Source: Oceanobacillus caeni
GTDB lineage: Bacteria; Bacillota; Bacilli; Bacillales; Amphibacillaceae
Length of the DNA stretch: 64,000 bases
Assembly (NCBI RefSeq): GCF_019037185.1
Contig: NZ_JAHHXM010000008.1
Location: 1 to 64,000, forward strand
Direction: 5' to 3'
Shown: positions 1 to 64,000 of the stretch, in pieces
How the letters are laid out: each line of letters opens with the position of its first letter
Position numbering within the stretch: position 1 is the stretch's first letter
Position numbers and translations under genes: made by a program
The notes under the pieces: generated by a model
Databases searched by the model: none
Told to the model about the DNA's origin: nothing
Seen by the model: only the letters and a program-made list of their open reading frames with translations

Positions 1-180
1 AAGTCCATTTATTAGGTTGAACTTTTCAATGCCTGTTTTTTGTTGGAAGTCAATCTTTATTTTTAGGTAAACTTAAAAAAATAATAAATTTTGTTTTTTA
101 ATTTTAACAATCGACAAAAACGCCCCCAAAATGACGCTTGTTATAATTATACACAATATTGAAAGAAGAGAAACTATATA

Positions 181-441
181 CTAGGATTCCTCTTCTTCTT
201 TTTCATCCTTATCCAAGTTCACATCTTCTAGATCAAGCCAAGATAACATTTCTCCCACAACTATATTTACTTTTTCATTTACAATATCTTCCCCATATTT
301 TTTCTTCGCCTTTTCAATAAAACTTAAAACCTCATCATTATATTTTATAATCGGCTCATCACTTTCAAGATTATTAAACAAATCCAGTATTTCATCTAAT
401 GCTTTATCAAATCGTTTACTTTCTATTTCAGTTGCTTTCAT
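181..441 (-). CDS. hypothetical acidic protein, 86 aa
   Basis: An 86-residue soluble protein with a strongly acidic tail (KDEKEEEES). It has no signal peptide or membrane segment and I do not recognise the family. The ATG is preceded by GAGGTG at a good distance, which supports real translation. It is a single gene with AT-rich DNA on both sides. Predicted helical throughout; function unknown. Confidence 0.6.
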   Translation of the reverse strand: MKATEIESKRFDKALDEILDLFNNLESDEPIIKYNDEVLSFIEKAKKKYGEDIVNEKVNIVVGEMLSWLDLEDVNLDKDEKEEEES

Positions 442-513
442 AATAAAGTCACCTCAAGATTATCATGCCCCAAAAAAACTCAATTTCTACCTTTTTCTTT
501 TTAAGAGTTTGTT

Positions 514-639
514 CAAAAGTCCGGTAAAATGACACTTCGATACTAAGGAGGCGTTGCAACAAATCTTTAGTGGGACGAGTAATCGTAGTCCCAGAACGTT
601 GGCGACCTCAGTCCGTTTCATTCACCTTTTTAAACACGC
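514..639. repeat. dispersed repeat family A, copy A1
   Basis: Begins with TTGTTCAAAAGTCCGG and ends with a CTTTTTAAACA-type end, matching the two outer ends of the copies near 29.4 and 32.0 kb. The outer ends are imperfect inverted repeats of each other. The interior differs between copies: here it carries GCGTTGCAAC, then a hairpin (571-593), then ACGTTGGCGACCTC. It fills most of the gap between the hypothetical gene and the lactonase; I see no other gene in 442-754. Confidence 0.7.
571..593 (+). other. hairpin C1 with GAGTAATCG loop
   Basis: TGGGAC (571-576) pairs with GTCCCA (588-593) around a loop starting GAGTAATCG. A near copy sits at 31571-31593 with the same loop and a compensating base-pair change (A-T here, G-C there). 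Flanking bases AATCTTTA upstream and GA downstream are also shared. It is nested inside repeat A1. Confidence 0.55.
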
Positions 640-754
640 ATTTTAAGAAGTCTTTTCCAAGGCTAGACTCGTAAAAGCAAGGAAGTGACAAGTGCTCATG
701 TTATCGATATACTTAGGTAGACACTGATTTAAGTAGAAAGGGGATTCTCAGAAC

Positions 755-1801
755 ATGAAATACATCGGATACATTGGCACATATACAAAAAAAAGCAGTG
801 AAGGAATCTATTCATTTGAATTAGATACGGAAGAAAAGAAAATATCGAACGTTAAAATTGCAGCTAAAGTTGACAGCCCTACTTACTTGAAGCTTACTAT
901 TGATAATAAATTTCTTTTTTCTGTCGCAAAAGACGGAGATAATGGTGGAGTTGCCTCTTTCAAAGTTAATGATAGAACCGGTGAACTAACAGCAGTTAAT
1001 AATCAGGTAGAACCCGGTGCGAACCCTTGTCATATCAACACGGATAAAGATTATCAATTTTTATTCAGTGCTAATTATCATAAAGGTACGGTAGATTCTT
1101 ATAAAATAAATCAAAATACTGGTGAAGTTAGCCAAGCTATATCAACTATTCAACATACTGGTAGTGGACCCGATCCTAGGCAAGAAAAATCGCATATCCA
1201 TTATGCTGGCATGACTCCGGATGAAAATTACTTAGTTGTCACTGACTTAGGCAGTGATTTACTTCTTACTTACCAAGTTAGTGACAATGGTGAGCTAACT
1301 GAGGTAAATCGTTTAGTTGTTCCAGCTGGTAGTGGACCTAGACACCTAGCTTTTCATCCTAAACTTTCTACTATTGCGTATCTTGTAACGGAATTCAGTG
1401 GGGAAGTTTTTGTCCTATCATACGATCAAGAAAATGGAAGCTTCTCCATTGTTCAATCGATTAAAACCATTCCAGAAGATTTCAAGGAAAATAATCAAGG
1501 TAGTGCGATTCACGTTTCTTCTGACGGAAGATTCGTATACTCTGGAAATCGAGGACATAATAGTATCGCTGTTTTTAAAGTAGATACGGAAACTGGAAAA
1601 TTATCTTTTATTGAGAATACACCAACAGAAGGTGAGTGGCCAAGAGATTTCGTTCTCGATCCTAGTGAAAAGTTCTTAATTGCTTCCAACCAAGAATCAG
1701 ATAATCTTACTTTATTCTCCCGTGATACCGAAACAGGCAAATTATCGTTATTACAAAAGGACATACATGCTCCTGAACCGGTATGCCTTAAGTTTTTATA
1801 A
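755..1801 (+). CDS. lactonase family beta-propeller protein (6-phosphogluconolactonase-like)
   Basis: 348 aa with no signal peptide, the usual length for the COG2706 lactonase family (YkgB/Pgl type). It starts MKYIGYIGTYT and shows repeated propeller blades with the typical YxxxxRGHNSIAVF and GEWPRDF motifs near the C-terminus. Members hydrolyse 6-phosphogluconolactone in the oxidative pentose phosphate route, though the exact substrate cannot be read here. RBS AAAGGGG lies upstream of the ATG. It is monocistronic, and its 3' end shares a terminator hairpin with the convergent MFS gene. Confidence 0.85.
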   Translation: MKYIGYIGTYTKKSSEGIYSFELDTEEKKISNVKIAAKVDSPTYLKLTIDNKFLFSVAKDGDNGGVASFKVNDRTGELTAVNNQVEPGANPCHINTDKDYQFLFSANYHKGTVDSYKINQNTGEVSQAISTIQHTGSGPDPRQEKSHIHYAGMTPDENYLVVTDLGSDLLLTYQVSDNGELTEVNRLVVPAGSGPRHLAFHPKLSTIAYLVTEFSGEVFVLSYDQENGSFSIVQSIKTIPEDFKENNQGSAIHVSSDGRFVYSGNRGHNSIAVFKVDTETGKLSFIENTPTEGEWPRDFVLDPSEKFLIASNQESDNLTLFSRDTETGKLSLLQKDIHAPEPVCLKFL

Positions 1802-1817
1802 AATTACGTTTGAATAC

Positions 1818-1848
1818 AAACAGCTAGGAACTATTGTCCTAGCTGTTT
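1818..1848. terminator. bidirectional terminator overlapping the MFS stop codon
   Basis: AAACAGCTAGGA (1818-1829) pairs perfectly with TCCTAGCTGTTT (1837-1848). The MFS stop codon (1831-1833) lies in the loop, so the last MFS codons form one arm. It separates the two convergent genes. Confidence 0.75.
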
Positions 1849-3057
1849 CTCTACCTCTTCATGAATCATTCTATGTTGTTTCCTTGAGCGGGATGTCTTT
1901 TTCCCATGTACGAAATAATATACAAAAATGGAAACAAAAACGATACATGCCATTCCAACATACATTCCTCTATAACCCGTTAAAGGTAAAGTAAACCCTA
2001 ATAAAAATGGACCAACGCCTACTCCTGTGTCAAAGAATACAAAAAAGGTAGAGGTTGCAAGTCCAATTCTATGTGACGGAGCTCTGTTAACTGCAATAGT
2101 TTGAGCACTTGATTGTACGGTACCAAATCCAATTCCAATAACGCCTCCCGCAATAAGTAAAATCAAACCATGTGAAGCTTGACTAAGCAAAATTAGTCCA
2201 AAACCAAATATGACAAGGCATGGATAAATAACGGAGTTTTCTCCCTTTAAATCAAATAATTGACCAGTAAACGGTCTAGATATTAATAAAAACGCCGCAT
2301 ACATGACGAAAAAGAAACTTGCTGTATCAACTAAATTTATTTCTGTCGCATAAGACGTCATAAACGATAAAATGCTGGAGTATACAAATCCAAGGATTGC
2401 TATAAAAATCGCAATCGGTACAGTTGTCTTTTCAAAGTAATCACTAATTTGAAAGGACTTTTTCGCAGTCTCCTTTGGTACCCGAGCTACTTCTGGTACT
2501 CTCAACGTTAAAGCAGCTATCAAGGATACTAGAGCAAAGGTAGTAGTAGTTACAAATATCACTGTATAGTCGAAATGTTGGCTTATAAATAATCCTAAAA
2601 AAGGACCAATGGCCATGGCTAAGTTCATACTTGTAGCAAAATAACCCATTCCCTCTCCACGTCTTACCACCGGAATAATTTCCGCTGCGATTGTTCCCGT
2701 TGCAGTGGTACATATCCCAAATGAAAAACCATGGATGAATCTTAGTGTTAACAATAAAGGTAAATTATTAACAAGAAAATATAATAGCATCATAGCTAGA
2801 AAAAGTACCGAACCTAATAATAATAATTTTTTCTTACCTACCGTCGCAAGTGCTTTTCCCGCTATTGGTCTCACAAGCACTGCGCCAAGTACGAAAATAC
2901 TTGAAGCAAGCCCAGCCAAACTTTCTGATGCATGGAAACTTTTTATCGAATAAACCGTTAACGTTACGATTAACATATAAAACGAAATAAATAATAAAAA
3001 GTTTGAGGTGGATACCATGATGAAGTCTTTCGTCCATAACTTAGGTTTTCTACTCAA
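1831..3057 (-). CDS. MFS transporter, 12-TM exporter type
   Basis: 408 aa with about 12 hydrophobic segments and a signature-like GKKKLLLLGS loop between TM2 and TM3, as in drug-efflux major facilitator proteins. It starts with TTG (MSRKPKLW) behind GGGAGG at 7 nt. It lies directly downstream of a MarR regulator on the same strand with a 13-bp gap, so the two form one operon. MarR-MFS pairs usually export the compound that releases the regulator; the substrate is unknown. Confidence 0.85.
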   Translation of the reverse strand: MSRKPKLWTKDFIMVSTSNFLLFISFYMLIVTLTVYSIKSFHASESLAGLASSIFVLGAVLVRPIAGKALATVGKKKLLLLGSVLFLAMMLLYFLVNNLPLLLTLRFIHGFSFGICTTATGTIAAEIIPVVRRGEGMGYFATSMNLAMAIGPFLGLFISQHFDYTVIFVTTTTFALVSLIAALTLRVPEVARVPKETAKKSFQISDYFEKTTVPIAIFIAILGFVYSSILSFMTSYATEINLVDTASFFFVMYAAFLLISRPFTGQLFDLKGENSVIYPCLVIFGFGLILLSQASHGLILLIAGGVIGIGFGTVQSSAQTIAVNRAPSHRIGLATSTFFVFFDTGVGVGPFLLGFTLPLTGYRGMYVGMACIVFVSIFVYYFVHGKKTSRSRKQHRMIHEEVEKQLGQ

Positions 3058-3070
3058 ACTTATTCCTCCC

Positions 3071-3478
3071 TTATTTAATTTTTTCTTTTAGCTTATGGAT
3101 TGTATGTAAAGTCACCATTAGATCCTCATCTGAAATTTCGTTTACTAGATTTTCTTCAACGGTGTCTATAATCAGCTTTGCATCGTCATAAACTTGCATC
3201 CCTTTTTCCGTTAAATGGATTTTTCTCTCCCGTTTATCTGTACTAGGAATTTTTTTAATTAACCCTATTTCTTCTAAACGATTCACGGTACGAGTTATAG
3301 TTGGTTTTTCTACATCATAATAATTACTTATTTCAACAAGAGTAGCTGTATTAAAATGCTTCAAATAGAAAACTATCAACCATTGCGAATGATATAAACC
3401 AACTTTTGCTAGTTGTTCATTTATCTTTTTCGTAAATGCCCGGGTAAACTGTAACTGATGATGAAAAAAAGAATCCAC
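3071..3478 (-). CDS. MarR family transcriptional regulator
   Basis: 135 aa from a GTG start with GGAGG 6 nt upstream; a longer frame from a TTG at 3499 would swallow this RBS and is not favoured. It has a winged helix-turn-helix with VEISNYYDVEKPTITRTV recognition helices and the DKRERKIHLT wing typical of MarR. It is the first gene of the MarR-MFS operon and very likely represses it through the palindrome at 3502-3517. Confidence 0.88.
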   Translation of the reverse strand: MDSFFHHQLQFTRAFTKKINEQLAKVGLYHSQWLIVFYLKHFNTATLVEISNYYDVEKPTITRTVNRLEEIGLIKKIPSTDKRERKIHLTEKGMQVYDDAKLIIDTVEENLVNEISDEDLMVTLHTIHKLKEKIK

Positions 3479-3501
3479 ATTAAACCTCCACTTGAACAAT
3501 T

Positions 3502-3543
3502 AGTTACCTAGGTAACTATATACATTTTTTCTTTTCTTGTCTA
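3502..3543 (-). promoter_or_regulatory. MarR promoter with 16-bp palindromic operator
   Basis: AGTTACCTAGGTAACT (3502-3517) is a perfect palindrome. A minus-strand promoter reads TAGACA (3538-3543), 17 bp, TATAGT (3515-3520), so the operator overlaps the -10 box and lies about 25 bp before the regulator's start codon. This is the usual geometry for MarR self-repression. Confidence 0.75.
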
Positions 3544-3559
3544 GTACAAAAGAAAATAA

Positions 3560-3580
3560 GGCACCAAATGAAACGGTGCC
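3560..3580 (-). terminator. terminator of the yjcZ gene
   Basis: GGCACC (3575-3580) and GGTGCC (3560-3565) form a stem followed on the minus strand by TTATTTTCTTTTG. Confidence 0.6.
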
Positions 3581-3608
3581 CTACGAATTTTCCAACACTT
3601 TTTAAAGA

Positions 3609-3719
3609 TTAGTATCCATAACCTACATAAGAGGTTCCAATAATAATTAACAGTATGAATAGAACTACAATTAAGGCAAAACCTCCACCATAGCCAAAGC
3701 CTTTTTCGGGTGCACTCAT
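3609..3719 (-). CDS. yjcZ: YjcZ family sporulation protein, 36 aa
   Basis: A 36-residue protein: [14 protein letters not shown], then a single hydrophobic helix (about residues 14-29), then a YVGYGY end. This is the standard YjcZ/YhcJ arrangement of tiny glycine/tyrosine-rich membrane peptides in spore formers. It is preceded by AGGAGGTG at 7 nt and followed by a terminator. Its promoter region fits a late sporulation sigma factor (3751-3777). It confirms that the organism belongs to the sporulating Bacillales. Confidence 0.9.
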
Positions 3720-3750
3720 AAATTAACACCTCCTCATTCACGTACATAAT

Positions 3751-3777
3751 TACTATATGTTAAGGCGTACGAATTGT
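3751..3777 (-). promoter_or_regulatory. possible sigma-K promoter for yjcZ
   Basis: On the minus strand AC (3777-3776), 16 bp, then CATATAGTA (3759-3751) matches the sigma-K pattern AC-N16-CATANNNTA. It lies about 32 bp before the start codon. The motif is short, so chance occurrence is possible. Confidence 0.4.
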
Positions 3778-3934
3778 TATAGATAAATGCCTACATTTGA
3801 TACTTAACTCCTAAAGATTATGGGAAAAGAGCCGTGATTTTCCCGAAAGTTTTTGTCTACACCCTTGTCTTTCTAGCAATAAAAAATTAAGTATACACAT
3901 ATTGGTTCTATATGGTTCATATTAGAAGACTTAG

Positions 3935-5674
3935 TTAAGTAGTAGAAAAGTCAACGGGAAGCCATTTACGTACACTATTGATTAACCAAATACCCTCATG
4001 CCTATCTAAGTCTTCTACATATAATACTTTCTCCCTTATTTTTCCTGTTGTAATCAGGAATTGACGATAAGTTCCTGCAAGTAGCCCGCATTTTATTGGT
4101 GGCGTCCATAGCTTTCCATCAATCTTTAACACAACATTACCAATCGTAAATTCCGTTAATTCTCTGTTCTTATTCCATAAAAGCAAATCATAGATTCCCT
4201 CTTTTTTTTCAAAGCATTGATACATGGTACGATTCGTCGTTTTATGGTAATAAAATGGATTTTCCAAATCGATTGGCTCGTTTGCAAGCATTACTTTTAC
4301 TGGAACATCTGGGTCAGTAATGGACTTGGCTTCTAACTCGATTTTTTCTTTTTTTGAAAAAAGCAAACGGACTTTATACGGACCATTTTCATAACTTTTA
4401 GCAAAAGAAAGTAAAGCTGTTTTAACCTTCTCTTTATTCATTGGTATTCCAAAGTAATTAGCGCTATTGCTAAGACGATGGATATGCTCTTCCAACAGAA
4501 AATACTCCCCATCTTCTAATAGTAAGCTCTCTAACAATTGAAAATTAGGTCTCTCTTCCTCCAACAATCTAGCTTTATCAAGCATTTCGTGATACTCCCC
4601 TTTAGTTGTAGAATCCCAAGTGATTCCACCTCCTACTCCATAAGTGGCAACCCCTGTTTTTCCTTCAATAACAACCGTACGAATCGGCACGTTAAACATT
4701 GCTTCCTTTTCCGGTGTAATAAAACCAATTGCACCACAATACACTTCTCGAGGAGTTGTTTCCAATTCTGAAATAACTTCCATCGTACTTATCTTTGGGG
4801 CACCGGTAATGGATCCACAAGGGAAAATCGCCCGAAAAACATCTACTAAATCAGTTTGTTTCTTTACCTTTGCTTGTACAGTTGATGTCATTTGGTGAAC
4901 GGTTGGATATTGCTCGATTTCAAATAATTTCGGTACATGAACGGATGTTGGTTGTGCAATAACACTTAAATCATTTCGTAATAAGTCCACAATCATGATG
5001 TTTTCAGCACGATTTTTCTCCGATTTGTACAACCATTTTGCATTTTCCTTATCTTCCTCTACTGTTTTTCCCCTATTAATCGTTCCCTTCATTGGACGGG
5101 TTGTAATGGTTTCGTCCTTCATATGAAAGAAAAGTTCCGGTGAAGCTGATAAAATCTGATAATCTCCTATATTAAGGTAGGCAGAATAGTTGGATGTTTG
5201 CGCTCTTTTTAGTTTTTCAAAAAAAGCTACATCATCACCTTGAAATTTAGAATACAATCGAGTGGTATAATTCGTTTGGTAGGTAACTCCATTTTTTATA
5301 GCCTTTTTAATCGTTTTAATAGATTTACTATATTCATCTTTAGGTGTAGAAATATTCCATGGACCCACCTGATAGTATCCATCACTTTCTACAGATTTTT
5401 CACTAACTTCCTTAAAAATTCCAAACCATAATAAAGGCATTTTGTTATTGGGATTTACTTTAAATTTTTCATTAAAAGCAGGTGCACTCTCATAAGCCAA
5501 ATATCCTGCAGCATAATACCCTTCTTCAACCGCATCCTGTACCATTCTTAAACACGGGATCACTTCTTCCACTGCATTAGTCGAAATAACTCGAACTGGA
5601 TTCGTAAACGTATGTGGACAAATCTCCCCTGTTGATGAAGCAAATTCAAATGATAATATAATTTCTTTATTCAT
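3935..5674 (-). CDS. pabB: fused aminodeoxychorismate synthase component I / aminodeoxychorismate lyase
   Basis: 579 aa made of two enzymes of 4-aminobenzoate (folate) synthesis. Residues about 1-365 are a chorismate-binding domain with TTRPMKGT (the lysine separates PabB from anthranilate synthase), NLS-like RNDLSVIAQ and FPCGSITGAPK. Residues about 370-579 are a class IV aminotransferase fold with YHKTTNRTMYQ, whose lysine fits the PLP site of the lyase PabC. The glutaminase PabA is not nearby. It is monocistronic on the minus strand. B. subtilis keeps these functions as separate genes. Confidence 0.9.
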   Translation of the reverse strand: MNKEIILSFEFASSTGEICPHTFTNPVRVISTNAVEEVIPCLRMVQDAVEEGYYAAGYLAYESAPAFNEKFKVNPNNKMPLLWFGIFKEVSEKSVESDGYYQVGPWNISTPKDEYSKSIKTIKKAIKNGVTYQTNYTTRLYSKFQGDDVAFFEKLKRAQTSNYSAYLNIGDYQILSASPELFFHMKDETITTRPMKGTINRGKTVEEDKENAKWLYKSEKNRAENIMIVDLLRNDLSVIAQPTSVHVPKLFEIEQYPTVHQMTSTVQAKVKKQTDLVDVFRAIFPCGSITGAPKISTMEVISELETTPREVYCGAIGFITPEKEAMFNVPIRTVVIEGKTGVATYGVGGGITWDSTTKGEYHEMLDKARLLEEERPNFQLLESLLLEDGEYFLLEEHIHRLSNSANYFGIPMNKEKVKTALLSFAKSYENGPYKVRLLFSKKEKIELEAKSITDPDVPVKVMLANEPIDLENPFYYHKTTNRTMYQCFEKKEGIYDLLLWNKNRELTEFTIGNVVLKIDGKLWTPPIKCGLLAGTYRQFLITTGKIREKVLYVEDLDRHEGIWLINSVRKWLPVDFSTT

Positions 5675-5876
5675 TAGTTTTTTCCTTTTCCATTTAATTT
5701 TTTCTTTTTATTATAATATTACTAAATGACACATGTCACTTCAGTAAAAACTTCGACAAAAACCTTTAACTTTCACCAAAAACCAACATTAGTTTGACTT
5801 TATTTGTTGATAAATTCTGTAAAGTGATATAAATTTAATACAGTTTATCGTTTAGAAAATGGATGGAGGAAAAGCA

Positions 5877-6380
5877 ATGAAATTATCTAATGATGAATTG
5901 AATATATTAGCAATTCTAGAAGAAAATCATAGAATCTCCACAGAAACTATTGCAATGCAATTAAATATGACGGAAGAAAACGTTCATAGGACGATTAAAA
6001 AATTAGAAGAAGATAAAATAATTGTTAGTTATCCAACCCTTATTGATTGGAATCAAATTGAAGGTAAAGAAACTGTCGTAGCAATGATAGACGTTAAGGT
6101 TACACCACAACATGGCGTAGGATTTGATGAAATCGCCGAGCGAATTTATCGTTATCCAGAAGTTAATTCCGTCTATTTAATGTCAGGTACTTATGACTTA
6201 TCAGTTACATTAGAAGGAAAAACATTGCAAGAGGTTTCGAAATTTGTTTCGAATAAATTATCAACAATTGATAATGTTATCTCCACAACCACACATTTTA
6301 TATTAAAAAAATACAAACATGATGGTGTCGTCATCGAAGGGAACGACGATGATGATAAAAGAATGGTGGTTACCCCATGA
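5877..6380 (+). CDS. alaR: Lrp/AsnC family regulator, AlaR-like
   Basis: 167 aa. The N-terminal helix-turn-helix (residues about 1-60) is followed by an AsnC ligand-binding domain with the VNSVYLMSGTYDLSV strand. The start is taken at the ATG with GGAGG 7 nt upstream (5865-5869); an earlier in-frame ATG lies before that RBS. It overlaps the aminotransferase gene by ATGA, so the two are translationally coupled. This gene order matches B. subtilis alaR-alaT (yugG-yugH), where the regulator controls alanine synthesis. Confidence 0.85.
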   Translation: MKLSNDELNILAILEENHRISTETIAMQLNMTEENVHRTIKKLEEDKIIVSYPTLIDWNQIEGKETVVAMIDVKVTPQHGVGFDEIAERIYRYPEVNSVYLMSGTYDLSVTLEGKTLQEVSKFVSNKLSTIDNVISTTTHFILKKYKHDGVVIEGNDDDDKRMVVTP

Positions 6381-7552
6381 GCATGGATTATGAACAATAC
6401 TTATCAAAAACAGCAATAGACCTAAAACCATCTGGGATAAGAAGGTTTTTTGATTTGGCAGCAAGTATGGAGGGTGTCGTCTCACTTGGGGTTGGAGAAC
6501 CTGATTTTATTACTCCATGGAACATTCGCGATGAGGCTATCAACGCCCTACAGGATGGATACACATCCTATACAGCAAATGCTGGGTTAATCGAATTACG
6601 CCAAGAAATATCAAATTACGTACAAAGAAGATTTGATGTTCACTATGATCCTGAGAATCAAATCATTGTCACTGTCGGAGCAAGCCAGTCTCTTGATTTA
6701 GCCTTTCGCGCCATTGTAAACCCAGGTGATGAAGTGTTAATTGTGGAGCCTGCTTTTGTATCTTACGCTTCACTAGTATTATTGGCTGGAGGGGTTCCGG
6801 TTCCAATCTCCACCTACTCCGATAATGGATTTAAGGTAACACCGGAGCAAATTGAAGCAGCGATAACAGATAAAACGAAAGCTGTTTTAATTTGTACACC
6901 AAATAATCCAACCGGTACTTGTTTAAATAAAGAGGAGTTAACACAAATCGCTAACGTCATTCAAAAGCATGACCTCATTTGTCTCACAGATGAAATTTAT
7001 GCAGAACTTACATATGATGATGATGGATTTACGAGTATGGCTTCCATCCCAGGAATGTATGAGCGAACGATTTTAATTAACGGTTTCTCCAAAGGGTTTG
7101 CAATGACGGGATGGAGGCTGGGTTTTGTAGCAGCCCCTAAAGAAATGGTAGACCTAATGGTAAAAATTTATCAGTATACAACCATGTGTGCGCCACATAT
7201 GTTACAGAGAGCTGCCATAGAGGCTTTACAAAATAGTACAGATCAAGTTGAACATATGAGAGAAAGTTACTGGCGAAGAAGGAATTATATCGTTCAAGCC
7301 TTAAATAATATTGGGCTCAGCTGCCATATACCAGGTGGCGCATTTTATGTTTTCCCATCGATTAAGCAAACTGGACTCTCTTCGGAAGAATTTGCAAGCG
7401 AACTCCTCCAACAAGAAAAAGTGGCAGTCGTTCCGGGCAATGCTTTTGGTGAATCCGGAGAAGGATATATTCGTTGTTCCTATGCTACATCTATCGAACA
7501 ATTGCAAGAAGCAATGAAGCGTATGGGAAGATTTATCGATTCATTGAAATAA
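6377..7552 (+). CDS. alaT: class I aminotransferase, AlaT/PatA-like (alanine transaminase)
   Basis: 391 aa PLP enzyme of fold type I. It shows the ASQSLDLAFRAIVNPGDEV motif, CTPNNPTGT, and the cofactor lysine in NGFSKGFAMTGWRLG. Close in layout to B. subtilis AlaT/YugH, which makes alanine from pyruvate and glutamate; substrate specificity is inferred from the coupled AlaR-like regulator. The ATG at 6377 overlaps the regulator's stop. It ends in a strong terminator. Confidence 0.85.
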   Translation: MSMDYEQYLSKTAIDLKPSGIRRFFDLAASMEGVVSLGVGEPDFITPWNIRDEAINALQDGYTSYTANAGLIELRQEISNYVQRRFDVHYDPENQIIVTVGASQSLDLAFRAIVNPGDEVLIVEPAFVSYASLVLLAGGVPVPISTYSDNGFKVTPEQIEAAITDKTKAVLICTPNNPTGTCLNKEELTQIANVIQKHDLICLTDEIYAELTYDDDGFTSMASIPGMYERTILINGFSKGFAMTGWRLGFVAAPKEMVDLMVKIYQYTTMCAPHMLQRAAIEALQNSTDQVEHMRESYWRRRNYIVQALNNIGLSCHIPGGAFYVFPSIKQTGLSSEEFASELLQQEKVAVVPGNAFGESGEGYIRCSYATSIEQLQEAMKRMGRFIDSLK

Positions 7553-7596
7553 AATAAGAAATCCCTGCTAAAAAATTAGTTAGGGATTTCTTATTT
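7552..7596 (+). terminator. terminator of alaR-alaT
   Basis: AAATAAGAAATCCCT pairs with AGGGATTTCTTATTT, followed by more T residues. Confidence 0.85.
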
Positions 7597-7736
7597 TTTA
7601 CTAACCAAATGTGCTCTCCACTTTTCCCTTCCAAATTTAGCACTTTATACCACCTATTCTAGGCTTCTTCACATTTGTTCATAATGTTGATACTTGATAT
7701 GATAAAAAAACATAAATGAAGACTGGATGTGGGGAC

Positions 7737-8867
7737 ATGTTACGCTTAAGAAATTGGATAGTTTTATTGCTTGTCGCCGGAGCTTTATGGCACTTTTATG
7801 GGGAGACATATGAGCATTCTGGTTTTCAAGGTGTTTTTCATGAGATAAAAGAAGATGTAAATGAGTTTATAGAAAATCCAATCTTCACTTCGACAGTAAA
7901 TACAATAAAACAAGAGTTTCAAATATTATTGTCAAGGCTAAACGGGACTCAGGAAAATCATGATATAAAAACCGAACCGACTATAGAAAAACCAAAACTA
8001 AACGAACCGACCAATCAAAGCTTTTCCATCCATAATATTGAAATTGGTGATAAACGATCAGATGTAGAGCAACAAGTCGGAACCCCCAAACGTTCAAGTC
8101 TGAACGAATATGGAGTAGAATGGAATACTTATCATGAAAATTACCAAAACTTTTTTATGGTAGCATATGATAAGGAAGACAAAGTCGCTGGTCTATATAC
8201 GAACCAGGATTTATTAAGTTCTACACTTGGCATTGATTTAAATAGTTCACGAGAGACTGTTTTATCAACTTTAGACGAACCATTATCAGCTATTCGCAAA
8301 GGACTAGTCCGTTATCAAATACAAAATGATGATGAAAATGATACATTTTTCATTGATCATAACTATGTGACGATTTTTTATGATAAACATGAAAATAATA
8401 CGGTTACCGCCATTCAAATTATTAGCGACAAGCTAGAACAACAGAAAAAGGAATACTTCGGAGAACCGACCCCTGATTTAAAAGCAGGACTAGAATATCA
8501 ACTTTTTGATTTAACCAATGCAGCCCGGGTCGTTCATGGTTTGCCAGTATTAAATTGGGAGGAACCACTTAGAAAAACTGCTCGTGATCACAGTACAGAC
8601 ATGGCTGAACATAATTACTTTAGTCATACGAACTTGCAAGGACAATCACCATTTGACCGGATGCAGGAAGATGATATTGTATTCCGAATAGCCGGGGAAA
8701 ATCTTGCAACCGGGCAACCTAGTAGCATTTTTGCTCATGAAGGGTTAATGAACTCCTTGGGCCACCGAGAAAATATATTGAAAAAGGAATTTGAGTCTTT
8801 AGCCGTTGGTGTCGATTTTAACCAGAATTCGCAACCATTTTATACGGAGAACTTTTTAACGAAATAA
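7737..8867 (+). CDS. CAP-domain protein with CAP-associated N-terminal domain (YlbC-like)
   Basis: 376 aa. An N-terminal hydrophobic helix (residues about 5-20) anchors or exports the protein. A CAP-associated domain spans about 100-235, and an SCP/PR1-like CAP domain about 250-370 with YQLFDLTNAARVVHG, HSTDMAEHNYFSHTN and GHRENIL. The layout and size match B. subtilis YlbC. The ATG follows GTGGGG; a longer frame has no RBS. It ends in a terminator and is probably monocistronic. The molecular role of the family is poorly known. Confidence 0.8.
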   Translation: MLRLRNWIVLLLVAGALWHFYGETYEHSGFQGVFHEIKEDVNEFIENPIFTSTVNTIKQEFQILLSRLNGTQENHDIKTEPTIEKPKLNEPTNQSFSIHNIEIGDKRSDVEQQVGTPKRSSLNEYGVEWNTYHENYQNFFMVAYDKEDKVAGLYTNQDLLSSTLGIDLNSSRETVLSTLDEPLSAIRKGLVRYQIQNDDENDTFFIDHNYVTIFYDKHENNTVTAIQIISDKLEQQKKEYFGEPTPDLKAGLEYQLFDLTNAARVVHGLPVLNWEEPLRKTARDHSTDMAEHNYFSHTNLQGQSPFDRMQEDDIVFRIAGENLATGQPSSIFAHEGLMNSLGHRENILKKEFESLAVGVDFNQNSQPFYTENFLTK

Positions 8868-8876
8868 CAATCATTC

Positions 8877-8904
8877 GGACGCAGGAAACCAGCGTCCTTT
8901 TTTT
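8877..8904 (+). terminator. terminator of the CAP-domain gene
   Basis: GGACGC (8877-8882) and GCGTCC (8892-8897), then seven T residues. Confidence 0.85.
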
Positions 8905-8905
8905 A

Positions 8906-8987
8906 TCCCACCTAAAACGGGTAGTAAATGCGACTAACCATCAGTGGAGGATGATTGAAAACCCCACTAATGGAAGTCTTCTTTATA
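8906..8987 (+). repeat. dispersed repeat family B, copy B1 (upstream of trpB)
   Basis: Shares TCCCACCT at its start, AACCATCAGTGG in the middle and CCCCACTAATGGAAGTCTTCT at its end with copies at 13122-13250 and 38301-38421. The last two blocks can form a stem (8938-8947 with 8964-8973). This copy is shorter in the middle. It lies between the preceding terminator and trpB, in the same orientation as trpB. Confidence 0.7.
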
Positions 8988-9067
8988 ATTTTCTTAAAAT
9001 TATCTAACATTTCATATATAATAAGAGAATGAAACATAGTATTACTAGAATAGGAGCTGAGCAGAGA

Positions 9068-10234
9068 ATGAGTGAAGAAGTTGTATCTGAGAAAGGTTAT
9101 TTTGGTGAATTTGGTGGCAGTTTTATTCCCGAGGATTTAAAGGTGATTTTGGATAATATTGGAGACCAGTTCGATAAATATAAAGATGATCCTAAATTTC
9201 TAGAGGAATATCGTTACTATTTAAAAGAATATGTTGGGCGTGAAAATCCGCTAACATTTGCTAAAAACCTTACAGAAAAAATAGGTGGGGCCAAAATCTA
9301 TTTAAAACGTGAGGATTTGAATCATACAGGTGCACATAAAATTAACAACGCCTTAGGTCAAATACTTCTAGCAAAACGTATGGGTGCCAAACGCATTATT
9401 GCGGAAACTGGTGCAGGTCAGCATGGAGTTGCCACCGCAACTGCAGCGGCAATGGTTGGTTTACCTTGCACCGTGTACATGGGAAAAGTCGATACAGAAA
9501 GACAAGCCTTAAATGTATTCCGTATGCAACTTTTAGGTGCTGAAGTAGTTGCCGTGGAAGATGGCCGTGGTCGGCTAAAAGAAGCGGTAGATGCAGCGTT
9601 TGAAGACCTAGTAAAAAATCATCAAGATACGTTTTATCTAATCGGTTCTGCTGTTGGGCCATATCCATACCCAGAAATGGTGAAATACTTCCAATCTATC
9701 ATCAGTGAAGAATCCAAAAGACAAATTTTAGAAAAGGAAAATAAACTACCAACAGCCATCGTTGCTTGTGTAGGTGGTGGAAGTAATGCGATTGGTTCCT
9801 TTGCTAGTTACTTAGATGATAAAGACGTTCGGTTAATTGGTGTAGAACCTTCCGAAGCTCCATCTATTTCAGAAGGTATTCCGGCAGTATTCCATGGATT
9901 TAAGTCTTATACATTATTCGATGAGAATAACGAATTAAAGCCAACCAATTCGATTGCAGCAGGTCTTGACTATCAAGGTGTTGGACCAGAACATGGTTAC
10001 CTATATGCTTCCGGTCGTGGAGAATATGTTCAAGCTTCTGGCGGGGAAGCACTTGAGGCATTCCAAGAGTTATCTAGGGTGGAAGGAATTATTCCGGCAT
10101 TAGAAAGTTCGCACGCTGTTGCACATGCTATGAAACTAGCAAAAGAACTAAACAAAGAAGATGTCATTATTGTTAACCTTTCCGGTAGAGGCGATAAAGA
10201 CGTAGATCAGGTTTATACTATGTTGAATAAATAA
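9068..10234 (+). CDS. trpB: tryptophan synthase beta chain (orphan)
   Basis: 388 aa from the ATG at 9068; an in-frame ATG at 9029 would extend it. It has the PLP lysine in HTGAHKINNALGQ, the glycine-rich AETGAGQHGVATATA and the cofactor phosphate loop CVGGGSNAIGSF. It would condense indole with serine. No trpA or other trp gene is adjacent, and residues that are well conserved in operon TrpB differ (GGSFIPEDL; GPYPYPEMV with Tyr where His is usual). It may salvage indole alone or be a paralogue. No trp attenuator or RNA-binding GAG/TAG series is seen upstream. Confidence 0.85.
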   Translation: MSEEVVSEKGYFGEFGGSFIPEDLKVILDNIGDQFDKYKDDPKFLEEYRYYLKEYVGRENPLTFAKNLTEKIGGAKIYLKREDLNHTGAHKINNALGQILLAKRMGAKRIIAETGAGQHGVATATAAAMVGLPCTVYMGKVDTERQALNVFRMQLLGAEVVAVEDGRGRLKEAVDAAFEDLVKNHQDTFYLIGSAVGPYPYPEMVKYFQSIISEESKRQILEKENKLPTAIVACVGGGSNAIGSFASYLDDKDVRLIGVEPSEAPSISEGIPAVFHGFKSYTLFDENNELKPTNSIAAGLDYQGVGPEHGYLYASGRGEYVQASGGEALEAFQELSRVEGIIPALESSHAVAHAMKLAKELNKEDVIIVNLSGRGDKDVDQVYTMLNK

Positions 10235-10241
10235 GTTTAAC

Positions 10242-10269
10242 AAGAGCAGATTTCCTGCTCTTATTTTTA
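10242..10269 (+). terminator. terminator of trpB
   Basis: AAGAGCAG (10242-10249) pairs with CTGCTCTT (10255-10262), followed by ATTTTTA. Confidence 0.75.
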
Positions 10270-10314
10270 TTATTAAAATACTTCCACAACCTATTGGAAG
10301 GGTAATGTTTCTAA

Positions 10315-11649
10315 TTAAAAAATACTATACAAAATAACTGCTAATGCAAGTACTGCTGTTGGTAAGATAACACTTAGCATTAATATAGGTTTGTATGCTC
10401 TCTTATGGGTTTCACCACAGATAGCACGAACGGTCGTTACAATATAACCATTATGCGGTAAAGAATCCAAACCACCTGAAGCTAATGCTGAAACACGGTG
10501 CATTGCTCCTGGATCTACTCCTTGCGCTAAATAAATGGGTGCAAGAATTGGTAGTGCAATTCCAAGTCCACCTGATGCAGACCCTGTAATACCACAAATA
10601 ACGGTTACTCCAATTGCCAACCCTATTAAAGGGGGTCCTGGTATATTTACAAGACCATTAATTAGTGAATCGAAAGCGGAAACCTGTGCCGCTACACTTC
10701 CAAAACCAACTACTGCACACGTATTAGCTAATGCTACAAGTGCATTTTGCGCACCAGTTGCAAGTGCATCCCAAAACTCCTTAAGAAATCTCAACATGCT
10801 TAAACATGCAACAGCAATCCCAATAGTCAAAGCAATTAAGAGTGCTACAGTAGGGGTCAAAAACTGACCAAGAATATTAAGTATCACGATAACTAATACA
10901 AGAGGAAGAATAGCTAAAAGGGTATTGGGAAGATCACCTTTACTTTGTTCTGGCTGTTCTTCTGCAACTAAACTAGCTGCCGTTTCCTCATTTCCTTGCT
11001 TCGGTAAGGAGAAAACTTCACCATTAGCAGAAGCTTTTCTTACCATTGAACCTAACCATAATCCACCAACAATCATAATCAATAATGCACTTAAAACTCC
11101 AATCCAACCACCTGCAGTTGGAGTTGTCCCAAAGAACTCTGTTGGAATAATGTTTTGAATTTCTGGTGAACCAGGTGAAGTCATGGTAAAAGAAATAGAT
11201 CCGAATACTAATGCTGCCGGGATGAATCGGTGTGGTAAATTAGCAGAACGGAATAAGGAAACTGCGATTGGATAAACAGCAAAACCAACTACGAATAAAC
11301 TTACACCACCATAAGTCATAATTGCTGCAGCTGCCACTACCGCAAATACAGCACGTTTAGCCCCAAACTTATTTTTAATCCAATTTGCAATACTATCTGC
11401 AGACTTTGTTTCTTGCATCACTTTTCCAAAGATAGCCCCTAGCAAGAATACCAAGAACCATGAAGCAAAATACCCCGTAAACCCTGTCATATAATTGTCC
11501 ATTAATGCTGTATCTAACCGTAGTCCCCCAGTAATAGCAACAACAATGGAACTAAGTAGGGCCGCGATAATAATATTAACGCCCTTCATCGTAAGGTAAA
11601 TTAATAAAATAAGTGACCCTAACAGACCAATCATCCCAGGAAATGCCAC
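10315..11649 (-). CDS. GntP family permease
   Basis: 444 aa integral membrane protein with about 12 hydrophobic segments and conserved GITGSASGGLGIALPILAP and LASGGLDSLPHNGYIVT motifs of the gluconate/hydroxy acid GntP family. It starts with GTG behind GGGGGGAG. It is the second gene of a two-gene unit after the iron alcohol dehydrogenase, 23 bp away. The pairing suggests uptake and oxidation of a hydroxy acid or alcohol, with the substrate unknown. Confidence 0.85.
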   Translation of the reverse strand: MAFPGMIGLLGSLILLIYLTMKGVNIIIAALLSSIVVAITGGLRLDTALMDNYMTGFTGYFASWFLVFLLGAIFGKVMQETKSADSIANWIKNKFGAKRAVFAVVAAAAIMTYGGVSLFVVGFAVYPIAVSLFRSANLPHRFIPAALVFGSISFTMTSPGSPEIQNIIPTEFFGTTPTAGGWIGVLSALLIMIVGGLWLGSMVRKASANGEVFSLPKQGNEETAASLVAEEQPEQSKGDLPNTLLAILPLVLVIVILNILGQFLTPTVALLIALTIGIAVACLSMLRFLKEFWDALATGAQNALVALANTCAVVGFGSVAAQVSAFDSLINGLVNIPGPPLIGLAIGVTVICGITGSASGGLGIALPILAPIYLAQGVDPGAMHRVSALASGGLDSLPHNGYIVTTVRAICGETHKRAYKPILMLSVILPTAVLALAVILYSIF

Positions 11650-11672
11650 TATTTTCTCCCCCCTTTTTTAGT

Positions 11673-12872
11673 TTAAGAATAAATTGATTTCTCAGATGAA
11701 AAATCATAGCTATAGCAAACCCGATATAATTCCTCTATCTCTTTCTTAGAAGGAACTCTTGGATTATTTTGTGGGCTTCCGCTATTTAAGGCATCATCAG
11801 CCATTTTGCTAATTGCTTGCTCAAATTTGTTTTCATCAATCCCAAACCCTTTTAAGTTAGGTATATTTAAATCTAAACAAAGTTTTTTCACGGAAGATAC
11901 AGCCATTTCTGCGGCTTCTTCATTTGATAGACTGTTAGCGTCCTTGTTAAATAATCTTCCAAGGTCTGCTAATCTCTCGATGCATGCCTCTTTACTAAAT
12001 TCAAGGACGGCAGGTAGTAACATAGCATTGGAGAATCCATGCGGAACATGAAATAATGCGCCGATTGGTCTAGACATTCCATGCACTAAACATACAGAAG
12101 CATTCGTAAATGCCATTCCAGCTTGTAAAGCCCCCACTGCCATTTCTTCTCTTGCATCCATATTATTACCATCTTCATATGCTGGTTTTAAATTCCCAAC
12201 TATCTTCTCCATCGCTGATAGAGCTAGCATATCTGTCATCGGTTGCTTCTTTCTTGAAATATAGGCTTCTATTGCATGACTTAGTGCATCCACACCAGTA
12301 GCAGCTGTCACTGATTTTGGTGAAGATACTGTCAATAACGGATCAATAATAGCAACATCAGGCATAAATGAAGGTTGTTTTATCATCATTTTGACATCAT
12401 TACTTGTATTATTAATAACCGTAGCATCTGTAGCCTCAGAACCTGTGCCTGCTGTTGTTGGGATTGCAATATGGGGAATAGGTTTTTTCTCTGCTATTTT
12501 TTTGCCTCCCATATATTCTCCAATATAACCACCATTTGTTGCGACGACAGCGATTGCTTTAGCAGTGTCTATACAGCTTCCCCCACCAAGAGAAATAACA
12601 ACATTACATTGTTCTTTTTGGAAAATCTCAAGCGCCTCTGCAACATATTGATCTGTAGGCTCAGACTTAACCCCTAAATAGACAGTACTTTCTATATTTT
12701 CCTTTTGTAATACATCACGACACTCACTTACGTAACCAAGGTCATTCATGATTTGATCACTAATGATAAGAGCTTTACTTCCTCGACTTTCCGTTTCCTT
12801 TCCTACTTCTCTAAACGCCCCTCTACCATAATGAATGGTTTGTGGGGTACTAAATGTAGCAAACCTTTCCAA
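11673..12872 (-). CDS. iron-containing alcohol dehydrogenase
   Basis: 399 aa. The N-terminal NAD-binding half carries GGGSCIDTAKAIA. The C-terminal metal domain shows ligands in GVDALSHAIEAY and in LVHGMSRPIGALFHVPHG. This is a group III Fe-dependent dehydrogenase; the family covers butanol, 1,3-propanediol and hydroxy-acid enzymes. It starts at TTG with AGGGG about 9 nt upstream. It is likely co-transcribed with the GntP permease downstream. Confidence 0.87.
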   Translation of the reverse strand: MERFATFSTPQTIHYGRGAFREVGKETESRGSKALIISDQIMNDLGYVSECRDVLQKENIESTVYLGVKSEPTDQYVAEALEIFQKEQCNVVISLGGGSCIDTAKAIAVVATNGGYIGEYMGGKKIAEKKPIPHIAIPTTAGTGSEATDATVINNTSNDVKMMIKQPSFMPDVAIIDPLLTVSSPKSVTAATGVDALSHAIEAYISRKKQPMTDMLALSAMEKIVGNLKPAYEDGNNMDAREEMAVGALQAGMAFTNASVCLVHGMSRPIGALFHVPHGFSNAMLLPAVLEFSKEACIERLADLGRLFNKDANSLSNEEAAEMAVSSVKKLCLDLNIPNLKGFGIDENKFEQAISKMADDALNSGSPQNNPRVPSKKEIEELYRVCYSYDFSSEKSIYS

Positions 12873-13121
12873 CTCTATCTACCCCTTCCTAATTACCTTC
12901 GATTCCACATACGAAAGTCGCGCCAACTTTCATACACACGTAATGTAAGCGTTTTATTAAATACATAAGTATAGATTAGCACAAATTTTCTGATTATCCA
13001 ACCAAAAAGTGTGACAGTATCAAATACTCGAAGCCCCATTAGAAAAACAAATAATTCACTGACCACTTCCAAGTCTTCCAATTAGACTAGCAGTATACTA
13101 TCTGTAATTCTTTAATTTTTA

Positions 13122-13250
13122 TCCCACCTCAAGCTTCTTGTAAAACAAAAAGGTAAGTGGGAGATCAACTGCCAATTAAGGTCCGATAAATGCAATAACC
13201 ATTAGTTAGGAGATGAAGGAAAACCCCCACTGATGGAAGTCTTCTTTATA
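13122..13250 (+). repeat. dispersed repeat family B, copy B2 (upstream of MFS gene)
   Basis: Full-length copy: TCCCACCTCAAGCTTCT at the 5' end, GGTCCGATAA and CCATTAGTT in the middle, CCCCACTGATGGAAGTCTTCT at the 3' end. An internal stem ATCCCAC/GTGGGA is possible. It is oriented with the MFS gene that starts about 94 bp downstream. The rest of the 12873-13343 gap shows no convincing gene. Confidence 0.72.
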
Positions 13251-13343
13251 GTTAAATTTTCATATTGCAATGTAAGCTATTTCAGTGCTATGATTTTATT
13301 TATGATATGTAAATGAACTACTAGTCTAGATTGGAGGATAAAA

Positions 13344-14849
13344 ATGAACCAAGAGTTTAATCATGAAGTACGTCCACCATATGGAATTATTGCAATATTA
13401 ATGATCGGTGCTTTTATTTCTTTCTTAAACAATACATTATTAAATGTAGCCCTTCCTTCTATAATGGCAAATCTACAGGTTGATACAGCAACCGTCCAAT
13501 GGTTAACTACGGGGTATATGCTAGTGAATGGTATTCTTATCCCAACAACAGCTTTTCTCATTCAGAAATTTTCTGTTCGTCGTTTATTTTTAATCGCAAT
13601 GGGATTATTTTCGATAGGAACTATTATTGCAGGAACAGCAACGATATTTCCAGTTTTATTAGGGGCGAGAATGGTTCAAGCATCAGGTTCTGCGATTATG
13701 ATGCCACTTCTTATGAACGTAATGCTTGTAAGCTTTCCGGTTGCCAAACGTGGTACAGCAATGGGAGTATTTGGTCTCATTCTAATGTTTGCACCAGCAA
13801 TCGGACCAACTTTATCTGGCTGGATATTAGAACATTATGAATGGAGAATGCTTTTCCATTTCATTACTCCAATTGCTATTGTCGTATGGATTCTTGGATT
13901 TATTTTATTAAAAGATAAAAAGGAAAAAGTCGATATCCATCTTGATGCTATATCTGTTTTATTATCAAGTATAGGCTTCGGAGGCCTACTTTACGGGTTT
14001 AGCTCTGCTGGAAGTAATGGTTGGAATAGTCCATCCGTCTATATGACCATTATCATTGGTGTTCTTTCCCTAATCACTTTTATTGTAAGACAATCGAAGT
14101 TAAACGACCCTATGCTTAATTTCAATGTTTATCGATATCCTATGTTTTCATTAGCATCTGTTATTACTATGGTCGTAAATATGGCGCTTTTCTCTGGATT
14201 TATGTTACTTCCTATTTATGCTCAAACCATTTTAGGAATTTCTCCAATGAAAGCAGGTCTAATGCTACTTCCAGGGGCGATTGTCAATGCCTTTATGTCC
14301 CCTATAACTGGTCGTTTATTTGATAAATATGGTGGTCGCATACTTGCAGTTATTGGACTGATTATTGTAACAGGGACTACTTTCCAATTAAGTCATTTAT
14401 CATTTGAAACAACCTACTATTATTTAATGTTTATCCATGCTGTTCGCATGTTTGGTTTATCCATGGTCATGATGCCAATCACAACGAATGGATTAAATCA
14501 ATTACCTAAACAGCTTTATCCACATGGAACTGCAATGAACAATACGTTAAACCAAGTTTCCGGTGCGATTGGAACAGCTTTTATTATCACAATCATGTCA
14601 ACTCGCGAAGCAATGTACGAAAAACAATTAACGGCACAAGTTATCGGTCAACCGACGGCGGAAGCAAAACAACATATAACTTTAGAAGCAATGCTTGGTG
14701 GAATTAATGATGCCTTTTTAATCTCCACATTTTTCATCATTCTTGCGTTAGCATTAGCCTTATTTATAAAAAGAGCAACCCCAATGGGGGATAAACCGAA
14801 AAAATCAAAAAACCTATCAAAAGTACCAGGAAATTCTCGTGCTTTGTAG
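13344..14849 (+). CDS. MDR family MFS transporter, DHA2 (14-TM) type
   Basis: 501 aa with about 14 membrane segments. Typical DHA2 features are LNVALPSIMANL near TM1, QWLTTGYMLVNGI, and the motif C-like MGVFGLILMFAPAIGPTLSGW. Relatives are LmrB/MdtP/QacA drug exporters driven by proton exchange. RBS GGAGG is followed by ATG. It is monocistronic, preceded by repeat B2 and followed by a terminator shared with the Bce-type permease. Confidence 0.88.
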   Translation: MNQEFNHEVRPPYGIIAILMIGAFISFLNNTLLNVALPSIMANLQVDTATVQWLTTGYMLVNGILIPTTAFLIQKFSVRRLFLIAMGLFSIGTIIAGTATIFPVLLGARMVQASGSAIMMPLLMNVMLVSFPVAKRGTAMGVFGLILMFAPAIGPTLSGWILEHYEWRMLFHFITPIAIVVWILGFILLKDKKEKVDIHLDAISVLLSSIGFGGLLYGFSSAGSNGWNSPSVYMTIIIGVLSLITFIVRQSKLNDPMLNFNVYRYPMFSLASVITMVVNMALFSGFMLLPIYAQTILGISPMKAGLMLLPGAIVNAFMSPITGRLFDKYGGRILAVIGLIIVTGTTFQLSHLSFETTYYYLMFIHAVRMFGLSMVMMPITTNGLNQLPKQLYPHGTAMNNTLNQVSGAIGTAFIITIMSTREAMYEKQLTAQVIGQPTAEAKQHITLEAMLGGINDAFLISTFFIILALALALFIKRATPMGDKPKKSKNLSKVPGNSRAL

Positions 14850-14865
14850 TGTGATAAATAAATAA

Positions 14866-14899
14866 AAAACGTCCCATCTCATACGAGTTGGGGCGTTTT
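14866..14899. terminator. bidirectional terminator
   Basis: AAAACGTCCCATCTC pairs with GAGTTGGGGCGTTTT; A and T runs on both sides let it serve both convergent genes. Confidence 0.8.
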
Positions 14900-14904
14900 C
14901 TATT

Positions 14905-16854
14905 TTATAATGAATCCTTAATTACCTTCTTATAATACAGTACCGATAAAAGTCCAAATATAGAATAAAGCAATGTATACAATACCATCACAATAATCAT
15001 CGGTGTCCAAAGTTCCGTTCCAAAGAAAAACCAACCAGATTTCACTGCAAAATAACTGTGACATAAACCTACCACTAACGGAATTCCAAAGTTAAACAGT
15101 TGCTTCACTCTAATCCCATTTAACAAATCCTTATTGGTAAAGCCCAGTTTTCGTAAAATTTTATAAGTTCCTTTTTCTTCTTCGCTTTCATCCATTTGTT
15201 TAAAATAGAGAATACATCCTGAAGTGATCAAAAAGGTGAGACCAAAAAATCCAACAAGGAACATGGCTAGCCCCATCGTTATTTTACCGGTAGAACTTAC
15301 ATAAAGCCGTGAACTATATCCGAAGTTCTCTTGGAAACCTAATTCTTGAAAAATTTTGTCCGCTTCCTCTATTTCCCCTTTATCCTTCACATCGACTCCC
15401 ACATAAACAGTAGATTCTTTTTGAATCGATTCATCCATATCCTCTTTTAATTGCTGGTAGACACCCTGGTCAACAACTGCTACAGGAAAACCGCCTAACG
15501 TCAGAAGTGACGGTAAAACATTCCTGTCTTCAAGTCCTTTATAATTTAAAGTAACCGTTTGAGCTTGGCCTTTTAATGAAATCTGACCAGTTTCTTTCAG
15601 AGACATAAATTGCTGCAATGTGTCTGGGAAATTCACGATAATACTTTCATTACGGGACAAATCAATCCCTTCTACTGCTTCATCACTAATCACAACCATT
15701 GTTGCATCTCCGGGATTAAAACTCCCATTTTCTTCATCATACGTCTCCATAATCCTAGATAAATCAGCATGCACTTGATGAAAGTCGACTTTTTTCTCTG
15801 TATATTCAATTTTTGCTGCTTCCAATTCATCCATGAAGCGAGCCGCATCTGCTTCATTTGGAATCGAAAAATGATTTGGAAGCGATTCTTCAGCCGTCTT
15901 TTCTGTTGAATAATAAGATATATAAGTTAAAGACAACAAACCAATGGCTAATGCGGATACGGTTGTAATAATCGTTAACAAGATGGAATTCGACTTCATA
16001 CGAAACATGATGGATGACAGGGAAAGCACTTTATTTATCGAAAGGTAGCCATTGTCCTTTTTACGAATCATATTAAAGATAAAACTAACAGAACCTTTAT
16101 AAAACAAATATGTTCCCACAATGACAGAACCTAGAATGGTAAGCATTGCAAAATATAATGCATTCAATTCTGTAAAGTCTCCACTAAACAATCTAGTGGA
16201 TAAGTAATATCCAAAGGCAATTAATCCTATCCCCAAAACTCCTATCAACATCCCAATAACGGAAACTCGATTTACTTTACCTTCTGTTTTGGATGTTACC
16301 TGAAACAAATGAAGAATTCGTTGCCTCTTAATAAACAAGGCATTCATTGCCATAATCACTACATAGATACATACAAATACAACTGCAGTTTGGATAAGTG
16401 CTTCAACAGAAAAACGTAAAGTTGCTACTTCATTAATACCCATAATCTTAATTAAAATCATCATAAGCAATTTGGATACAGAAAATCCAACAAAAATCCC
16501 AATTAACATGGAACCAAAATACAACATCATATTTTCAACGCTGAGAATTTGAAAGATTTTCCCCTTTGTTAAACCAACTAGTTGGAGTAAACCAATTTCT
16601 TTACTTCTGCGTTTAATAAATAAGTTATTCGCATAAATCAAAAACACAATAATAATGGCTATTAACATAACTGCCCCGGCACGTAATGCTGCAGCACCCT
16701 TAATGGATCCTTCTACCTCATCCATAGAAGGATCATATTGTAGGGTGACAAAAGCAAAATATAAAGCAACACTAAAGACTAATGCAAAAACATAAAGATA
16801 ATAATTCGATAGATTCTTTTTCAAATTACGAAAAATAAGTTGTTTAAAGCTCAT
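14905..16854 (-). CDS. BceB-type ABC transporter permease
   Basis: 649 aa from [14 protein letters not shown], the size typical of BceB. Ten membrane segments are expected, arranged as 4 + 4 + 2 with FtsX-like blocks and a large extracellular loop (about residues 310-510) between the second and third sets, the peptide-sensing domain of these transporters. It overlaps the ATPase gene by 11 nt. Together with the ATPase and two-component system it should detect and confer resistance to a lipid II cycle-targeting peptide such as bacitracin; the actual drug is not readable. Confidence 0.88.
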
Positions 16855-17605
16855 GTTGCACCCCACCTAAAACACCTTGCGTTTTAATAATGTCATTAAA
16901 AAATGTTTGTCTGCTTTCATCACCTTTATTTAACTGAGTAAAGATTTGACCATCTTTTATAAAGATAACCCTACTACAATAGCTTGCCGCTAACGGGTCA
17001 TGTGTTACCATTACAATCGTTGCTTTTCTTTTTTCATTTAGATCCCCTAGTTTATTTAATAAATCCGAAGCAGATTTCGAATCTAATGCTCCTGTAGGTT
17101 CGTCTGCAAAGATAATGCTTGGATCATGGATAAATGCACGGGCTGCAGATGTACGCTGTTTCTGACCACCAGATATTTCCCCAGGATATTTATCTTTCAC
17201 TTCTAAGATACCTAATTCCTTTGCTACTGCGGCAAATTTATTTTGGGCTTCTTTTTTTGTTACTTTTTTGATAGTAAGTGGCAGTAGGATATTTTCCTTA
17301 ACGCTCAATGTATCTAATAAGTTATACTCCTGAAAAATAAAACCTAAATGATTTTTTCGAAACTCTGCCAACTGTTTTTCTTTCATCTTGGTAAATTCTT
17401 GACCCTCAATTTTAATGGACCCATTAGTAACTTTATCAATAGAAGATAATACATTTAATAACGTTGTTTTCCCAGAGCCAGAAGGACCCATGATACCGAC
17501 AAATTCACCTTTTTCTACTTCAATATCAATCCCTCTTAATACTTCTTGTTTATTCCATTTATTGCCGTATCTTTTATGAATTTTTCGTGCTTCTAAAATG
17601 CTCAT
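16844..17605 (-). CDS. BceA-type ABC transporter ATP-binding protein
   Basis: 253 aa with Walker [11 protein letters not shown]-loop [10 protein letters not shown], signature [14 protein letters not shown] and Walker [12 protein letters not shown]. Members energise BceB permeases. It is first in the transporter unit and has its own predicted promoter (17672-17749) after the kinase gene, as in Bce loci where the response regulator activates the transporter genes. Confidence 0.9.
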
Positions 17606-17671
17606 ATCCGTTCAACCCCTTTTTCTATTAAATTTCATTTAGAACTTAAAATCTTTCTTCTAGTTTCCTAC

Positions 17672-17749
17672 AGTATAAAAAATATCGTTCTATTTTTCCT
17701 TCGAATTTCCTAACAAAATCAATAAGCACGTGACAATCTTGTCACATGC
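17672..17749 (-). promoter_or_regulatory. Bce-type transporter promoter and response-regulator site
   Basis: GTGACA-atct-TGTCAC (17730-17745), extended to GCAn...nTGC (17726-17749), is an inverted repeat overlapping the kinase stop codon. Downstream on the minus strand a -10 TATACT (17677-17672) has no good -35 box, as expected for an activated promoter. The same hairpin could also act as a weak terminator of the regulator-kinase transcript. Binding by the adjacent BceR-type regulator is inferred from position. Confidence 0.55.
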
Positions 17750-18746
17750 TCGTTAGTTGTAGAAAAGTATTCTTTTTGGCAAATGTTAATGTAAAAGTCG
17801 TGCCCTTTCCAACCTTTGATTCTACATCGATATTAATTTTTAACGCGTTAGCCACTTTTTTCGTTAAATAAAGTCCCATTCCTGTTGCTTTATAGTCTTG
17901 GTGGTTTCTCGTTGATGTAAAACCTTTATCAAAAATACGAGATAAATCTTTCGTAGGAATTCCTCTACCCGAATCCTTTATGATCAGTTGGACGACACCA
18001 TCATCATCAATACTACTTATGACTACATCTGAGTTTTCACTGTACTTTACAGCGTTTGTTAATAGCTGACGAATAATAAAACTGAACCACTTTGCATCTG
18101 TAAGAACTTCTGTTATTTCTAAATTCACATCAAATCCGATTCCCTTTTGCATACACCACGTTCGTAGGTCCTTTATTTCCCTATAGATTAAAGGCTTAAG
18201 AGCTACTTTTTCAATATAGAGGTCATTTTTCATAGAGGCCATACGCCTTTGATGTAATTGTTGGTCAAGAAGTAAATGAATTCTCAACCATTCGTACTGC
18301 AACTGGGATTTTAATTGATCATCTTCAAGCCTTTCTATCATAAGTTGCATAGCGGTGAGTGGTGTTTTTACTTCATGAATCCATGAAAGCAAATCATCCT
18401 TTTCCTGTTCTAACTGTTTTATATTATCATTTAATTCCCTTTTATAATGCTCTACTTGTTCCCTAACCACTTTTTCAGAAATCTTTTCAAACGGTTTGTC
18501 CGCTTCTTTTAAGTATCCAAGGTCATCACTCGGGTTCCAGTTCTTCAACACTCTATAATATGCCGACTCTTTTTGATATCGAATGATTATAAAAAGAATA
18601 AAAATCACAAAGGATAGAAATGTAACATATAAAACGGATTGAAAATTAATAGAAGCATCAAGATAGGCAACAAATAATACCAAAAATTGTAAAATGATGA
18701 ATAAATAAATCCAACTTTGCCTTTCGCGTAAGTATTCCCTAATCAT
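17742..18746 (-). CDS. BceS-type intramembrane-sensing histidine kinase
   Basis: 334 aa from the ATG at 18746. Two membrane helices (about residues 13-30 and 36-55) have almost no loop between them, the hallmark of intramembrane-sensing kinases that read the flux state of their ABC transporter. The phospho-acceptor is in SWIHEVKTPLTAM and the ATP-lid motifs are NAVKYS, DSGRGIP and GMGLYL. The start overlaps the regulator's last codons. Confidence 0.88.
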   Translation of the reverse strand: MIREYLRERQSWIYLFIILQFLVLFVAYLDASINFQSVLYVTFLSFVIFILFIIIRYQKESAYYRVLKNWNPSDDLGYLKEADKPFEKISEKVVREQVEHYKRELNDNIKQLEQEKDDLLSWIHEVKTPLTAMQLMIERLEDDQLKSQLQYEWLRIHLLLDQQLHQRRMASMKNDLYIEKVALKPLIYREIKDLRTWCMQKGIGFDVNLEITEVLTDAKWFSFIIRQLLTNAVKYSENSDVVISSIDDDGVVQLIIKDSGRGIPTKDLSRIFDKGFTSTRNHQDYKATGMGLYLTKKVANALKINIDVESKVGKGTTFTLTFAKKNTFLQLTSM

Positions 18747-19431
18747 GGAGTTCTTCCTTCGCCACATAACCTTGTCCAACCTTTGTTTCAATCCACTTTC
18801 CTAAATCTAGTTCTCCTAGACTTTTTCTTAAACGATTAACATTAACTGTTAACGTATTATCACTTACAAAACGTTCATCATCCCAAAGACTTCTCATCAT
18901 TTTCTCACGACTAACAATTTGATTTTTATTTTCAACTAAAGTCTTTAATATGAACATTTCATTTTTCGTCAGTTCCACTTCACCAGTCTTGGTACTAACG
19001 GTGTTTTTTAAAAAGTCAATTGTCGCCCCGTTCCACACTAGAATATTGGTTTGTTGTTCCGTACTATAATCATAAACCCGTCTTAATATCGCATGGATTT
19101 TAGCTATTAACACCTCAAAGTGAAATGGCTTTTGAATGAAATCATCAGCCCCTAGTTGCATGGACATAACCATATCCATCGGGTGATCACGAGAGGAAAG
19201 AAAAACAATTGGAACATTGGAATGCGAACGAATCAATCTGCACCAATGAAACCCATCAAACTTCGGTAATTGTATATCAATCACAACTAAATCTGGCATG
19301 ACTTGTGTATATTCTTCCATCACTTTATTAAAATCATGAATACCATATACATCATAGGACCACTGTGAAAGTCGATCCTTTATCTCGTTAAATAATGTTT
19401 TGTCATCCTCAATTAATAAAATTTTAAACAT
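18739..19431 (-). CDS. BceR-type OmpR family response regulator
   Basis: 230 aa. The receiver domain has the acidic pair IEDD, phospho-Asp in LVVIDIQLP and lysine in FIQKPF. The C-terminal winged helix covers about 130-225. GGGGTGG precedes the chosen ATG (MFKILL). It is the first gene of the four-gene regulator-kinase-ATPase-permease cluster and is predicted to activate the transporter genes. Confidence 0.88.
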   Translation of the reverse strand: MFKILLIEDDKTLFNEIKDRLSQWSYDVYGIHDFNKVMEEYTQVMPDLVVIDIQLPKFDGFHWCRLIRSHSNVPIVFLSSRDHPMDMVMSMQLGADDFIQKPFHFEVLIAKIHAILRRVYDYSTEQQTNILVWNGATIDFLKNTVSTKTGEVELTKNEMFILKTLVENKNQIVSREKMMRSLWDDERFVSDNTLTVNVNRLRKSLGELDLGKWIETKVGQGYVAKEELHD

Positions 19432-19513
19432 CAAATCCACCCCGCCCCTTATGGTGTTTCCTTAGTATTTAAGTATATCACTTCAGTAAATTTATACCTA
19501 TTCATTTTAGTAT

Positions 19514-19572
19514 GGAAAGTTAACTTTACATACTTATTAGCATAGTATATAATAATGGAAAGTAAACTTTCC
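19514..19572 (+). promoter_or_regulatory. Xre operon promoter with two operators
   Basis: Promoter TTTACA (19525-19530), 17 bp, TATAAT (19548-19553). Operator O1 GGAAAGTTAACTTTAC (19514-19529) covers the -35 box, and O2 GGAAAGTAAACTTTCC (19557-19572) lies just after the -10 box and before the RBS. O2 has perfect 7-bp arms; O1 has one mismatch. Centres are 43 bp apart, four helical turns. Confidence 0.8.
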
Positions 19573-19592
19573 ATCAAGGAGAAACATAAAAA

Positions 19593-19808
19593 GTGAAAAA
19601 TAGATTAGAAGAAATACGAAAAAAACATGGAATTAAGCAAGAAGAACTAGCCAATGCATTAGAGGTAACGAGGCAAACCATTGGCTCCCTCGAAAATGGG
19701 AGATATAATCCATCCATCATTTTGGCATTTAAGATTGCAAGATATTTTGATATGAACATTGAAGATATTTTCATTTATGAGGAGGAGAATAATGAAAGGG
19801 AAAATTAG
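19593..19808 (+). CDS. small Xre/Cro-type HTH regulator
   Basis: 71 aa, essentially one helix-turn-helix domain: RKKHGIKQEELANAL, VTRQTIGSLENGRYNPS, ALxIARYF and IEDIF. This is the YvaO/YgzD-like short regulator type found with DUF2178 membrane proteins. It starts at GTG with AAGGAG upstream. The gene overlaps the next one by 17 bp. It very likely represses its own promoter through the paired operators just upstream. Confidence 0.85.
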   Translation: MKNRLEEIRKKHGIKQEELANALEVTRQTIGSLENGRYNPSIILAFKIARYFDMNIEDIFIYEEENNEREN

Positions 19809-20223
19809 GTTACTACGATCTTTAGAAGTGGTTGGAATCTTACTTCTACTATTAGGTTTTTCCCTAGGTTTCATTGGTGTTGAATTTCTAAAAGTAGCAT
19901 TTATTAGACCGGATCTAGTCCCCATTACGGTTGGATTTCTTGGAGTTTTATTATTTCTAGTTGCCAGTTCTGCAATTGGTTACGAAAAAAACAAGACAAG
20001 AGAACAACAAATTGAAGAAAAAGATGAACGAGTGATCCATATCTATGAAAATTCAAAATCGAAAGCATTTGATCTAATGACCACCATTATACCTTTAGGT
20101 CTTCTAACATTCGTTATGCTTGGTTATATGAATAAGGTATCCTTTTTCTTTCTTGCAGGGCTTTATCTTATTTGTATTTGTTACTACTATTATCATCTTC
20201 TATTAAATAAAAAGAAAATGTAA
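19792..20223 (+). CDS. DUF2178-like membrane protein
   Basis: 143 aa with four hydrophobic segments (about residues 10-30, 40-60, 92-110 and 115-135) and a charged middle KNKTREQQIEEKDERV. This EKDER-centred layout is usual for the small membrane proteins paired with Xre regulators. The ATG at 19792 has GAGGAGG just upstream, within the regulator gene; an earlier in-frame ATG has no RBS. Function unknown. Confidence 0.75.
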   Translation: MKGKIRLLRSLEVVGILLLLLGFSLGFIGVEFLKVAFIRPDLVPITVGFLGVLLFLVASSAIGYEKNKTREQQIEEKDERVIHIYENSKSKAFDLMTTIIPLGLLTFVMLGYMNKVSFFFLAGLYLICICYYYYHLLLNKKKM

Positions 20224-20235
20224 GGGGGTGTATCC

Positions 20236-20454
20236 ATGATCAATAGACTGCTTACTACTTTAAGTGTTGCATTGTATGCGTTTGTCGTAAGTTATCTGGT
20301 AGCATCTGTATTTGATAAATATGGAATAGAAACGAATACTATATTAAATTCGGTTTTCATTCTTTTAACCACTATTGTTATTATTATATTAACCGTTATA
20401 TTGATTGTAGCAATTAATCGATTTCTTGTTTCGAGGCAAGGAACGGATAATTAA
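20236..20454 (+). CDS. small membrane protein, 72 aa
   Basis: Two hydrophobic helices (about 5-25 and 36-62) joined by a short DKYGIETNT loop. It has a strong RBS GGGGGTG and follows the DUF2178-like gene by 12 bp, so it is the third gene of the Xre operon. No recognised family. Confidence 0.7.
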   Translation: MINRLLTTLSVALYAFVVSYLVASVFDKYGIETNTILNSVFILLTTIVIIILTVILIVAINRFLVSRQGTDN

Positions 20455-20499
20455 ACTTACCTGCCACCAATCCATTTCAACTACTTACACACATTAAAA

Positions 20500-20528
20500 A
20501 ACGTCCTGCTTTTCAATCGCAGGACGTT
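20500..20528 (-). terminator. terminator hairpin, U-run on the minus strand
   Basis: AACGTCCTGC pairs perfectly with GCAGGACGTT; on the minus strand it is followed by TTTTTTAA. It would stop transcripts from the B12 operon, while also forming a hairpin at the end of the Xre operon. Confidence 0.7.
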
Positions 20529-20612
20529 ACATCATTCATTGATTTCATTTTTTGTACTATATAATTTTTCGCGTGTTTGAATATTCCATGTTAAAACGTT
20601 TTATAGAATAAA

Positions 20613-20738
20613 AGGATGGTGTGCTGAACACACATTTCCTTACGGTAACTTCATCGCTCGAAACGAGAGTTGCTCTTATAGTTTGTGAGAAGAACTACCC
20701 TTGCTTTTGGTCGAGCATTCTCGGGTGGTCTTCTTTTT
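20613..20738 (+). ncRNA. candidate small structured RNA
   Basis: No reading frame of note. The stretch holds a GTGTG-ctgaa-CACAC hairpin (20619-20633), CTCG-aaa-CGAG (20657-20667) and a strong 3' hairpin (20689-20700 with 20723-20733; inner CGAG-catt-CTCG) followed by TTTTT, an intrinsic terminator. A -10 like TATAGA lies just upstream. It has a terminator but no gene, hence the small-RNA proposal. I cannot match it to a named family. Confidence 0.4.
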
Positions 20739-20799
20739 GGACTTTTTTTAGAAATATAAAGTACAATGTATAGCATACAGTATGTAGTTCTTTTCCACA

Positions 20800-21411
20800 T
20801 TACTCCTTATGAGAAATGTCCCCTTCAACTAACAGCTTTCTTTCTCCATCTTTTATTTCTATGATGGTAAGGCTCGTCCCTTCAATTTCTGGTGGTTCCC
20901 ATATTTTATCGATAGAATAGTTTTTACAAATCAACTGTAAAACTTTTATAACAACGCCATGTGTGATGATGAGGTGATTCCCAGTTTGATATTTTTCCTC
21001 TGTATCTTTCAAAAAATCTTTTACCCTTGTCACAACGTCTGTTAAATTTTCAGCCTCTTTTTCTTCACGATAATATTGATTAGGATGTTTTGCATAATTT
21101 TCAAACCTATCTGGGTCCATTTCCTTAATTTCCTCAAACGTTTTCCCTTGCCAACTTCCTAGATTTATTTCTTTCAACCGCTTATCCGTTTCAATCGCAA
21201 GCGTTTGGTTTCCTCTTATTATTCTAGCAGTGTGCATAGCCCTTTCACTTGGACTAGAAATAATGGAAGCAAAACAAGTAGATTTAAGTCTCTTACTCAA
21301 TAATTCTGCATGATGGATTCCATTAACTGTTAAAGGGGAATCTAAATGTCCTTGTAATCTCTTTTGTGCGTTCCATTCTGTTTCACCATGTCTTACAACA
21401 AATAACTTCAA
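20800..21411 (-). CDS. histidine phosphatase, CobC-like (second copy)
   Basis: 203 aa, with the phosphohistidine motif VVRHGETEWN at the start and the second catalytic HGVV near 150. It starts at TTG (21411) behind GGGAGGGAG, overlapping the cblS stop as TTGA. It is the last gene of the B12 operon. Expected role is removal of phosphate from alpha-ribazole-5'-phosphate or cobalamin-5'-phosphate. It is closer to canonical CobC/GpmB than the other copy at 23010. Confidence 0.82.
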   Translation of the reverse strand: MKLFVVRHGETEWNAQKRLQGHLDSPLTVNGIHHAELLSKRLKSTCFASIISSPSERAMHTARIIRGNQTLAIETDKRLKEINLGSWQGKTFEEIKEMDPDRFENYAKHPNQYYREEKEAENLTDVVTRVKDFLKDTEEKYQTGNHLIITHGVVIKVLQLICKNYSIDKIWEPPEIEGTSLTIIEIKDGERKLLVEGDISHKE

Positions 21412-22127
21412 ACTTCTCCCTCCCAAAGCCTATGGAAATTCTTATCTGCTACCTTTCGTAATTCGGATTCCTTCCCCTTAGAGTACTTCACTAAAATAGA
21501 TGTAGATGGCCCACCTGACTTTTCTAAATCTAGTTTAGTGCAATTTTTTACCATGCCATTATCTAAGGAAGGTACCATTCTTCTTAATTCATGCAATACT
21601 CCCTTTGAACCAACAGGCCAAACTTGGACATCTCTCATTCTGCAAATATCTTTCACTACAGAAAGGGGAACAACATCATCTTCTTGTGTTATAACTTCTT
21701 CACCAACTAATGGCAAACCGATTAAAGCAACACGATTGGAATCGGAAGTCTTCATGTTCATTTCACTCAAGATTTGCCTCTTACTAATAATGGTAACTCC
21801 AATTGCAGATTGACTTAAAGAAAAATTACTTTCCGTACTTCCCATTAGTGTAATATTTTCCATTCCAAGTTCAGCTAATCCTCTCTGAATTCCAGTGTTT
21901 AAATTACTCCATGCTTCGTCCCCACAAAAGTTTTGCAGGACGATGGAGACTGGTATTGCACCTGAGGATAAGGCTTCTACTATAGCGACGCGAAAAGAAT
22001 AGTAACTTACGATTTCGTATGGAACTTTTACAGCATCCGCTTCTTTTAATCCGATTGCACCACTATTGTCAGTCGTCATAACTAATTCTTCTTGTTCATT
22101 AAACGGAATAATTAGCGCATCTCTCAT
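21408..22127 (-). CDS. cblS: alpha-ribazole kinase CblS
   Basis: 239 aa of the AIR synthase/PurM-like fold. It starts MRDALIIPFNEQEELV, contains the metal/ATP-binding TTDNSGAIGLK segment and GSTESNFSLSQSAIGVT. This matches CblS, described in Listeria and Geobacillus as the ATP-dependent kinase that makes alpha-ribazole-5'-phosphate, replacing CobT. Its ATG overlaps the stop of the CblT gene (ATGA), as expected for this pair. Assignment rests on recall of the family plus context. Confidence 0.8.
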   Translation of the reverse strand: MRDALIIPFNEQEELVMTTDNSGAIGLKEADAVKVPYEIVSYYSFRVAIVEALSSGAIPVSIVLQNFCGDEAWSNLNTGIQRGLAELGMENITLMGSTESNFSLSQSAIGVTIISKRQILSEMNMKTSDSNRVALIGLPLVGEEVITQEDDVVPLSVVKDICRMRDVQVWPVGSKGVLHELRRMVPSLDNGMVKNCTKLDLEKSGGPSTSILVKYSKGKESELRKVADKNFHRLWEGEV

Positions 22128-22618
22128 CCCTTCGCTTCTCCTCTCTGATATGCCCCTTGAAAAACAGTAACTAAGCGTGGAATCATCAACCAGGCAATTA
22201 GGACATTCAATAAAGATCCGACAAATAAGGAAGGGACTAATGCGATGTAGAATGCTATATCAAGAATAAATATAAAAGGTAATGGAGCAATGAATGTATT
22301 ACCTAGAACGAATACGATATATGCCAATGTTCTTTTCCCATGTTGAAACAATTTGGCGAATATATAAATGAGCAAAGCCATGCTAATTGCCACGATAAAG
22401 TGAAGGGGACCAAGAGGCATTCCTCCAATAAGTGCGGATACCATATGACCAAAACCACCTACTATTGCCCCTGGTACCGCTCCAAAAAATGCTCCGGCAA
22501 GTATCGCGGGAAAGACATCTAATGCAATACTTCCGATAATAGCGGGGATTTTAATAGCCGCTCCGATAACAGATAGGGCAATAAATAAGGCAATTAAGCT
22601 CATTTTTCTTATATTCAT
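22124..22618 (-). CDS. cblT: CblT, ECF-type alpha-ribazole transporter
   Basis: 164 aa with five to six membrane helices and the ECF S-component pattern (ALDVFPAILAGAFFG, GAVPGAIVGGFGHMVSALIGG). Located directly before cblS, as in Listeria and Geobacillus where CblT imports alpha-ribazole. It is predicted to use the shared EcfAA'T module encoded elsewhere. The ATG at 22618 follows GGGAGTGAGGG. It overlaps its neighbour CblS. Confidence 0.82.
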   Translation of the reverse strand: MNIRKMSLIALFIALSVIGAAIKIPAIIGSIALDVFPAILAGAFFGAVPGAIVGGFGHMVSALIGGMPLGPLHFIVAISMALLIYIFAKLFQHGKRTLAYIVFVLGNTFIAPLPFIFILDIAFYIALVPSLFVGSLLNVLIAWLMIPRLVTVFQGAYQRGEAKG

Positions 22619-22623
22619 TTCCC

Positions 22624-23058
22624 TCACTCCCCCATTTTAATAGTTTGATTTATTCCATACCAAATAACATCCACCCGTTTACTTCTTCTCGCTAAATCTT
22701 GATAAAACCAACCTGTCAAATCACGCCAATCTCTTTCTTCCTTTTGCATTGGAACGATTCCCTTCATGATGTCTGCTCCAATTATAATCATGCTTCTATT
22801 GGCCTTAGCATTTTCCCATTCCAACCATTGATCAAGACAATTTCTTAAATGCGCTCGGGCTTCATCGATAGTCATTTTCTCCAAGCTTTCTTTTGTCCAA
22901 CGTTCCACTCCTTCAAACACAATACGTTGGCTAGAAGAATTTTCCAAAGTCTTTGGTAACTTGTCTCCATCATAGAAGGATATCCATTTAGCGCAAGCAT
23001 AATTATCTTTTACCCAAGCCTTTTTCCCGTTAAAGGCACCTCCTGTAACGAAATGCAT
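22624..23058 (-). CDS. short CobU-like nucleotide-binding protein
   Basis: 144 aa starting MHFVTGGAFNGKKAWV, a P-loop resembling that of CobU/CobP. The remaining sequence, with EGVERW and IIIGADIMKGIVP, follows the same order as CobU but lacks the RSGKS and guanylyl-histidine regions seen in the second, full-length CobU at 25268. It may be a divergent paralogue with a kinase-only or accessory role. Perfect AGGAGG RBS. Confidence 0.65.
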   Translation of the reverse strand: MHFVTGGAFNGKKAWVKDNYACAKWISFYDGDKLPKTLENSSSQRIVFEGVERWTKESLEKMTIDEARAHLRNCLDQWLEWENAKANRSMIIIGADIMKGIVPMQKEERDWRDLTGWFYQDLARRSKRVDVIWYGINQTIKMGE

Positions 23059-23636
23059 GGTTCTCCCCTCCTTAAATCTGTTTTACGAAACTTCAAAACA
23101 TATCCGGTCCCATGTTCTATTTTCCAATCCCAAAATTCCTTCTTTTCTTCACTATAACGAGTCAGTAAATATCGAATGACCCCACCATGTGTAACGATAA
23201 ATACATTTTTAGCATGATTTCTGAATATCATGTCCACAACTCGATTCCATCCTTTATCCACTCTATATGTAAACCATTGAAATGACTCCCCACCAGGAAT
23301 GACTTCCTTAAACGGTTGATTTATCCATCGCTGATAATTCATGTCATCCTTTAAATCCGCATATGTTTTCCCTTCAAAGATACCAAAATTCATTTCTCTT
23401 AATTCGGCTAATTTGATAGGCTTTATGTTTGGAAATAATAGATTCATGGTAGTTACACAACGATTAAGGTCACTGGAAATAAATAAATCATAGTCCTTTG
23501 CCTGAAGTCTAATGGAAGATAGTGCCAGTCTCGCTTCTTCTGTTAGCACGGAATCGGTCCAACCTACGTAAGCTTGTCGCTTATTTTCTTCCGTTAAACC
23601 ATGGCGAAATAATGTAATAGCCACAACGTCATCCAT
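23010..23636 (-). CDS. histidine phosphatase, CobC-like (first copy)
   Basis: 208 aa. The active-site start is [12 protein letters not shown] (N in place of the frequent W/R pattern), the phosphatase signature DLNRCVTT follows, and the second histidine is in VTHGGVIRYLL. It overlaps the cobS end by 43 bp and the next gene by 49 bp, so it is part of the tightly packed operon. Predicted alpha-ribazole phosphatase. Confidence 0.8.
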   Translation of the reverse strand: MDDVVAITLFRHGLTEENKRQAYVGWTDSVLTEEARLALSSIRLQAKDYDLFISSDLNRCVTTMNLLFPNIKPIKLAELREMNFGIFEGKTYADLKDDMNYQRWINQPFKEVIPGGESFQWFTYRVDKGWNRVVDMIFRNHAKNVFIVTHGGVIRYLLTRYSEEKKEFWDWKIEHGTGYVLKFRKTDLRRGEPCISLQEVPLTGKRLG

Positions 23637-24388
23637 AATATATTTTCAGTCCCTTCTCCTGAAGCACCAAGAATATCACCTGTAATTCCCCCAAAATGTT
23701 TTACTGTCTTTTGGCGAATAAAGAAATAACATCCCACCGTAACTAGGACAAATAAAAGTACCGGGAGAATAAACGTAAGATCAATCATACATATAAGTGC
23801 AAATAAGACAATGATATAAATGGGATATATATATAATGTATTTTTCTTTGCCGCATTTTTAAAAAAAGAAGCCAAACCTTCCTTCTTCGCTGCTGGAATA
23901 AGCAGTAACACCAATCCCATCACTATTTTACTTAGAAAAGGAATAAGAATGATGAGAAGGAATGTGTATAGCTTTGCAAATTGGATCACTTCATAAATAA
24001 ATAAAAGTCGACTGCTTAGTAAAACTAGTAGAGACATGACTCCAAATGCACCAGTCCTTGGATCTTTCATTATCTCTAGTCTTTTTTCTTTATCTTGATA
24101 AGAGAAATAGGCATCACTCATGTCCATCCAACCATCTAAATGAATACCACCAGTGATGAGGATGGTAGCAAGCCAAATAATAAAGGCAATTGCTAATGTT
24201 GAAAAAGGAGTCCATTCCAAAAGAAAATATAATAGAGCACTATAAAGGATTCCTTGAAATAACCCTAGCAATGGGAAGGACTGAATACTTTTTTCAATAT
24301 AATCCTTCTCCATCGGTAATGATTTCTTTATTGGTAGAGCTGTTAAAAATTGAATCGTTATAAGAAAACCTGTAATAAATTTCCTCAT
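23594..24388 (-). CDS. cobS: adenosylcobinamide-GDP ribazoletransferase
   Basis: 264 aa polytopic membrane protein with [16 protein letters not shown] and [10 protein letters not shown], the metal-binding and conserved motifs of CobS. It joins AdoCbi-GDP to alpha-ribazole(-phosphate), the last assembly step of the cobamide. The ATG at 24388 overlaps the cbiP stop as ATGA; a longer frame lacks an RBS. Confidence 0.9.
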
Positions 24389-25227
24389 TCCCCGTTCCAT
24401 CCGTTCAAAATGTCTTTTACTTTTTCCCAATTAAGATGTCTTTTTACTTCGAATGCTAGAGAATCATATTGTTCTTCCTTAACCCGCACCGCTTGGTCCA
24501 GCCTTTGTGAAGCTAATGAATCTTCTTTAGGAATGCCATGATCCATCATGTATGGAAGGACACCAAGAACGGGAACCCCAGTCTTCTCTTCTAACCATTG
24601 TACACCATCTTCAAAAAGTGAAATGTCCCCGCGAAATTTATTAATCATAATCCCTTGTATACGTTTCCTTTCCATAGGGGAAAGTAGCTCTAATGTTCCT
24701 ACAATATTAGCAAAGACTCCACCACGTTCAATGTCTGCTATTAAAAGTACGGGGACATCAGCTAATTCCGCAATCTTCATATTAACTAATTCTCGATCAT
24801 TCAAGTTTATTTCCACCGGACTTCCTGCACCTTCAATTACGACAACATCAAATTCCCCTTGTAAATGGCTTAAAGAGGTTCGAACCGCTTCTAATCCCCT
24901 ATCATAAAATTGATTTCGGTAATCCTTTCCGGAAAGTGTTTCTACTGTTTCTCCAAGTAATATGATTTCTGATTGTGTATCAGAGTTAGGTTTTAATAAT
25001 ATTGGATTCATCCAAATGGAAGCCTCTGTCCTTGCAGCCTCTGCTTGAACACCTTGAGCAAGTCCTATTTCCTTTCCACCCGGAAGTATATAGGAATAAT
25101 TAGACATGTTTTGAGATTTAAATGGTGCAACCTTCAAACCCTCTTGTGCAAATAAACGGCAGAGAGCAGTAGTAATGAGGCTTTTTCCAACATCCGAAGC
25201 GGTTCCTTGTATCATGATTCCTTTCAT
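24385..25227 (-). CDS. cbiP: CbiP-like cobyric acid synthase lacking the glutaminase domain
   Basis: 280 aa instead of about 500. Residues 1-230 are the ATP-dependent synthetase part: [10 protein letters not shown]-loop, [12 protein letters not shown], [23 protein letters not shown] and [13 protein letters not shown]. At about 238 the frame passes from EDSLA straight to a tail [15 protein letters not shown] that resembles the extreme C-terminus of full CbiP, so the class I glutaminase with its Cys-His-Glu triad is missing. RBS AGGAG is 8 nt before the ATG. The longer upstream frame comes from repeat A4. In a salvage operon the amidation step is dispensable. Confidence 0.85.
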
Positions 25228-25244
25228 ACCTTTTTCTCCTTTCA

Positions 25245-25290
25245 ATGGTTGTTTAAAAAGTCCGTTATTATCCTCCCTTTTGAACATGCA
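25245..25290. repeat. dispersed repeat family A, interior-deleted copy A4
   Basis: Contains TTGTTTAAAAAGTCCG joined almost directly to CCTCCCTTTTGAACATGC, the two outer ends of copies A2 and A3 with the whole interior missing. It spans the cobU stop codon and the short gap before cbiP. Confidence 0.7.
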
Positions 25291-25858
25291 TTTTCATTAG
25301 TAAAGGTACTCCTGCTTCTACTAAATAAGCACTTTCTGCGTAACGAACTATTTTTTGATGTAATTTCCCGAGTAGTTCACTATAGGTCACCAATAATTCA
25401 TTGGGAAGGATAGGCTCATTTAATACTTCATTACTAACAAGGACCACTTGATTGCTATAATCTGCTATTTCCTTTATCCCTTGCCAAATTCTTTGGAAAA
25501 CCTCTTTTTTCTCCAAACGCTGCTCCACCCAATCAGCTTCATGAGCAAATAATTCATTCGATAACATCGTCGTCAAACAATCTAACAAAATGACATCTTT
25601 CTTATTAAATTCTGTAGCTAGGGTGGAAATATTTGTTTCCTTTTCCCACGTTTTCCATGAATGACCACTTTTATTTCTATCTTCCTGATGTCGTTTAATT
25701 CTTAGTCTCATTTCAGAATCTGTTGCTCTACCGGTAGCGATATAATGTAAGGAACCGCCTATTTCCTCTGCCTTTTGAATGGCTATTCTTTCTGCAAAAC
25801 TGCTTTTGCCACTTCGAACGCCACCGGTAATAAACGTTATGGAAGTTGTTGTTTCCAT
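25268..25858 (-). CDS. cobU: adenosylcobinamide kinase / guanylyltransferase CobU
   Basis: 196 aa with the CobU P-loop [14 protein letters not shown], the guanylyl-accepting histidine region [18 protein letters not shown] and VLVSNEV. It phosphorylates AdoCbi and attaches GMP. Its last codons, VQKGG then stop, lie inside repeat A4. RBS GGAGG is 10 nt before the ATG, in the end of cobD. Confidence 0.9.
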
Positions 25859-26916
25859 TCTTTTAGCGCCTCCATAAGTTGATTATTTTCCTCTATACTT
25901 TTAATCGCAAATCTTAGCCATTTTCCCTCTATTCCAGGAAAATTGCATGTATGTCTAGGTACAATCCCCTTTTTTAAAAGGTAAGCAAATAATTCCCCCA
26001 TATAATCCTTCTTCGGTTCTTTCAATAAATAAAAGTTAACCTTAGAAGGTGAATATACAAAGCTTTCCTTGTCAAAAAACGCAAATAGTCTTGTTCGCTC
26101 TTTCTTTATATACTGAACCGTTCTATGTACAAATGATTCGTCTTGTAAACATAATTCCCCTGCTGTCATCGCTAATGCATTAACATTCCAGTGGGATTGG
26201 TAAACCGATATTTCCTCCACAACCGATGGATGAGCCATCATATATCCTAATCTCAGGCCCGGAATGGCAAACATTTTTGTCATGGAGCGAAGAATGACTA
26301 AATTTTTATAATCATTAATCAGAGCCGCAATTGGAGTATATTCCTCCACAAAATCGTAAAATGCCTCATCGACTATAAGTAACGCATTCGCCTTCTTGCA
26401 TTCTTCTAATAATTGGACAATGGTGTCATAAGAATAAAAAACACCAGTTGGGTTCGTCGGATTACATAAGAATACAGCATCTATTGCCTCTAGCTTTTCC
26501 TTTATTTCATGGATATGTAATTCCCAATGAGGCTCTTTTAAGTAGTGGTAATAAATTCGACAATCATTGGCCTGACAAGCCTTTTCATATTCAGAAAATC
26601 CTGGCTCGGTAATAAGAACGTTTTTTTCCAATAACAATCTACCCACTAGAGAAATCAATTCAGCTCCGCCATTTCCTATTAAAACGGAGTCCATATTTAT
26701 CTCATTTTTTTCCGAAATCATCGTCTTCAATGAAAGAGAGTAAGGATCTGGGTAATCATTAATCTTTTGAAAAAAACTCATCCAATTTTGCTCCAAATGC
26801 TTAGGTGGACCTAACGGATTAATATTTGCGCTTAAATCCATGATTTGATCCGGTTTTTCTATTCCCATTTCTTGATATACATATTGGGGATTAGAACCAT
26901 GTTGCGGTAAGTTCAA
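25837..26916 (-). CDS. cobD: L-threonine-O-3-phosphate decarboxylase CobD
   Basis: 359 aa PLP enzyme of the histidinol-phosphate aminotransferase fold. It shows MDLSANINPLGPP, NGGAELISL, CNPTNPTGVF and the PLP-lysine RSMTKMFAIPGLRLGY. It supplies (R)-1-aminopropanol-2-phosphate for CbiB. The start is taken at TTG 26916 behind GGAGGGGG, overlapping cbiB by 26 bp; a longer frame exists. A threonine kinase is not seen in the operon. Confidence 0.88.
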   Translation of the reverse strand: MNLPQHGSNPQYVYQEMGIEKPDQIMDLSANINPLGPPKHLEQNWMSFFQKINDYPDPYSLSLKTMISEKNEINMDSVLIGNGGAELISLVGRLLLEKNVLITEPGFSEYEKACQANDCRIYYHYLKEPHWELHIHEIKEKLEAIDAVFLCNPTNPTGVFYSYDTIVQLLEECKKANALLIVDEAFYDFVEEYTPIAALINDYKNLVILRSMTKMFAIPGLRLGYMMAHPSVVEEISVYQSHWNVNALAMTAGELCLQDESFVHRTVQYIKKERTRLFAFFDKESFVYSPSKVNFYLLKEPKKDYMGELFAYLLKKGIVPRHTCNFPGIEGKWLRFAIKSIEENNQLMEALKEWKQQLP

Positions 26917-27856
26917 TGACGCCCCCTCCAATCCATAAAACAACTAAAAAAACAATAGTCGTTCGAGTTAAGATTTTATTGGTTTCTATAATATGATCTT
27001 TATGCAAAGGGATAATCGGCTCTCCCATTTTCGCTCTATTAGAAATGACACCCTTATAATAATTGATGCCGCCAAGTTGCACACCCAATAACGCAGCTAC
27101 CGAGGCCTCAAGCCATCCACTATTTGGACTTGGGTGTTTTCTTGAATCACGAAATAGTATTTCCCATGCTTTTGTTACTTTCATATGTGCTGGTTGGTGA
27201 GCAATCAATATAAGAAAACCGGTCAACCGACTTGGTATCCAATTTACCACATCATCTAGTTTTGCTGACGCCCAACCGAACTCCCCGTATTTTTCATTTT
27301 TATAACCTACCATAGAATCACATGTATTGATAGCACGGTAAACTAGAGCGAGTGGTGCACCGCCAATTAATGCCCAGAACAATGGTGCAGTCACCCCATC
27401 ACTTATGTTTTCTGCTACCGTCTCCACGGTACCTCTAACCATTTCTTCTTCTCCCAAAGTTTCCGTGTCTCTACCAACAATGTACGATAATTTTAATCTT
27501 GCTTCCTTAAAATTGCCCATTTTAAGAGGTACATAGACTTCTAAAGCCGCATCTTTCAACCCCTTTCGAGCAATTGTTGTGGAAATAAGAATACTTTCTA
27601 ACAAAATACCGGCAATAACGTGAATATGATAGAAGCCCCAAACTAGTAGAAACGTTATAAAGAAAGTCACTGTTATCATCATGAATACCATGATGATTCC
27701 TTTTAATTTTCGTGACTTCCCCCGGTTCCATTTCTTCTCCATTCTAGAAATTCCACTTCCCATCCATTTCACAGGATGTGGCCATGAGGGTGGATCACCT
27801 ATAATGGAATCGATAAGAATTGCTAATGTTATGGCTATCAAATGATACACAATCAT
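26891..27856 (-). CDS. cbiB: adenosylcobinamide-phosphate synthase CbiB
   Basis: 321 aa with about five membrane helices and the conserved IDSIIGDPPSWPHPVKWMG start, RDTETLGEEEMVRGTVETVAEN, SDGVTAPLFW and HPSPNSGWLEASVA. It attaches aminopropanol phosphate to cobyrate. The ATG at 27856 follows AGGAAATAGGA, and the BtuD-CbiZ stop is 3 nt upstream. Confidence 0.92.
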   Translation of the reverse strand: MIVYHLIAITLAILIDSIIGDPPSWPHPVKWMGSGISRMEKKWNRGKSRKLKGIIMVFMMITVTFFITFLLVWGFYHIHVIAGILLESILISTTIARKGLKDAALEVYVPLKMGNFKEARLKLSYIVGRDTETLGEEEMVRGTVETVAENISDGVTAPLFWALIGGAPLALVYRAINTCDSMVGYKNEKYGEFGWASAKLDDVVNWIPSRLTGFLILIAHQPAHMKVTKAWEILFRDSRKHPSPNSGWLEASVAALLGVQLGGINYYKGVISNRAKMGEPIIPLHKDHIIETNKILTRTTIVFLVVLWIGGGVIELTATWF

Positions 27857-27858
27857 TC

Positions 27859-29322
27859 CTATTTCCTCTTTTGACTTTTTTGAATAGATTCTCTTGTACA
27901 CCAATAAACTGCTTTACTAATTAACTTACCTAATGCGGTGATGGTACCTGCAAAGTCATGCTGTTCCCCTCTTTGGGTTGCAGCTATTAAAATACTATCT
28001 GTGGACGTTCCGGTTGCATAGGTTCCCGTAACAGAATCGATTACTTTTTGATCCTCAAGGGCCCTAACCTTTGCTTCCGTTGCCGTTACCATCCCTTGAA
28101 TAAAGGCTTCTTCCGTTATTTTTGCGTTAATAAAAATCCATGTATTAATCGTTCCAGGAATAAACTCGGATGAATGGCTTTCACTATGTGTAGCATCCAC
28201 CGCATTACCAACACCAGCAGTGACAACGACAAAAATGGATAGCCCACCGTGTTCCATCCATTTATAAGACACGTCATCTAAAACAACAGCAGTCATCATC
28301 CCTACTGTTTCAAGCGGATCAAAACCTTTTTCACGTAAATAATTCATCATTTCTTCTCGGTGATTACTACAACTGTAACCTTTGTCCACATGACGATTAA
28401 CAAATGTCTGATTCCATCCTAATCCTGATCCAACTACACCAGATGACATGGTTTTTAGGGGAATTGGTGACCGGAGTACTATATGATGTTTACGATGTTG
28501 TAGCATGTCAGCAGTAATGTTCACTGCTTCTACTTCTTCCTTTTCCCATTTAGGGAGTAATGTAATTTGTGGAGCTGGTACTCTTGGGTGGGCGAATTTT
28601 TTAATATCTGTTTGATACACATCTTGGATTCGATCCTCTTTCAACACTTCATTTGTCTTATTCTGAATATTAATCATCCCTTTTTCAAGCAGCAAAAGAC
28701 GATCACAATAAAGCCCAGCTAGATTTAAATCGTGGAAAATGGAAATAACCGTAAGCATTCCATCCCTTGTCCATGTTTTCAAAATATCTAATAATTCTTT
28801 TTGATAAGAAAGGTCTAGATGGTTCGTCGGCTCATCTAATAATAAAATTTCTGGTTCTTGCGCAAGAGCCTGAGCAAGATTGACCCTTTGACGCTCCCCC
28901 CCTGAAAGTTGCCCAAGATTTTTGTTTTGCAAAACATCTACCCCTGTTTGCTTCATTACTTCTTGAACAATTTTCTCATCGGTCTCTGTCCACATTTGAA
29001 GAAAACCACTTTGGTGTGCATAGCGCCCTAGAGAAACTGTCTCTTTAACCGTATAAGAAAAGGCATGTTCAGAATGCTGTGGAAGAACAGCAACAATTTT
29101 AGCCAATTCCTTTTGCGAATACTGTGATAGTTTCTTATCCTTTATAAAAATACTACCTTCTTTAAAAGGTAGTAATCCACTAATCATTTTAAGTAAAGTC
29201 GTTTTTCCACTTCCATTCGGTCCTAAGATGCCAAAGAGCTCCCCTTTAGCAACATGAAAAGATATATCTTTTAAAACCGATTCACTCGAATATCCACCTG
29301 ATATTTGCTGTACTTCAAGCAT
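27859..29322 (-). CDS. btuD: fused BtuD ATPase and CbiZ adenosylcobinamide amidohydrolase
   Basis: 487 aa. Residues about 1-245 are the ABC ATPase of a corrinoid importer: Walker A GPNGSGKT (34-41), signature LSGGERQRV, Walker B EILLLDEPTNHLDL. Residues about 270-487 are CbiZ: LRSPIPLKTMSSGVVG, VVLDDVSYKWMEHGG, VVVTAGVGNAVDATH, GTINTWIFINA, ATYATGTSTDSI. CbiZ cleaves the aminopropanol arm of AdoCbi to give cobyrate. Fusion places remodelling at the transporter's inner face, on the arriving substrate. Confidence 0.92.
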   Translation of the reverse strand: MLEVQQISGGYSSESVLKDISFHVAKGELFGILGPNGSGKTTLLKMISGLLPFKEGSIFIKDKKLSQYSQKELAKIVAVLPQHSEHAFSYTVKETVSLGRYAHQSGFLQMWTETDEKIVQEVMKQTGVDVLQNKNLGQLSGGERQRVNLAQALAQEPEILLLDEPTNHLDLSYQKELLDILKTWTRDGMLTVISIFHDLNLAGLYCDRLLLLEKGMINIQNKTNEVLKEDRIQDVYQTDIKKFAHPRVPAPQITLLPKWEKEEVEAVNITADMLQHRKHHIVLRSPIPLKTMSSGVVGSGLGWNQTFVNRHVDKGYSCSNHREEMMNYLREKGFDPLETVGMMTAVVLDDVSYKWMEHGGLSIFVVVTAGVGNAVDATHSESHSSEFIPGTINTWIFINAKITEEAFIQGMVTATEAKVRALEDQKVIDSVTGTYATGTSTDSILIAATQRGEQHDFAGTITALGKLISKAVYWCTRESIQKSQKRK

Positions 29323-29356
29323 TGTAACCCTTCTTTCTATCGTTGTCTCCGTTTGA

Positions 29357-29509
29357 GAAGTTGTTCAAAAAGTCCGGTGAAAATGACACTTCGCATTTCT
29401 TCGTTGGCTTGCTTTTCCGGTACTCACGTATTAACTGCATACGTTCCGTTCCTCAAAGCTAAGCCGCCTCGAACTACTCGGTCCTTTTCATCCTCCTTTT
29501 TGAACACGT
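29357..29509. repeat. dispersed repeat family A, copy A2
   Basis: TTGTTCAAAAAGTCCGGTG at one end and CCTTTTTGAACA at the other. The interior holds CGTATTAACTGCATACG and CCGCCTCGAACT, shared with A3. It fills the whole gap between btuC and the btuD-cbiZ gene, and its right end encodes the last residues and stop of btuC. Confidence 0.78.
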
Positions 29510-30546
29510 CGTTTGATTAAAATAACAGCAAACGCTGGAGCGCCAATTAATGCTGTTATGACCCCTATTGGTAATTCCGTCGGGGAAATGATGGTCCTTG
29601 CAATCAAATCTGTCAAAATTAGAAAGCCGCTTCCTGTTAACATGGATAATGGAAGTAAATGCGTATGATCAGGTCCCCATAAGCTCCGAGTTAAATGTGG
29701 AATGACTAACCCTACAAAACCAATTGTTCCTGATACGGCAACTGCTGCTCCTGTTAAAATCGATCCAGCCGTTAAAATTACTAGTTTTCTTTTCTTTACA
29801 TCTACCCCTAGATATTGTGCTCGATCCTCACCGAATGACATCGCATTTAATTCTCTACCATTCGCCATTAATAACACAGAACCTAGTACAAAAAATGGCA
29901 AAATAATTTTAATATAATCCCATCCCCGCATGGAGACACTCCCTAAAAGCCAGCCAATAATTTGCTTTAATTCATTACCAGTGAGTGATATCATGAGCGA
30001 AATAAAGGCACCTAAAAAGGAACTAAAAATAACACCTGTTAATATAATCGTTTCCACTCTCATCGAACGATCAATTTTACGAGCAAATGTTAAAACGAGA
30101 AAAATAGTAATAAAGGCAAAAACAACGCTTAAAAATGGTAAGGTGAATGCTCCAATATATGGCAGGGAAATACCAAAAAAGATGGTGACAACTGCACCCA
30201 CTGAGGCACCTGAAGAAACCCCTAATGTATAAGGATCTGCTAATGGGTTTCTAAGTAGACCTTGAAAGGCAGCACCAGCAATGGCTAGTGCCGCCCCAAC
30301 AAGTCCTGCTAAGATGACTCTTGGCAATCGAATATTTAATACAATACTTTGATACATCGGGTCAATATGATCAATAGAATAATGAAAGATTTCTGCACCA
30401 ATAATTTGAACGATGTCTACTATTGGTACAGAAACCGTACCGATAGATATCCCCAATAATAAAGAAAGAATCGTAAATATAGTTGCTAATGTATAGGCAA
30501 GAATCTTATTCTTCGCTAAATATTTCAGGGTAAACTGCTTTCGCAA
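29488..30546 (-). CDS. btuC: BtuC-type cobamide ABC permease
   Basis: 352 aa FecCD-family permease with about ten helices and the usual LRNPLADPYTLGVSSGASVGA, GRELNAMSFGEDRAQYLG and GFVGLVIPHLTR motifs. It forms the membrane channel with BtuF and BtuD. Start chosen at TTG 30546 behind GGAG; an upstream in-frame start is possible. It overlaps btuF by about 40 bp. It ends with VQKGG-stop encoded inside repeat A2. Confidence 0.88.
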   Translation of the reverse strand: MRKQFTLKYLAKNKILAYTLATIFTILSLLLGISIGTVSVPIVDIVQIIGAEIFHYSIDHIDPMYQSIVLNIRLPRVILAGLVGAALAIAGAAFQGLLRNPLADPYTLGVSSGASVGAVVTIFFGISLPYIGAFTLPFLSVVFAFITIFLVLTFARKIDRSMRVETIILTGVIFSSFLGAFISLMISLTGNELKQIIGWLLGSVSMRGWDYIKIILPFFVLGSVLLMANGRELNAMSFGEDRAQYLGVDVKKRKLVILTAGSILTGAAVAVSGTIGFVGLVIPHLTRSLWGPDHTHLLPLSMLTGSGFLILTDLIARTIISPTELPIGVITALIGAPAFAVILIKRRVQKGG

Positions 30547-31486
30547 CTTCTTTAACTCCTTCAACAAGTCTTGGGCCTGGACGACTTACAAGATCAGTTT
30601 GGACATCAAATACTTGGTCTTCCTTAACTGCAGTGACATCTTCCCAACCTTTTCTTTCCTTCACTTGGTCTATAGCATCTTCTGTATACTCACCATACGT
30701 CGTAATGATGACATCAGGATTATAGCCTAACAATGTTTCTTCATCTACTTTAGGCCAACCTTCCTCCTCTATAGCGTTATCTGCATTTATTGTGGCTAAT
30801 ATCTCATCCATAAATGTATTTTTTCCACCTACATAAATTTCTGGCGCAGGGGAAATTTCAAAAATAACAGATTTCTTATCTGCCACTTCTTCTGCTTTTG
30901 CTTGAATATCATCAAATTCATTCTTCATATCGGTTATGATTGTTTCCGCTTCTTCCTCGGTACCAGTTACTTGACCAATCATTTGAATCGTATCATATAC
31001 TTGATTGAAATTTGTTGCATCATTTACAACAAGAACTGGGATACCAGAATCTCTTAATTGTTGAAATCCCTCTTCAGAACTTCCCATACTAGAAGCATGT
31101 GCTAATACTAAATCAGGCTCTAAAGATATAATTTTTTCAATATTAAATTCCATTCCACCAATTTTTTCAATATCCGCAACTTCTTCCGGATAATTATCGT
31201 TGTCAGATACTCCAACTACCTTATCACCTAAGCCTAATGCAAAGGCAATTTCTGTATTACTTGGAATTAGAGAAACGATTTTTTCAGGCTCTTTCTCAAT
31301 CGTTACTTCTTGGTCTGTTGCATCCGTAATGGTTACTGGGAATGCTTGATCTCCTGCTTGTTCCGCTTGTTCTGTATTTTCAGCATTATTATCAGTGTTT
31401 GCATCCTTTGGTTCTTCACTACCACAACCAGCAATCATTCCAATTGCGAAAAACATTAAAAATAAAAGCGACATTAACTTTTTCAT
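30506..31486 (-). CDS. btuF: BtuF-type cobamide-binding lipoprotein
   Basis: 326 aa. Lipoprotein signal peptide with lipobox IAGC, then an acidic linker rich in Asn/Glu, then a periplasmic-type binding domain of the cobamide/iron family (VSLIPSNTEIAFALGLGD, GGMEFNIEKIISLEPDLVLA, PDVIITTYG). It presents corrinoids to BtuCD. It is the first gene of the operon behind the cobalamin riboswitch, with AGGGGG before the ATG. Confidence 0.88.
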   Translation of the reverse strand: MKKLMSLLFLMFFAIGMIAGCGSEEPKDANTDNNAENTEQAEQAGDQAFPVTITDATDQEVTIEKEPEKIVSLIPSNTEIAFALGLGDKVVGVSDNDNYPEEVADIEKIGGMEFNIEKIISLEPDLVLAHASSMGSSEEGFQQLRDSGIPVLVVNDATNFNQVYDTIQMIGQVTGTEEEAETIITDMKNEFDDIQAKAEEVADKKSVIFEISPAPEIYVGGKNTFMDEILATINADNAIEEEGWPKVDEETLLGYNPDVIITTYGEYTEDAIDQVKERKGWEDVTAVKEDQVFDVQTDLVSRPGPRLVEGVKEVAKAVYPEIFSEE

Positions 31487-31570
31487 TCTTTACAAATCCC
31501 CCTTAGAAAACTTGGCATTCTCCATACTTTTGGATGAATGCCTTAGTTGCACTCATGAAAATCTTTACGG

Positions 31571-31593
31571 TGGGGCGAGTAATCGGATCCCCA
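31571..31593. other. hairpin C2 in the btuF leader
   Basis: TGGGG (31571-31575) pairs with CCCCA (31589-31593) around GAGTAATCG. It is extended by outer arms AAAATCTTT/AAAGATTTT. It shares loop and flanks with C1 at 571-593, with a compensating pair change. It lies between the riboswitch terminator and btuF. Confidence 0.5.
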
Positions 31594-31643
31594 GATGGAA
31601 AAGATTTTTATGCTTTCCTAACTGCTAAATACTTTTGTAAAAC

Positions 31644-31675
31644 AAAAAACATCTCTACAGATGAACGTAAAGATG
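31644..31675 (-). terminator. riboswitch expression-platform terminator
   Basis: On the minus strand CATCTTTAC (31675-31667) pairs with GTAGAGATG (31658-31650), then TTTTTT. It follows the aptamer by about 60 nt. It would stop transcription of the B12 operon when the ligand is bound. Confidence 0.8.
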
Positions 31676-31732
31676 CAGATAATTCCAGATAGTATAATCC
31701 TGTCACCACCTTCCTCCCATCCTCGTAGGTAC

Positions 31733-31876
31733 TAGTGCGTTGAATTAGGCAGGTATCCTGGCTCATGATCATTGCTTACTACACCTTCCCATACATAACG
31801 TATAGTGGTATTTGTAGTTCGCTCCCATTTACAGTGGCGGGACCGCGTTGGGTTTGCACCAACTTCCCTTTTAAGA
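31733..31876 (-). promoter_or_regulatory. cobalamin riboswitch
   Basis: The minus strand contains the diagnostic B12-aptamer blocks in order: GGGAAGTTGGTGCAAACCC, GCGGTCCCGCCACTGTAA, GGGAG, GGGAAGG and GAGCCAGGATACCTGCC (the B12-box). It lies about 250 nt before btuF and heads the operon. With adenosylcobalamin bound, a downstream terminator hairpin should form and shut off import and salvage genes. Repeat A3 begins almost directly at its 5' edge. Confidence 0.95.
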
Positions 31877-32086
31877 GGTTGTTCAAAAAGTCCGGTGAAA
31901 ATGACACTTCGCATTTCGCATGAATGCTTGCTTTTCCGTTCCTCACGTATTTACTGCATACGTTCCGGTAACGAAAGCTACACCGCCTCGAACTGCGACG
32001 CACAGGACGTGCTAGTATCGGCGTTGCAAAAGGACGTTGCGCAGTTAGCCGACCTCGGTCCTTTTCATCTCCCTTTTTGAACACTC
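31873..32086. repeat. dispersed repeat family A, copy A3
   Basis: Longest copy, about 214 bp, with both inverted ends (TTGTTCAAAAAGTCCGGTG and CCCTTTTTGAACA). The interior has the A2-like part plus an extra hairpin-forming insert (ACTGCGACG...CGTTGCGCAGT) and GCCGACCTCGGTCC. It abuts the cobalamin riboswitch. Confidence 0.78.
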
Positions 32087-32338
32087 ACTTTCAGTCTATA
32101 TTAGACACCTAATTCCATTTCGTATATAATTTTCCATTACTATTTTATCATACTACTAAATACGCAAAATGAAAACAAAGCATACTCTTTTTATAGCAAA
32201 TCATGCAGAATTATGACATATTAAGATTAATTTTGGAACGTGAATCAAATGGTTCGTATACTTTTTTCTCCAAATATAGAAAACTAATGATAAAATATTA
32301 CTATTAATAGTTTCTTTACAGAAATAGGAGTGTTTGAA

Positions 32339-33637
32339 TTGAATAAATCTAACTTTGCAAGCACAACCATGGAAACCGTTCAATGGTTCGTTTTCTTACT
32401 TGCAAGCTCTGTTGCTATGCCCATTGTAATTGGAGCCATTTACCAGATGGATTTTATCGAAGTATCTGGGTTAATGCAGCGTTCCTTTTTTGCCATAGGC
32501 GTTGCTTCTTTACTTCAAGTTTTATTTGGCCATAAACTTCCAATTATGGAGGGTCCAGCGGGAATTTGGATTAGTATTTTTTCTGTCATGGCCGTAACGG
32601 GGTTACAAAATGGAAACTCTTTAGCCGATACATTACGTTCATTAGAAACCCTTATGCTCTTAACAGGGCTCTTTTTATTTTTATTCGGTTTCTTAAAACT
32701 CGCACAGAAAATCTTACCTGTTTTCACACCGTTAGTTACAGGAACCTTTTTCCTACTATTAACGGTTCAATTAAGTGGTACCTTTTTGGGCGGGATGTTA
32801 GGCCTACAAGGGGATTCCAATACCATTCAGTTAACAGAAGCAATCCTTGCATTTATTACCTTCTTTACCATTCTAGGATTATCAACCTTCGCTAAAGGTT
32901 GGTTAAGCAGTTATGCAGTTTTCATTGGAATTGTTATTGGTTGGGTAGGCTATGCCATAGTTATCGGAACAGAAAACCATCCGGGAAATGTCTCATGGTT
33001 TTCATTCCCTGAACTATTTGCCTTTGGAACACCAATTTTCGATATAAGTCTAATTCCAATCGCCTTTTTTACAGCAGTCATTGTTATTTCTAATACAGTT
33101 GCTTCCATTGTGGCAGCCAATCAAATACTAGGTCGACAACCGAAAGACAGTAATACAGAAATAAACAAAGGAACAATGTTTTCTGGTATTAGTCATGGAT
33201 TAGCTGGAGGGTTTGCCGGAATCGCAAATGTGCCATTAGCTACTACTTCTGGCTTTATGGCTTTAACCGGTCAAAAACGTAGGAAACCTTTTGTTTACGC
33301 TACGATACTGTTAATTATCTTTACGTTTTTCCCACCGGTCATTTCACTTATATCTAGCCTTCCGGGTCCGATTGCGAATGCAGCAATAATGGCCTCTTTC
33401 GTTCAATTAGTTGGGTTAGCAGTGAAAAATTTAACATCAGTAAAATTGGACTCAAGAAAAATAACTATACTTGGGGTCTCCTATTTAATCGGAATGGGAA
33501 TTATGTTCTTACCAACTGAAGTATTTGCTGATTTACCAATGATCGTGCAAAACGTAATGGGTAACGGATTAATTGTCGGAACAGGTTTAGTCATCATTAT
33601 TGAACAACTATGGAGAACGAAAAATAACGTGGATTAA
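32339..33637 (+). CDS. nucleobase:cation symporter-2 family permease (YwdJ-like)
   Basis: 432 aa with about 12-14 helices and the SSVAMPIVIGAIYQM start, MEGPAGIWISIFSVM, VFTPLVTGTFFLLL, and the substrate-binding area ANQILGR...GLAGGFAGIANVPLATTSGF. It is a NAT/NCS2 purine or pyrimidine permease, most like B. subtilis YwdJ. Start chosen at TTG 32339, 8 nt after AGGAG. No purine riboswitch is visible upstream. It ends at a terminator. Confidence 0.85.
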   Translation: MNKSNFASTTMETVQWFVFLLASSVAMPIVIGAIYQMDFIEVSGLMQRSFFAIGVASLLQVLFGHKLPIMEGPAGIWISIFSVMAVTGLQNGNSLADTLRSLETLMLLTGLFLFLFGFLKLAQKILPVFTPLVTGTFFLLLTVQLSGTFLGGMLGLQGDSNTIQLTEAILAFITFFTILGLSTFAKGWLSSYAVFIGIVIGWVGYAIVIGTENHPGNVSWFSFPELFAFGTPIFDISLIPIAFFTAVIVISNTVASIVAANQILGRQPKDSNTEINKGTMFSGISHGLAGGFAGIANVPLATTSGFMALTGQKRRKPFVYATILLIIFTFFPPVISLISSLPGPIANAAIMASFVQLVGLAVKNLTSVKLDSRKITILGVSYLIGMGIMFLPTEVFADLPMIVQNVMGNGLIVGTGLVIIIEQLWRTKNNVD

Positions 33638-33683
33638 CATTTAGAATCCGCATTGCGTGAATGGGATATCAGTATTTAAAGAG

Positions 33684-33740
33684 AAATCCGAACTAACTCA
33701 AATTCTAATGGAAGATTTTTGATCATAGTTCGGATTTTTT
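33684..33740 (+). terminator. terminator of the nucleobase permease
   Basis: AAATCCGAACTA pairs with TAGTTCGGATTT around a long loop, then T residues. Confidence 0.7.
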
Positions 33741-33770
33741 CAGACTAATATTTTTTTTCTAGCTTCTCCA

Positions 33771-34376
33771 TCATTTTATAGATACTTCTTTCATCGCTTC
33801 ATTTACCTGTATATTAGCTTTTTCACTAATTATTTCTGTTAACTTATCTTTCATTTCATCTGACATGACAACACAACTTGTTGATCTGAACCTACCCTTT
33901 ACCTTTAATTCATACCCGTTATTCACTTCCTTATTAAATCCATAAAATCTATGATTCATATCAATCGGAATGAATTGAACATCTTTTATTTTATTCCAGG
34001 AAATAAACCGGTTTCCTGATAATATGCCGTCATCCACGATTGCGAATAAATTCAAAATATCATCGGAGTATGTCAAAGGAAGTAAAAACATGACATTTAA
34101 CAGCCAATTTATACTATCTTCTTCTCGGAAAAAAAATAATAAGAAAAACATGGTAACAATAAAAAGAAGCAAACAAGAATAGAAAATAATTCCTCTTTTT
34201 TGCCGAGAAAATATTGGATGATAAATTAGCTTATCTGGATGTTTTCGAATCCCTAATAGTTCCTTTTCCGATATAGGTAAAACAACGTGATGACCTAATC
34301 GAAATAACACTTGAACAAATTGATAAATATAGTATCCGATTGCTAGAAAAAATATCAGTTCTAAAAATAAGACCAA
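33771..34376 (-). CDS. membrane protein with PH-like C-terminal domain, unknown
   Basis: 201 aa. One N-terminal helix (about 3-25), two helices (about 63-83 and 88-105), then a soluble half with an LSGNRFISWNKIKDV strand pattern typical of bacterial PH-like domains (DUF5673 type). Function unknown. A single gene, minus strand. Confidence 0.65.
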   Translation of the reverse strand: MVLFLELIFFLAIGYYIYQFVQVLFRLGHHVVLPISEKELLGIRKHPDKLIYHPIFSRQKRGIIFYSCLLLFIVTMFFLLFFFREEDSINWLLNVMFLLPLTYSDDILNLFAIVDDGILSGNRFISWNKIKDVQFIPIDMNHRFYGFNKEVNNGYELKVKGRFRSTSCVVMSDEMKDKLTEIISEKANIQVNEAMKEVSIK

Positions 34377-34447
34377 GTGACGTTCCTCCTTTATTACAGA
34401 ATAATACTTGTTACCATCCTTACGGGTTTCATGAAGAAAAGTTTCAG

Positions 34448-34921
34448 TTATTTGATCATTTTTCTAGGCTTTGGCCCATATTTCTTACCTACCATAACTA
34501 TAAAAGGTGTTCCAATGATGGTCGGTAAAAACCAGAAAATAAGAACAGGAAATTCATTTAAGTATGGAATCTTATGTATATTAACTACTAACGTTGCTGT
34601 AACTATTCCAATATAAGAACCTAGCATTCCACCTAAATGTATCGATAACCATTTTTTCGATTTCTTCTTTTTAACAGACAGGAAACCCATTAAAGCTAAA
34701 CTATAAGAAAACAAAGCAATGTAGAATAGATACTGGCTCTCTTCCCAGTTTATTATAGACATGAAAATAGCTGTTAAAAATACACCGATGTAGGACAAAT
34801 GATAAATTTGTCCAAATCTCGTATGTTTTCCTCTTCTTTTTTTAGCAATCATGGCGAATACACCCGTTATTAAACAAAGAATACCAGTTAGAATATGGAT
34901 GACTAGTAAAGTATCCATCAT
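34448..34921 (-). CDS. DUF2306-like four-helix membrane protein
   Basis: 157 aa with four to five membrane helices. Conserved histidines in VIHILTGILCLITG, FGQIYHLSYIG and IHLGGMLGSYIG resemble small heme-type or DUF2306 membrane families. Start chosen at ATG 34921 with GGAAG 8 nt upstream; other in-frame starts are within 9 bp. Function unknown. Confidence 0.65.
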   Translation of the reverse strand: MMDTLLVIHILTGILCLITGVFAMIAKKRRGKHTRFGQIYHLSYIGVFLTAIFMSIINWEESQYLFYIALFSYSLALMGFLSVKKKKSKKWLSIHLGGMLGSYIGIVTATLVVNIHKIPYLNEFPVLIFWFLPTIIGTPFIVMVGKKYGPKPRKMIK

Positions 34922-35126
34922 GCACATCACTTCCGATCATCTCTTTTTAAGGTGCAAATGATTATTTTAAACAATCATATCCTCCCTTATCTAACTTCCC
35001 AGTATTAATCTTGATTAATATGTTTTAAATTCCAATGGAAGGCAAGCCTAATCAGAAAACCAAAATGAAACCTTACAACTATCTCTTTGTTTTTGCTCAT
35101 TTCATTCATCCCATTCATATAATTCT

Positions 35127-35561
35127 TTATTCACTCTCCACTAACAACATTCTAAACTTATTCGTCATCTTAGGAGAAGTATGATACACAACATCATCTG
35201 CTATGTAAACGAACGTGCTTACTTCATCTTCCTTTCCTAACCATAAATGCAAACCATGAGTTGGGAATTCACCGTTAGATGACTTATATTCAACCATTAC
35301 ATCATACTCAGGTTCAGAAACAACCTTCTCTCCCGGCTGCTCTACTGCAGTTCGAATAGCCGTTTCAAAGATATTCAAAGATTTTTGATCCTTAAACGAA
35401 TATATAATATCCTCGTTCATACCACCTAACCCTTTTGATTCTGAGACCTTAACTTCTACAACTTTTTCATCTAATAAAGTCATCGTCTCATCATGTTGTG
35501 AGCTGCATCCCATTAATGATAAAAAGGATATAAAAATGATTGAAAAGATTGGCTTCAACAT
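35127..35561 (-). CDS. lipoprotein, unknown function
   Basis: 144 aa with a signal peptide and lipobox LMGC (Cys at about 19). The mature part is a small beta-rich domain (EVKVSESKGLGGMNEDI, HGLHLWLGKEDE). It lies 9 bp after the TatD gene on the same strand and is likely co-transcribed with it. No named family. Confidence 0.7.
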   Translation of the reverse strand: MLKPIFSIIFISFLSLMGCSSQHDETMTLLDEKVVEVKVSESKGLGGMNEDIIYSFKDQKSLNIFETAIRTAVEQPGEKVVSEPEYDVMVEYKSSNGEFPTHGLHLWLGKEDEVSTFVYIADDVVYHTSPKMTNKFRMLLVESE

Positions 35562-35570
35562 GCTTCCCCC

Positions 35571-36347
35571 TTAGAATCCATAATATTGCTTTGTGTTATT
35601 TAATACTTTTTCTGCAACTTCTATTTCTGAAAGACTTTTTAATCTTGCTATAGTGGATATAGATTGTTTGATCATAGTTGGCTCTGTTTTCTTATCTACG
35701 AATGGGCCTTCGAATTTCCAAGGACCATCTGTCTCCACCATCATTTGATCAATGGGATAAATTTGAACTAGCCTCTGAATTTTTTCTTTATATACGACCT
35801 CTGGAGTAACGGAGATATAGTAGCCATTTTCAATCATTCTAGCAATAGTAGCTTCATCCCCTTTAAACCAATGAAAATGTGCTTTGGTTACAGAATACTT
35901 CTCTAAAAGATCACAAACAATCGGAGCGTCGTCGTAAACAGCATGTATAACCATTGGCTTATCCCACTCTTTTGCCAGTTTAACAAATACTTCAAGCAAT
36001 TCAGCATATAACTGAAATTCTTTTTCGGAAACTTTTCCTTCCTTACTCAAGTAATATGGCAGGCCTACCTCACCAATTGCAATCATTACATCTTTATGCT
36101 TCTTCATCCATTTAATTAAGCTCTCCAATTCTTGCTCATTTGGTGGCCGTTGCTCTGGATGAAACCCAAATGCAGCTTTCACTTTCCGATTATTCAAAGA
36201 TAACTGGAGATTTTTCTTACATGAGTTAAGATTAGTAGATACGGATACCAATGCCTCTAAAAACTCTAGATTAAGTATTTGATTTATTTCATATTGATTA
36301 TAGAAATCTAAGTGAATATGAGCATCGATGATCTTCAAACGTTTCAC
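35571..36347 (-). CDS. TatD family metal-dependent hydrolase
   Basis: 258 aa TIM-barrel hydrolase: metal ligands in DAHIHLD, the GEVGLPYY glutamate, VIHAVYDD, HFHWFKG and the ETDGPW aspartate. TatD-like proteins are DNases or related phosphoesterases. It is shorter and more divergent than housekeeping TatD (YabD), so substrate is uncertain. First gene before the lipoprotein. Confidence 0.82.
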   Translation of the reverse strand: MKRLKIIDAHIHLDFYNQYEINQILNLEFLEALVSVSTNLNSCKKNLQLSLNNRKVKAAFGFHPEQRPPNEQELESLIKWMKKHKDVMIAIGEVGLPYYLSKEGKVSEKEFQLYAELLEVFVKLAKEWDKPMVIHAVYDDAPIVCDLLEKYSVTKAHFHWFKGDEATIARMIENGYYISVTPEVVYKEKIQRLVQIYPIDQMMVETDGPWKFEGPFVDKKTEPTMIKQSISTIARLKSLSEIEVAEKVLNNTKQYYGF

Positions 36348-36458
36348 TTCCTATTTTCCATATTGTACCTATTATAATACTTTTTGGAATACTATTTACA
36401 ATAGTTATAAAATAAGTAATATACATATAAGAGAATTTAATAGTTAAAGGAGACAAAT

Positions 36459-37427
36459 ATGAAGAACAACAAAAAGGGGTTTATATGGTCAAGGTTATTT
36501 GCCTTTCTCGCATTTATATTCTTATTAATTACGATTTACGGAAACTGGTTAGAACATAAGGAATTCATGGAAGAAGCAAATAACAACATCGTTGAAGTGA
36601 AGGTCATACGAAAATTTGCAGTAGTTAATCTTTTAGAGGGGCCAGAATTTTCCATTCAAATAGAAGCAATCCCTGAAAGCCATGTTCCCACAAAATACAA
36701 TTCCTCCATGATAAGAGTAAGTCAGGATTTTTTTGAAAGAGCAGAGGTTGGCGATTCCATTGCTGGCTTTGAAGCGGATGGGGAGTTTTATTTAGAAAGC
36801 CATTTAAAAGAAGAGATTCATATATTTTACATTTTATTAATGATCTTTAGCCTTTATCCAGCTGGCTATATTCTATATTGGATGATGAAAATTAAGCCCA
36901 TTCGAGAAGGATTCGGGATAATAGCTAAAGTATTACACTTAGAAAAGGTTGGAAATTTTATAATAACCTTTGTTATATTTGGAGGAATCGTTGCAACTTT
37001 GTTTTACTTCTCCTTTACTGAAGGAAAAGATGCATTGGAAAATGGCTACGAAAGATTTTTCGGAGACAATCATGCAGAAGCTAATGCACTTATATTGGAT
37101 AAAGATGTTGATTTAAATTCGTCTTTACATGGAGACCATGAATATTACATTTCGTTAATGTATCGACCAGCTAATCAGGATGAAAGCATATTTATCGCTA
37201 AGGGAGTTACTTGGCCCACTTATAACAGATATACAGATTCTATACCAATCATTTATAACGTGGATAACCCGTACCAAGTTTTCGTTAAAGACATAACCTT
37301 TTGGGATATCGTGGAAATAATGATGACGGATACTGTCCTTATAGGCACTATTGCTATAATATTGGGTATTTTATTAAGTCTTATCCCCTATTTTTTATGG
37401 AGAAAAAAGAAATACGGGCATTATTAG
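36459..37427 (+). CDS. DUF3592-like membrane protein
   Basis: 322 aa. Four hydrophobic segments at about 10-28, 122-142, 170-188 and 288-310, with two similar extracytoplasmic beta domains of 80-100 residues between them (SIQIEAIPESHVPTKYNSS; YYISLMYRPANQ), each ending near a phrase like VGDSI/TDSIPIIYN. This internal duplication is typical of DUF3592. Function unknown; monocistronic. Confidence 0.7.
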   Translation: MKNNKKGFIWSRLFAFLAFIFLLITIYGNWLEHKEFMEEANNNIVEVKVIRKFAVVNLLEGPEFSIQIEAIPESHVPTKYNSSMIRVSQDFFERAEVGDSIAGFEADGEFYLESHLKEEIHIFYILLMIFSLYPAGYILYWMMKIKPIREGFGIIAKVLHLEKVGNFIITFVIFGGIVATLFYFSFTEGKDALENGYERFFGDNHAEANALILDKDVDLNSSLHGDHEYYISLMYRPANQDESIFIAKGVTWPTYNRYTDSIPIIYNVDNPYQVFVKDITFWDIVEIMMTDTVLIGTIAIILGILLSLIPYFLWRKKKYGHY

Positions 37428-37462
37428 ATTAAACGCATAGCCTATTGTATCATGAAAAATAT

Positions 37463-37490
37463 TGTCGACATTTCCCGGGAAATGTCGACA
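37463..37490. promoter_or_regulatory. Noc-binding site inside a perfect 28-bp palindrome
   Basis: ATTTCCCGGGAAAT (37470-37483) equals the published Noc-binding consensus of B. subtilis over all 14 positions. It is flanked on both sides by TGTCGAC/GTCGACA, so that 28 bp read the same on both strands. It lies between two convergent genes, beside their terminator. Noc (nucleoid occlusion) sites are spread around Bacillus chromosomes except near the terminus. Confidence 0.75.
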
Positions 37491-37500
37491 TTGGAATAAA

Positions 37501-37538
37501 AAAAGGTATTAGCTTTTATATCAGCTAACACCTTTTTT
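37501..37538. terminator. bidirectional terminator
   Basis: AAAAGGTATTAGCT pairs with AGCTAACACCTTTT with one mismatch; runs of A and T on both sides serve the DUF3592 gene and wrbA. Confidence 0.8.
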
Positions 37539-37544
37539 TATTCT

Positions 37545-38156
37545 TTATTGATTTCCTTTTTTAACCCATTCTGCAATAGTTACCGTACGCTTCGCTTGAT
37601 GTTTAACAGCAGCTTCTACATCTTCCACCATTTTACCATCTTGATCGACTGTTACGCTTGTTCCGTATGGATTACCACCAGCACCAAACAATACAGGATC
37701 TGTATATCCAGGTGTCGCTATAATAGCTCCCCAATGCATCATAGAAGTGTAAAGAGATAGCAAGGTTGCTTCTTGACCACCATGTGGGTTCTGTGCAGAA
37801 GTCATCGCACTTACCACTTTATTTACTGTCTTCCCGTTTGCCCAAAGTCCGCCTTGAAGATCAATGAATTGTTTCATTTGAGATGCCATATTTCCAAATC
37901 GTGTAGGTACACTAAAGATGATTGCATCTGCCCATTCCAAGTCTTCTGAAGTTGCTACTGGCACATCTTTTGTAGCTTCTACTGTAGCTTTCCAACCTTC
38001 ATTTGCTTCCACTACAGAATCTGGTGCTAACTCTTCAACTTTTAATAAACGAACTTCTGCACCTGTTGCTTCTGCTTCCTCTTTAGCCCATTTCGCCATT
38101 TGAAAGTTTGTTCCACCCATTGAATAAAATACTACTGCTAACTTAACATTTGACAT
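37545..38156 (-). CDS. wrbA: NAD(P)H:quinone oxidoreductase, WrbA family
   Basis: 203 aa flavodoxin-like protein: FMN phosphate loop in FYSMGGTNFQMA, PTRFGNMASQMKQFID and the SAQNPHGGQEATLLS segment of WrbA. It reduces quinones by two electrons using FMN and NAD(P)H. Start chosen at ATG 38156 because AGGAG lies 9 nt upstream; a longer frame (MGFLDKF...) adds 17 residues. Repeat B3 lies upstream in the same orientation. Confidence 0.85.
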   Translation of the reverse strand: MSNVKLAVVFYSMGGTNFQMAKWAKEEAEATGAEVRLLKVEELAPDSVVEANEGWKATVEATKDVPVATSEDLEWADAIIFSVPTRFGNMASQMKQFIDLQGGLWANGKTVNKVVSAMTSAQNPHGGQEATLLSLYTSMMHWGAIIATPGYTDPVLFGAGGNPYGTSVTVDQDGKMVEDVEAAVKHQAKRTVTIAEWVKKGNQ

Positions 38157-38300
38157 ATTTTCCATCTCCTTATCATTTTTTCTGAGAAATTTATCTAAAA
38201 ATCCCATATTTACACCATCCTACCTATAATCAGATACGCTTTCGTTATCTTTAATTAACATATTATCATTTCATAAATACTTAATTCAACATATATGCTC

Positions 38301-38421
38301 ATAAAAGAAGATTTCCATTAGTGGGGATTTATTCCTTCACTCCCACTGATGGTTATCGGACCTTTACAGGCAATAAGACTCCTACCTACCTTCTTTGTTT
38401 CCTCAGAAGCTTGAGGTGGGA
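38301..38421 (-). repeat. dispersed repeat family B, copy B3 (upstream of wrbA)
   Basis: On the minus strand: TCCCACCTCAAGCTTCT, AGGTCCGATAACCATCAGTG, then CCCCACTAATGGAAATCTTCT, aligning with B2 over most of its length. It is oriented with wrbA and lies 145 bp before its start codon. Nothing gene-like is visible in the remaining gap to 38631 apart from the promoter at 38541-38586. Confidence 0.72.
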
Positions 38422-38540
38422 GTATTCTTTCGATCCCCAACTCAAATATTCGTAGTGGAGAGCTCAAAGACTTTTCTTATTCTGTAGCTGCTTACGAAAC
38501 TGGATAAGCCTAACCAATTTAATTGACGTACAAATTATTC

Positions 38541-38586
38541 TTGACCAGGGAAATAAATACCGATATAGTTATATACATAACTATAT
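38541..38586 (+). promoter_or_regulatory. GntR operon promoter and operator
   Basis: TTGACC (38541-38546), 17 bp, TATAGT (38564-38569). Operator ATATAGTTAT-atac-ATAACTATAT (38563-38586) has perfect 10-bp arms and covers the -10 box. It probably binds the GntR regulator encoded next. Confidence 0.78.
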
Positions 38587-38631
38587 AACCATATTATCGT
38601 AAACAATAAGAAGGAATAGTAGGCGATAATC

Positions 38632-39009
38632 TTGAGAAAAACGTTTAATCAAGACAAACCAATTTATTTACAAGTGCGTGAACAAATTGAAGATCAAATT
38701 CTGAAACATCAACTAAAAGAAGGAGAACAAGCACCTTCAACCAATCAACTCGTTAACTTTTACAAAATTAACCACGTTACCGTATCAAAAGGTGTGAACC
38801 AGTTAGTTGATGAAGGTATTCTTTATAAAAAGAGAGGAATCGGTATGTTTGTAGCAGAAGGAGCGAGAGAAATGCTTATCCAAAAACGAAAAGAATCTTT
38901 TATGGAAGATTATGTGGTGAAGTTAGTTCATGAAGCGAATAAATTGGAAATCACAGAAAATGAAATCATTCAATTTATAAAAAATGTAAAGGAGCGTGAG
39001 GCGGAATGA
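38632..39009 (+). CDS. GntR family regulator, YtrA/YhcF subfamily
   Basis: 125 aa with a TTG start. An N-terminal winged helix (QDKPIYLQVREQIEDQIL; APSTNQLVNFYKINHVTVSKGVNQL) and a short helical tail typical of YtrA-type regulators that lack a large effector domain. It overlaps the ABC ATPase gene by ATGA. It is expected to repress the operon until a cell-envelope signal appears. Confidence 0.87.
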   Translation: MRKTFNQDKPIYLQVREQIEDQILKHQLKEGEQAPSTNQLVNFYKINHVTVSKGVNQLVDEGILYKKRGIGMFVAEGAREMLIQKRKESFMEDYVVKLVHEANKLEITENEIIQFIKNVKEREAE

Positions 39010-39890
39010 ATATAAAAGTGGATCAATTAAGTTTACATTTTGAAAATCATAAGGCATTGGAGGATATAACATTTGAAATAAATGAAAAGAAATTATACGG
39101 ATTACTTGGTCGAAATGGTGCAGGTAAAACATCTCTTCTATCTATTATTGCTTCCTTTCGTGAACCAACATCGGGATCGGTTACAATCAATGGGGAAGTT
39201 CCTTTTGAAAATGCCAAAATCATGCAGCATGTTGCCTTTCTTTATGATAAGGATTATAAAGATGAATCAGACAATATAAAAGAGTTGTTACAAGGTATAC
39301 AGCGATACCGACCTAATTTTGATATGCAATATGCAGAGTATTTAATCCAACAATTTAAACTTGATACGAAAAAGCCTATTAACAAGTTTTCCAAAGGTAT
39401 GCAATCTGCTGTTAATGTCGTCGTCGGGTTAGCAAGTAGAACTCCAATAACGATATTTGATGAAGTCTACCTTGGTATGGATGCTCCGGCAAGAGATATC
39501 TTTTATAAGGAATTATTAAAAGACCAGGAAAATCATCCAAGAATTATTATCCTATCTACACACCTTGTCTCTGAAATGGATTACTTATTTGATGAAGTGA
39601 TTTTCATAAACAAAGGAAAAATTTTATTACAAGAGGATTATGACTCACTCCTTTCAAAAGGGGCTACGATTACCGGAGATAGGGATTTAGTGGAGACATT
39701 TGTCCAATCGAAAATGCAACTTAACGAAGAACAATTAGGTCATACAAAGTCCGTCATGATATATGGTGAACTAACTAACCAGGAGAGAAAAATGGCAATG
39801 GAACAAGGTCTTGAAGTTGGACCAATATCCCTGCAAGATTTGTTCATTCATTTAACAGAGGAGGAAAACATCGATGAAAAACTTTCCTAA
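39006..39890 (+). CDS. ABC transporter ATP-binding protein (GntR operon)
   Basis: 294 aa with Walker A GRNGAGKTS; the signature is degenerate, FSKGMQSAVNV, as in many YtrB/YhcG-like ATPases, and Walker B is ITIFDEVYLG. The C-terminal 80 residues form an extra regulatory region. It overlaps its permease by 17 bp. Likely an envelope-stress or peptide-export transporter by analogy with ytr and yhc operons. Confidence 0.85.
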   Translation: MNIKVDQLSLHFENHKALEDITFEINEKKLYGLLGRNGAGKTSLLSIIASFREPTSGSVTINGEVPFENAKIMQHVAFLYDKDYKDESDNIKELLQGIQRYRPNFDMQYAEYLIQQFKLDTKKPINKFSKGMQSAVNVVVGLASRTPITIFDEVYLGMDAPARDIFYKELLKDQENHPRIIILSTHLVSEMDYLFDEVIFINKGKILLQEDYDSLLSKGATITGDRDLVETFVQSKMQLNEEQLGHTKSVMIYGELTNQERKMAMEQGLEVGPISLQDLFIHLTEEENIDEKLS

Positions 39891-40650
39891 AGTGGCACGT
39901 GACATGTTTTGGGCGCAAATGATATGGACATTCGGATTTTTAGGTGTCATGTTTATCATTAACATTGTTAAAATCGTAATTAATCTTGTCCGGGGAACTG
40001 AAGCGGACGGCTATTATGCATCCGTGTTAATTGCTTCTAATATTTTTATGATTATCATTGGACTGCTAGCCATATACTTTCTTCCTTATTATGTAGAAAA
40101 CGGGGTTACTAGAAAGGATTATTTTAAAGGGGCGCTTCTCGCTTCCGTTGGATTATCTCTTGCAATTCCGATTATCACAGCAATTATATCTATAGTTGAA
40201 CAGTTTATTGTAACGACTTTACTAAACATAAACTTCCGTGGAATAGATATTATTAATGAAGTTGTATCGGATGTAGATGGTAATATTATTGGGGATTTGG
40301 TGCTGTCTGTTATTTTAACCCCATATGTAGATCCCGGAAGTAACTGGATTTTGGCTATAGGTGTTTTCAGTTTGCAACTCTTTATCTTTTACCTAATTGG
40401 TTGGTTCATTAGTGCAAGTTTCTACCGATTTGGTACCGTTACTGGTCTACTGTTTATTCTAGTAGCTATTATGATTAACTTGTTAAAAGATTATTTCCTT
40501 AGAATTTCACTAGGTTTACCTTTGTCTGATCGTTTTTCAACGTTGGACTCTCTTCCACAAGGGGTGACCGTCCTAGGATTATTGTTATTAATTGTTTTCA
40601 CCGTCTGGATCATTCGTTTATTGACGAGAAAAGTTGCGATTAAAATGTAA
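39874..40650 (+). CDS. ABC transporter permease (GntR operon)
   Basis: 258 aa, six hydrophobic segments: about 15-33, 48-70, 85-108, 138-155, 170-195 and 228-248. No recognisable substrate domain. It is the last gene of the GntR-ATPase-permease operon and is followed by a strong terminator. Confidence 0.8.
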   Translation: MKNFPKVARDMFWAQMIWTFGFLGVMFIINIVKIVINLVRGTEADGYYASVLIASNIFMIIIGLLAIYFLPYYVENGVTRKDYFKGALLASVGLSLAIPIITAIISIVEQFIVTTLLNINFRGIDIINEVVSDVDGNIIGDLVLSVILTPYVDPGSNWILAIGVFSLQLFIFYLIGWFISASFYRFGTVTGLLFILVAIMINLLKDYFLRISLGLPLSDRFSTLDSLPQGVTVLGLLLLIVFTVWIIRLLTRKVAIKM

Positions 40651-40668
40651 GTCTTATTAGAAAAACAA

Positions 40669-40697
40669 ATAGGAGCAACGAATACGTTGCTCCTTAT
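40669..40697 (+). terminator. terminator of the GntR-ABC operon
   Basis: ATAGGAGCAACG pairs with CGTTGCTCCTTAT around AATA, then ATTT. Confidence 0.8.
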
Positions 40698-40814
40698 TAT
40701 TTGAACTTCTACCCTTTGATGGAAAACGTAATACAGCGTTTATTCCATTATATTACTACACAAAACAGACCCTAACTCCGCACAAAAATGATGAACGAAA
40801 TCAGGGTCAGTCTA

Positions 40815-41651
40815 TTAGAAATATAAAAAGTAAATAACAATTACTAAAATAATTCGATAAATCGCAAACGGAACTAATTTAACTTTATTAATTAATTTTA
40901 AGAAAAAGCGAATGGATACTAAGGCGAACACAAATGCACTAATAAACCCAACGATGAAAAATGGTAATGCCTCCAGTGTAAAGTATTCCCAGTTTTTTAA
41001 TAATGACAAGAAACTTGCTCCAGCCATAATCGGAACAGCCATAATAAAAGTAAAATCAGATGCCGTACGGTGATTCATACCTAATAATACCCCACCAGAA
41101 ATCGTTGCACCTGATCTAGAAAATCCAGGCCACAATGATAAACATTGAATCAACCCTACTGAAAAGGCTTGCTTATAACTAATTTGATCGACGGAAACGA
41201 CCTTTGGATTTTTAGAACGAAATAAATCCGCTACAATCATAAAAATCGCACCGATAAGTAAACCAACTAAAACCGTTTTCGTCGTAAATAAATACTCATC
41301 AATGTAATCTTCAAATAGTAATCCAAAAATTCCTGCAGGTAACAAACCAACTATAATGTGTGTAAGTTTTAAATGTGGACCACTTTTAGCCTGTTCTTTT
41401 TTATTAAAAACCCGATTGAGTCCAAGTAAATCAATAAATCTATCTTTAAATACAACCACCACGGCTAAAATGGAACCGAGCTGGATAACAATTTTAAATG
41501 TATTAGCTGCATATTTCCCTAAAAAATCGGTAGACTTTAACCACATATCATCCACTAAAATCATATGACCGGTAGAGGACACTGGGGCAAATTCTGTTAA
41601 TCCTTCCACCAACCCAAGTATGATGGCTTTTAGTAGTTCAATAAATTCCAT
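40815..41651 (-). CDS. uppP: undecaprenyl-diphosphatase
   Basis: 278 aa, eight helices. Catalytic signatures EGLTEFAPVSSTGHM and PGFSRSGATI identify the BacA/UppP family. It recycles undecaprenyl pyrophosphate for cell wall synthesis and gives baseline bacitracin resistance. The usual motif EGLTEFLP(I/V)SSTGH has Ala for Leu here. Monocistronic. It complements the Bce-type module at 14.9-19.4 kb functionally, not by operon. Confidence 0.92.
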   Translation of the reverse strand: MEFIELLKAIILGLVEGLTEFAPVSSTGHMILVDDMWLKSTDFLGKYAANTFKIVIQLGSILAVVVVFKDRFIDLLGLNRVFNKKEQAKSGPHLKLTHIIVGLLPAGIFGLLFEDYIDEYLFTTKTVLVGLLIGAIFMIVADLFRSKNPKVVSVDQISYKQAFSVGLIQCLSLWPGFSRSGATISGGVLLGMNHRTASDFTFIMAVPIMAGASFLSLLKNWEYFTLEALPFFIVGFISAFVFALVSIRFFLKLINKVKLVPFAIYRIILVIVIYFLYF

Positions 41652-41808
41652 GTTTAATCTCCTTACCTACATGTTTAATTCTTTAAATGCATGTTTCATA
41701 GTAAACGTTTATTCTAGTTTTGTAAATACCCTCTTCTTATACAATCTAATTTACCAAATAGATTCCCTAAATTGTCTACCCGCTGCTTGCCTTCTATATG
41801 TTACTCAA

Positions 41809-41843
41809 ATTAAGGTGCTCTCCAACGGGAGTAGCACCTTAAT
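41809..41843. terminator. terminator hairpin after pepF
   Basis: ATTAAGGTGCT...AGCACCTTAAT forms a long stem extended by TCC/GGgA; the T-run is short, so termination efficiency is uncertain. Confidence 0.6.
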
Positions 41844-41846
41844 CCT

Positions 41847-43664
41847 CTACTTATTTTTTACTTCATTTGTCAATTCAATAAATTCCTCAACATCTTTTGC
41901 TGCTAGCTGAATTCCTGCTTCCCAGAAATCCCGTTTGGTTAGGTCAACACCCAAATGTTTTTCCGCCAAATCTTCCACCTTCATCGATCCTGTATCCCTT
42001 AATAAGGCGATATATTTATCCTCAAATCCTTCTGGTTGTTCTAAGTATTTCGCATAAATTCCCAAACTAAATAGATAACCAAATGTATACGGAAAATTGT
42101 AAAAAGGTACGTCATCAATAAAGAAGTGAAGCTTACTACACCAAAAATGGGGATGATAACTTGATAAACGATCACCATACGCTTCTTTTTGTGCTTGAAC
42201 CATTAATTCATTTAGTCTTTTTTCAGAAACAATTCCTTTGGAGCGCTCCTCATAGAACGCATTTTCAAACAGGAACCTAGCATGGATATTCAAAAACATT
42301 GCCGTAGCATTTTCTAACTTAGAATTTAACAGGGAAATCTTTTCTACATCATTTTTGGCATTCTTTATCGTCGCATTCCCAATGATGGTTTCCGCAAATG
42401 TACTTGCCGTTTCTGCCACATTCATCGCATATTGACGATTTAAACTTGGAATATCCTTCATGACATCACTGTGGAAGGCATGTCCTAATTCATGAGCAAG
42501 GGTGCTCGTATCTGCTGGAGTCCCTGAGAATGTCATAAAAATCCGAGACTCTTCAAACTCTGGAAGACTCGTGCAATAACCTCCAGGACGTTTATTTGGC
42601 CTATCCTCTGCTTCTACCCAACGGCTTTCTAAAGCATGTTTCGCAAAACGAGATAGCTTAGGACCAAAGGATGCAAAGTTAGTAATAACAAACTCACATG
42701 CCTCATCATACGTAAAACGAGTTGGTTTCGCATCTTCAAGCGTAACCGGTGCATCCACATCCTGCCATCCTAATTTGTCCATCCCGAACAGAGTTGCCTT
42801 TTGGTTTAAAAAGTCGAGGAACGGTTGTTTATTATTAGCAACAGCAGACCACATCGCGTCTAAGGTTTCTTTAGACATCCGATTATACTCTAATGGCTCC
42901 TCTAGATGATCCTTTCGCCCATGTGCTTTTTGTAACGTTATTCGATAACCATCCAAATGATTAATCGTATCCGCAAAAATTGGAGCATACTTCGTCCAAG
43001 CAAGTTCCCATTCCTCGAAAATCTGCTTTCTTACTTGAGGATCGGGATCTGCATACATTCGATTCATAGCTTGTCCAACAGATAATTCCGTTACTTTTCC
43101 ATCTTCATCTTCATCTTTATAGGGAATTGTCATAATAGACACGGTCGTATCATAAAGACGACTCCAAGCTGCTAAACCATCTTTATTTAATTCAGCAATG
43201 ATTTTTTCCTCTTCTTCTGATAAAAGGCGTTTTCCTTCATCACGCATTTCATTTAAGGTAAAGGATATTTCCTTTAATTCTTTATCATTCAAGAGTTTTT
43301 GCCATTCGTCGTCTGAAATCTTTACAAGCTTTTTCGTAAAGGTAGTGGATAACTTTTGCACTTCACTATACAAATCCATGATTTGTCCCATTACCACATT
43401 AGCATATTCATCATCCATGTATGCGTCATGTGTCATTTGTACAAAAGTAGAAGATTGACCTAATCCCTTAGCAATCGTTTCACGTTTATTTAAAATATTT
43501 TTAAAGGTTGCAACGGACGAATCTTCTTGAAAATTCCATTCCCTTAATAATGTTTGATATGCTTGAATATCAGTTTTCACCGATTTTATTTTTTTCTGTA
43601 ATTCTTCAGATTTGGTACCACCGGGAAAAATACTTTCCAAATCCCATGTATCTGCGTATTTCAT
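41847..43664 (-). CDS. pepF: M3 family oligoendopeptidase F
   Basis: 605 aa. The zinc motif is STLAHELGHAFHSD (HExxH), with downstream MNVAETASTFAE supplying the third ligand Glu. Start at ATG 43664 with AAAGGAG upstream; a longer frame without a better RBS exists. It cleaves short peptides in the cytoplasm. It follows pepV by about 20 bp and both are peptidases of one operon. Confidence 0.88.
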   Translation of the reverse strand: MKYADTWDLESIFPGGTKSEELQKKIKSVKTDIQAYQTLLREWNFQEDSSVATFKNILNKRETIAKGLGQSSTFVQMTHDAYMDDEYANVVMGQIMDLYSEVQKLSTTFTKKLVKISDDEWQKLLNDKELKEISFTLNEMRDEGKRLLSEEEEKIIAELNKDGLAAWSRLYDTTVSIMTIPYKDEDEDGKVTELSVGQAMNRMYADPDPQVRKQIFEEWELAWTKYAPIFADTINHLDGYRITLQKAHGRKDHLEEPLEYNRMSKETLDAMWSAVANNKQPFLDFLNQKATLFGMDKLGWQDVDAPVTLEDAKPTRFTYDEACEFVITNFASFGPKLSRFAKHALESRWVEAEDRPNKRPGGYCTSLPEFEESRIFMTFSGTPADTSTLAHELGHAFHSDVMKDIPSLNRQYAMNVAETASTFAETIIGNATIKNAKNDVEKISLLNSKLENATAMFLNIHARFLFENAFYEERSKGIVSEKRLNELMVQAQKEAYGDRLSSYHPHFWCSKLHFFIDDVPFYNFPYTFGYLFSLGIYAKYLEQPEGFEDKYIALLRDTGSMKVEDLAEKHLGVDLTKRDFWEAGIQLAAKDVEEFIELTNEVKNK

Positions 43665-43683
43665 TTTTTTCTCTCCTTTCGTC

Positions 43684-45096
43684 TTATACCTTTGCCAGTT
43701 CATAAATAGCCTGTGCATAAATAGCTGTTGCTTTTAATAAATCATCCACGATGGCATATTCATCTTTTTGGTGCATCACATCTTCACGTCCAGGAAATAA
43801 TGCACCAAAGGCAACGCCATGATCCAGGGCACGTGAATAAGTTCCTCCACCAATAGCAAGAAGTTCTGCTTTTTCCCCTGTTTGTTCCTCGTATACCCTC
43901 TGTAATGTTTGAATAAGTGGATCATCCTTCTTCACATAAGTTGGCTTGGAATCAGTAAAGTTTTCCATTTTTAGTTCATTCTTCTTTAAGGTTTCTTCTA
44001 TTTTCGCTTTTCCTTTTTCTATATCAAATGTTACAGGATAACGCATATTTAATCCAATATGGCCGCCCTTTTCTTTTGTATAATTTATGATTCCAACATT
44101 GATGGTCAACTCTCCCGATTCTTCATCTTGATAAGAAATGTCAAAGACTTCCCCACGTGATTGATTAAAGAAGGAAGAAATAGTTTCTACAAACTTTTGC
44201 CCTTGTGCATCCAACCCTAAGCTTTGTAAAAATTTAGCCAAGAAAATACCAGCATTTTTCCCATTTCGTGGTTCAGCACCGTGGGCACTTTTACCAACTA
44301 ATGTCAAAGTGAGTTCATTCCCATTCGCTGAAACGTCTCCTTCTAATTCCCACTCCTTAAGATAGTTTCGATATTCCTGATCCATTTTTTCTAACTCAGA
44401 GTTTATTTGTACATGAACCTCTGCAAAATCTGGTACCATATTGTATCTTCGACCTGATTGAAATGATAGCAATTTAAAGTCGGCATTTGCTGTACTAGCA
44501 CCGATATCTTGGACGATGTCATAGTCGGAAATTCCCTTTTCCGCAAATATGATAGGAAAATCCGCATCAGGCACAAAGCCCATATCTGGCATTTCTTCTT
44601 CTGCAAAATAATGTTCCACACATCTCCAGTCACTTTCCTCATCCGTTCCAACAATTAAACGAACTCTTTTGTTTAGTGGCAGACCTAATTCTTTTACAAT
44701 TTTCATTCCATAATATGCTGCGATCGTTGGGCCTTTATCATCACTAGAACCTCGAGCATAAATCTTTCCATCTTTTATTACTGCACCATACGGATCGACA
44801 CTCCAGCCATCTCCTTCTGGTACAACATCAACATGCCCTAAAATACCGATAAGTTTATCTCCTTGTCCCATTTCAAGATGACCTGCCAGATTGCCAACAT
44901 TTTTTGTTATAAATCCATCTTTACTCCCCATATTTAGCATATATTCCAAAGCATCCTTAATCCCTTGCCCTAAAGGAGCTTCAGGGTTTTTATCGTTTTC
45001 ATTAAACACACTTTTGATTCGTAAAAGTCCTTGTAAATCCTTTATAAAATCTTCTTTTCTTTTTAGCACTTCTTCCATCCAATTGATATGATTCAT
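43684..45096 (-). CDS. pepV: dipeptidase PepV (M20 family)
   Basis: 470 aa. Zinc ligands sit in GHVDVVPEGDGW, SSDDKGP and GTDEESDWRCVEHY, and the dimer/lid part includes GKSAHGAEP. The length and order fit bacterial PepV. It releases amino acids from dipeptides. It is the first gene of the pepV-pepF pair. Confidence 0.9.
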   Translation of the reverse strand: MNHINWMEEVLKRKEDFIKDLQGLLRIKSVFNENDKNPEAPLGQGIKDALEYMLNMGSKDGFITKNVGNLAGHLEMGQGDKLIGILGHVDVVPEGDGWSVDPYGAVIKDGKIYARGSSDDKGPTIAAYYGMKIVKELGLPLNKRVRLIVGTDEESDWRCVEHYFAEEEMPDMGFVPDADFPIIFAEKGISDYDIVQDIGASTANADFKLLSFQSGRRYNMVPDFAEVHVQINSELEKMDQEYRNYLKEWELEGDVSANGNELTLTLVGKSAHGAEPRNGKNAGIFLAKFLQSLGLDAQGQKFVETISSFFNQSRGEVFDISYQDEESGELTINVGIINYTKEKGGHIGLNMRYPVTFDIEKGKAKIEETLKKNELKMENFTDSKPTYVKKDDPLIQTLQRVYEEQTGEKAELLAIGGGTYSRALDHGVAFGALFPGREDVMHQKDEYAIVDDLLKATAIYAQAIYELAKV

Positions 45097-45291
45097 TTAT
45101 CGTTCACTCCTTTGTTTCGACATTCAACTCCATTAGTTAAGTTTACCAAAAACAATGTTATTATAAGAGTTTACAATCTTCACTACTTTTTGTTAGAGAA
45201 TAAGTTAAGTCATTCCGACCGTATCATTTATCAAGTTTCAGAACGTTGGTTATACTAAAATTATATATCAAAATAAGTTGAGGTAATGATA

Positions 45292-45948
45292 GTGAAATGG
45301 ATAAAAAAACTATTCAAACTAGGAATCGCCCTTGTCATTCTTTTTGTAATAGCAATCGGTTTAATAGGTTACTTTCAATACAAAGAAGCTATTTCCGAAA
45401 TACCTATCTCAGAAAAAGTAGAATCGGTTAAAAAAGTTGACAGCTTTGTACCATTGGGTGAAATTTCTCCTGATTTCACAGATGCGGTTGTCGCTGTAGA
45501 GGATCATCGTTTCTATGAACATGGTGCCTTTGATTTTATTTCACTCGTTCGCGCAGCCCTTGTCAATTTAAAAGCAAAGGAAATTAAAGAGGGTGGTAGC
45601 TCATTAACACAGCAAGTTGCTAAGAATCTTTACTTTAGTAATGAACAACATTTTATCCGTAAAGTAGCGGAACTTTTTGTTGCTTTTGACCTAGAAAGAA
45701 TCTATAGCAAGGATGATATTTTAGAACTATACGTTAATATCATCTATTATGGAGAAGGTAATTACGGAATAAAAGAAGCAAGTACCTACTATTTTGGTAA
45801 ATTACCTGTTGAACTTGATTATGATGAAGCAACTTTCTTGGCAGGTTTACCACAATCACCTAGTGTGTACGGTGCCAATATTAATTTGGCGAAACGGAGA
45901 CAATCGGAAGTAATGGAGGCATTGTCTAATTATCGAATGGGAAAATAA
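45292..45948 (+). CDS. GT51 transglycosylase domain protein
   Basis: 218 aa from GTG 45292, with GAGG at suitable spacing; an ATG two codons upstream is too close to the RBS. One N-terminal membrane helix is followed by a lone glycosyltransferase 51 domain: VAVEDHRFYEHGAFD, EGGSSLTQQVAKNLYF, ELYVNIIYYGEGNYGI. It polymerises lipid II without a transpeptidase domain (monofunctional Mgt type). Confidence 0.87.
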   Translation: MKWIKKLFKLGIALVILFVIAIGLIGYFQYKEAISEIPISEKVESVKKVDSFVPLGEISPDFTDAVVAVEDHRFYEHGAFDFISLVRAALVNLKAKEIKEGGSSLTQQVAKNLYFSNEQHFIRKVAELFVAFDLERIYSKDDILELYVNIIYYGEGNYGIKEASTYYFGKLPVELDYDEATFLAGLPQSPSVYGANINLAKRRQSEVMEALSNYRMGK

Positions 45949-46028
45949 GTGTTTCGTAAAAATACACTCATAATTTACTTCATTATAGTAGATAGTAAAC
46001 ATATCCTAACGCTTACAGGAGGATTTAA

Positions 46029-47048
46029 ATGAATGGTGAAATGAATGCAAAGCTAACCTCTGCCGAAATTGCTTCACTTTGGACTGGGTACATGAATGAT
46101 AGCATGGAAAAATGTATTTTAGGATTTATGCTAAAGCATATAGAAGATCCAGATATAAAACCTGTTGTTCAATATGCTTATGATATATCATCGAGTCATT
46201 TAAAACAGCTAGTTACCATTTTTAATAAAGAAGAATATGCTCTTCCTAATGGTTTTACCGAAGAAAAGGACGTTAACATGGATGCTCCTTGGCTCTATAC
46301 TGGTTTATTTTGTTTAAGCTACGTGAACCATATGGCAAAAGTGGGCATGAAGGCTTATAGTGATTTTATTTCCTTGAGTTATAGAAAGGACATACGTAAT
46401 TATTTTATAAAGGCATTATCAGAAATCACTACTCTCTTCGAACAATCGATTGATACTAGTCTTTTAAAAGGATTAAATGCTAGACATCCGTATATTCAAG
46501 TTCCAAAAGAAGTTGACTACATCGATAGTAAGAAGTATTTTAGTGGGTTAAATCCTTTTAGTGAAAAAAGGCCTCTAAATGCTGTTGAAATTACTTATTT
46601 GTATCAAAATGTTACAACTAACTCCGTAGGTATGAAACTATGCCTTTCTTTTGCTCAAACGTCGCCATTAAAAGAAGTACAGGATTTTATGATACGAGGA
46701 AGAGATATTTCGAAAAAACACATTAAGATTTTTGTAGATACATTAATGAAGGACGATATTGAAGCAGCACAGGTACCTGATGTAGGAATCAGCGACTCAA
46801 CAACGCAAACATTCTCAGACAGATTAACGATGTTTCAAATGTCTCTTCTCATGTCTTCCGGAATAGGAAATTACGTCACTTCTACAGCCAAAAGCCAACG
46901 CAGTGACTTAGTGGTAAACTATGAACGTTTGTCCCTAGAAGTGTCTCGCTTTGCCAAAAGTGGAGCCGACATCATGATTGCAAACAATTGGTTAGAACAA
47001 CCACCAGGAACTAAAAATAGAAATAAATTAGCAACCGACAAAGAATAA
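46029..47048 (+). CDS. DUF3231 family protein
   Basis: 339 aa made of two similar halves of about 160 residues, each starting LTSAEIASLWTGY or LNAVEITYLYQNV, and each with four-helix ferritin-like character. This is the usual DUF3231 layout in Bacillus spore formers. Biochemical role unknown. Monocistronic with AGGAGG before the ATG and a terminator after. Confidence 0.82.
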   Translation: MNGEMNAKLTSAEIASLWTGYMNDSMEKCILGFMLKHIEDPDIKPVVQYAYDISSSHLKQLVTIFNKEEYALPNGFTEEKDVNMDAPWLYTGLFCLSYVNHMAKVGMKAYSDFISLSYRKDIRNYFIKALSEITTLFEQSIDTSLLKGLNARHPYIQVPKEVDYIDSKKYFSGLNPFSEKRPLNAVEITYLYQNVTTNSVGMKLCLSFAQTSPLKEVQDFMIRGRDISKKHIKIFVDTLMKDDIEAAQVPDVGISDSTTQTFSDRLTMFQMSLLMSSGIGNYVTSTAKSQRSDLVVNYERLSLEVSRFAKSGADIMIANNWLEQPPGTKNRNKLATDKE

Positions 47049-47077
47049 GGCTGTATCCATGATCAGTCTTATTTTTT
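47044..47077 (+). terminator. terminator of the DUF3231 gene
   Basis: AATAAGGCTG pairs with CAGTCTTATT, then TTTTT. Confidence 0.75.
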
Positions 47078-47125
47078 GTTTAAATATGATGAGAACTTGC
47101 GTCTGGCCTCTAATATAAACGTCGA

Positions 47126-47550
47126 GTGCTGATATAATACCAGCTTTTGCTGATATCCCTCGCCGTGTGCTGATATAGTATCAAATTTTACTGATATCTC
47201 ACGCCGTGTGCTGATATAGCTCCTACTTTTACTGATATCTCACGCCCGTGCTGATATAGCTCCTACTTTTACTGATATCTCTACCGAATACTGATATAGC
47301 TCCAACTTTTGCTGATATCCCATGCCATGTGCTGATATAGCTCCTACTTTTACTGATATCTCTACCGAATACTGATATAGCTCCAACTTTTGCTGATATC
47401 CCATGCCATGTGCTGATATGGCTTCAACTTTTACTGATATCTCACGCCCGAGCGCTGATATAGCTCCAATTTTTGCTGATATCCCATGCCATGTGCTGAT
47501 ATAGCTTCAACTTTCTTTTACTGATATCTCACGCCCGGGTGCTGATAAAA
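47126..47550. repeat. tandem array of 41-bp units (10 plus a partial)
   Basis: Ten full units start at 47126, 47167, 47208, 47248, 47288, 47329, 47369, 47410, 47452 and 47493; a truncated eleventh starts at 47539. Each unit holds two CTGATAT words, the first followed by A (or G once), the second by C so that GATATC is palindromic. Units 4-5 and 6-7 are an exact 81-bp duplication (47248-47328 and 47329-47409). Stops in the first unit frames argue against coding. Sits between convergent genes. Confidence 0.92.
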
Positions 47551-47651
47551 CGCCCTCTCTATCTATGCGTAATATTAAACGCAGAAATCTTAGAGAACAT
47601 TCACCCATTTGTCTAATGAATGACCATTCAAGATTAGAAATACTAGAGACC

Positions 47652-47793
47652 AAAAAGAGGTTGGAACATAACGAAATGTTTAACTCAAAAGACGAACAAT
47701 CCCGCAGAATTTCCGGAGCAGTTTATCCACTCCAAACTTCTGCAAAGTTCGGATTTCCCTTTTGATAAACATTTTTGTCCCAACCTCTTTATA
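47652..47793. repeat. long inverted-repeat element
   Basis: AAAGAGGTTGG near the left end pairs with CCAACCTCTTT near the right end. Inside, AAATGTTTA pairs with TAAACATTT, AATCC with GGATT, GCAGAA with TTCTGC and GGAG with CTCC, so nearly the whole 142 bp folds into one stem. A 66-codon frame crosses it but has no RBS and is set aside. Confidence 0.65.
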
Positions 47794-47896
47794 CTAATCA
47801 TTGGCTAATATGCATTTTTTGAAATTTTTCCTCAACAGTAACTACCATCAAAATTGGATACTTTTTATTATAAAGCAACAACTTATATAAACCTTT

Positions 47897-48283
47897 TTAG
47901 TCTTGATTAAACCAAAGTGGATCATTGTTATCAACTTCACCGTTATAATTGATTAGAATCTCGTCCCCTGCTTTTATATCTGTGTAAGCATAAAAATTAA
48001 ATGTGTGGTTGTCAAAGTTAATCTCATAAGTTGCATTTGGTTCATAAGAATGGTTAAACAACATTCCATAACCAAGAAGGATAGCAGTGTGATTGATCCC
48101 ATACTCAAAGGCGTAATCAGCTAGCAACGTTTTCTCAATGTGTTGATGCTGATCGTTTGGATAAGCGATAACAGGTGCTTCATGTAATAGCTCTCCTTTT
48201 TTGAAATCACATGTAGCAAATACCCCTCTATTAAATTCTCCATCACTTAGCGGAGATGTCTTTACTTCAATCATGTTGTTCAC
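47897..48283 (-). CDS. SET domain protein
   Basis: 128 aa: a near-minimal SET domain with GRGV-like FNRGVFATCDFKKGE, LFNHSYEPNATYEI (the N-H-S motif) and GDEILINYNG. SET proteins are SAM-dependent lysine methyltransferases; bacterial forms of this size have unknown targets. The pre- and post-SET cysteines are absent. Monocistronic. Confidence 0.8.
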   Translation of the reverse strand: MNNMIEVKTSPLSDGEFNRGVFATCDFKKGELLHEAPVIAYPNDQHQHIEKTLLADYAFEYGINHTAILLGYGMLFNHSYEPNATYEINFDNHTFNFYAYTDIKAGDEILINYNGEVDNNDPLWFNQD

Positions 48284-48461
48284 CTACTCACTTTTAAAAT
48301 ATTCTCTCCAACTGTAACATTAATTTCAACAAGAAGCACTCTTTATCTTTATTTGGATTGATTTCGTTCATCATGCAAATTTATCCACTCTGCATGCGTA
48401 CTTGATAATTACTTTCATTTCTTTATTAGATTAGGCGTGATTATTAACGTTGCGTATTTAA

Positions 48462-49748
48462 CTACAAATCACCTAATGCAACAATTTCTCCGTTTGATCC
48501 ATTCACTCCATATTCACAGTCAATCTTTCCGCAAAGAACATACTGCTCGCAATCAAAGTCATAAACATAATAGGGATTTATTTCGAATTTATCTTTTATT
48601 TTCTCATACGCTTCTTCTCTTGTTATAGTAACCTCTTCTGGTGGGGAAAAATGATCAAACATCTCCAGCATCGGTTTGTTATCCACATAATTTACTGCTT
48701 GGAATGATTTTGGATCAATGATGATGACAAGTTTTCTTTTAAACACACGGTTAGTCTGATTACTCATTCTTAATATGGCGTTTATATATCCGTTTTCACG
48801 ATGAAGTATTTTAAGAATCCATTTTCCTGTATCTTTTGGATAGTCTTGTCGCAATAATTCCCGTACTGTTAATAGGCATTTCTCTTTTTCCACCTTTGTA
48901 ATTGGAAAAGAATCAGGAGACGGCTCCAAGGTAAAGGCTTGTTCTACCGTGGCTTCCTCCAACCAATGAACCTCTTTCCGATCAAAAGGTTTATCAACCG
49001 GTTCATCCCAATGAATGGTTTCTCCTATTTTTTGATACGACCTTACATCTTCAATAAATTCAAAGGATATTAAAGATGTATTCTCATTTGTAACATAGAC
49101 CTCTTCAACGGCATAAACAGGAAATAACTTCTCCTGTTCAAATGAAGGAAATTCAACCAATTTCAGTTGTTCCTTTGCTAGATGTTCGACACTTTCAAAA
49201 GTAAGTGTATATTTTTCATCCTTTACCATTTCTTTAGAAGGAAATTGACCAAGTACGGAGAAAAAGGTTAACCTACCTTCATTATCTAATTTAATTTCAA
49301 TGGACCCTGAAGGTGATACTGCGATACCATCCATACATTCATTGAAAAGAAGTCTGCCTTCCTCTTCTTTATGTAACTGAAATTGTTTACCATAGGTTAA
49401 TCCGGTTTCCCGCTCAATCCATTTTATCATGTCGTTTCTATCCAAGCCTGCGAATGTAACCCCATTATTTACGTACGTCTTACCCATGACAAAGATAACA
49501 CTTTCGTATTTTCGAGTAGTTACATTTATATCAATTACCGCTGTACCTTCTGGATTGGAATCATCATCTTCAGGTACGGTGACATGGTTTGGGAACCACT
49601 CCATCGATAATGTAAAAATCGTCTCGTTAAAAATATTTACATTTCTTCTGAGACTATGACTTTTTAAGAAGTAATTATCTAGGCCGAATTTCGTTTTCGT
49701 TAGATTAACTAATTCTGTTATTCTTCTATCCAGCATTTTCTTCTCCAC
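48462..49748 (-). CDS. YcdB/YcdC repeat-domain protein
   Basis: 428 aa without a signal peptide. It has two PepSY-like YcdB/YcdC units (about 100-215 and 290-425), with ITREEAYEKIKDKFEINPYYVYDF in the second. B. subtilis relatives YcdB and YcdC are of unknown function. Second methionine (MLDRR) is an alternative start. Confidence 0.75.
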   Translation of the reverse strand: MEKKMLDRRITELVNLTKTKFGLDNYFLKSHSLRRNVNIFNETIFTLSMEWFPNHVTVPEDDDSNPEGTAVIDINVTTRKYESVIFVMGKTYVNNGVTFAGLDRNDMIKWIERETGLTYGKQFQLHKEEEGRLLFNECMDGIAVSPSGSIEIKLDNEGRLTFFSVLGQFPSKEMVKDEKYTLTFESVEHLAKEQLKLVEFPSFEQEKLFPVYAVEEVYVTNENTSLISFEFIEDVRSYQKIGETIHWDEPVDKPFDRKEVHWLEEATVEQAFTLEPSPDSFPITKVEKEKCLLTVRELLRQDYPKDTGKWILKILHRENGYINAILRMSNQTNRVFKRKLVIIIDPKSFQAVNYVDNKPMLEMFDHFSPPEEVTITREEAYEKIKDKFEINPYYVYDFDCEQYVLCGKIDCEYGVNGSNGEIVALGDL

Positions 49749-49763
49749 ACCTTTTAGTATAAC

Positions 49764-50342
49764 TTAATCCATACAAGCTTCTAATTTTGAAACCAATTCT
49801 TTGTATTTAGCAAAAAAGTCCTTAATCGGAATAACAGAAAAATAAGAAGTGATTTGGGAATCTGCCAATAGACAATTATCATAAATTAAACTAATATTCA
49901 ATCTCCTTTGTGGTTTTACTCCTTTTTGAATGAGCAAATTGGCCAATTCTGTATATAATTGTTGCCCCATTTCATCGACAGACTTTTCTACTGAAATGTG
50001 ACCTGCGAAGCTATGCCACCATACGTTGAATGTTTTATATATTTGATTAAATGCCTTTGAACTATTTTCATTAATCACAAATAGCTTTTCATAATACAAA
50101 TCTTTATCTTCATAAAATGGAATGACACCGTTTTTATTGTCTTCGGCTATTTGTTGAAATATTTCATTCCATAGTTCTTTAAACTTTATTTCAAAGTCAT
50201 CTTTAAACACCACTGTTATTGGTAAATAAGGAAACCTTAATTTTTCTTCATTTTGATCTTGATTTAGATAAATGTTTTGTATGTAAATCAAAAAGTTCAA
50301 AGCAAAAGATGTATCAGTCCCAATCTCTAATGAATTTTTCAT
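49764..50342 (-). CDS. hypothetical protein, 192 aa
   Basis: Soluble, with no recognised family. Start chosen at ATG 50342 behind AAGGAG; a longer frame lacks an RBS. It overlaps the preceding small membrane protein gene by 29 bp, so the two are co-translated. Sequence ends with FFAKYKELVSKLEACMD. Confidence 0.65.
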   Translation of the reverse strand: MKNSLEIGTDTSFALNFLIYIQNIYLNQDQNEEKLRFPYLPITVVFKDDFEIKFKELWNEIFQQIAEDNKNGVIPFYEDKDLYYEKLFVINENSSKAFNQIYKTFNVWWHSFAGHISVEKSVDEMGQQLYTELANLLIQKGVKPQRRLNISLIYDNCLLADSQITSYFSVIPIKDFFAKYKELVSKLEACMD

Positions 50343-50562
50343 ACGCCTGCTCCTTTTTACTTTTCTTCCGTTCATTCTTTATATTAAAGATCCCTATCGT
50401 TCCACAAACCAATACACCTAATACTAAAATACCTGTAAGAATCCAACTTTTACCCCAACTTGTAATTGCACTTAACAAACAACTTAACGCAATGACTAAC
50501 ACCCCATATTTTTCCCGCCATTTTGTAAACTTTGAAGTACCTTCATTACTCAAAAAACTCAA
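50314..50562 (-). CDS. small membrane protein, 82 aa
   Basis: Two hydrophobic helices (about 22-40 and 43-62) and a basic tail KNERKKSKKEQ. It overlaps the 192-aa gene at its 3' end. Family unknown. Confidence 0.6.
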   Translation of the reverse strand: MSFLSNEGTSKFTKWREKYGVLVIALSCLLSAITSWGKSWILTGILVLGVLVCGTIGIFNIKNERKKSKKEQAYEKFIRDWD

Positions 50563-50619
50563 CCCCTTAAGGTAGGTAACTTAGATTACCTTTGTCACCA
50601 ATAATCATTCATCAATGTA

Positions 50620-51174
50620 TCAGGGAATAGGTTGTACAATTCCAATGTTTGCACCTGTCTTTCTTTTCCCTTCCCATCTCTTTTTCTGTAATTCCTTTGC
50701 TATTAACATATTAAAAAAGCCATGTCCCACTAATACTACCGATTTATATTTTTCTACATACTCAATTAATTGCTCTGAAGCCTTTACCGCCCTTATCTTT
50801 GCATCTCTTAAAGACTCGCATCCGTTAGAATAACCACAAAACCATAATAATCTTAAAAAAAACGTCCAAGTGCTCGGTCTTAATTTCACATATTTTATGG
50901 ATGCAATTGGTAATTCTGCTTCTCGAAATAAGGAGTCGGAGATTGTTTGAACTTCCGGTTTTAGTAGTTTAGCTGACTGAACAGCCCTTTCTAAATTACT
51001 TGTCACAACTATTTTGGCGTTTTCTACTTTCTCTCTCGTCTCAAGAGGATAGGTTAACTCTTTAAATACACCATTGGAATCATATTTTTCTACCCATTTC
51101 TTAAACTCTGAACAAATCACCTTGTCATTTTCATTGAGTTGTGACCTTCCGTGTCTAATCAATGATATTTCCAT
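50620..51174 (-). CDS. histidine phosphatase family protein
   Basis: 184 aa starting MEISLIRHGRSQLNEN, with second catalytic His in VVLVGHGFFNMLIA. The S-Q in place of T-E after the RHG motif is unusual. A third phosphoglycerate mutase-like protein in the window but far from the B12 operon, so not clearly linked to it. Substrate unknown. Confidence 0.78.
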   Translation of the reverse strand: MEISLIRHGRSQLNENDKVICSEFKKWVEKYDSNGVFKELTYPLETREKVENAKIVVTSNLERAVQSAKLLKPEVQTISDSLFREAELPIASIKYVKLRPSTWTFFLRLLWFCGYSNGCESLRDAKIRAVKASEQLIEYVEKYKSVVLVGHGFFNMLIAKELQKKRWEGKRKTGANIGIVQPIP

Positions 51175-51248
51175 AACTAATCTCCTTGAACTATCTATAA
51201 TGGTTTATTTCTTCAAAATTTAATGTTCTCTTGATACACTGCTACAAA

Positions 51249-51956
51249 TCATTTTTGAAATCTCTTCGCTAACGTTAAGAACAGAAATAAAAGAAGCAGT
51301 GAATAAATGATAATCCATAAAAATGGAAATAAAGAAAGATCCAAGATACTTTCACCATTCCAATTAAATAATATAGGTTGTGTACTAGCTGCCGGGGGAA
51401 TTATCCAAGTTATGTTCTTAAGATATAATGGAAGGGCATCATATATTCCTAAAGCTGCTAAAGATATGACGATAGCAAGAGATAATCCCCCATAAGAATT
51501 AACGGCGCTTTCCGTTATCACTTTACTAAATAAACTTGCAACACTTATTCCTAGTATCGATAGAAAAACAAGGTTCACAATGGAAACTAGGCCAATTTTT
51601 AAAGTTACTGGTTCCTCAAACATACCAAAAATAATTGGATAGATAAATGCATAGAGAATTAGTATCAAAGAAATGATCCAAACGGCAATTAATTTGGATA
51701 GATAATATCGATTCCTACCACCTAGATGAAGAATCATCACTTGCCTTTGAACAGGTGAATCAAGTGATAAAACACTCATACATAACCAGGCGGATATAAT
51801 ATATACAATCAATGCCGATATAGCATAACTATCAATTACTGGATTTTGGGTGTAAGAATAATAGACAAAAATCAAAATAATGAATGTTGAAATAGGTGGA
51901 AAATACTTATGGGAACGAAGATAATCGTGTAAAGTATATTTTATTAATGCTTTCAT
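51249..51956 (-). CDS. ABC transporter permease
   Basis: 235 aa with six hydrophobic segments (about 18-36, 44-66, 88-108, 120-143, 155-172 and 205-228). It overlaps the ATPase gene by 4 bp (ATGA). Substrate unknown; an ABC-2-type exporter by layout. Confidence 0.8.
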   Translation of the reverse strand: MKALIKYTLHDYLRSHKYFPPISTFIILIFVYYSYTQNPVIDSYAISALIVYIISAWLCMSVLSLDSPVQRQVMILHLGGRNRYYLSKLIAVWIISLILILYAFIYPIIFGMFEEPVTLKIGLVSIVNLVFLSILGISVASLFSKVITESAVNSYGGLSLAIVISLAALGIYDALPLYLKNITWIIPPAASTQPILFNWNGESILDLSLFPFLWIIIYSLLLLFLFLTLAKRFQK

Positions 51957-52801
51957 AACGATCTCTCCATATCATTTAATGTTACCGTTGATACCGCCTC
52001 AATACTTCCATTTAATTGAAGAACTCTAGATAAAATAACATCGCTCTCTTTTACTGGAACATAAAGATATAATTGTTGGTCCTTTTCTTCCAACTCAAGT
52101 ATCTCGCCCCACTCTTTAACAAATGATTTGTCTACATTTCGAACTACCAATAATTTTATAGATTGTTTTTCAATAGATTCCGTTACTGAAATACTTCCAT
52201 TATGTAATAAAAAAGTGTTATCTACTATTGACTCAAAAATATGAGACTCATGATACGTTATCAATACGGTGGTTCCTTGCCTTTTCAATTCCCCTATGAT
52301 TTTCACTAATTCTTCCTGCGATTCGAAATCAAGACCGGATAATGGCTCATCCAAAATTAATAGGTTGGGCTTCTGCATAATTGCCTGGATAAGTCCAACT
52401 TTTTGAATATTACCTTTTGATAGTTCCATGATTCGATGGTTATCCAGTCCTTCTAGCTGAAATCGGTGTAATAAGTTCTTGATTCTTTTCGTTAAGTAAT
52501 CCTTTGAGATTCCACTCATCTCCCCCATGTAACGTAAATATTCACTTGGGGTGAATCGAATATTTTTAGGAAATCTTTCGGGCACATATCCGATTTTGAT
52601 GTTTTTGTTAAGGTAATGGACCTTTCCAGAACTTGGTCGTTCAATACCCGCTAGGATCCGTAGTAAAGTGCTTTTTCCCGTCCCATTTCCACCTAAAATT
52701 GCAATGGCTTGATTCTCATTTATCGATAATGAAATATTACGTAAAACATTTTTATTCGTATAGATTTTACTAATATTTTCAAGTTCAACAAGTTTGTCCA
52801 T
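51953..52801 (-). CDS. ABC transporter ATP-binding protein
   Basis: 282 aa from ATG 52801 with GGAG 6 nt upstream. Walker A GGNGTGKST, signature LSKGNIQKVG (divergent), Walker B LLILDEPLSGLD. It is first in a two-gene transporter operon behind a perfect 20-bp palindrome at 52825-52844. No regulator gene is adjacent. Confidence 0.85.
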   Translation of the reverse strand: MDKLVELENISKIYTNKNVLRNISLSINENQAIAILGGNGTGKSTLLRILAGIERPSSGKVHYLNKNIKIGYVPERFPKNIRFTPSEYLRYMGEMSGISKDYLTKRIKNLLHRFQLEGLDNHRIMELSKGNIQKVGLIQAIMQKPNLLILDEPLSGLDFESQEELVKIIGELKRQGTTVLITYHESHIFESIVDNTFLLHNGSISVTESIEKQSIKLLVVRNVDKSFVKEWGEILELEEKDQQLYLYVPVKESDVILSRVLQLNGSIEAVSTVTLNDMERSL

Positions 52802-52824
52802 AAAACGCTCCATTCTGAGTGATC

Positions 52825-52844
52825 AAGTATAACTACTTATACTT
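52825..52844 (-). promoter_or_regulatory. operator palindrome before the ABC operon
   Basis: AAGTATAA-ctac-TTATACTT has perfect 8-bp arms and lies 24 bp upstream of the ATPase start. A related half-site ATAAGTATA occurs near 52961-52970. It resembles GntR/YtrA-type operators in form, but no such regulator is next to it. Confidence 0.6.
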
Positions 52845-52970
52845 ACGAAAAAATCACGTTGAAGTTTCAATATTTTCTTCATTTATTATAAGTTAAACTC
52901 TACTATAGATGGGAAAAAAATTTTATTTAGGTGTATACATTTATGATTACTTACTCGTTGTATAAGTATA

Positions 52971-53146
52971 GGGAGGACAAATTATGAAAAAGGAAGTCTT
53001 GTAGAACTTTTTGCTGCAAAGTAATTTCCAGTTTTATAAAGGATTCCTTATATCAAACCTGAGAAATAAGCGGACAAGAGACACAAGGATAGGTATCTCT
53101 CCACATGGTTTATACTTAGACTAGGAGAATAAACTGCCCTTGTGTC
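52971..53146 (+). pseudogene. truncated or decayed gene start with downstream hairpin
   Basis: GGGAGG (52971-52976) is 7 nt from ATG 52984, an ideal start, yet the frame stops after six codons (TAG at 53002). The same frame then stays open for about 40 codons. Further on GACACAAGG (53080-53088) pairs with CCTTGTGTC (53138-53146) around an inner GTTTAT/ATAAAC stem. It may be a dead gene, divergent from the ABC operon, or a leader ORF. No other gene is visible in 52845-53343. Confidence 0.35.
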
Positions 53147-53343
53147 GCCCATATATGCTAAATTTGCGTTTCAGTTCAATTTATCCTCACCAAAATACCT
53201 TTTTCCTTTAAGTAAAACTCCATTTCTGACCAATACCATATCCTCCATTTTCAAATTTAACTAGTTGTTTATTTTTGAAAATTCAACAATAATGATGGAA
53301 ATTGCAGATTAATCGAATATAATAAAGAAAAGAGGTATTTGGT

Positions 53344-54351
53344 GTGTCAAAAGTAAATAAATCGGGAAAGATTAATAACGAACATGATGTCGGATATAAA
53401 TACTTATTAACCACAAAACAAGTATTTATCCAGTTGCTCCAATCGTTTGTAGACAAAGATTGGGTAGACCAAATTGATGAAGCAAATACGGAACTGATAG
53501 ACAAATCGTTTATATTACCAGATTTTCAGGAAAAAGAAGCTGATTTGGTATATAAAATGAAACTTAAAGAGCAAGAAGTCATTTTTTACACGCTAATGGA
53601 ATTACAATCAACCGTAGATCATCAAATGCCCTATCGCTTATTACTTTACATGGTTGAAGTCTGGCGCGAAATTGTAAAAAGTAGTGATGACCGTAAAGTG
53701 AAACAAAAGGATTTTCATCTTCCTGTTATCGTACCAATTGTACTATACAATGGTGCGGGAAATTGGACGGTTCCACTGGAGTTCAAACAAACACTCGGCA
53801 AAGCAACTATGTTTGGAGACCAAACACTTAATTTTAAATACATTCTACTCGACGTGAATCGATATACTGATATTGAATTACTTGAGTTATCTAATTTAAT
53901 TTCTTCTATATTTTATTTGGATCAAAAAAACAAGAATCCTAACGAACTTTACAAAAAACTAAAAGCGCTAACTGGCGCATTACAAAACTTAACGCAAAAG
54001 GAATTCACATTATTTCAAAATTGGTTTAAACAGATTGTTATGAAACGTTTCCCCGTTGATCAGCATAGGAAAATGGAACAAACAATTGATCAAGCAAATC
54101 CAAAGGAGGTTAACCAAATGATTTCGAACTTAGGAGAAGACTTAAAGCGGTTTTACGATGAAGCTCAGGCTAGGGGTTTAAAAAAAGGGATGGAAAGAGG
54201 AATAGAGAAAGGGATAGAGAAAGGTAACAAAGAAAAGGCAATCAAAGTAGCTGAACATCTGCTATTAAAAGGAATGTCATTAGCAGACATTGCTGAAGTT
54301 ACGGAATTAAGCATAGAGGAAGTAGAAGATTTAAAAAGCAATCGAAATTAA
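53344..54351 (+). CDS. Rpn family recombination-promoting nuclease / putative transposase
   Basis: 335 aa with a PD-(D/E)XK-type core: HDVGYKYLLTTKQVFIQLL, the acidic pair around LPDFQEKEADLVYKM, then MELQSTVDHQMPYRLLLYMVEVW. The tail is a basic repeat GMERGIEKGIEKGNKEKA followed by MSLADIAEVTELSIEEV. GTG start with GAGG upstream. Members of this family (Rpn, transposase_31) move or act as DNA endonucleases; horizontally spread copies are common. Confidence 0.85.
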   Translation: MSKVNKSGKINNEHDVGYKYLLTTKQVFIQLLQSFVDKDWVDQIDEANTELIDKSFILPDFQEKEADLVYKMKLKEQEVIFYTLMELQSTVDHQMPYRLLLYMVEVWREIVKSSDDRKVKQKDFHLPVIVPIVLYNGAGNWTVPLEFKQTLGKATMFGDQTLNFKYILLDVNRYTDIELLELSNLISSIFYLDQKNKNPNELYKKLKALTGALQNLTQKEFTLFQNWFKQIVMKRFPVDQHRKMEQTIDQANPKEVNQMISNLGEDLKRFYDEAQARGLKKGMERGIEKGIEKGNKEKAIKVAEHLLLKGMSLADIAEVTELSIEEVEDLKSNRN

Positions 54352-54404
54352 TTGGATTAACTTAATCATAGCAACTATTCAGCACTGAAATCAGAAACAT
54401 ACCT

Positions 54405-54440
54405 AAGTAATCCTTTCTCTTTAGAAAGGGTTACTTTTTT
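54405..54440 (+). terminator. terminator of the Rpn gene
   Basis: AAGTAATCCTTTC pairs with GAAAGGGTTACTT, then TTTT. Confidence 0.85.
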
Positions 54441-54619
54441 GCACTATATAAGGAAGGTGAAAAGCTAGTTATATGGAGGGGTAAATACGAGATGAAGATT
54501 ATTAAAAAAGGACAGGCCGATCCCGTTTCCTCCCTTTAAACGTATTTAATTACTAGTTCAAAGTTGGAAAACATAGTCTCATCGAATGTGTCATTTTTTA
54601 ATAATCCTCATAAGTCAAA

Positions 54620-55495
54620 TTAATGAATATTGTGCTTTTTAAAATTACCACCTTTAACTTCTGCCACATCATATACCGTAACAAAAGCAAATTTGTCAAT
54701 TTCATAAATGATTTCTTTCATTTTACTGTCCTCTAAACGGTTAATAACACAAGTTATTTCCTTGAATTTCTCATTTGAATAACCGCCTTCAACTTCATTA
54801 AACGTAGCGCTTCGACCTAGGCGATCACGTATGGTTTCTACCATTAATTCAGGTTGATTGGTTATGATTTTAAAGGTTTTCGAGCCACTTAAACCCTCTT
54901 CAACGGTATGAATTACTTTTGAGGCGATAAAATAAGCGATTCCCGATAAGAAAGCTCCTTGTAGACCAAAGACCGTTGAAACAACAATAAACACAAACAA
55001 GTTTAAGAATAAAATTAAATCACTCGTTCCAAAAGGCAATTTCCGGGATAGTAATACGGCTAACATATCAATACCGTCTAATGCTCCGCCATTTCTTAAT
55101 GCCAACCCCATACCAAAACCAATAATAATACCACCAATAACGGTTACTAGTAACGTATCTCCTTGAATAATGGTTGGTATATGGTGCATAATGCTAGTCC
55201 CAAATGCTAGTGAAGCAATACCTATAACGGAATAAATAGCGAAACTTTTCCCAATCTGTTTATATCCTAAAAATACAAATGGGATATTTAGTAGTGCAAT
55301 TAGAACCCCTAAAGGTAATCCAATCAATTGTGAACCAACGATACTTAGACCTGTAACACCGCCATCTGATACGTTGTTTGGAATTAATATTGCCTCTAAA
55401 CCATATGCAGTTATAAATGCCCCGATAATAATTGATAATCCTCGTAATACCATTCTAAGTTTATTGGTCTTTTTTTGCTTCGTAATTGTACTCAT
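54620..55495 (-). CDS. YitT family membrane protein (DUF161 + DUF2179)
   Basis: 291 aa from ATG 55495 behind GAGG; the longer frame has poorer starts. About five membrane helices (DUF161, with NGGALDGIDMLAVLLSRK) are followed by a C-terminal DUF2179 domain of about 80 residues. Close to B. subtilis YitT/YqfU/YpjC proteins; role unclear. The upstream 55496-55917 shows no gene. Confidence 0.87.
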   Translation of the reverse strand: MSTITKQKKTNKLRMVLRGLSIIIGAFITAYGLEAILIPNNVSDGGVTGLSIVGSQLIGLPLGVLIALLNIPFVFLGYKQIGKSFAIYSVIGIASLAFGTSIMHHIPTIIQGDTLLVTVIGGIIIGFGMGLALRNGGALDGIDMLAVLLSRKLPFGTSDLILFLNLFVFIVVSTVFGLQGAFLSGIAYFIASKVIHTVEEGLSGSKTFKIITNQPELMVETIRDRLGRSATFNEVEGGYSNEKFKEITCVINRLEDSKMKEIIYEIDKFAFVTVYDVAEVKGGNFKKHNIH

Positions 55496-55912
55496 TTCAT
55501 TCCTCTTTCCAACTATTTCTCTTGTTGTAAAACTCTCCATGATCCGGACTTCTGTCTTCCTTTTGCTAGTATTCTTCATTCAAAGAAAATAAATAATACT
55601 TAATTTAGACAGGAAAATAGCAGATTATGTCATCCTTCAATGGATTTTCTTGTTGGCATTGCCTTTACCTTTAAATCCGAAAATATTCTAAGCAATCATT
55701 CCCTTCCATCCAAAATAATTAAATGACATCCTATCATTCAGTCTCTTCCCTGCAAATGTTAAAGTCCGTAATAATCAGCTCTATTGTCAAGGTAGCTAAA
55801 TATTTTATTTTCTAATATAAAGGACAGGGACTTTCGTTCGATAGGTTGCTGTATAAAAAGGGTACAACAAATTGAAAAAAATAGGAAGTAAGATAAAATA
55901 CTGTCCTAGATC

Positions 55913-55938
55913 TTGACTTACTATGACAGATATAGTAA
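55913..55938 (+). promoter_or_regulatory. inverted repeat near the PadR promoter
   Basis: TTACTAT-gacagat-ATAGTAA (55918-55938) adjoins TTGACT (55913-55918), a possible -35 box. Likely operator of the PadR regulator 53 bp downstream. No ATGT/ACAT-type PadR site is seen. Confidence 0.4.
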
Positions 55939-55990
55939 TTTATATTTACAGTAATTTATTTATAACAGTATTGTGAGTGGAGGTATCACG

Positions 55991-56326
55991 ATGAAAGGAA
56001 AAGTATCCGCTGATTTACTTCGTGGTCATACAGATACAATTGTCCTCGGTATTTTAATGAAGAGCGATAGCTATGGGTATGAAATATATAATACTATTTT
56101 GGAAAAAACGGGAGGGCTCTATCAGTTAAAAGAAGCTACTCTTTATTCAAGTTATAAAAGACTGGAAAAGGAAGAATGCATTATCGGCTATTGGGGAGAT
56201 GAGACACAAGGTGGGCGACGTAAATATTATAGAATCACTGACAAAGGAAAAAACCGTTACCGTCAAAATAAAGTAGATTGGGAATTTACTCAACAAATAC
56301 TAAATCAGTTATTGGAGGAGGAGTAA
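55991..56326 (+). CDS. PadR family regulator
   Basis: 111 aa with winged-helix: GILMKSDSYGYEIYN, KEATLYSSYKRLEKE and GRRKYYRITDKG, typical of PadR. Start at ATG 55991 because GGAGG is 7 nt upstream. It precedes the permease-prefix protein by a base, the standard PadR-target pair. Confidence 0.87.
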   Translation: MKGKVSADLLRGHTDTIVLGILMKSDSYGYEIYNTILEKTGGLYQLKEATLYSSYKRLEKEECIIGYWGDETQGGRRKYYRITDKGKNRYRQNKVDWEFTQQILNQLLEEE

Positions 56327-56327
56327 A

Positions 56328-57212
56328 ATGAATATAACTATTAAGAAGTATGTAGATGACCTATTCCACGGATATGAAGAAACGCCCGAGCTTAGAGATT
56401 TTAAAGAAGAGATTACTTCTAACTTACATGCTAGAATTTCTAATCTTGAGGAAAAGGGCATGCAGTCAAATGACGCTTTCACAAAGGCCGTGGCTGAACT
56501 AGGCGATATTACAACAATTGCCGATGAGATTAGCAAGCAGAAACGAAATGAATTGATCGGGGAAATGTATATACAACAAGGCAATAAAGTGGGGGTAAAA
56601 CATGCAATTGGTTATACAGTTGCGGGAAGTGTTCTCTTATTTGGATTAATAACAAGCCTTATCACCTACTTCTCCACTAATAATATATTTTATGGAATCT
56701 CCGCCCTATTACCTTTTGTTGTTCCAACAGGAGCTGCTTTTGTTTTCCTTGGACTTACTCAGGAAACAGCAAGAAATTACCCAATGTCATGGATACGTGC
56801 ACTGATTTACGCATTGGCGGTTGGATCTATTTTATTTGGTATTACTATTTCTACATCTCAATATTATCTAGATGGAAATACTTGGGTTGAAATACTTGGC
56901 ATATTAATTCCGTTTGCTATCCCAGCACTGGCTATCCTTGCATTCTTACTTCTTACGGAGAAAAAGCGCTATAAACCTTGGGTTGTGGAAGAACAAAGAA
57001 TCATAATGGAAGATTATTATCAAAGATATAGTGATCCTGAACTAACTGCAAAAAGAGGCTTGCTCTCCGGCGCTCTTTGGGTTGGAGCTTTGGGCCTTTT
57101 CGGTTTAATATGGCTATTAACTTCTGTAATATATGCACTATTCGTTATTATATTGGCTGTTGTTTGTGAAATGCTAATTGAATATAAGATGCATAAAAAA
57201 AGCAAAGTATGA
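56328..57212 (+). CDS. permease prefix domain membrane protein
   Basis: 294 aa. Residues about 1-85 form a permease-prefix helical domain (VDDLFHGYEETPELRDFKEE, AELGDI). Six helices follow. It is co-transcribed with PadR and probably the regulated target; such proteins are tied to membrane stress. Function unknown. Confidence 0.75.
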   Translation: MNITIKKYVDDLFHGYEETPELRDFKEEITSNLHARISNLEEKGMQSNDAFTKAVAELGDITTIADEISKQKRNELIGEMYIQQGNKVGVKHAIGYTVAGSVLLFGLITSLITYFSTNNIFYGISALLPFVVPTGAAFVFLGLTQETARNYPMSWIRALIYALAVGSILFGITISTSQYYLDGNTWVEILGILIPFAIPALAILAFLLLTEKKRYKPWVVEEQRIIMEDYYQRYSDPELTAKRGLLSGALWVGALGLFGLIWLLTSVIYALFVIILAVVCEMLIEYKMHKKSKV

Positions 57213-57232
57213 GCAGCAATTTGTAACTTTAA

Positions 57233-57279
57233 AATAAAAGAGGACTAGTAAGCAATTTTCTAGTCCCCTTTTATTTTAC
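57233..57279 (+). terminator. terminator of the PadR operon
   Basis: AATAAAAGAGGACTAG pairs with CTAGTCCCCTTTTATT, then TT; it can also act on the convergent gene. Confidence 0.8.
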
Positions 57280-57290
57280 CCACAACTTAA

Positions 57291-57926
57291 TTAATTCATT
57301 TGATAATAGTCGTTTTTTGCTTGAACAAACTGTTTGGTATATTGATTAAATTGTTGTATAATCTCACCCATTTCTTGACTATGTTCATTTATATCATTAA
57401 TCTGCTCATCTAGTTTTTTTAAATCAAAATTTTCATCTTCAATATATTCATATAATGTGTTCTGTATTTCTAAATTTTCATGGTAGTCTTTAAAAAAGGT
57501 ATCCATCAATTTTTTCCGTTCGTTCATAATCGTTATTAGCTTTGATGCTTGTTTTCTTTGCTTCTCGTCTTTGATCTTTTTAATATTTTCCTCAATGGTT
57601 ACAGACTCCTTATAAGCCTTTTGAAAGTTTTCTTCCGCTTCCACTAATAGCGCTTGTTGTTTTTTCATGTATGTATTGGCTTCTTCTATCTTTTGCTTAA
57701 TGATGTCCTTATCATTGATATCGAGACTAATCAAATCATTGTATACCAACTGTGCATTTTTTCTAGTTTCATTTAGTTCTTTTTCATTAGCGGCGAAATC
57801 TTTTTCAAACTCAGCAGATTCCTCCATTATTTTGTGGATGTTGGTAGCCTGTCTTTCATCGGAAGAACATCCAGTTAGAAAAAATGAGAAAAATAAAACA
57901 ATCGTTAATACTATTAATCTATTCAC
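57291..57926 (-). CDS. YkyA family cell-wall lipoprotein
   Basis: 211 aa. Signal peptide with lipobox LTGC (Cys about 20), then a charged, mostly coiled-coil region (about 40-205). Composition and order match YkyA. Likely attached to the membrane and contacting peptidoglycan; role unknown. Confidence 0.8.
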   Translation of the reverse strand: MNRLIVLTIVLFFSFFLTGCSSDERQATNIHKIMEESAEFEKDFAANEKELNETRKNAQLVYNDLISLDINDKDIIKQKIEEANTYMKKQQALLVEAEENFQKAYKESVTIEENIKKIKDEKQRKQASKLITIMNERKKLMDTFFKDYHENLEIQNTLYEYIEDENFDLKKLDEQINDINEHSQEMGEIIQQFNQYTKQFVQAKNDYYQMN

Positions 57927-57956
57927 CCAAAGTTACCTCCTGCTGCTAAACTGGAA

Positions 57957-58868
57957 TTAGTTTATGGTATGACAACGTCCGTTACACGAAAAAGTTAATG
58001 GTGCCATATCGTTAGTGAGTATTTCCGTTTGATAGCCTTGTTTCTTAATAAAAGATAATAGTTTGGGTAAATGTTTTATTGTCTCTTGTTTATCATGAAG
58101 AAGGACTACCGGAGTTTCGCCTGCTTGCTCCATATTTTTTATTTCTTGGATTGTATGTTGAACATATCGTTCATTTTTAAATTTCCAGTCTAGACTATCT
58201 ACATTCCAATCCCAAACCTTAAAATCATTTTGGTCTAATAAATAGCGCATAGCTTCCGTTAGATATGGAATACTTCCATAGGGTAAACGGACAATGTTAG
58301 AACGTACACCTATTATGTTTTCCAATATCTCCCGATTCTCTATCATTTCTTCTGACGGAGAGGATTTACTACTATAAACTTTACCTACATCATGAGTAAT
58401 ACTATGTAGTCCAAGTCCAAATCCCTCTTTATGCATTCGCTTTACAACTTCAGGATGTTCTTTTATCTTTAGACCCACCATGAAAAAGGTTGCCTTCATC
58501 TGATATTTGTCTAAGACATCAAGTAATTGGCCTGAAATATCTGATGGCCCATCATCAAATGTTAGATAGATGGCTTTTTCTTGTTGATCTATCTTATTTT
58601 GCTTCTCGACCTCTTTTTTTCGGGCTGATTCTCTTTTTTTATTTTCCCTATCAATGATAGATTGACTTAATGTAGAATCGGAAAAAGCTAATACTGGCTC
58701 AGAAGAAAATGATAACATTTCGTGTGAATTCTCTATATTCGTGTCATTTTCTTTTGCAGCATTCATTTTATCATTACCAACCAACCCAGTTAATAGTAGA
58801 ATCATAATGGTTAATAGAATGAAAACCACAATCTTCCCTCTGGTGTTTAACCTTCTACGCCTAAACAC
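57957..58868 (-). CDS. polysaccharide deacetylase (NodB domain)
   Basis: 303 aa from GTG 58868, with GGGAGG 7 nt upstream. A membrane anchor near the N-terminus (about 13-30) is followed by a coiled linker and a NodB domain (about 95-295): YLTFDDGPSD, LHSITHDVG, VRLPYGSIPY and VVLLHD. Acts on peptidoglycan or a related polymer outside the cell. Confidence 0.87.
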   Translation of the reverse strand: MFRRRRLNTRGKIVVFILLTIMILLLTGLVGNDKMNAAKENDTNIENSHEMLSFSSEPVLAFSDSTLSQSIIDRENKKRESARKKEVEKQNKIDQQEKAIYLTFDDGPSDISGQLLDVLDKYQMKATFFMVGLKIKEHPEVVKRMHKEGFGLGLHSITHDVGKVYSSKSSPSEEMIENREILENIIGVRSNIVRLPYGSIPYLTEAMRYLLDQNDFKVWDWNVDSLDWKFKNERYVQHTIQEIKNMEQAGETPVVLLHDKQETIKHLPKLLSFIKKQGYQTEILTNDMAPLTFSCNGRCHTIN

Positions 58869-59095
58869 TTTAATACCTCCCTTTGCTAGATTAAATTTTT
58901 CTACAAATAGAAACACACATCAACAAAATTCGCAATAACGACATATTTACACTAACTTATTTAAAAATCGTTTTACGTTCAAAAATCATTTCTACTATAT
59001 ACGATAGCATAATTGGATGTTTATTTGAACGGAATATTTTAAGTAAAAAACTTTAATTTCCCTTTTTAAGCAATTCACTTTCTTCCGTTCAATTG

Positions 59096-59344
59096 TTAAT
59101 GTTTATTTATATATTTTTTTGAGATAAAATATGCAATTGTAACAGAAATGAGTCCAATTAATAATGTTAATAACAATGAAGGATGACTACCTTTAATAAC
59201 AACTTCTTGAGTTAGATTAGGACTAAGATTCCAAGCCTCCATCATGTCTGGAGTATATGTATATGTAAGAAGTATTCCTGACAGAACTTGGATTAATGAA
59301 AATACCAATAAAAAACTAACTACAAAAATAATATACTTTTTCAC
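59096..59344 (-). CDS. small membrane protein, 82 aa
   Basis: Two helices (about 5-27 and 56-75) around an exported loop of about 28 residues. Reasonable size and ATG, but no clear family. Minus strand, alone. Confidence 0.55.
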   Translation of the reverse strand: MKKYIIFVVSFLLVFSLIQVLSGILLTYTYTPDMMEAWNLSPNLTQEVVIKGSHPSLLLTLLIGLISVTIAYFISKKYINKH

Positions 59345-59435
59345 TTGCTACACTCCCTACCATTTTGTCTTTATACTTTACGTACGAATGGAAATGGAAA
59401 AAGTTCCATTATTCCATTAAAATACCACATTGATG

Positions 59436-59474
59436 ATTAAGGGTGCCTTCCTTATCTTGGAAGGCACCCTTAAT
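59436..59474. terminator. perfect-stem terminator between small genes
   Basis: 16-bp arms ATTAAGGGTGCCTTCC and GGAAGGCACCCTTAAT match perfectly around a 7-nt loop. It follows the 99-aa membrane protein gene on the minus strand. Confidence 0.75.
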
Positions 59475-59499
59475 GTTTGTCTTGAATAATAACCAATCA

Positions 59500-59799
59500 T
59501 TACCCCTGTAAAGAACCCAATACAAATGGTGATACGATTAGTAATATAGAAGTCGAAATTAATATGAAAGAAATATGCCTTGGAAGTTTTACTCTGCCTT
59601 TTCCTTTATACCAACCAGAGAATTGAAACTTATTTCTGTACAATACAAACAGTAATAATAAAATGGCTATTGCTCCTAGCCAAGAATAATTTTCAGTTGC
59701 TTCATTGACAGTATAAATATTTTCTATAAGCAGCCATCCTATTCCACCGAAAAGCCCCAAAATAATAATGATGCGTAGTAATTCAAGTAACACCCTCAT
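59500..59799 (-). CDS. membrane protein, 99 aa
   Basis: Three hydrophobic helices: about 5-27, 42-57 and 75-95, with a basic loop FSGWYKGKGRVKLPRH. It is followed by a strong terminator. Unknown family. Confidence 0.55.
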   Translation of the reverse strand: MRVLLELLRIIIILGLFGGIGWLLIENIYTVNEATENYSWLGAIAILLLLFVLYRNKFQFSGWYKGKGRVKLPRHISFILISTSILLIVSPFVLGSLQG

Positions 59800-59849
59800 A
59801 TTTCTTCCCCCTTATACCTCAGTTATTTTAATCTATTCTTTAACTTCCT

Positions 59850-60068
59850 TTATCCCGATATATAGTTTGGAACGTCTTCACTTATCGTATGCCCCTCTAC
59901 AAGAGAGATATCGTATTCTCCGTTAGAAAGTTTTATGTAATTCGAATCCTCTTTATTCTTTTCGAAAAAAGCTTCTTTTTTGGAAGAATAATGGACTAAA
60001 TTTTCTTCACTACAAGCAGATAAGACGAAAATAGTTATGACCATTAAAACAAGCATAATTTTTCTAAT
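59850..60068 (-). CDS. small lipoprotein with apparent ATT start
   Basis: The frame encodes MLVLMVITIFVLSAC (lipobox LSAC), then about 53 residues of mature protein. The first ATG (60056) has no RBS and no basic N-region. Four codons upstream, ATT 60068 lies 7 nt after GGGGG and would add R-K at the N-terminus, giving a normal signal peptide of 72 aa. Initiation at ATT is rare. Confidence 0.5.
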   Translation of the reverse strand: MRKIMLVLMVITIFVLSACSEENLVHYSSKKEAFFEKNKEDSNYIKLSNGEYDISLVEGHTISEDVPNYISG

Positions 60069-60107
60069 GATAATTCCCCCTAACCAATCATATTAGTTTG
60101 CTAAAAA

Positions 60108-60290
60108 GGAACTCTATTTAAATTTTATCCAAAAGAAGAAGAAGGAAGCTGCCCGCCCAAAGAAGATAGGCAAGTTGCGTTACGATAAACATTGAAAATT
60201 CAAATGGAGTGAGTTTTCTTTCTCTCTTTATTTTTTTTAAGATGTCTATAATATAAGAATGAACATACAAGTAATAGTAATATCGATGCT
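60108..60290 (-). pseudogene. frame-disrupted small membrane protein
   Basis: Two hydrophobic segments in different frames: first ASILLLLVCSFLYYRHL, then, after an A8 run, REKRKLTPFEFSMFIVTQ and LAYLLWAGSFLLLLDKI. One extra or missing base in the A8 run would join them into a two-helix protein. No convincing RBS or start upstream. The rest of 60069-60402 shows nothing else. Confidence 0.35.
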
Positions 60291-60402
60291 TGATGTATTT
60301 CTTTCAATAGAGTAACCGAAAAATCAACTCCTCGTATACTGGCATAACTTTTTTTAACTCATTTTTACGTTAAGAACAATGGATCATTTCTGACTTAACT
60401 AT

Positions 60403-61044
60403 TTAAAAATCCTTACCCCATTCATTATCTAAAATTTCACCACTTTCAGCGATATACTCTATAATAACCGAACCATGTTGCAATTTATCTTCGTTTCTTA
60501 AGAAAGATATGAATTCATCAACAAGTTTTTCATCACCGTCACTATTTTTACGTGGAACAGTAATACGGATGGTAGGTTTAACATCAAACTCTTTATAACT
60601 TGTAAGATTAATAGGATCAATACCCAGTTCTTGCCCAATTGTATCATTAAAGAAAATGAACATATTAGTTGTTTCTCCAAAATTCTCTTTAATAAAAGGA
60701 CGTATTTCAGATTCTAAATCCTTTGCCCATTTATCTGCAATATACGTATCCACCATTCGTTTTGTTTCATCATCATAATAAACTAAAAATTGCGTATTCG
60801 TTTTCTTATCCCTAACCTTAGCAGCATATTCAAATCCAAAGTTCCCCATATTATCATACAAAGTATCATATAACTCGAAGTTATCATTAAAATTATCTTT
60901 TAAATACGCTTCAGCTAGACTCCATATCTTTTCTTCTTCATCTTTATCAGGCTTCATTTCTAATATAAAGGTGACTACAAGTAATCCTATTCCTAACAAA
61001 AGGACCCCCAGAACTCCAAGTATGATCTTTAGATATTTATTCAA
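60403..61044 (-). CDS. membrane-anchored protein, 213 aa
   Basis: One N-terminal helix (about 6-28 from the TTG start), then a soluble domain of about 185 residues, predicted to be extracytoplasmic: KIWSLAEAYLKDNFNDN, FLVYYDDETKRMVDTY, RNEDKLQHGSV. Start chosen at TTG 61044 because GGAGGGG lies just upstream. Unknown family. Confidence 0.65.
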   Translation of the reverse strand: MNKYLKIILGVLGVLLLGIGLLVVTFILEMKPDKDEEEKIWSLAEAYLKDNFNDNFELYDTLYDNMGNFGFEYAAKVRDKKTNTQFLVYYDDETKRMVDTYIADKWAKDLESEIRPFIKENFGETTNMFIFFNDTIGQELGIDPINLTSYKEFDVKPTIRITVPRKNSDGDEKLVDEFISFLRNEDKLQHGSVIIEYIAESGEILDNEWGKDF

Positions 61045-61144
61045 ATCTGCCCCTCCCTCAATTAGTGATTCACCATAGAAAACCACATTCACTATATTAA
61101 AAAAACATTCGATTTGTAATATATGATAGTAAAGAAGAGTAGCT

Positions 61145-61291
61145 TCAAACTACTCTTGGTACTAAAAAAGGGAAAGTTACTTCTTCTATTACACGATTGT
61201 TTTGGTTTTCTATACTCCTCAATCTTTTTTCAATCATATTTGAAGAAAAAAACACAATAAGTATAATGGCTATTCCAGTAATCAATTCCAT
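61145..61291 (-). CDS. small membrane protein, 48 aa
   Basis: M-ELITGIAIILIVFFSSN helix, then a basic amphipathic stretch IEKRLRSIENQNN, then EEVTFPFLVPRVV. ATG 61291 has GGGGGA 6 nt upstream, an excellent RBS. A hairpin AAGAGTAG/CTACTCTT (61135-61157) covers the stop codon and is followed on the minus strand by CTTTACT, a weak terminator. Confidence 0.7.
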   Translation of the reverse strand: MELITGIAIILIVFFSSNMIEKRLRSIENQNNRVIEEVTFPFLVPRVV

Positions 61292-61447
61292 AAATTATCC
61301 CCCAAGAATTTCAGTTTGTATTGATCCTTATTCAATTAACTACACTTTAAGGTTAATATCCTTAAATCTATACTAGCATAATATTCCAATGGGGTTCTTT
61401 ACAAAAAAGCGAGCAACTTCAATGATACTATCTAAAACTTTAATAGA

Positions 61448-61490
61448 AAAAAGCCCATTTTCTTAATTATGTTAAGAAATTGAGCCTTTT
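61448..61490 (-). terminator. terminator of transketolase gene
   Basis: AAAAGGCTCAATTTCTTAA pairs with TTAAGAAAATGGGCTTTTT on the minus strand. Confidence 0.8.
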
Positions 61491-61526
61491 AATTTTGGAA
61501 GCTTAATATAACTTATTGCCAAAACA

Positions 61527-63521
61527 TTATTTTAGGTTTTTATATTGATTTACGACGTTTTCTACAGTGAAGCCAAATTTTGTGATTACTTCATCTCCTG
61601 GTGCAGATACTCCGAATGTGTCGATACTCATTACTGCTCCAGCATCTCCAACATATTCCCTCCATCCTAACTTCGACCCCATTTCAACGGATAGACGTTT
61701 AGTTAGGTTCCGAGGCAATACAGACTCCTTATACTCATCCGATTGTTGTTCAAACAGATCCCAAGATGGCATACTTACTATATTCACATAAATATCTTCT
61801 TTAGCTAATTCCCTTTGGGCTTCAATTGCTAAAGCTACCTCTGATCCCGCAGCAAGAATGATACCGGTTGCCTCACCCTTAGCTGGAGAAATAACATAAG
61901 CACCTTTTGCAACACATTCACTTGCATATTTACTAGTTTGAGCTAATGTTGGTAAATCTTGACGTCCGAGGACAAGCATTGTTGGTCTGTCGTTTTGTGA
62001 AACAGCAAGCCTCCACGCCTCTTTCGCTTCATTTGCATCGGCTGGACGAATAACAGAAAGTCCTGGCATTGCACGGAATGACGCTAAATGTTCTACTGGT
62101 TGGTGAGTAGGACCATCCGCTCCTACTGCAACACTATCATGGGTAAACACATATGTTACTGGTTGTTTCATTAATGATGCTAAGCGAATTGCTGGACGTA
62201 AGTAATCAGAGAATACAAAGAATGTACTTACAAATGGTTTCAGTCCATGAAGTGCCATACCGTTTGCAATGGCACCCATCGCAAACTCACGAACACCGAA
62301 CCAAACATTTCTACCAGTGAGATTTTCTGATTTATAATCTCCATAATTGTTTAGTATTGCCTGTGTTGAAGAGTTTAAGTCAGCAGCCCCGCCAACTAAT
62401 TCAGGAAGAACATCCCCTAAAGCATTCATTACTTTACTTGCAGAAGCTCTTGTTGCTAGAGATTCTCCAACTTCAAACATTGGTAGATTTGCATCCCAGT
62501 TTTCTGGAAGTTCCCCATTCAAAATACGTTTTAACTCTTTTGCGCTCGTAGGGTATTTTTCTTCGTATCTTGTAAATAATTGATTCCACTCTTTTTCTTT
62601 TTCGATTCCGTTTTCTCGAACGGATCTAAAATCTTCATAAACCTCTTCTGGAACATAAAAGTCTTCTTTATAATCCCAACCAAGATATCTTTTTGTACGT
62701 TTAATTTCATCGATTCCTAATGGATTACTATGTGCTTTATGTGTTCCTTGTAGTGTAGGAGAACCATAACCAATAGTTGTTTTTACTTCAATAATAGTTG
62801 GATGATTTTCGTCCTGACGCGCCTCTTGAAGAGCAGCCACAACAGCTTCTACATCATTTCCATCTTCCACCCGAAGATATTGCCAGTTCATGGCTTCAAA
62901 CCGTTTTTGAATATCTTCTGAGAAGGAAACACTTAAATTACCATCTAAACTAATATCGTTAGAATCATATAGAACAATTAATCTACTAAGTCCAAGATGA
63001 CCTGCTAAAGAAGCAGCTTCATAAGAAACCCCTTCCATTAGATCCCCGTCTCCACAGATTGTATAAGTATAATGATCAACTACTGGAAAACCTTCACGGT
63101 TATAAGTTTCAGCAAAATACCTTTCAGCAAGTGCCATACCAACACTTATGGGAATTCCTTGACCTAGTGGGCCTGTTGTTGCTTCAACACCCGGTGTATG
63201 ACCATATTCTGGGTGTCCTGGTGTTTTGCTTCCCCATTGTCTTGTTGTTTTTAAGTCTTGTAGAGTTACATCGAAACCAGTTAAATGAAGTAAATTATAT
63301 AAGAGATTTGATCCATGTCCCGCCGAAAGTACAAAACGGTCGCGGTTAAACCAATTTGGGTTTGTTGGGTTTACGTTTAAAAAGTTTTTCCAAAGTGCGT
63401 ATGCCATTGGTGCTGCGCCCATTGGCATTCCTGCATGACCGTGTTGCGCTTTTTCTACGCTGTCAATTGTTAGGGTGCGGATTGTATTAATGGATATTTC
63501 AGATATTTCGTTTTTGGTCAT
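61527..63521 (-). CDS. tkt: transketolase
   Basis: 664 aa. TPP-binding GDGDLMEGVSYEAASLAGHL, substrate and metal residues QHGHAGMPMG, GHGSNLLY and THDSVAVGADGPTHQP. Start at ATG 63521 with GGAGGAG 7 nt upstream. It links pentose phosphate and glycolytic intermediates. It lies directly downstream of an ascorbate PTS gene, consistent with a role in using pentose phosphates from ascorbate, though housekeeping use is equally likely. Confidence 0.93.
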   Translation of the reverse strand: MTKNEISEISINTIRTLTIDSVEKAQHGHAGMPMGAAPMAYALWKNFLNVNPTNPNWFNRDRFVLSAGHGSNLLYNLLHLTGFDVTLQDLKTTRQWGSKTPGHPEYGHTPGVEATTGPLGQGIPISVGMALAERYFAETYNREGFPVVDHYTYTICGDGDLMEGVSYEAASLAGHLGLSRLIVLYDSNDISLDGNLSVSFSEDIQKRFEAMNWQYLRVEDGNDVEAVVAALQEARQDENHPTIIEVKTTIGYGSPTLQGTHKAHSNPLGIDEIKRTKRYLGWDYKEDFYVPEEVYEDFRSVRENGIEKEKEWNQLFTRYEEKYPTSAKELKRILNGELPENWDANLPMFEVGESLATRASASKVMNALGDVLPELVGGAADLNSSTQAILNNYGDYKSENLTGRNVWFGVREFAMGAIANGMALHGLKPFVSTFFVFSDYLRPAIRLASLMKQPVTYVFTHDSVAVGADGPTHQPVEHLASFRAMPGLSVIRPADANEAKEAWRLAVSQNDRPTMLVLGRQDLPTLAQTSKYASECVAKGAYVISPAKGEATGIILAAGSEVALAIEAQRELAKEDIYVNIVSMPSWDLFEQQSDEYKESVLPRNLTKRLSVEMGSKLGWREYVGDAGAVMSIDTFGVSAPGDEVITKFGFTVENVVNQYKNLK

Positions 63522-63585
63522 CATTTCTCCTCCATATCGCTTTGTGTTAATTCTTGTTAGATGATTAAATACATTAGACAAATCC

Positions 63586-63615
63586 GTGACCCGAATACTA
63601 CGTATATCGGGTCAC
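63586..63615 (-). terminator. hairpin between ulaA and tkt
   Basis: GTGACCCGA (63586-63594) pairs with TCGGGTCAC (63607-63615). Without a T-run it may be a partial terminator or a processing site between the two genes. Confidence 0.45.
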
Positions 63616-63698
63616 TAAAAATAAAGGATTTAAATTTCATTTTTACTAAAATCATCAACAATTACAGAAAAAACATTTCCTTGATGATAAACTCTTGA

Positions 63699-64000
63699 TT
63701 AGTCTTTAATATTTTTCTTTTTGTACGGAATTGCCATTAGTACAAGGATTACTACTAGAGCGATTACAATTGCCATTGTCCCGAAGTAGTTTGCAAGTGA
63801 TCCAAAGAAGATACCTGCTACCCCGAAGTCTGCGTCTGAGAATGTTGAGTTAGCGAACCCAAGATTTCCAAGTACTGGCATTAGGAATACTGGTAAGAAT
63901 GAAACAATAACACCGTTAATGAAGGAACCAAGTACGGCACCTCTTACACCGCCTGTTGCATTCCCAAACACCCCTGCAGCTGCACCTGTGAAGAAGTGAG
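63699..64000 (-). CDS. ulaA: PTS ascorbate transporter subunit IIC (3' part)
   Basis: The C-terminal 100 residues of a UlaA/SgaT-type IIC; the frame is open to the window edge, so the gene is cut there. Motifs HFFTGAAAGVFGNATGGVRG, GAVLGSFINGVIVSFLP and SLANYFGTMAIVIAL are typical. It imports L-ascorbate with phosphorylation. tkt follows 177 bp downstream. Confidence 0.87.
   Translation of the reverse strand, partial: HFFTGAAAGVFGNATGGVRGAVLGSFINGVIVSFLPVFLMPVLGNLGFANSTFSDADFGVAGIFFGSLANYFGTMAIVIALVVILVLMAIPYKKKNIKD

Follow-up and report, generated by a model that had tools for sequence, protein, structure and literature searches.

Gray and Escalante-Semerena in 2010 and Mattes and Escalante-Semerena in 2017 are said to have described salvage of alpha-ribazole by CblT and CblS in Listeria innocua and Geobacillus. 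The locus reported here resembles that system in having an ECF S-like transporter and a weakly AIRS-like protein in an operon with cobS, and in the lack of CobT, but it adds a second histidine phosphatase. It also resembles CbiZ-dependent corrinoid salvage and remodelling (Woodson & Escalante-Semerena 2004; Gray & Escalante-Semerena 2009; both as cited in PMC3541065), since CbiZ occurs with BtuFCD and CbiB, although here CbiZ is fused to BtuD and the predicted substrate is cobinamide, pseudocobalamin or both. In genome-based B12 phenotyping, CbiP without ring genes serves as a marker of cobyrinate-diamide salvage (Table 1 of PMC6593275). The 'Acbr' salvagers of that table share CbiP, CbiB, CobU, CobS, CobC, CobD and PduO in the absence of corrin-ring genes; however, as tabulated there, the category includes CobT and presupposes a functional CbiP, whereas our locus has neither CobT nor the CbiP GATase, and the 'Acbr' label is therefore probably wrong here.

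The CbiP of this operon shares with cobyric acid synthase CbiP/CobQ (NF001989, TIGR00313) the P-loop synthetase domain, most conserved positions, the C-terminal tail and the placement between cobU and cobS. Unlike that enzyme it has no GATase_3 domain, is altered at N64 (and at T68, G75 and R76 in varying sets), and belongs to a genome in which no corrin pathway was found to feed it. The closest solved fold is that of dethiobiotin synthetase (BioD; 1dae, E 4.3e-10, TM 0.53/0.71), likewise a GATase-free P-loop protein, but one with 16% identity and a different substrate and context. We consider it quite probable that the operon serves to salvage and remodel corrinoids and that its CbiP is a distinct variant.

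Gene content of the operon and its genome

An ORF check of the window, the 64,000-nucleotide stretch of Oceanobacillus caeni DNA analysed here, bore out the preliminary description of thirteen co-directional genes behind a B12 riboswitch. All lie on the minus strand (20800-31486), as do the other features given below, and adjacent genes as listed overlap, except that btuC and btuD-cbiZ are separated by 165 bp. Nearest the riboswitch is btuF (30506-31486), encoding a corrinoid-binding lipoprotein (PF01497, E 2.8e-39; BtuF model 4.3e-34, under cut-off), followed by the permease gene btuC (29488-30567; PF01032, 4.3e-95; BtuC model 8.1e-87, under cut-off) and a btuD-cbiZ fusion (27859-29322) that joins an ABC ATPase (PF00005, 1e-36, 17-167) to an adenosylcobinamide amidohydrolase (PF01955, 2.7e-54, 287-474), the CbiZ domain scoring 184.5 bits against a cut-off of 27. 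Then come cbiB, for cobinamide-phosphate synthase (26891-27904; PF03186, 9e-106; TIGR00380, 5.9e-86, above cut-off), cobD, for threonine-phosphate decarboxylase (25837-26943; TIGR01140, 2.7e-94, above cut-off), cobU, for cobinamide kinase/guanylyltransferase (25268-25858; PF02283, 7.3e-45), the short CbiP (24385-25227; NF001989, 3.7e-112, over model positions 2-241 of 480 only) and cobS, for cobalamin-5-phosphate synthase (23594-24430; TIGR00317, 8e-39, above cut-off). The histidine phosphatase encoded by cobC1 (23010-23636) is alpha-ribazole phosphatase-like (TIGR03162, 122.8 bits, below the cut-off of 162.9), and next to it is a CobU-like protein of 144 aa (22624-23058; PF02283, 3.3e-10) whose P-loop is degenerate (GGAFNGKK) and whose alignment lacks the stretch from P-loop to core. 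The last three genes are cblT (22124-22627; PF12822, 7e-14), for an ECF-type S component with predicted alpha-ribazole uptake, cblS (21408-22127; PF00586, E 0.0047, 17.8 bits, under cut-off), for a predicted AIR-synthase-like alpha-ribazole kinase, and a second histidine phosphatase gene, 'cobC2' (20800-21426; PF00300, 4.4e-53; PRK13463, 140 bits, and CobC, 138 bits, both under cut-offs).

Profile searches with the 13 proteins gave a family match for all but CblS, which had the weak AIRS match only, with no NCBIfam match and no family match at 1e-3. Most of the gene names proposed earlier are supported by these matches; the two CobC proteins both score under the CobC equivalog cut-off, and CblT and CblS are named by context. 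From published work and operon context, we take the ECF S component to be CblT and the weakly AIRS-like protein to be CblS. This kind of layout is already known, and it is common among the relatives compared: all 11 core genes stand together in one stretch at 26 of 37 related loci, the majority of which were picked for carrying CbiP. CblT was called at 13 of these 37 loci, and a CblS homologue was found in 20 of 58 genomes, the source genome included.

The source genome is a near-complete assembly (99.86%). It gave no match to CobT (PF02277), for which matches in 7 of 14 genomes served as control, and CbiD was matched neither in it nor in any of 27 other genomes of the genus that were searched. 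TP_methylase was found in three places only. One adjoins sat and a sirB-like gene, and the remaining two agree with RsmI and YabN solely in frame length; these three do not suggest a corrin pathway. The lack of CobT and CbiD and the presence of only three TP_methylases led us to reject de novo corrin synthesis, and the absence of corrin-ring genes and CobT, noted earlier for the operon, was upheld in genome-wide searches. A search for pduX and cobA/pduO succeeded in part. PduO is encoded elsewhere in the genome, and no PduX-like kinase is evident among five GHMP-kinase places. One of these, beside ThrC, is read as ThrB, and the others, to go by nothing more than their place and size, would be IspE and a mevalonate cluster of three genes. 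The genome also encodes two likely AdoCbl-dependent mutases, one methylmalonyl-CoA-mutase-like and one IcmF-like.

Gene content, genome-wide absences and conserved order support the earlier proposal that the organism imports and remodels cobamides, together with salvage of alpha-ribazole. BtuFCD would bring in cobamides or cobinamide, and the CbiZ half would remove the aminopropanol arm to yield (adenosyl)cobyrate. CbiB and CobD would rebuild cobinamide phosphate, and CobU would produce cobinamide-GDP. Alpha-ribazole would be imported by CblT and phosphorylated by CblS in this genome without CobT; CobS would then join the two halves and CobC would take off the phosphate. Adenosylation would be carried out by PduO, and the coenzyme would be used by the two mutases.

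The interrupted cobalamin riboswitch

The cobalamin riboswitch matches RF00174 at 31731-31926 (94.2 bits, E 3.7e-22; gathering threshold 31.5 bits), and the uninterrupted aptamer of the relative G016 scores 117.3 bits. The 3' part of the aptamer lies at 31731-31875. When the locus is aligned with the uninterrupted G016/L036 riboswitch, the 5' half, made up of the P1 5' strand GAATTAGG and the hairpin that follows, falls at 32094-32127; it was left unplaced by Rfam because it is displaced by an insert. This insert (31876-32093) is a MITE-like inverted-repeat element of 218 nt that is missing from G016. It has 67 matching pieces in the source genome, its own copy counted, and holds a Bacillaceae-1 RNA (31999-32063; RF01690, 40.2 bits). 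Because 32093-31876 is inserted repeat, the aptamer extends to approximately 32127, and position 31876, at which the preliminary description ended the region without recognizing the interruption, is therefore the edge of the repeat. In the predicted secondary structure, computed without ligand or pseudoknot and with the insert in place, the P1 closing helix forms 8 pairs with 31749-31742 (probability 0.96-0.99) and the insert forms one separate hairpin. The insert is thus predicted to fold out of the aptamer and to leave the closing helix intact.

A terminator-like hairpin with a T run, found by hairpin scan at 31649-31676 and conserved in G016, probably represents the expression platform, in agreement with the earlier view that the riboswitch has its own terminator. 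The region contains 12 terminator-like sites where 8.1 are expected, so the scan by itself is weak. Directly upstream of the aptamer 5' half is a weak promoter-like site (TTTTCA-17-TATGAT, 32147-32175; 43 such sites against 40.6 expected in shuffles). A repeat search located another copy of the MITE-like element, one that lacks the Bacillaceae-1 portion, in the interval from btuC to btuD-cbiZ (29352-29507), genes that are 14 bp apart in G016, and a remnant of repeat ends lies at the cobU-cbiP junction (25234-25287; repeat families D2 and D4, 68-81% alike; a 17-mer with 1 mismatch). The operon is most likely under the control of a transcription-terminating cobalamin riboswitch. In the literature searched on interrupted riboswitches and on Oceanobacillus riboswitches, mostly titles and abstract openings, no such form is described; the interrupted aptamer offers a natural test of how far a riboswitch tolerates foreign RNA.

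Form, conservation and origin of the short CbiP

Homologues indicate that CbiP most likely starts at 25227, giving 280 aa, whereas the listed ORF starts at 25287. The entire GATase domain is a clean gap in the alignment, with the C-terminal tail retained in frame after the synthetase domain, and no Pfam GATase match was obtained in the protein, which clears the NCBIfam cut-offs for cobyric acid synthase. A structural model of the short form has pLDDT 90.7 and pTM 0.89, with pLDDT 91-98 in the tail. A CbiP-type GATase was not found elsewhere in the genome: four partial GATase_3 places, which might include a separate partner, score 20-39 bits, three of them above cut-off (best 38.6 bits), compared with 127-136 bits for the GATase of CbiA.

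That this CbiP is short had been recognized in the preliminary description; what had been missed is that the GATase-less form is recurrent, not a local accident. A strong CbiP match occurs in 29 of 159 family genomes (23 short, 5 long, 1 broken), and at least 14 further short frames, 9 of them checked as ORFs, occur in two other families among the matches listed. A further short frame, that of G216 (320 aa), whose match stops at residue 252, is not counted because its status was doubtful. Within the CbiP locus set, 3 of 80 loci carry the GATase-less form, 4 have no synthetase ORF and L068 has part of the GATase. Values of dN/dS for the short CbiP are 0.12-0.23 (five pairs, two sharing a genome); a single full-length pair gives 0.135, and the other operon genes give 0.03-0.37. 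The short form is under purifying selection.

The 81 full-length rows define 64 positions with a conservation of 95% or more. Of these, 61 are kept in the source genome, and N64, T68 and R76 are the only ones changed in it and in G016. In 32 of 33 short rows, and in none of 46 full-length rows, Asn64 has given way to Tyr, Phe, His, Arg or Asp. G75 and R76, each present in 0.98 of the 81 full-length rows, are mostly altered in short forms. The P-loop residues G28, T29, S31, G34 and K35 are retained in 24/24 short rows. Some conserved positions outside the loop, namely L97, Y123, L142 and R219, are variable in a large share of the 21 short rows compared there. Judging from its position beside the conserved K57 and N60, the altered loop may lie at the active site. 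Tree and conservation counts omitted L169 (same genome as L083), L171 (broken), L172 (broken second copy) and L052 (a duplicate of G016), and the conservation count further omitted L068, L029, weak matches and fusions of more than 950 aa.

A tree of seven neighbour proteins, restricted to loci that carry six or more of them, requires at least three label changes on its starred branches, and a single short clade is rejected (p 2e-5; quick tree with 35 of the 39 rows, after removal of Sporosarcina, G051, G174 and BacSJS). Taken by itself, the CbiP domain tree is compatible with a single origin (AU p 0.176); the starred branches of the 79-row CbiP tree force one change only, and a single independent pair lies on them. 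Overall, several separate GATase losses are suggested.

Possible roles of the short CbiP

From these features, the short CbiP has most likely lost the ability to convert cobyrinate a,c-diamide to cobyrate with glutamine, and probably still acts, in an ATP-dependent way, on a corrinoid of the salvage route. It might use free ammonia on partly hydrolysed side chains, activate a carboxylate for another nucleophile, or perform ATP-driven handling of the salvaged corrinoid. In G104 (Lentibacillus persicus) the short CbiP and CbiZ are kept in a stretch with no cbiB, cobD or cobC1, which counts against a CbiZ-to-CbiB hand-over. In G114 a short CbiP with N64 kept lies outside the operon and adjoins a GDPD-family gene.

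In related amidotransferases, ammonia can stand in for glutamine. The short CbiP could still be a cobyric acid synthase, fed by free ammonia or a separate glutaminase and serving cobyrinate a,c-diamide salvage ('Acbr', PMC6593275). Its intact synthetase core and the cut-offs it passes would agree with this, as would the existence of split synthetase/GATase pairs such as MurT/GatD (PMC3267633), but the loss of N64, invariant in the full-length rows, the frequent changes at G75 and R76, and the lack of a CbiP-type GATase elsewhere in the genome make it somewhat unlikely. Another possibility, an ordinary operon for cobinamide salvage with a short CbiP that arose as an artefact of annotation or assembly, would suit a layout so common in relatives, but is scarcely credible when 33 rows from many assemblies show an open frame with the tail joined in frame; independent genomes rule out an assembly artefact.

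It is also conceivable, though improbable, that the short CbiP is left over from a lost cobyrinate or cobyrinate-diamide salvage and is decaying, the GATase having gone first. CbiA and CobA(BtuR) accompany full-length CbiP in the operons of G015, G021 and G175 and the short form in none of the loci compared (in G098 they adjoin a second, broken CbiP), the operon of G053 has no CbiP, and the variability of L97, Y123, L142 and R219 points the same way. The short CbiP of G107 is broken, but so are its BtuD-CbiZ, CobD and CobC, so that decay there covers the whole operon. Against a remnant stand the retained P-loop, dN/dS values similar to those of neighbouring genes, and the spread of the short form within one family and beyond it. 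We return to the distinct variant and propose, as a tentative reading that is possible rather than probable, that several Bacillales lineages independently dropped the CbiP glutaminase and retuned the Asn64 loop, so that the CbiZ route gained a new ATP-dependent enzyme acting on corrinoids. In the literature searched on CbiP without glutaminase and on CbiZ/CblS operons, mostly titles and abstract openings, no such form is described.

If this reading is true, the enzyme might catalyse, for example, corrinoid carboxylate activation or free-ammonia re-amidation of damaged corrinoids, and at least 37 short-form genomes, probably many more, would be mis-annotated as cobyrate makers. Should the protein have another activity, an ATP-dependent step of corrinoid salvage remains to be assigned, and the family would provide a natural domain-loss series for the interdependence of synthetase and glutaminase. 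If it performs no glutamine amidation, predictions of cobyrinate-diamide salvage would be wrong for most CbiP-bearing family members. The recurrent GATase loss among relatives suggests an unrecognised role in B12 recycling.

Gene content and layout of the salvage operon

The corrinoid salvage operon, which runs from btuF to a second histidine phosphatase gene (cobC2), had been described as thirteen genes on one strand, and the ORF listing bears this out, with 13 minus-strand ORFs extending from 31486 down to 20800. Profile searches assigned all 13 proteins to the families named in the preliminary description, the assignments of CblS and of both CobC proteins being soft. CblS gave a weak AIRS match (E 0.0047) and no match at 1e-3. 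Both proteins taken as CobC are histidine phosphatases, and their scores fall under the CobC equivalog cut-off. The CobU-like protein (22624–23058) has a degenerate P-loop and the motifs KGIVP and RDLTGW.YQ. It recurs in operons of this kind, in one compared genome (G051) also beside CobT, and could be either the missing L-threonine kinase or a non-catalytic partner. No PduX-like gene was evident among the five GHMP kinases of the O. caeni genome.

This genome (3.57 Mb, 87 contigs, 99.86% complete) contains no profile match to CobT and none to CbiD, which was likewise without a match in 27 other same-genus genomes searched. The anticipated lack of cobT and of the corrin-ring genes thus held, the latter in that CbiD had no match and only three TP-methylases were found. 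One of these adjoins sat and a gene resembling sirB, both named from their sequences, and the other two, in frames of 294 and 500 amino acids, agree with RsmI and YabN in size alone. PduO is encoded on a contig other than that of the window. Domains binding B12 occur at two places, named likewise from their sequences: a methylmalonyl-CoA-mutase-like pair, and an IcmF-like protein with TetR-like and MeaB-like genes upstream. In the former, the large subunit is accompanied by a separate B12-binding domain, itself fused to an epimerase-like domain; the IcmF-like fusion adjoins the MeaB-like gene. Loci L004 and L005 are likely coenzyme users.

Related loci share the order btuF-btuC-btuD/cbiZ-cbiB-cobD-cobU-cbiP-cobS-cobC-cobU-like-(pduO)-(cblT)-cblS-(cobC2), and all 11 core genes are present in 26 of the 37 loci compared, most of which were selected for carrying CbiP. 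The same order occurs with a full-length CbiP and without CbiA in Cytobacillus praedii and Bacillus sp. V3B; in G015, G021 and G175, CbiA and CobA are located before cbiB, and in G051 CobT is present and CblS absent within the stretch. Table 1 of PMC6593275 interprets CbiP without ring genes as cobyrinate-diamide salvage, and CbiP with CbiA as cobyrinate salvage, and figures given in PMC6461909 place CblS in 363 and CbiZ in 1,041 of about 11,000 species, CblS mostly in Firmicutes. Given this recurrence and these published distributions, the layout as such is already of a known type. Variants of it include a broken operon in G107 (L171), and G098 combines an intact short-CbiP operon with a second locus (L172) carrying btuFCD-cbiZ, cbiA, cobA and a broken CbiP. 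Lentibacillus persicus (L169/L083) keeps btuFC, btuD-cbiZ, cobU, short cbiP, cobS, the cobU-like gene, pduO and cblS, with cbiB, cobD and cobC1 absent within the operon stretch.

We infer that salvage flows through the operon from import by BtuFCD to cobyrate by way of CbiZ and on to rebuilding by CbiB and CobD, with CblT and CblS supplying alpha-ribazole phosphate. The hand-over from CbiZ to CbiB in this scheme is weakened, because the L. persicus operon keeps CbiZ (PF01955, 4.9e-56) and the short CbiP without cbiB or cobD in the stretch.

A riboswitch interrupted by a repeat

A riboswitch with its own terminator had been proposed ahead of the operon, and both elements were recovered: an RF00174-type cobalamin riboswitch match of 94.2 bits upstream of btuF, and a terminator-like hairpin at 31676–31649 on the minus strand, which is kept in a related genome (G016). 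The riboswitch of G016 is uninterrupted and scores 117.3 bits. Compared with it, the window has 218 additional bases (32093–31876) that split the P1/hairpin half from the remaining aptamer. This insert is an inverted-repeat, MITE-like element enclosing a Bacillaceae-1 RNA (RF01690), and 67 matching pieces are spread over many contigs of the genome; the RNA family may be, at least in part, a piece of a mobile repeat and not a stand-alone sRNA. Folding predictions have the element pairing internally as a separate hairpin and P1 forming with a probability of 0.96–0.99, much like the 0.90–0.93 of the joined empty site, and the minimum-energy structures with and without the insert share the same helices outside the element. 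Since the predicted fold leaves P1 and the aptamer helices intact, it is plausible that riboswitch control is retained. A second copy of the repeat lies between btuC and btuD-cbiZ (29352–29507) and a remnant of its ends at the cobU–cbiP junction (25234–25287); in G016 the former two genes are 14 bp apart and cobU and cbiP overlap by one base.

Loss of the GATase domain from CbiP

The short CbiP of the window (24385–25227 and 280 aa from its most likely start, minus strand) matches the cobyric acid synthase model over positions 2–241 of 480 only, and alignment to full-length relatives shows that the GATase domain is missing, with the last ~30 residues aligning to the very C-terminal end of the full-length form. 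Because the protein (frame 24385–25287) nevertheless exceeds the NCBIfam cobyric acid synthase cut-offs (375.9 versus 273 and 321.3 versus 309.9 bits), annotation pipelines probably label it a working synthase. Strong CbiP matches (E < 1e-60) were found in 29 of 159 genomes of the GTDB family; 23 are short, one is broken (G107) and five are full-length or nearly so (G015, G021, G024, G174 and G175, the C-terminus being shifted in G175). A class-wide sample gave CbiP matches in 212 of 398 genomes, and among the matches listed there are at least 14 further short frames, of which family f36 accounts for 13 and f46 for one; nine of these 14 were confirmed as ORFs. Named carriers of the short form are Sporosarcina sp. 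P34 and L. persicus.

AlphaFold2 gave confident models for both the short protein (pLDDT 90.7, pTM 0.89) and a full-length relative (92.2, 0.91). The weak stretch of the short one is the linker at the former GATase site (residues ~251–270), and the tail helices score 91–98, which suggests that the tail would be part of the synthetase fold and the GATase domain a removable insertion. The closest solved folds in a structure search were dethiobiotin synthetases; sequence searches returned no solved CbiP structure.

The number of losses depends on how CbiP has travelled. On the CbiP domain tree there are three changes between short and full labels (bootstrap 2–4) and single-change trees number 0 of 200, yet a single short clade is not rejected by the AU test (p 0.176). 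A 79-row tree excluding the loop has five changes in its best form, one of them forced by starred branches. A quick tree of seven neighbouring proteins, with CbiP unused, also has five, at least three of which are forced by starred branches, and there one clade is rejected (p 2e-5) after four odd rows were dropped. Inheritance of CbiP together with its neighbours would mean several losses of the GATase domain, and independent movement of CbiP would allow a single one.

Constraint and residue changes in the short protein

Values of dN/dS for the short CbiP in five pairs, two of which include G025, were 0.141, 0.121, 0.135, 0.227 and 0.121, compared with 0.135 for one full-length pair and 0.028 to 0.368 for the other operon genes. 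Among 64 aligned positions at least 95% conserved in 81 full-length proteins, the short proteins of O. caeni and G016 deviate at three only, with Y in place of N64 and L in place of both T68 and R76, and that of G010 at N64, S65, E73, G75, R76 and A77. The other 21 short rows deviate mostly within 64–77 and at R219, with L97, Y123 and L142 also variable; they keep the P-loop G28–K35, K57, N60, E152–G155, D185 and N216. Across the 79 rows, 32 of the 33 short ones carry another residue in place of N64, 31 in place of G75 and 22 in place of R76, each against none of 46 full rows, a contrast that is partly due to common ancestry, with one independent pair only on starred branches. N64 is retained in a single short row, G114, and it is in this row that CbiP is located away from the operon, next to a GDPD-family gene.

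This constraint and the conserved ATP site argue against decay of the short CbiP. The joint loss of N64 and the glutaminase argues against the old reaction simply continuing in the short form, although the protein might be ammonia-dependent, with N64 a tunnel or interface residue.
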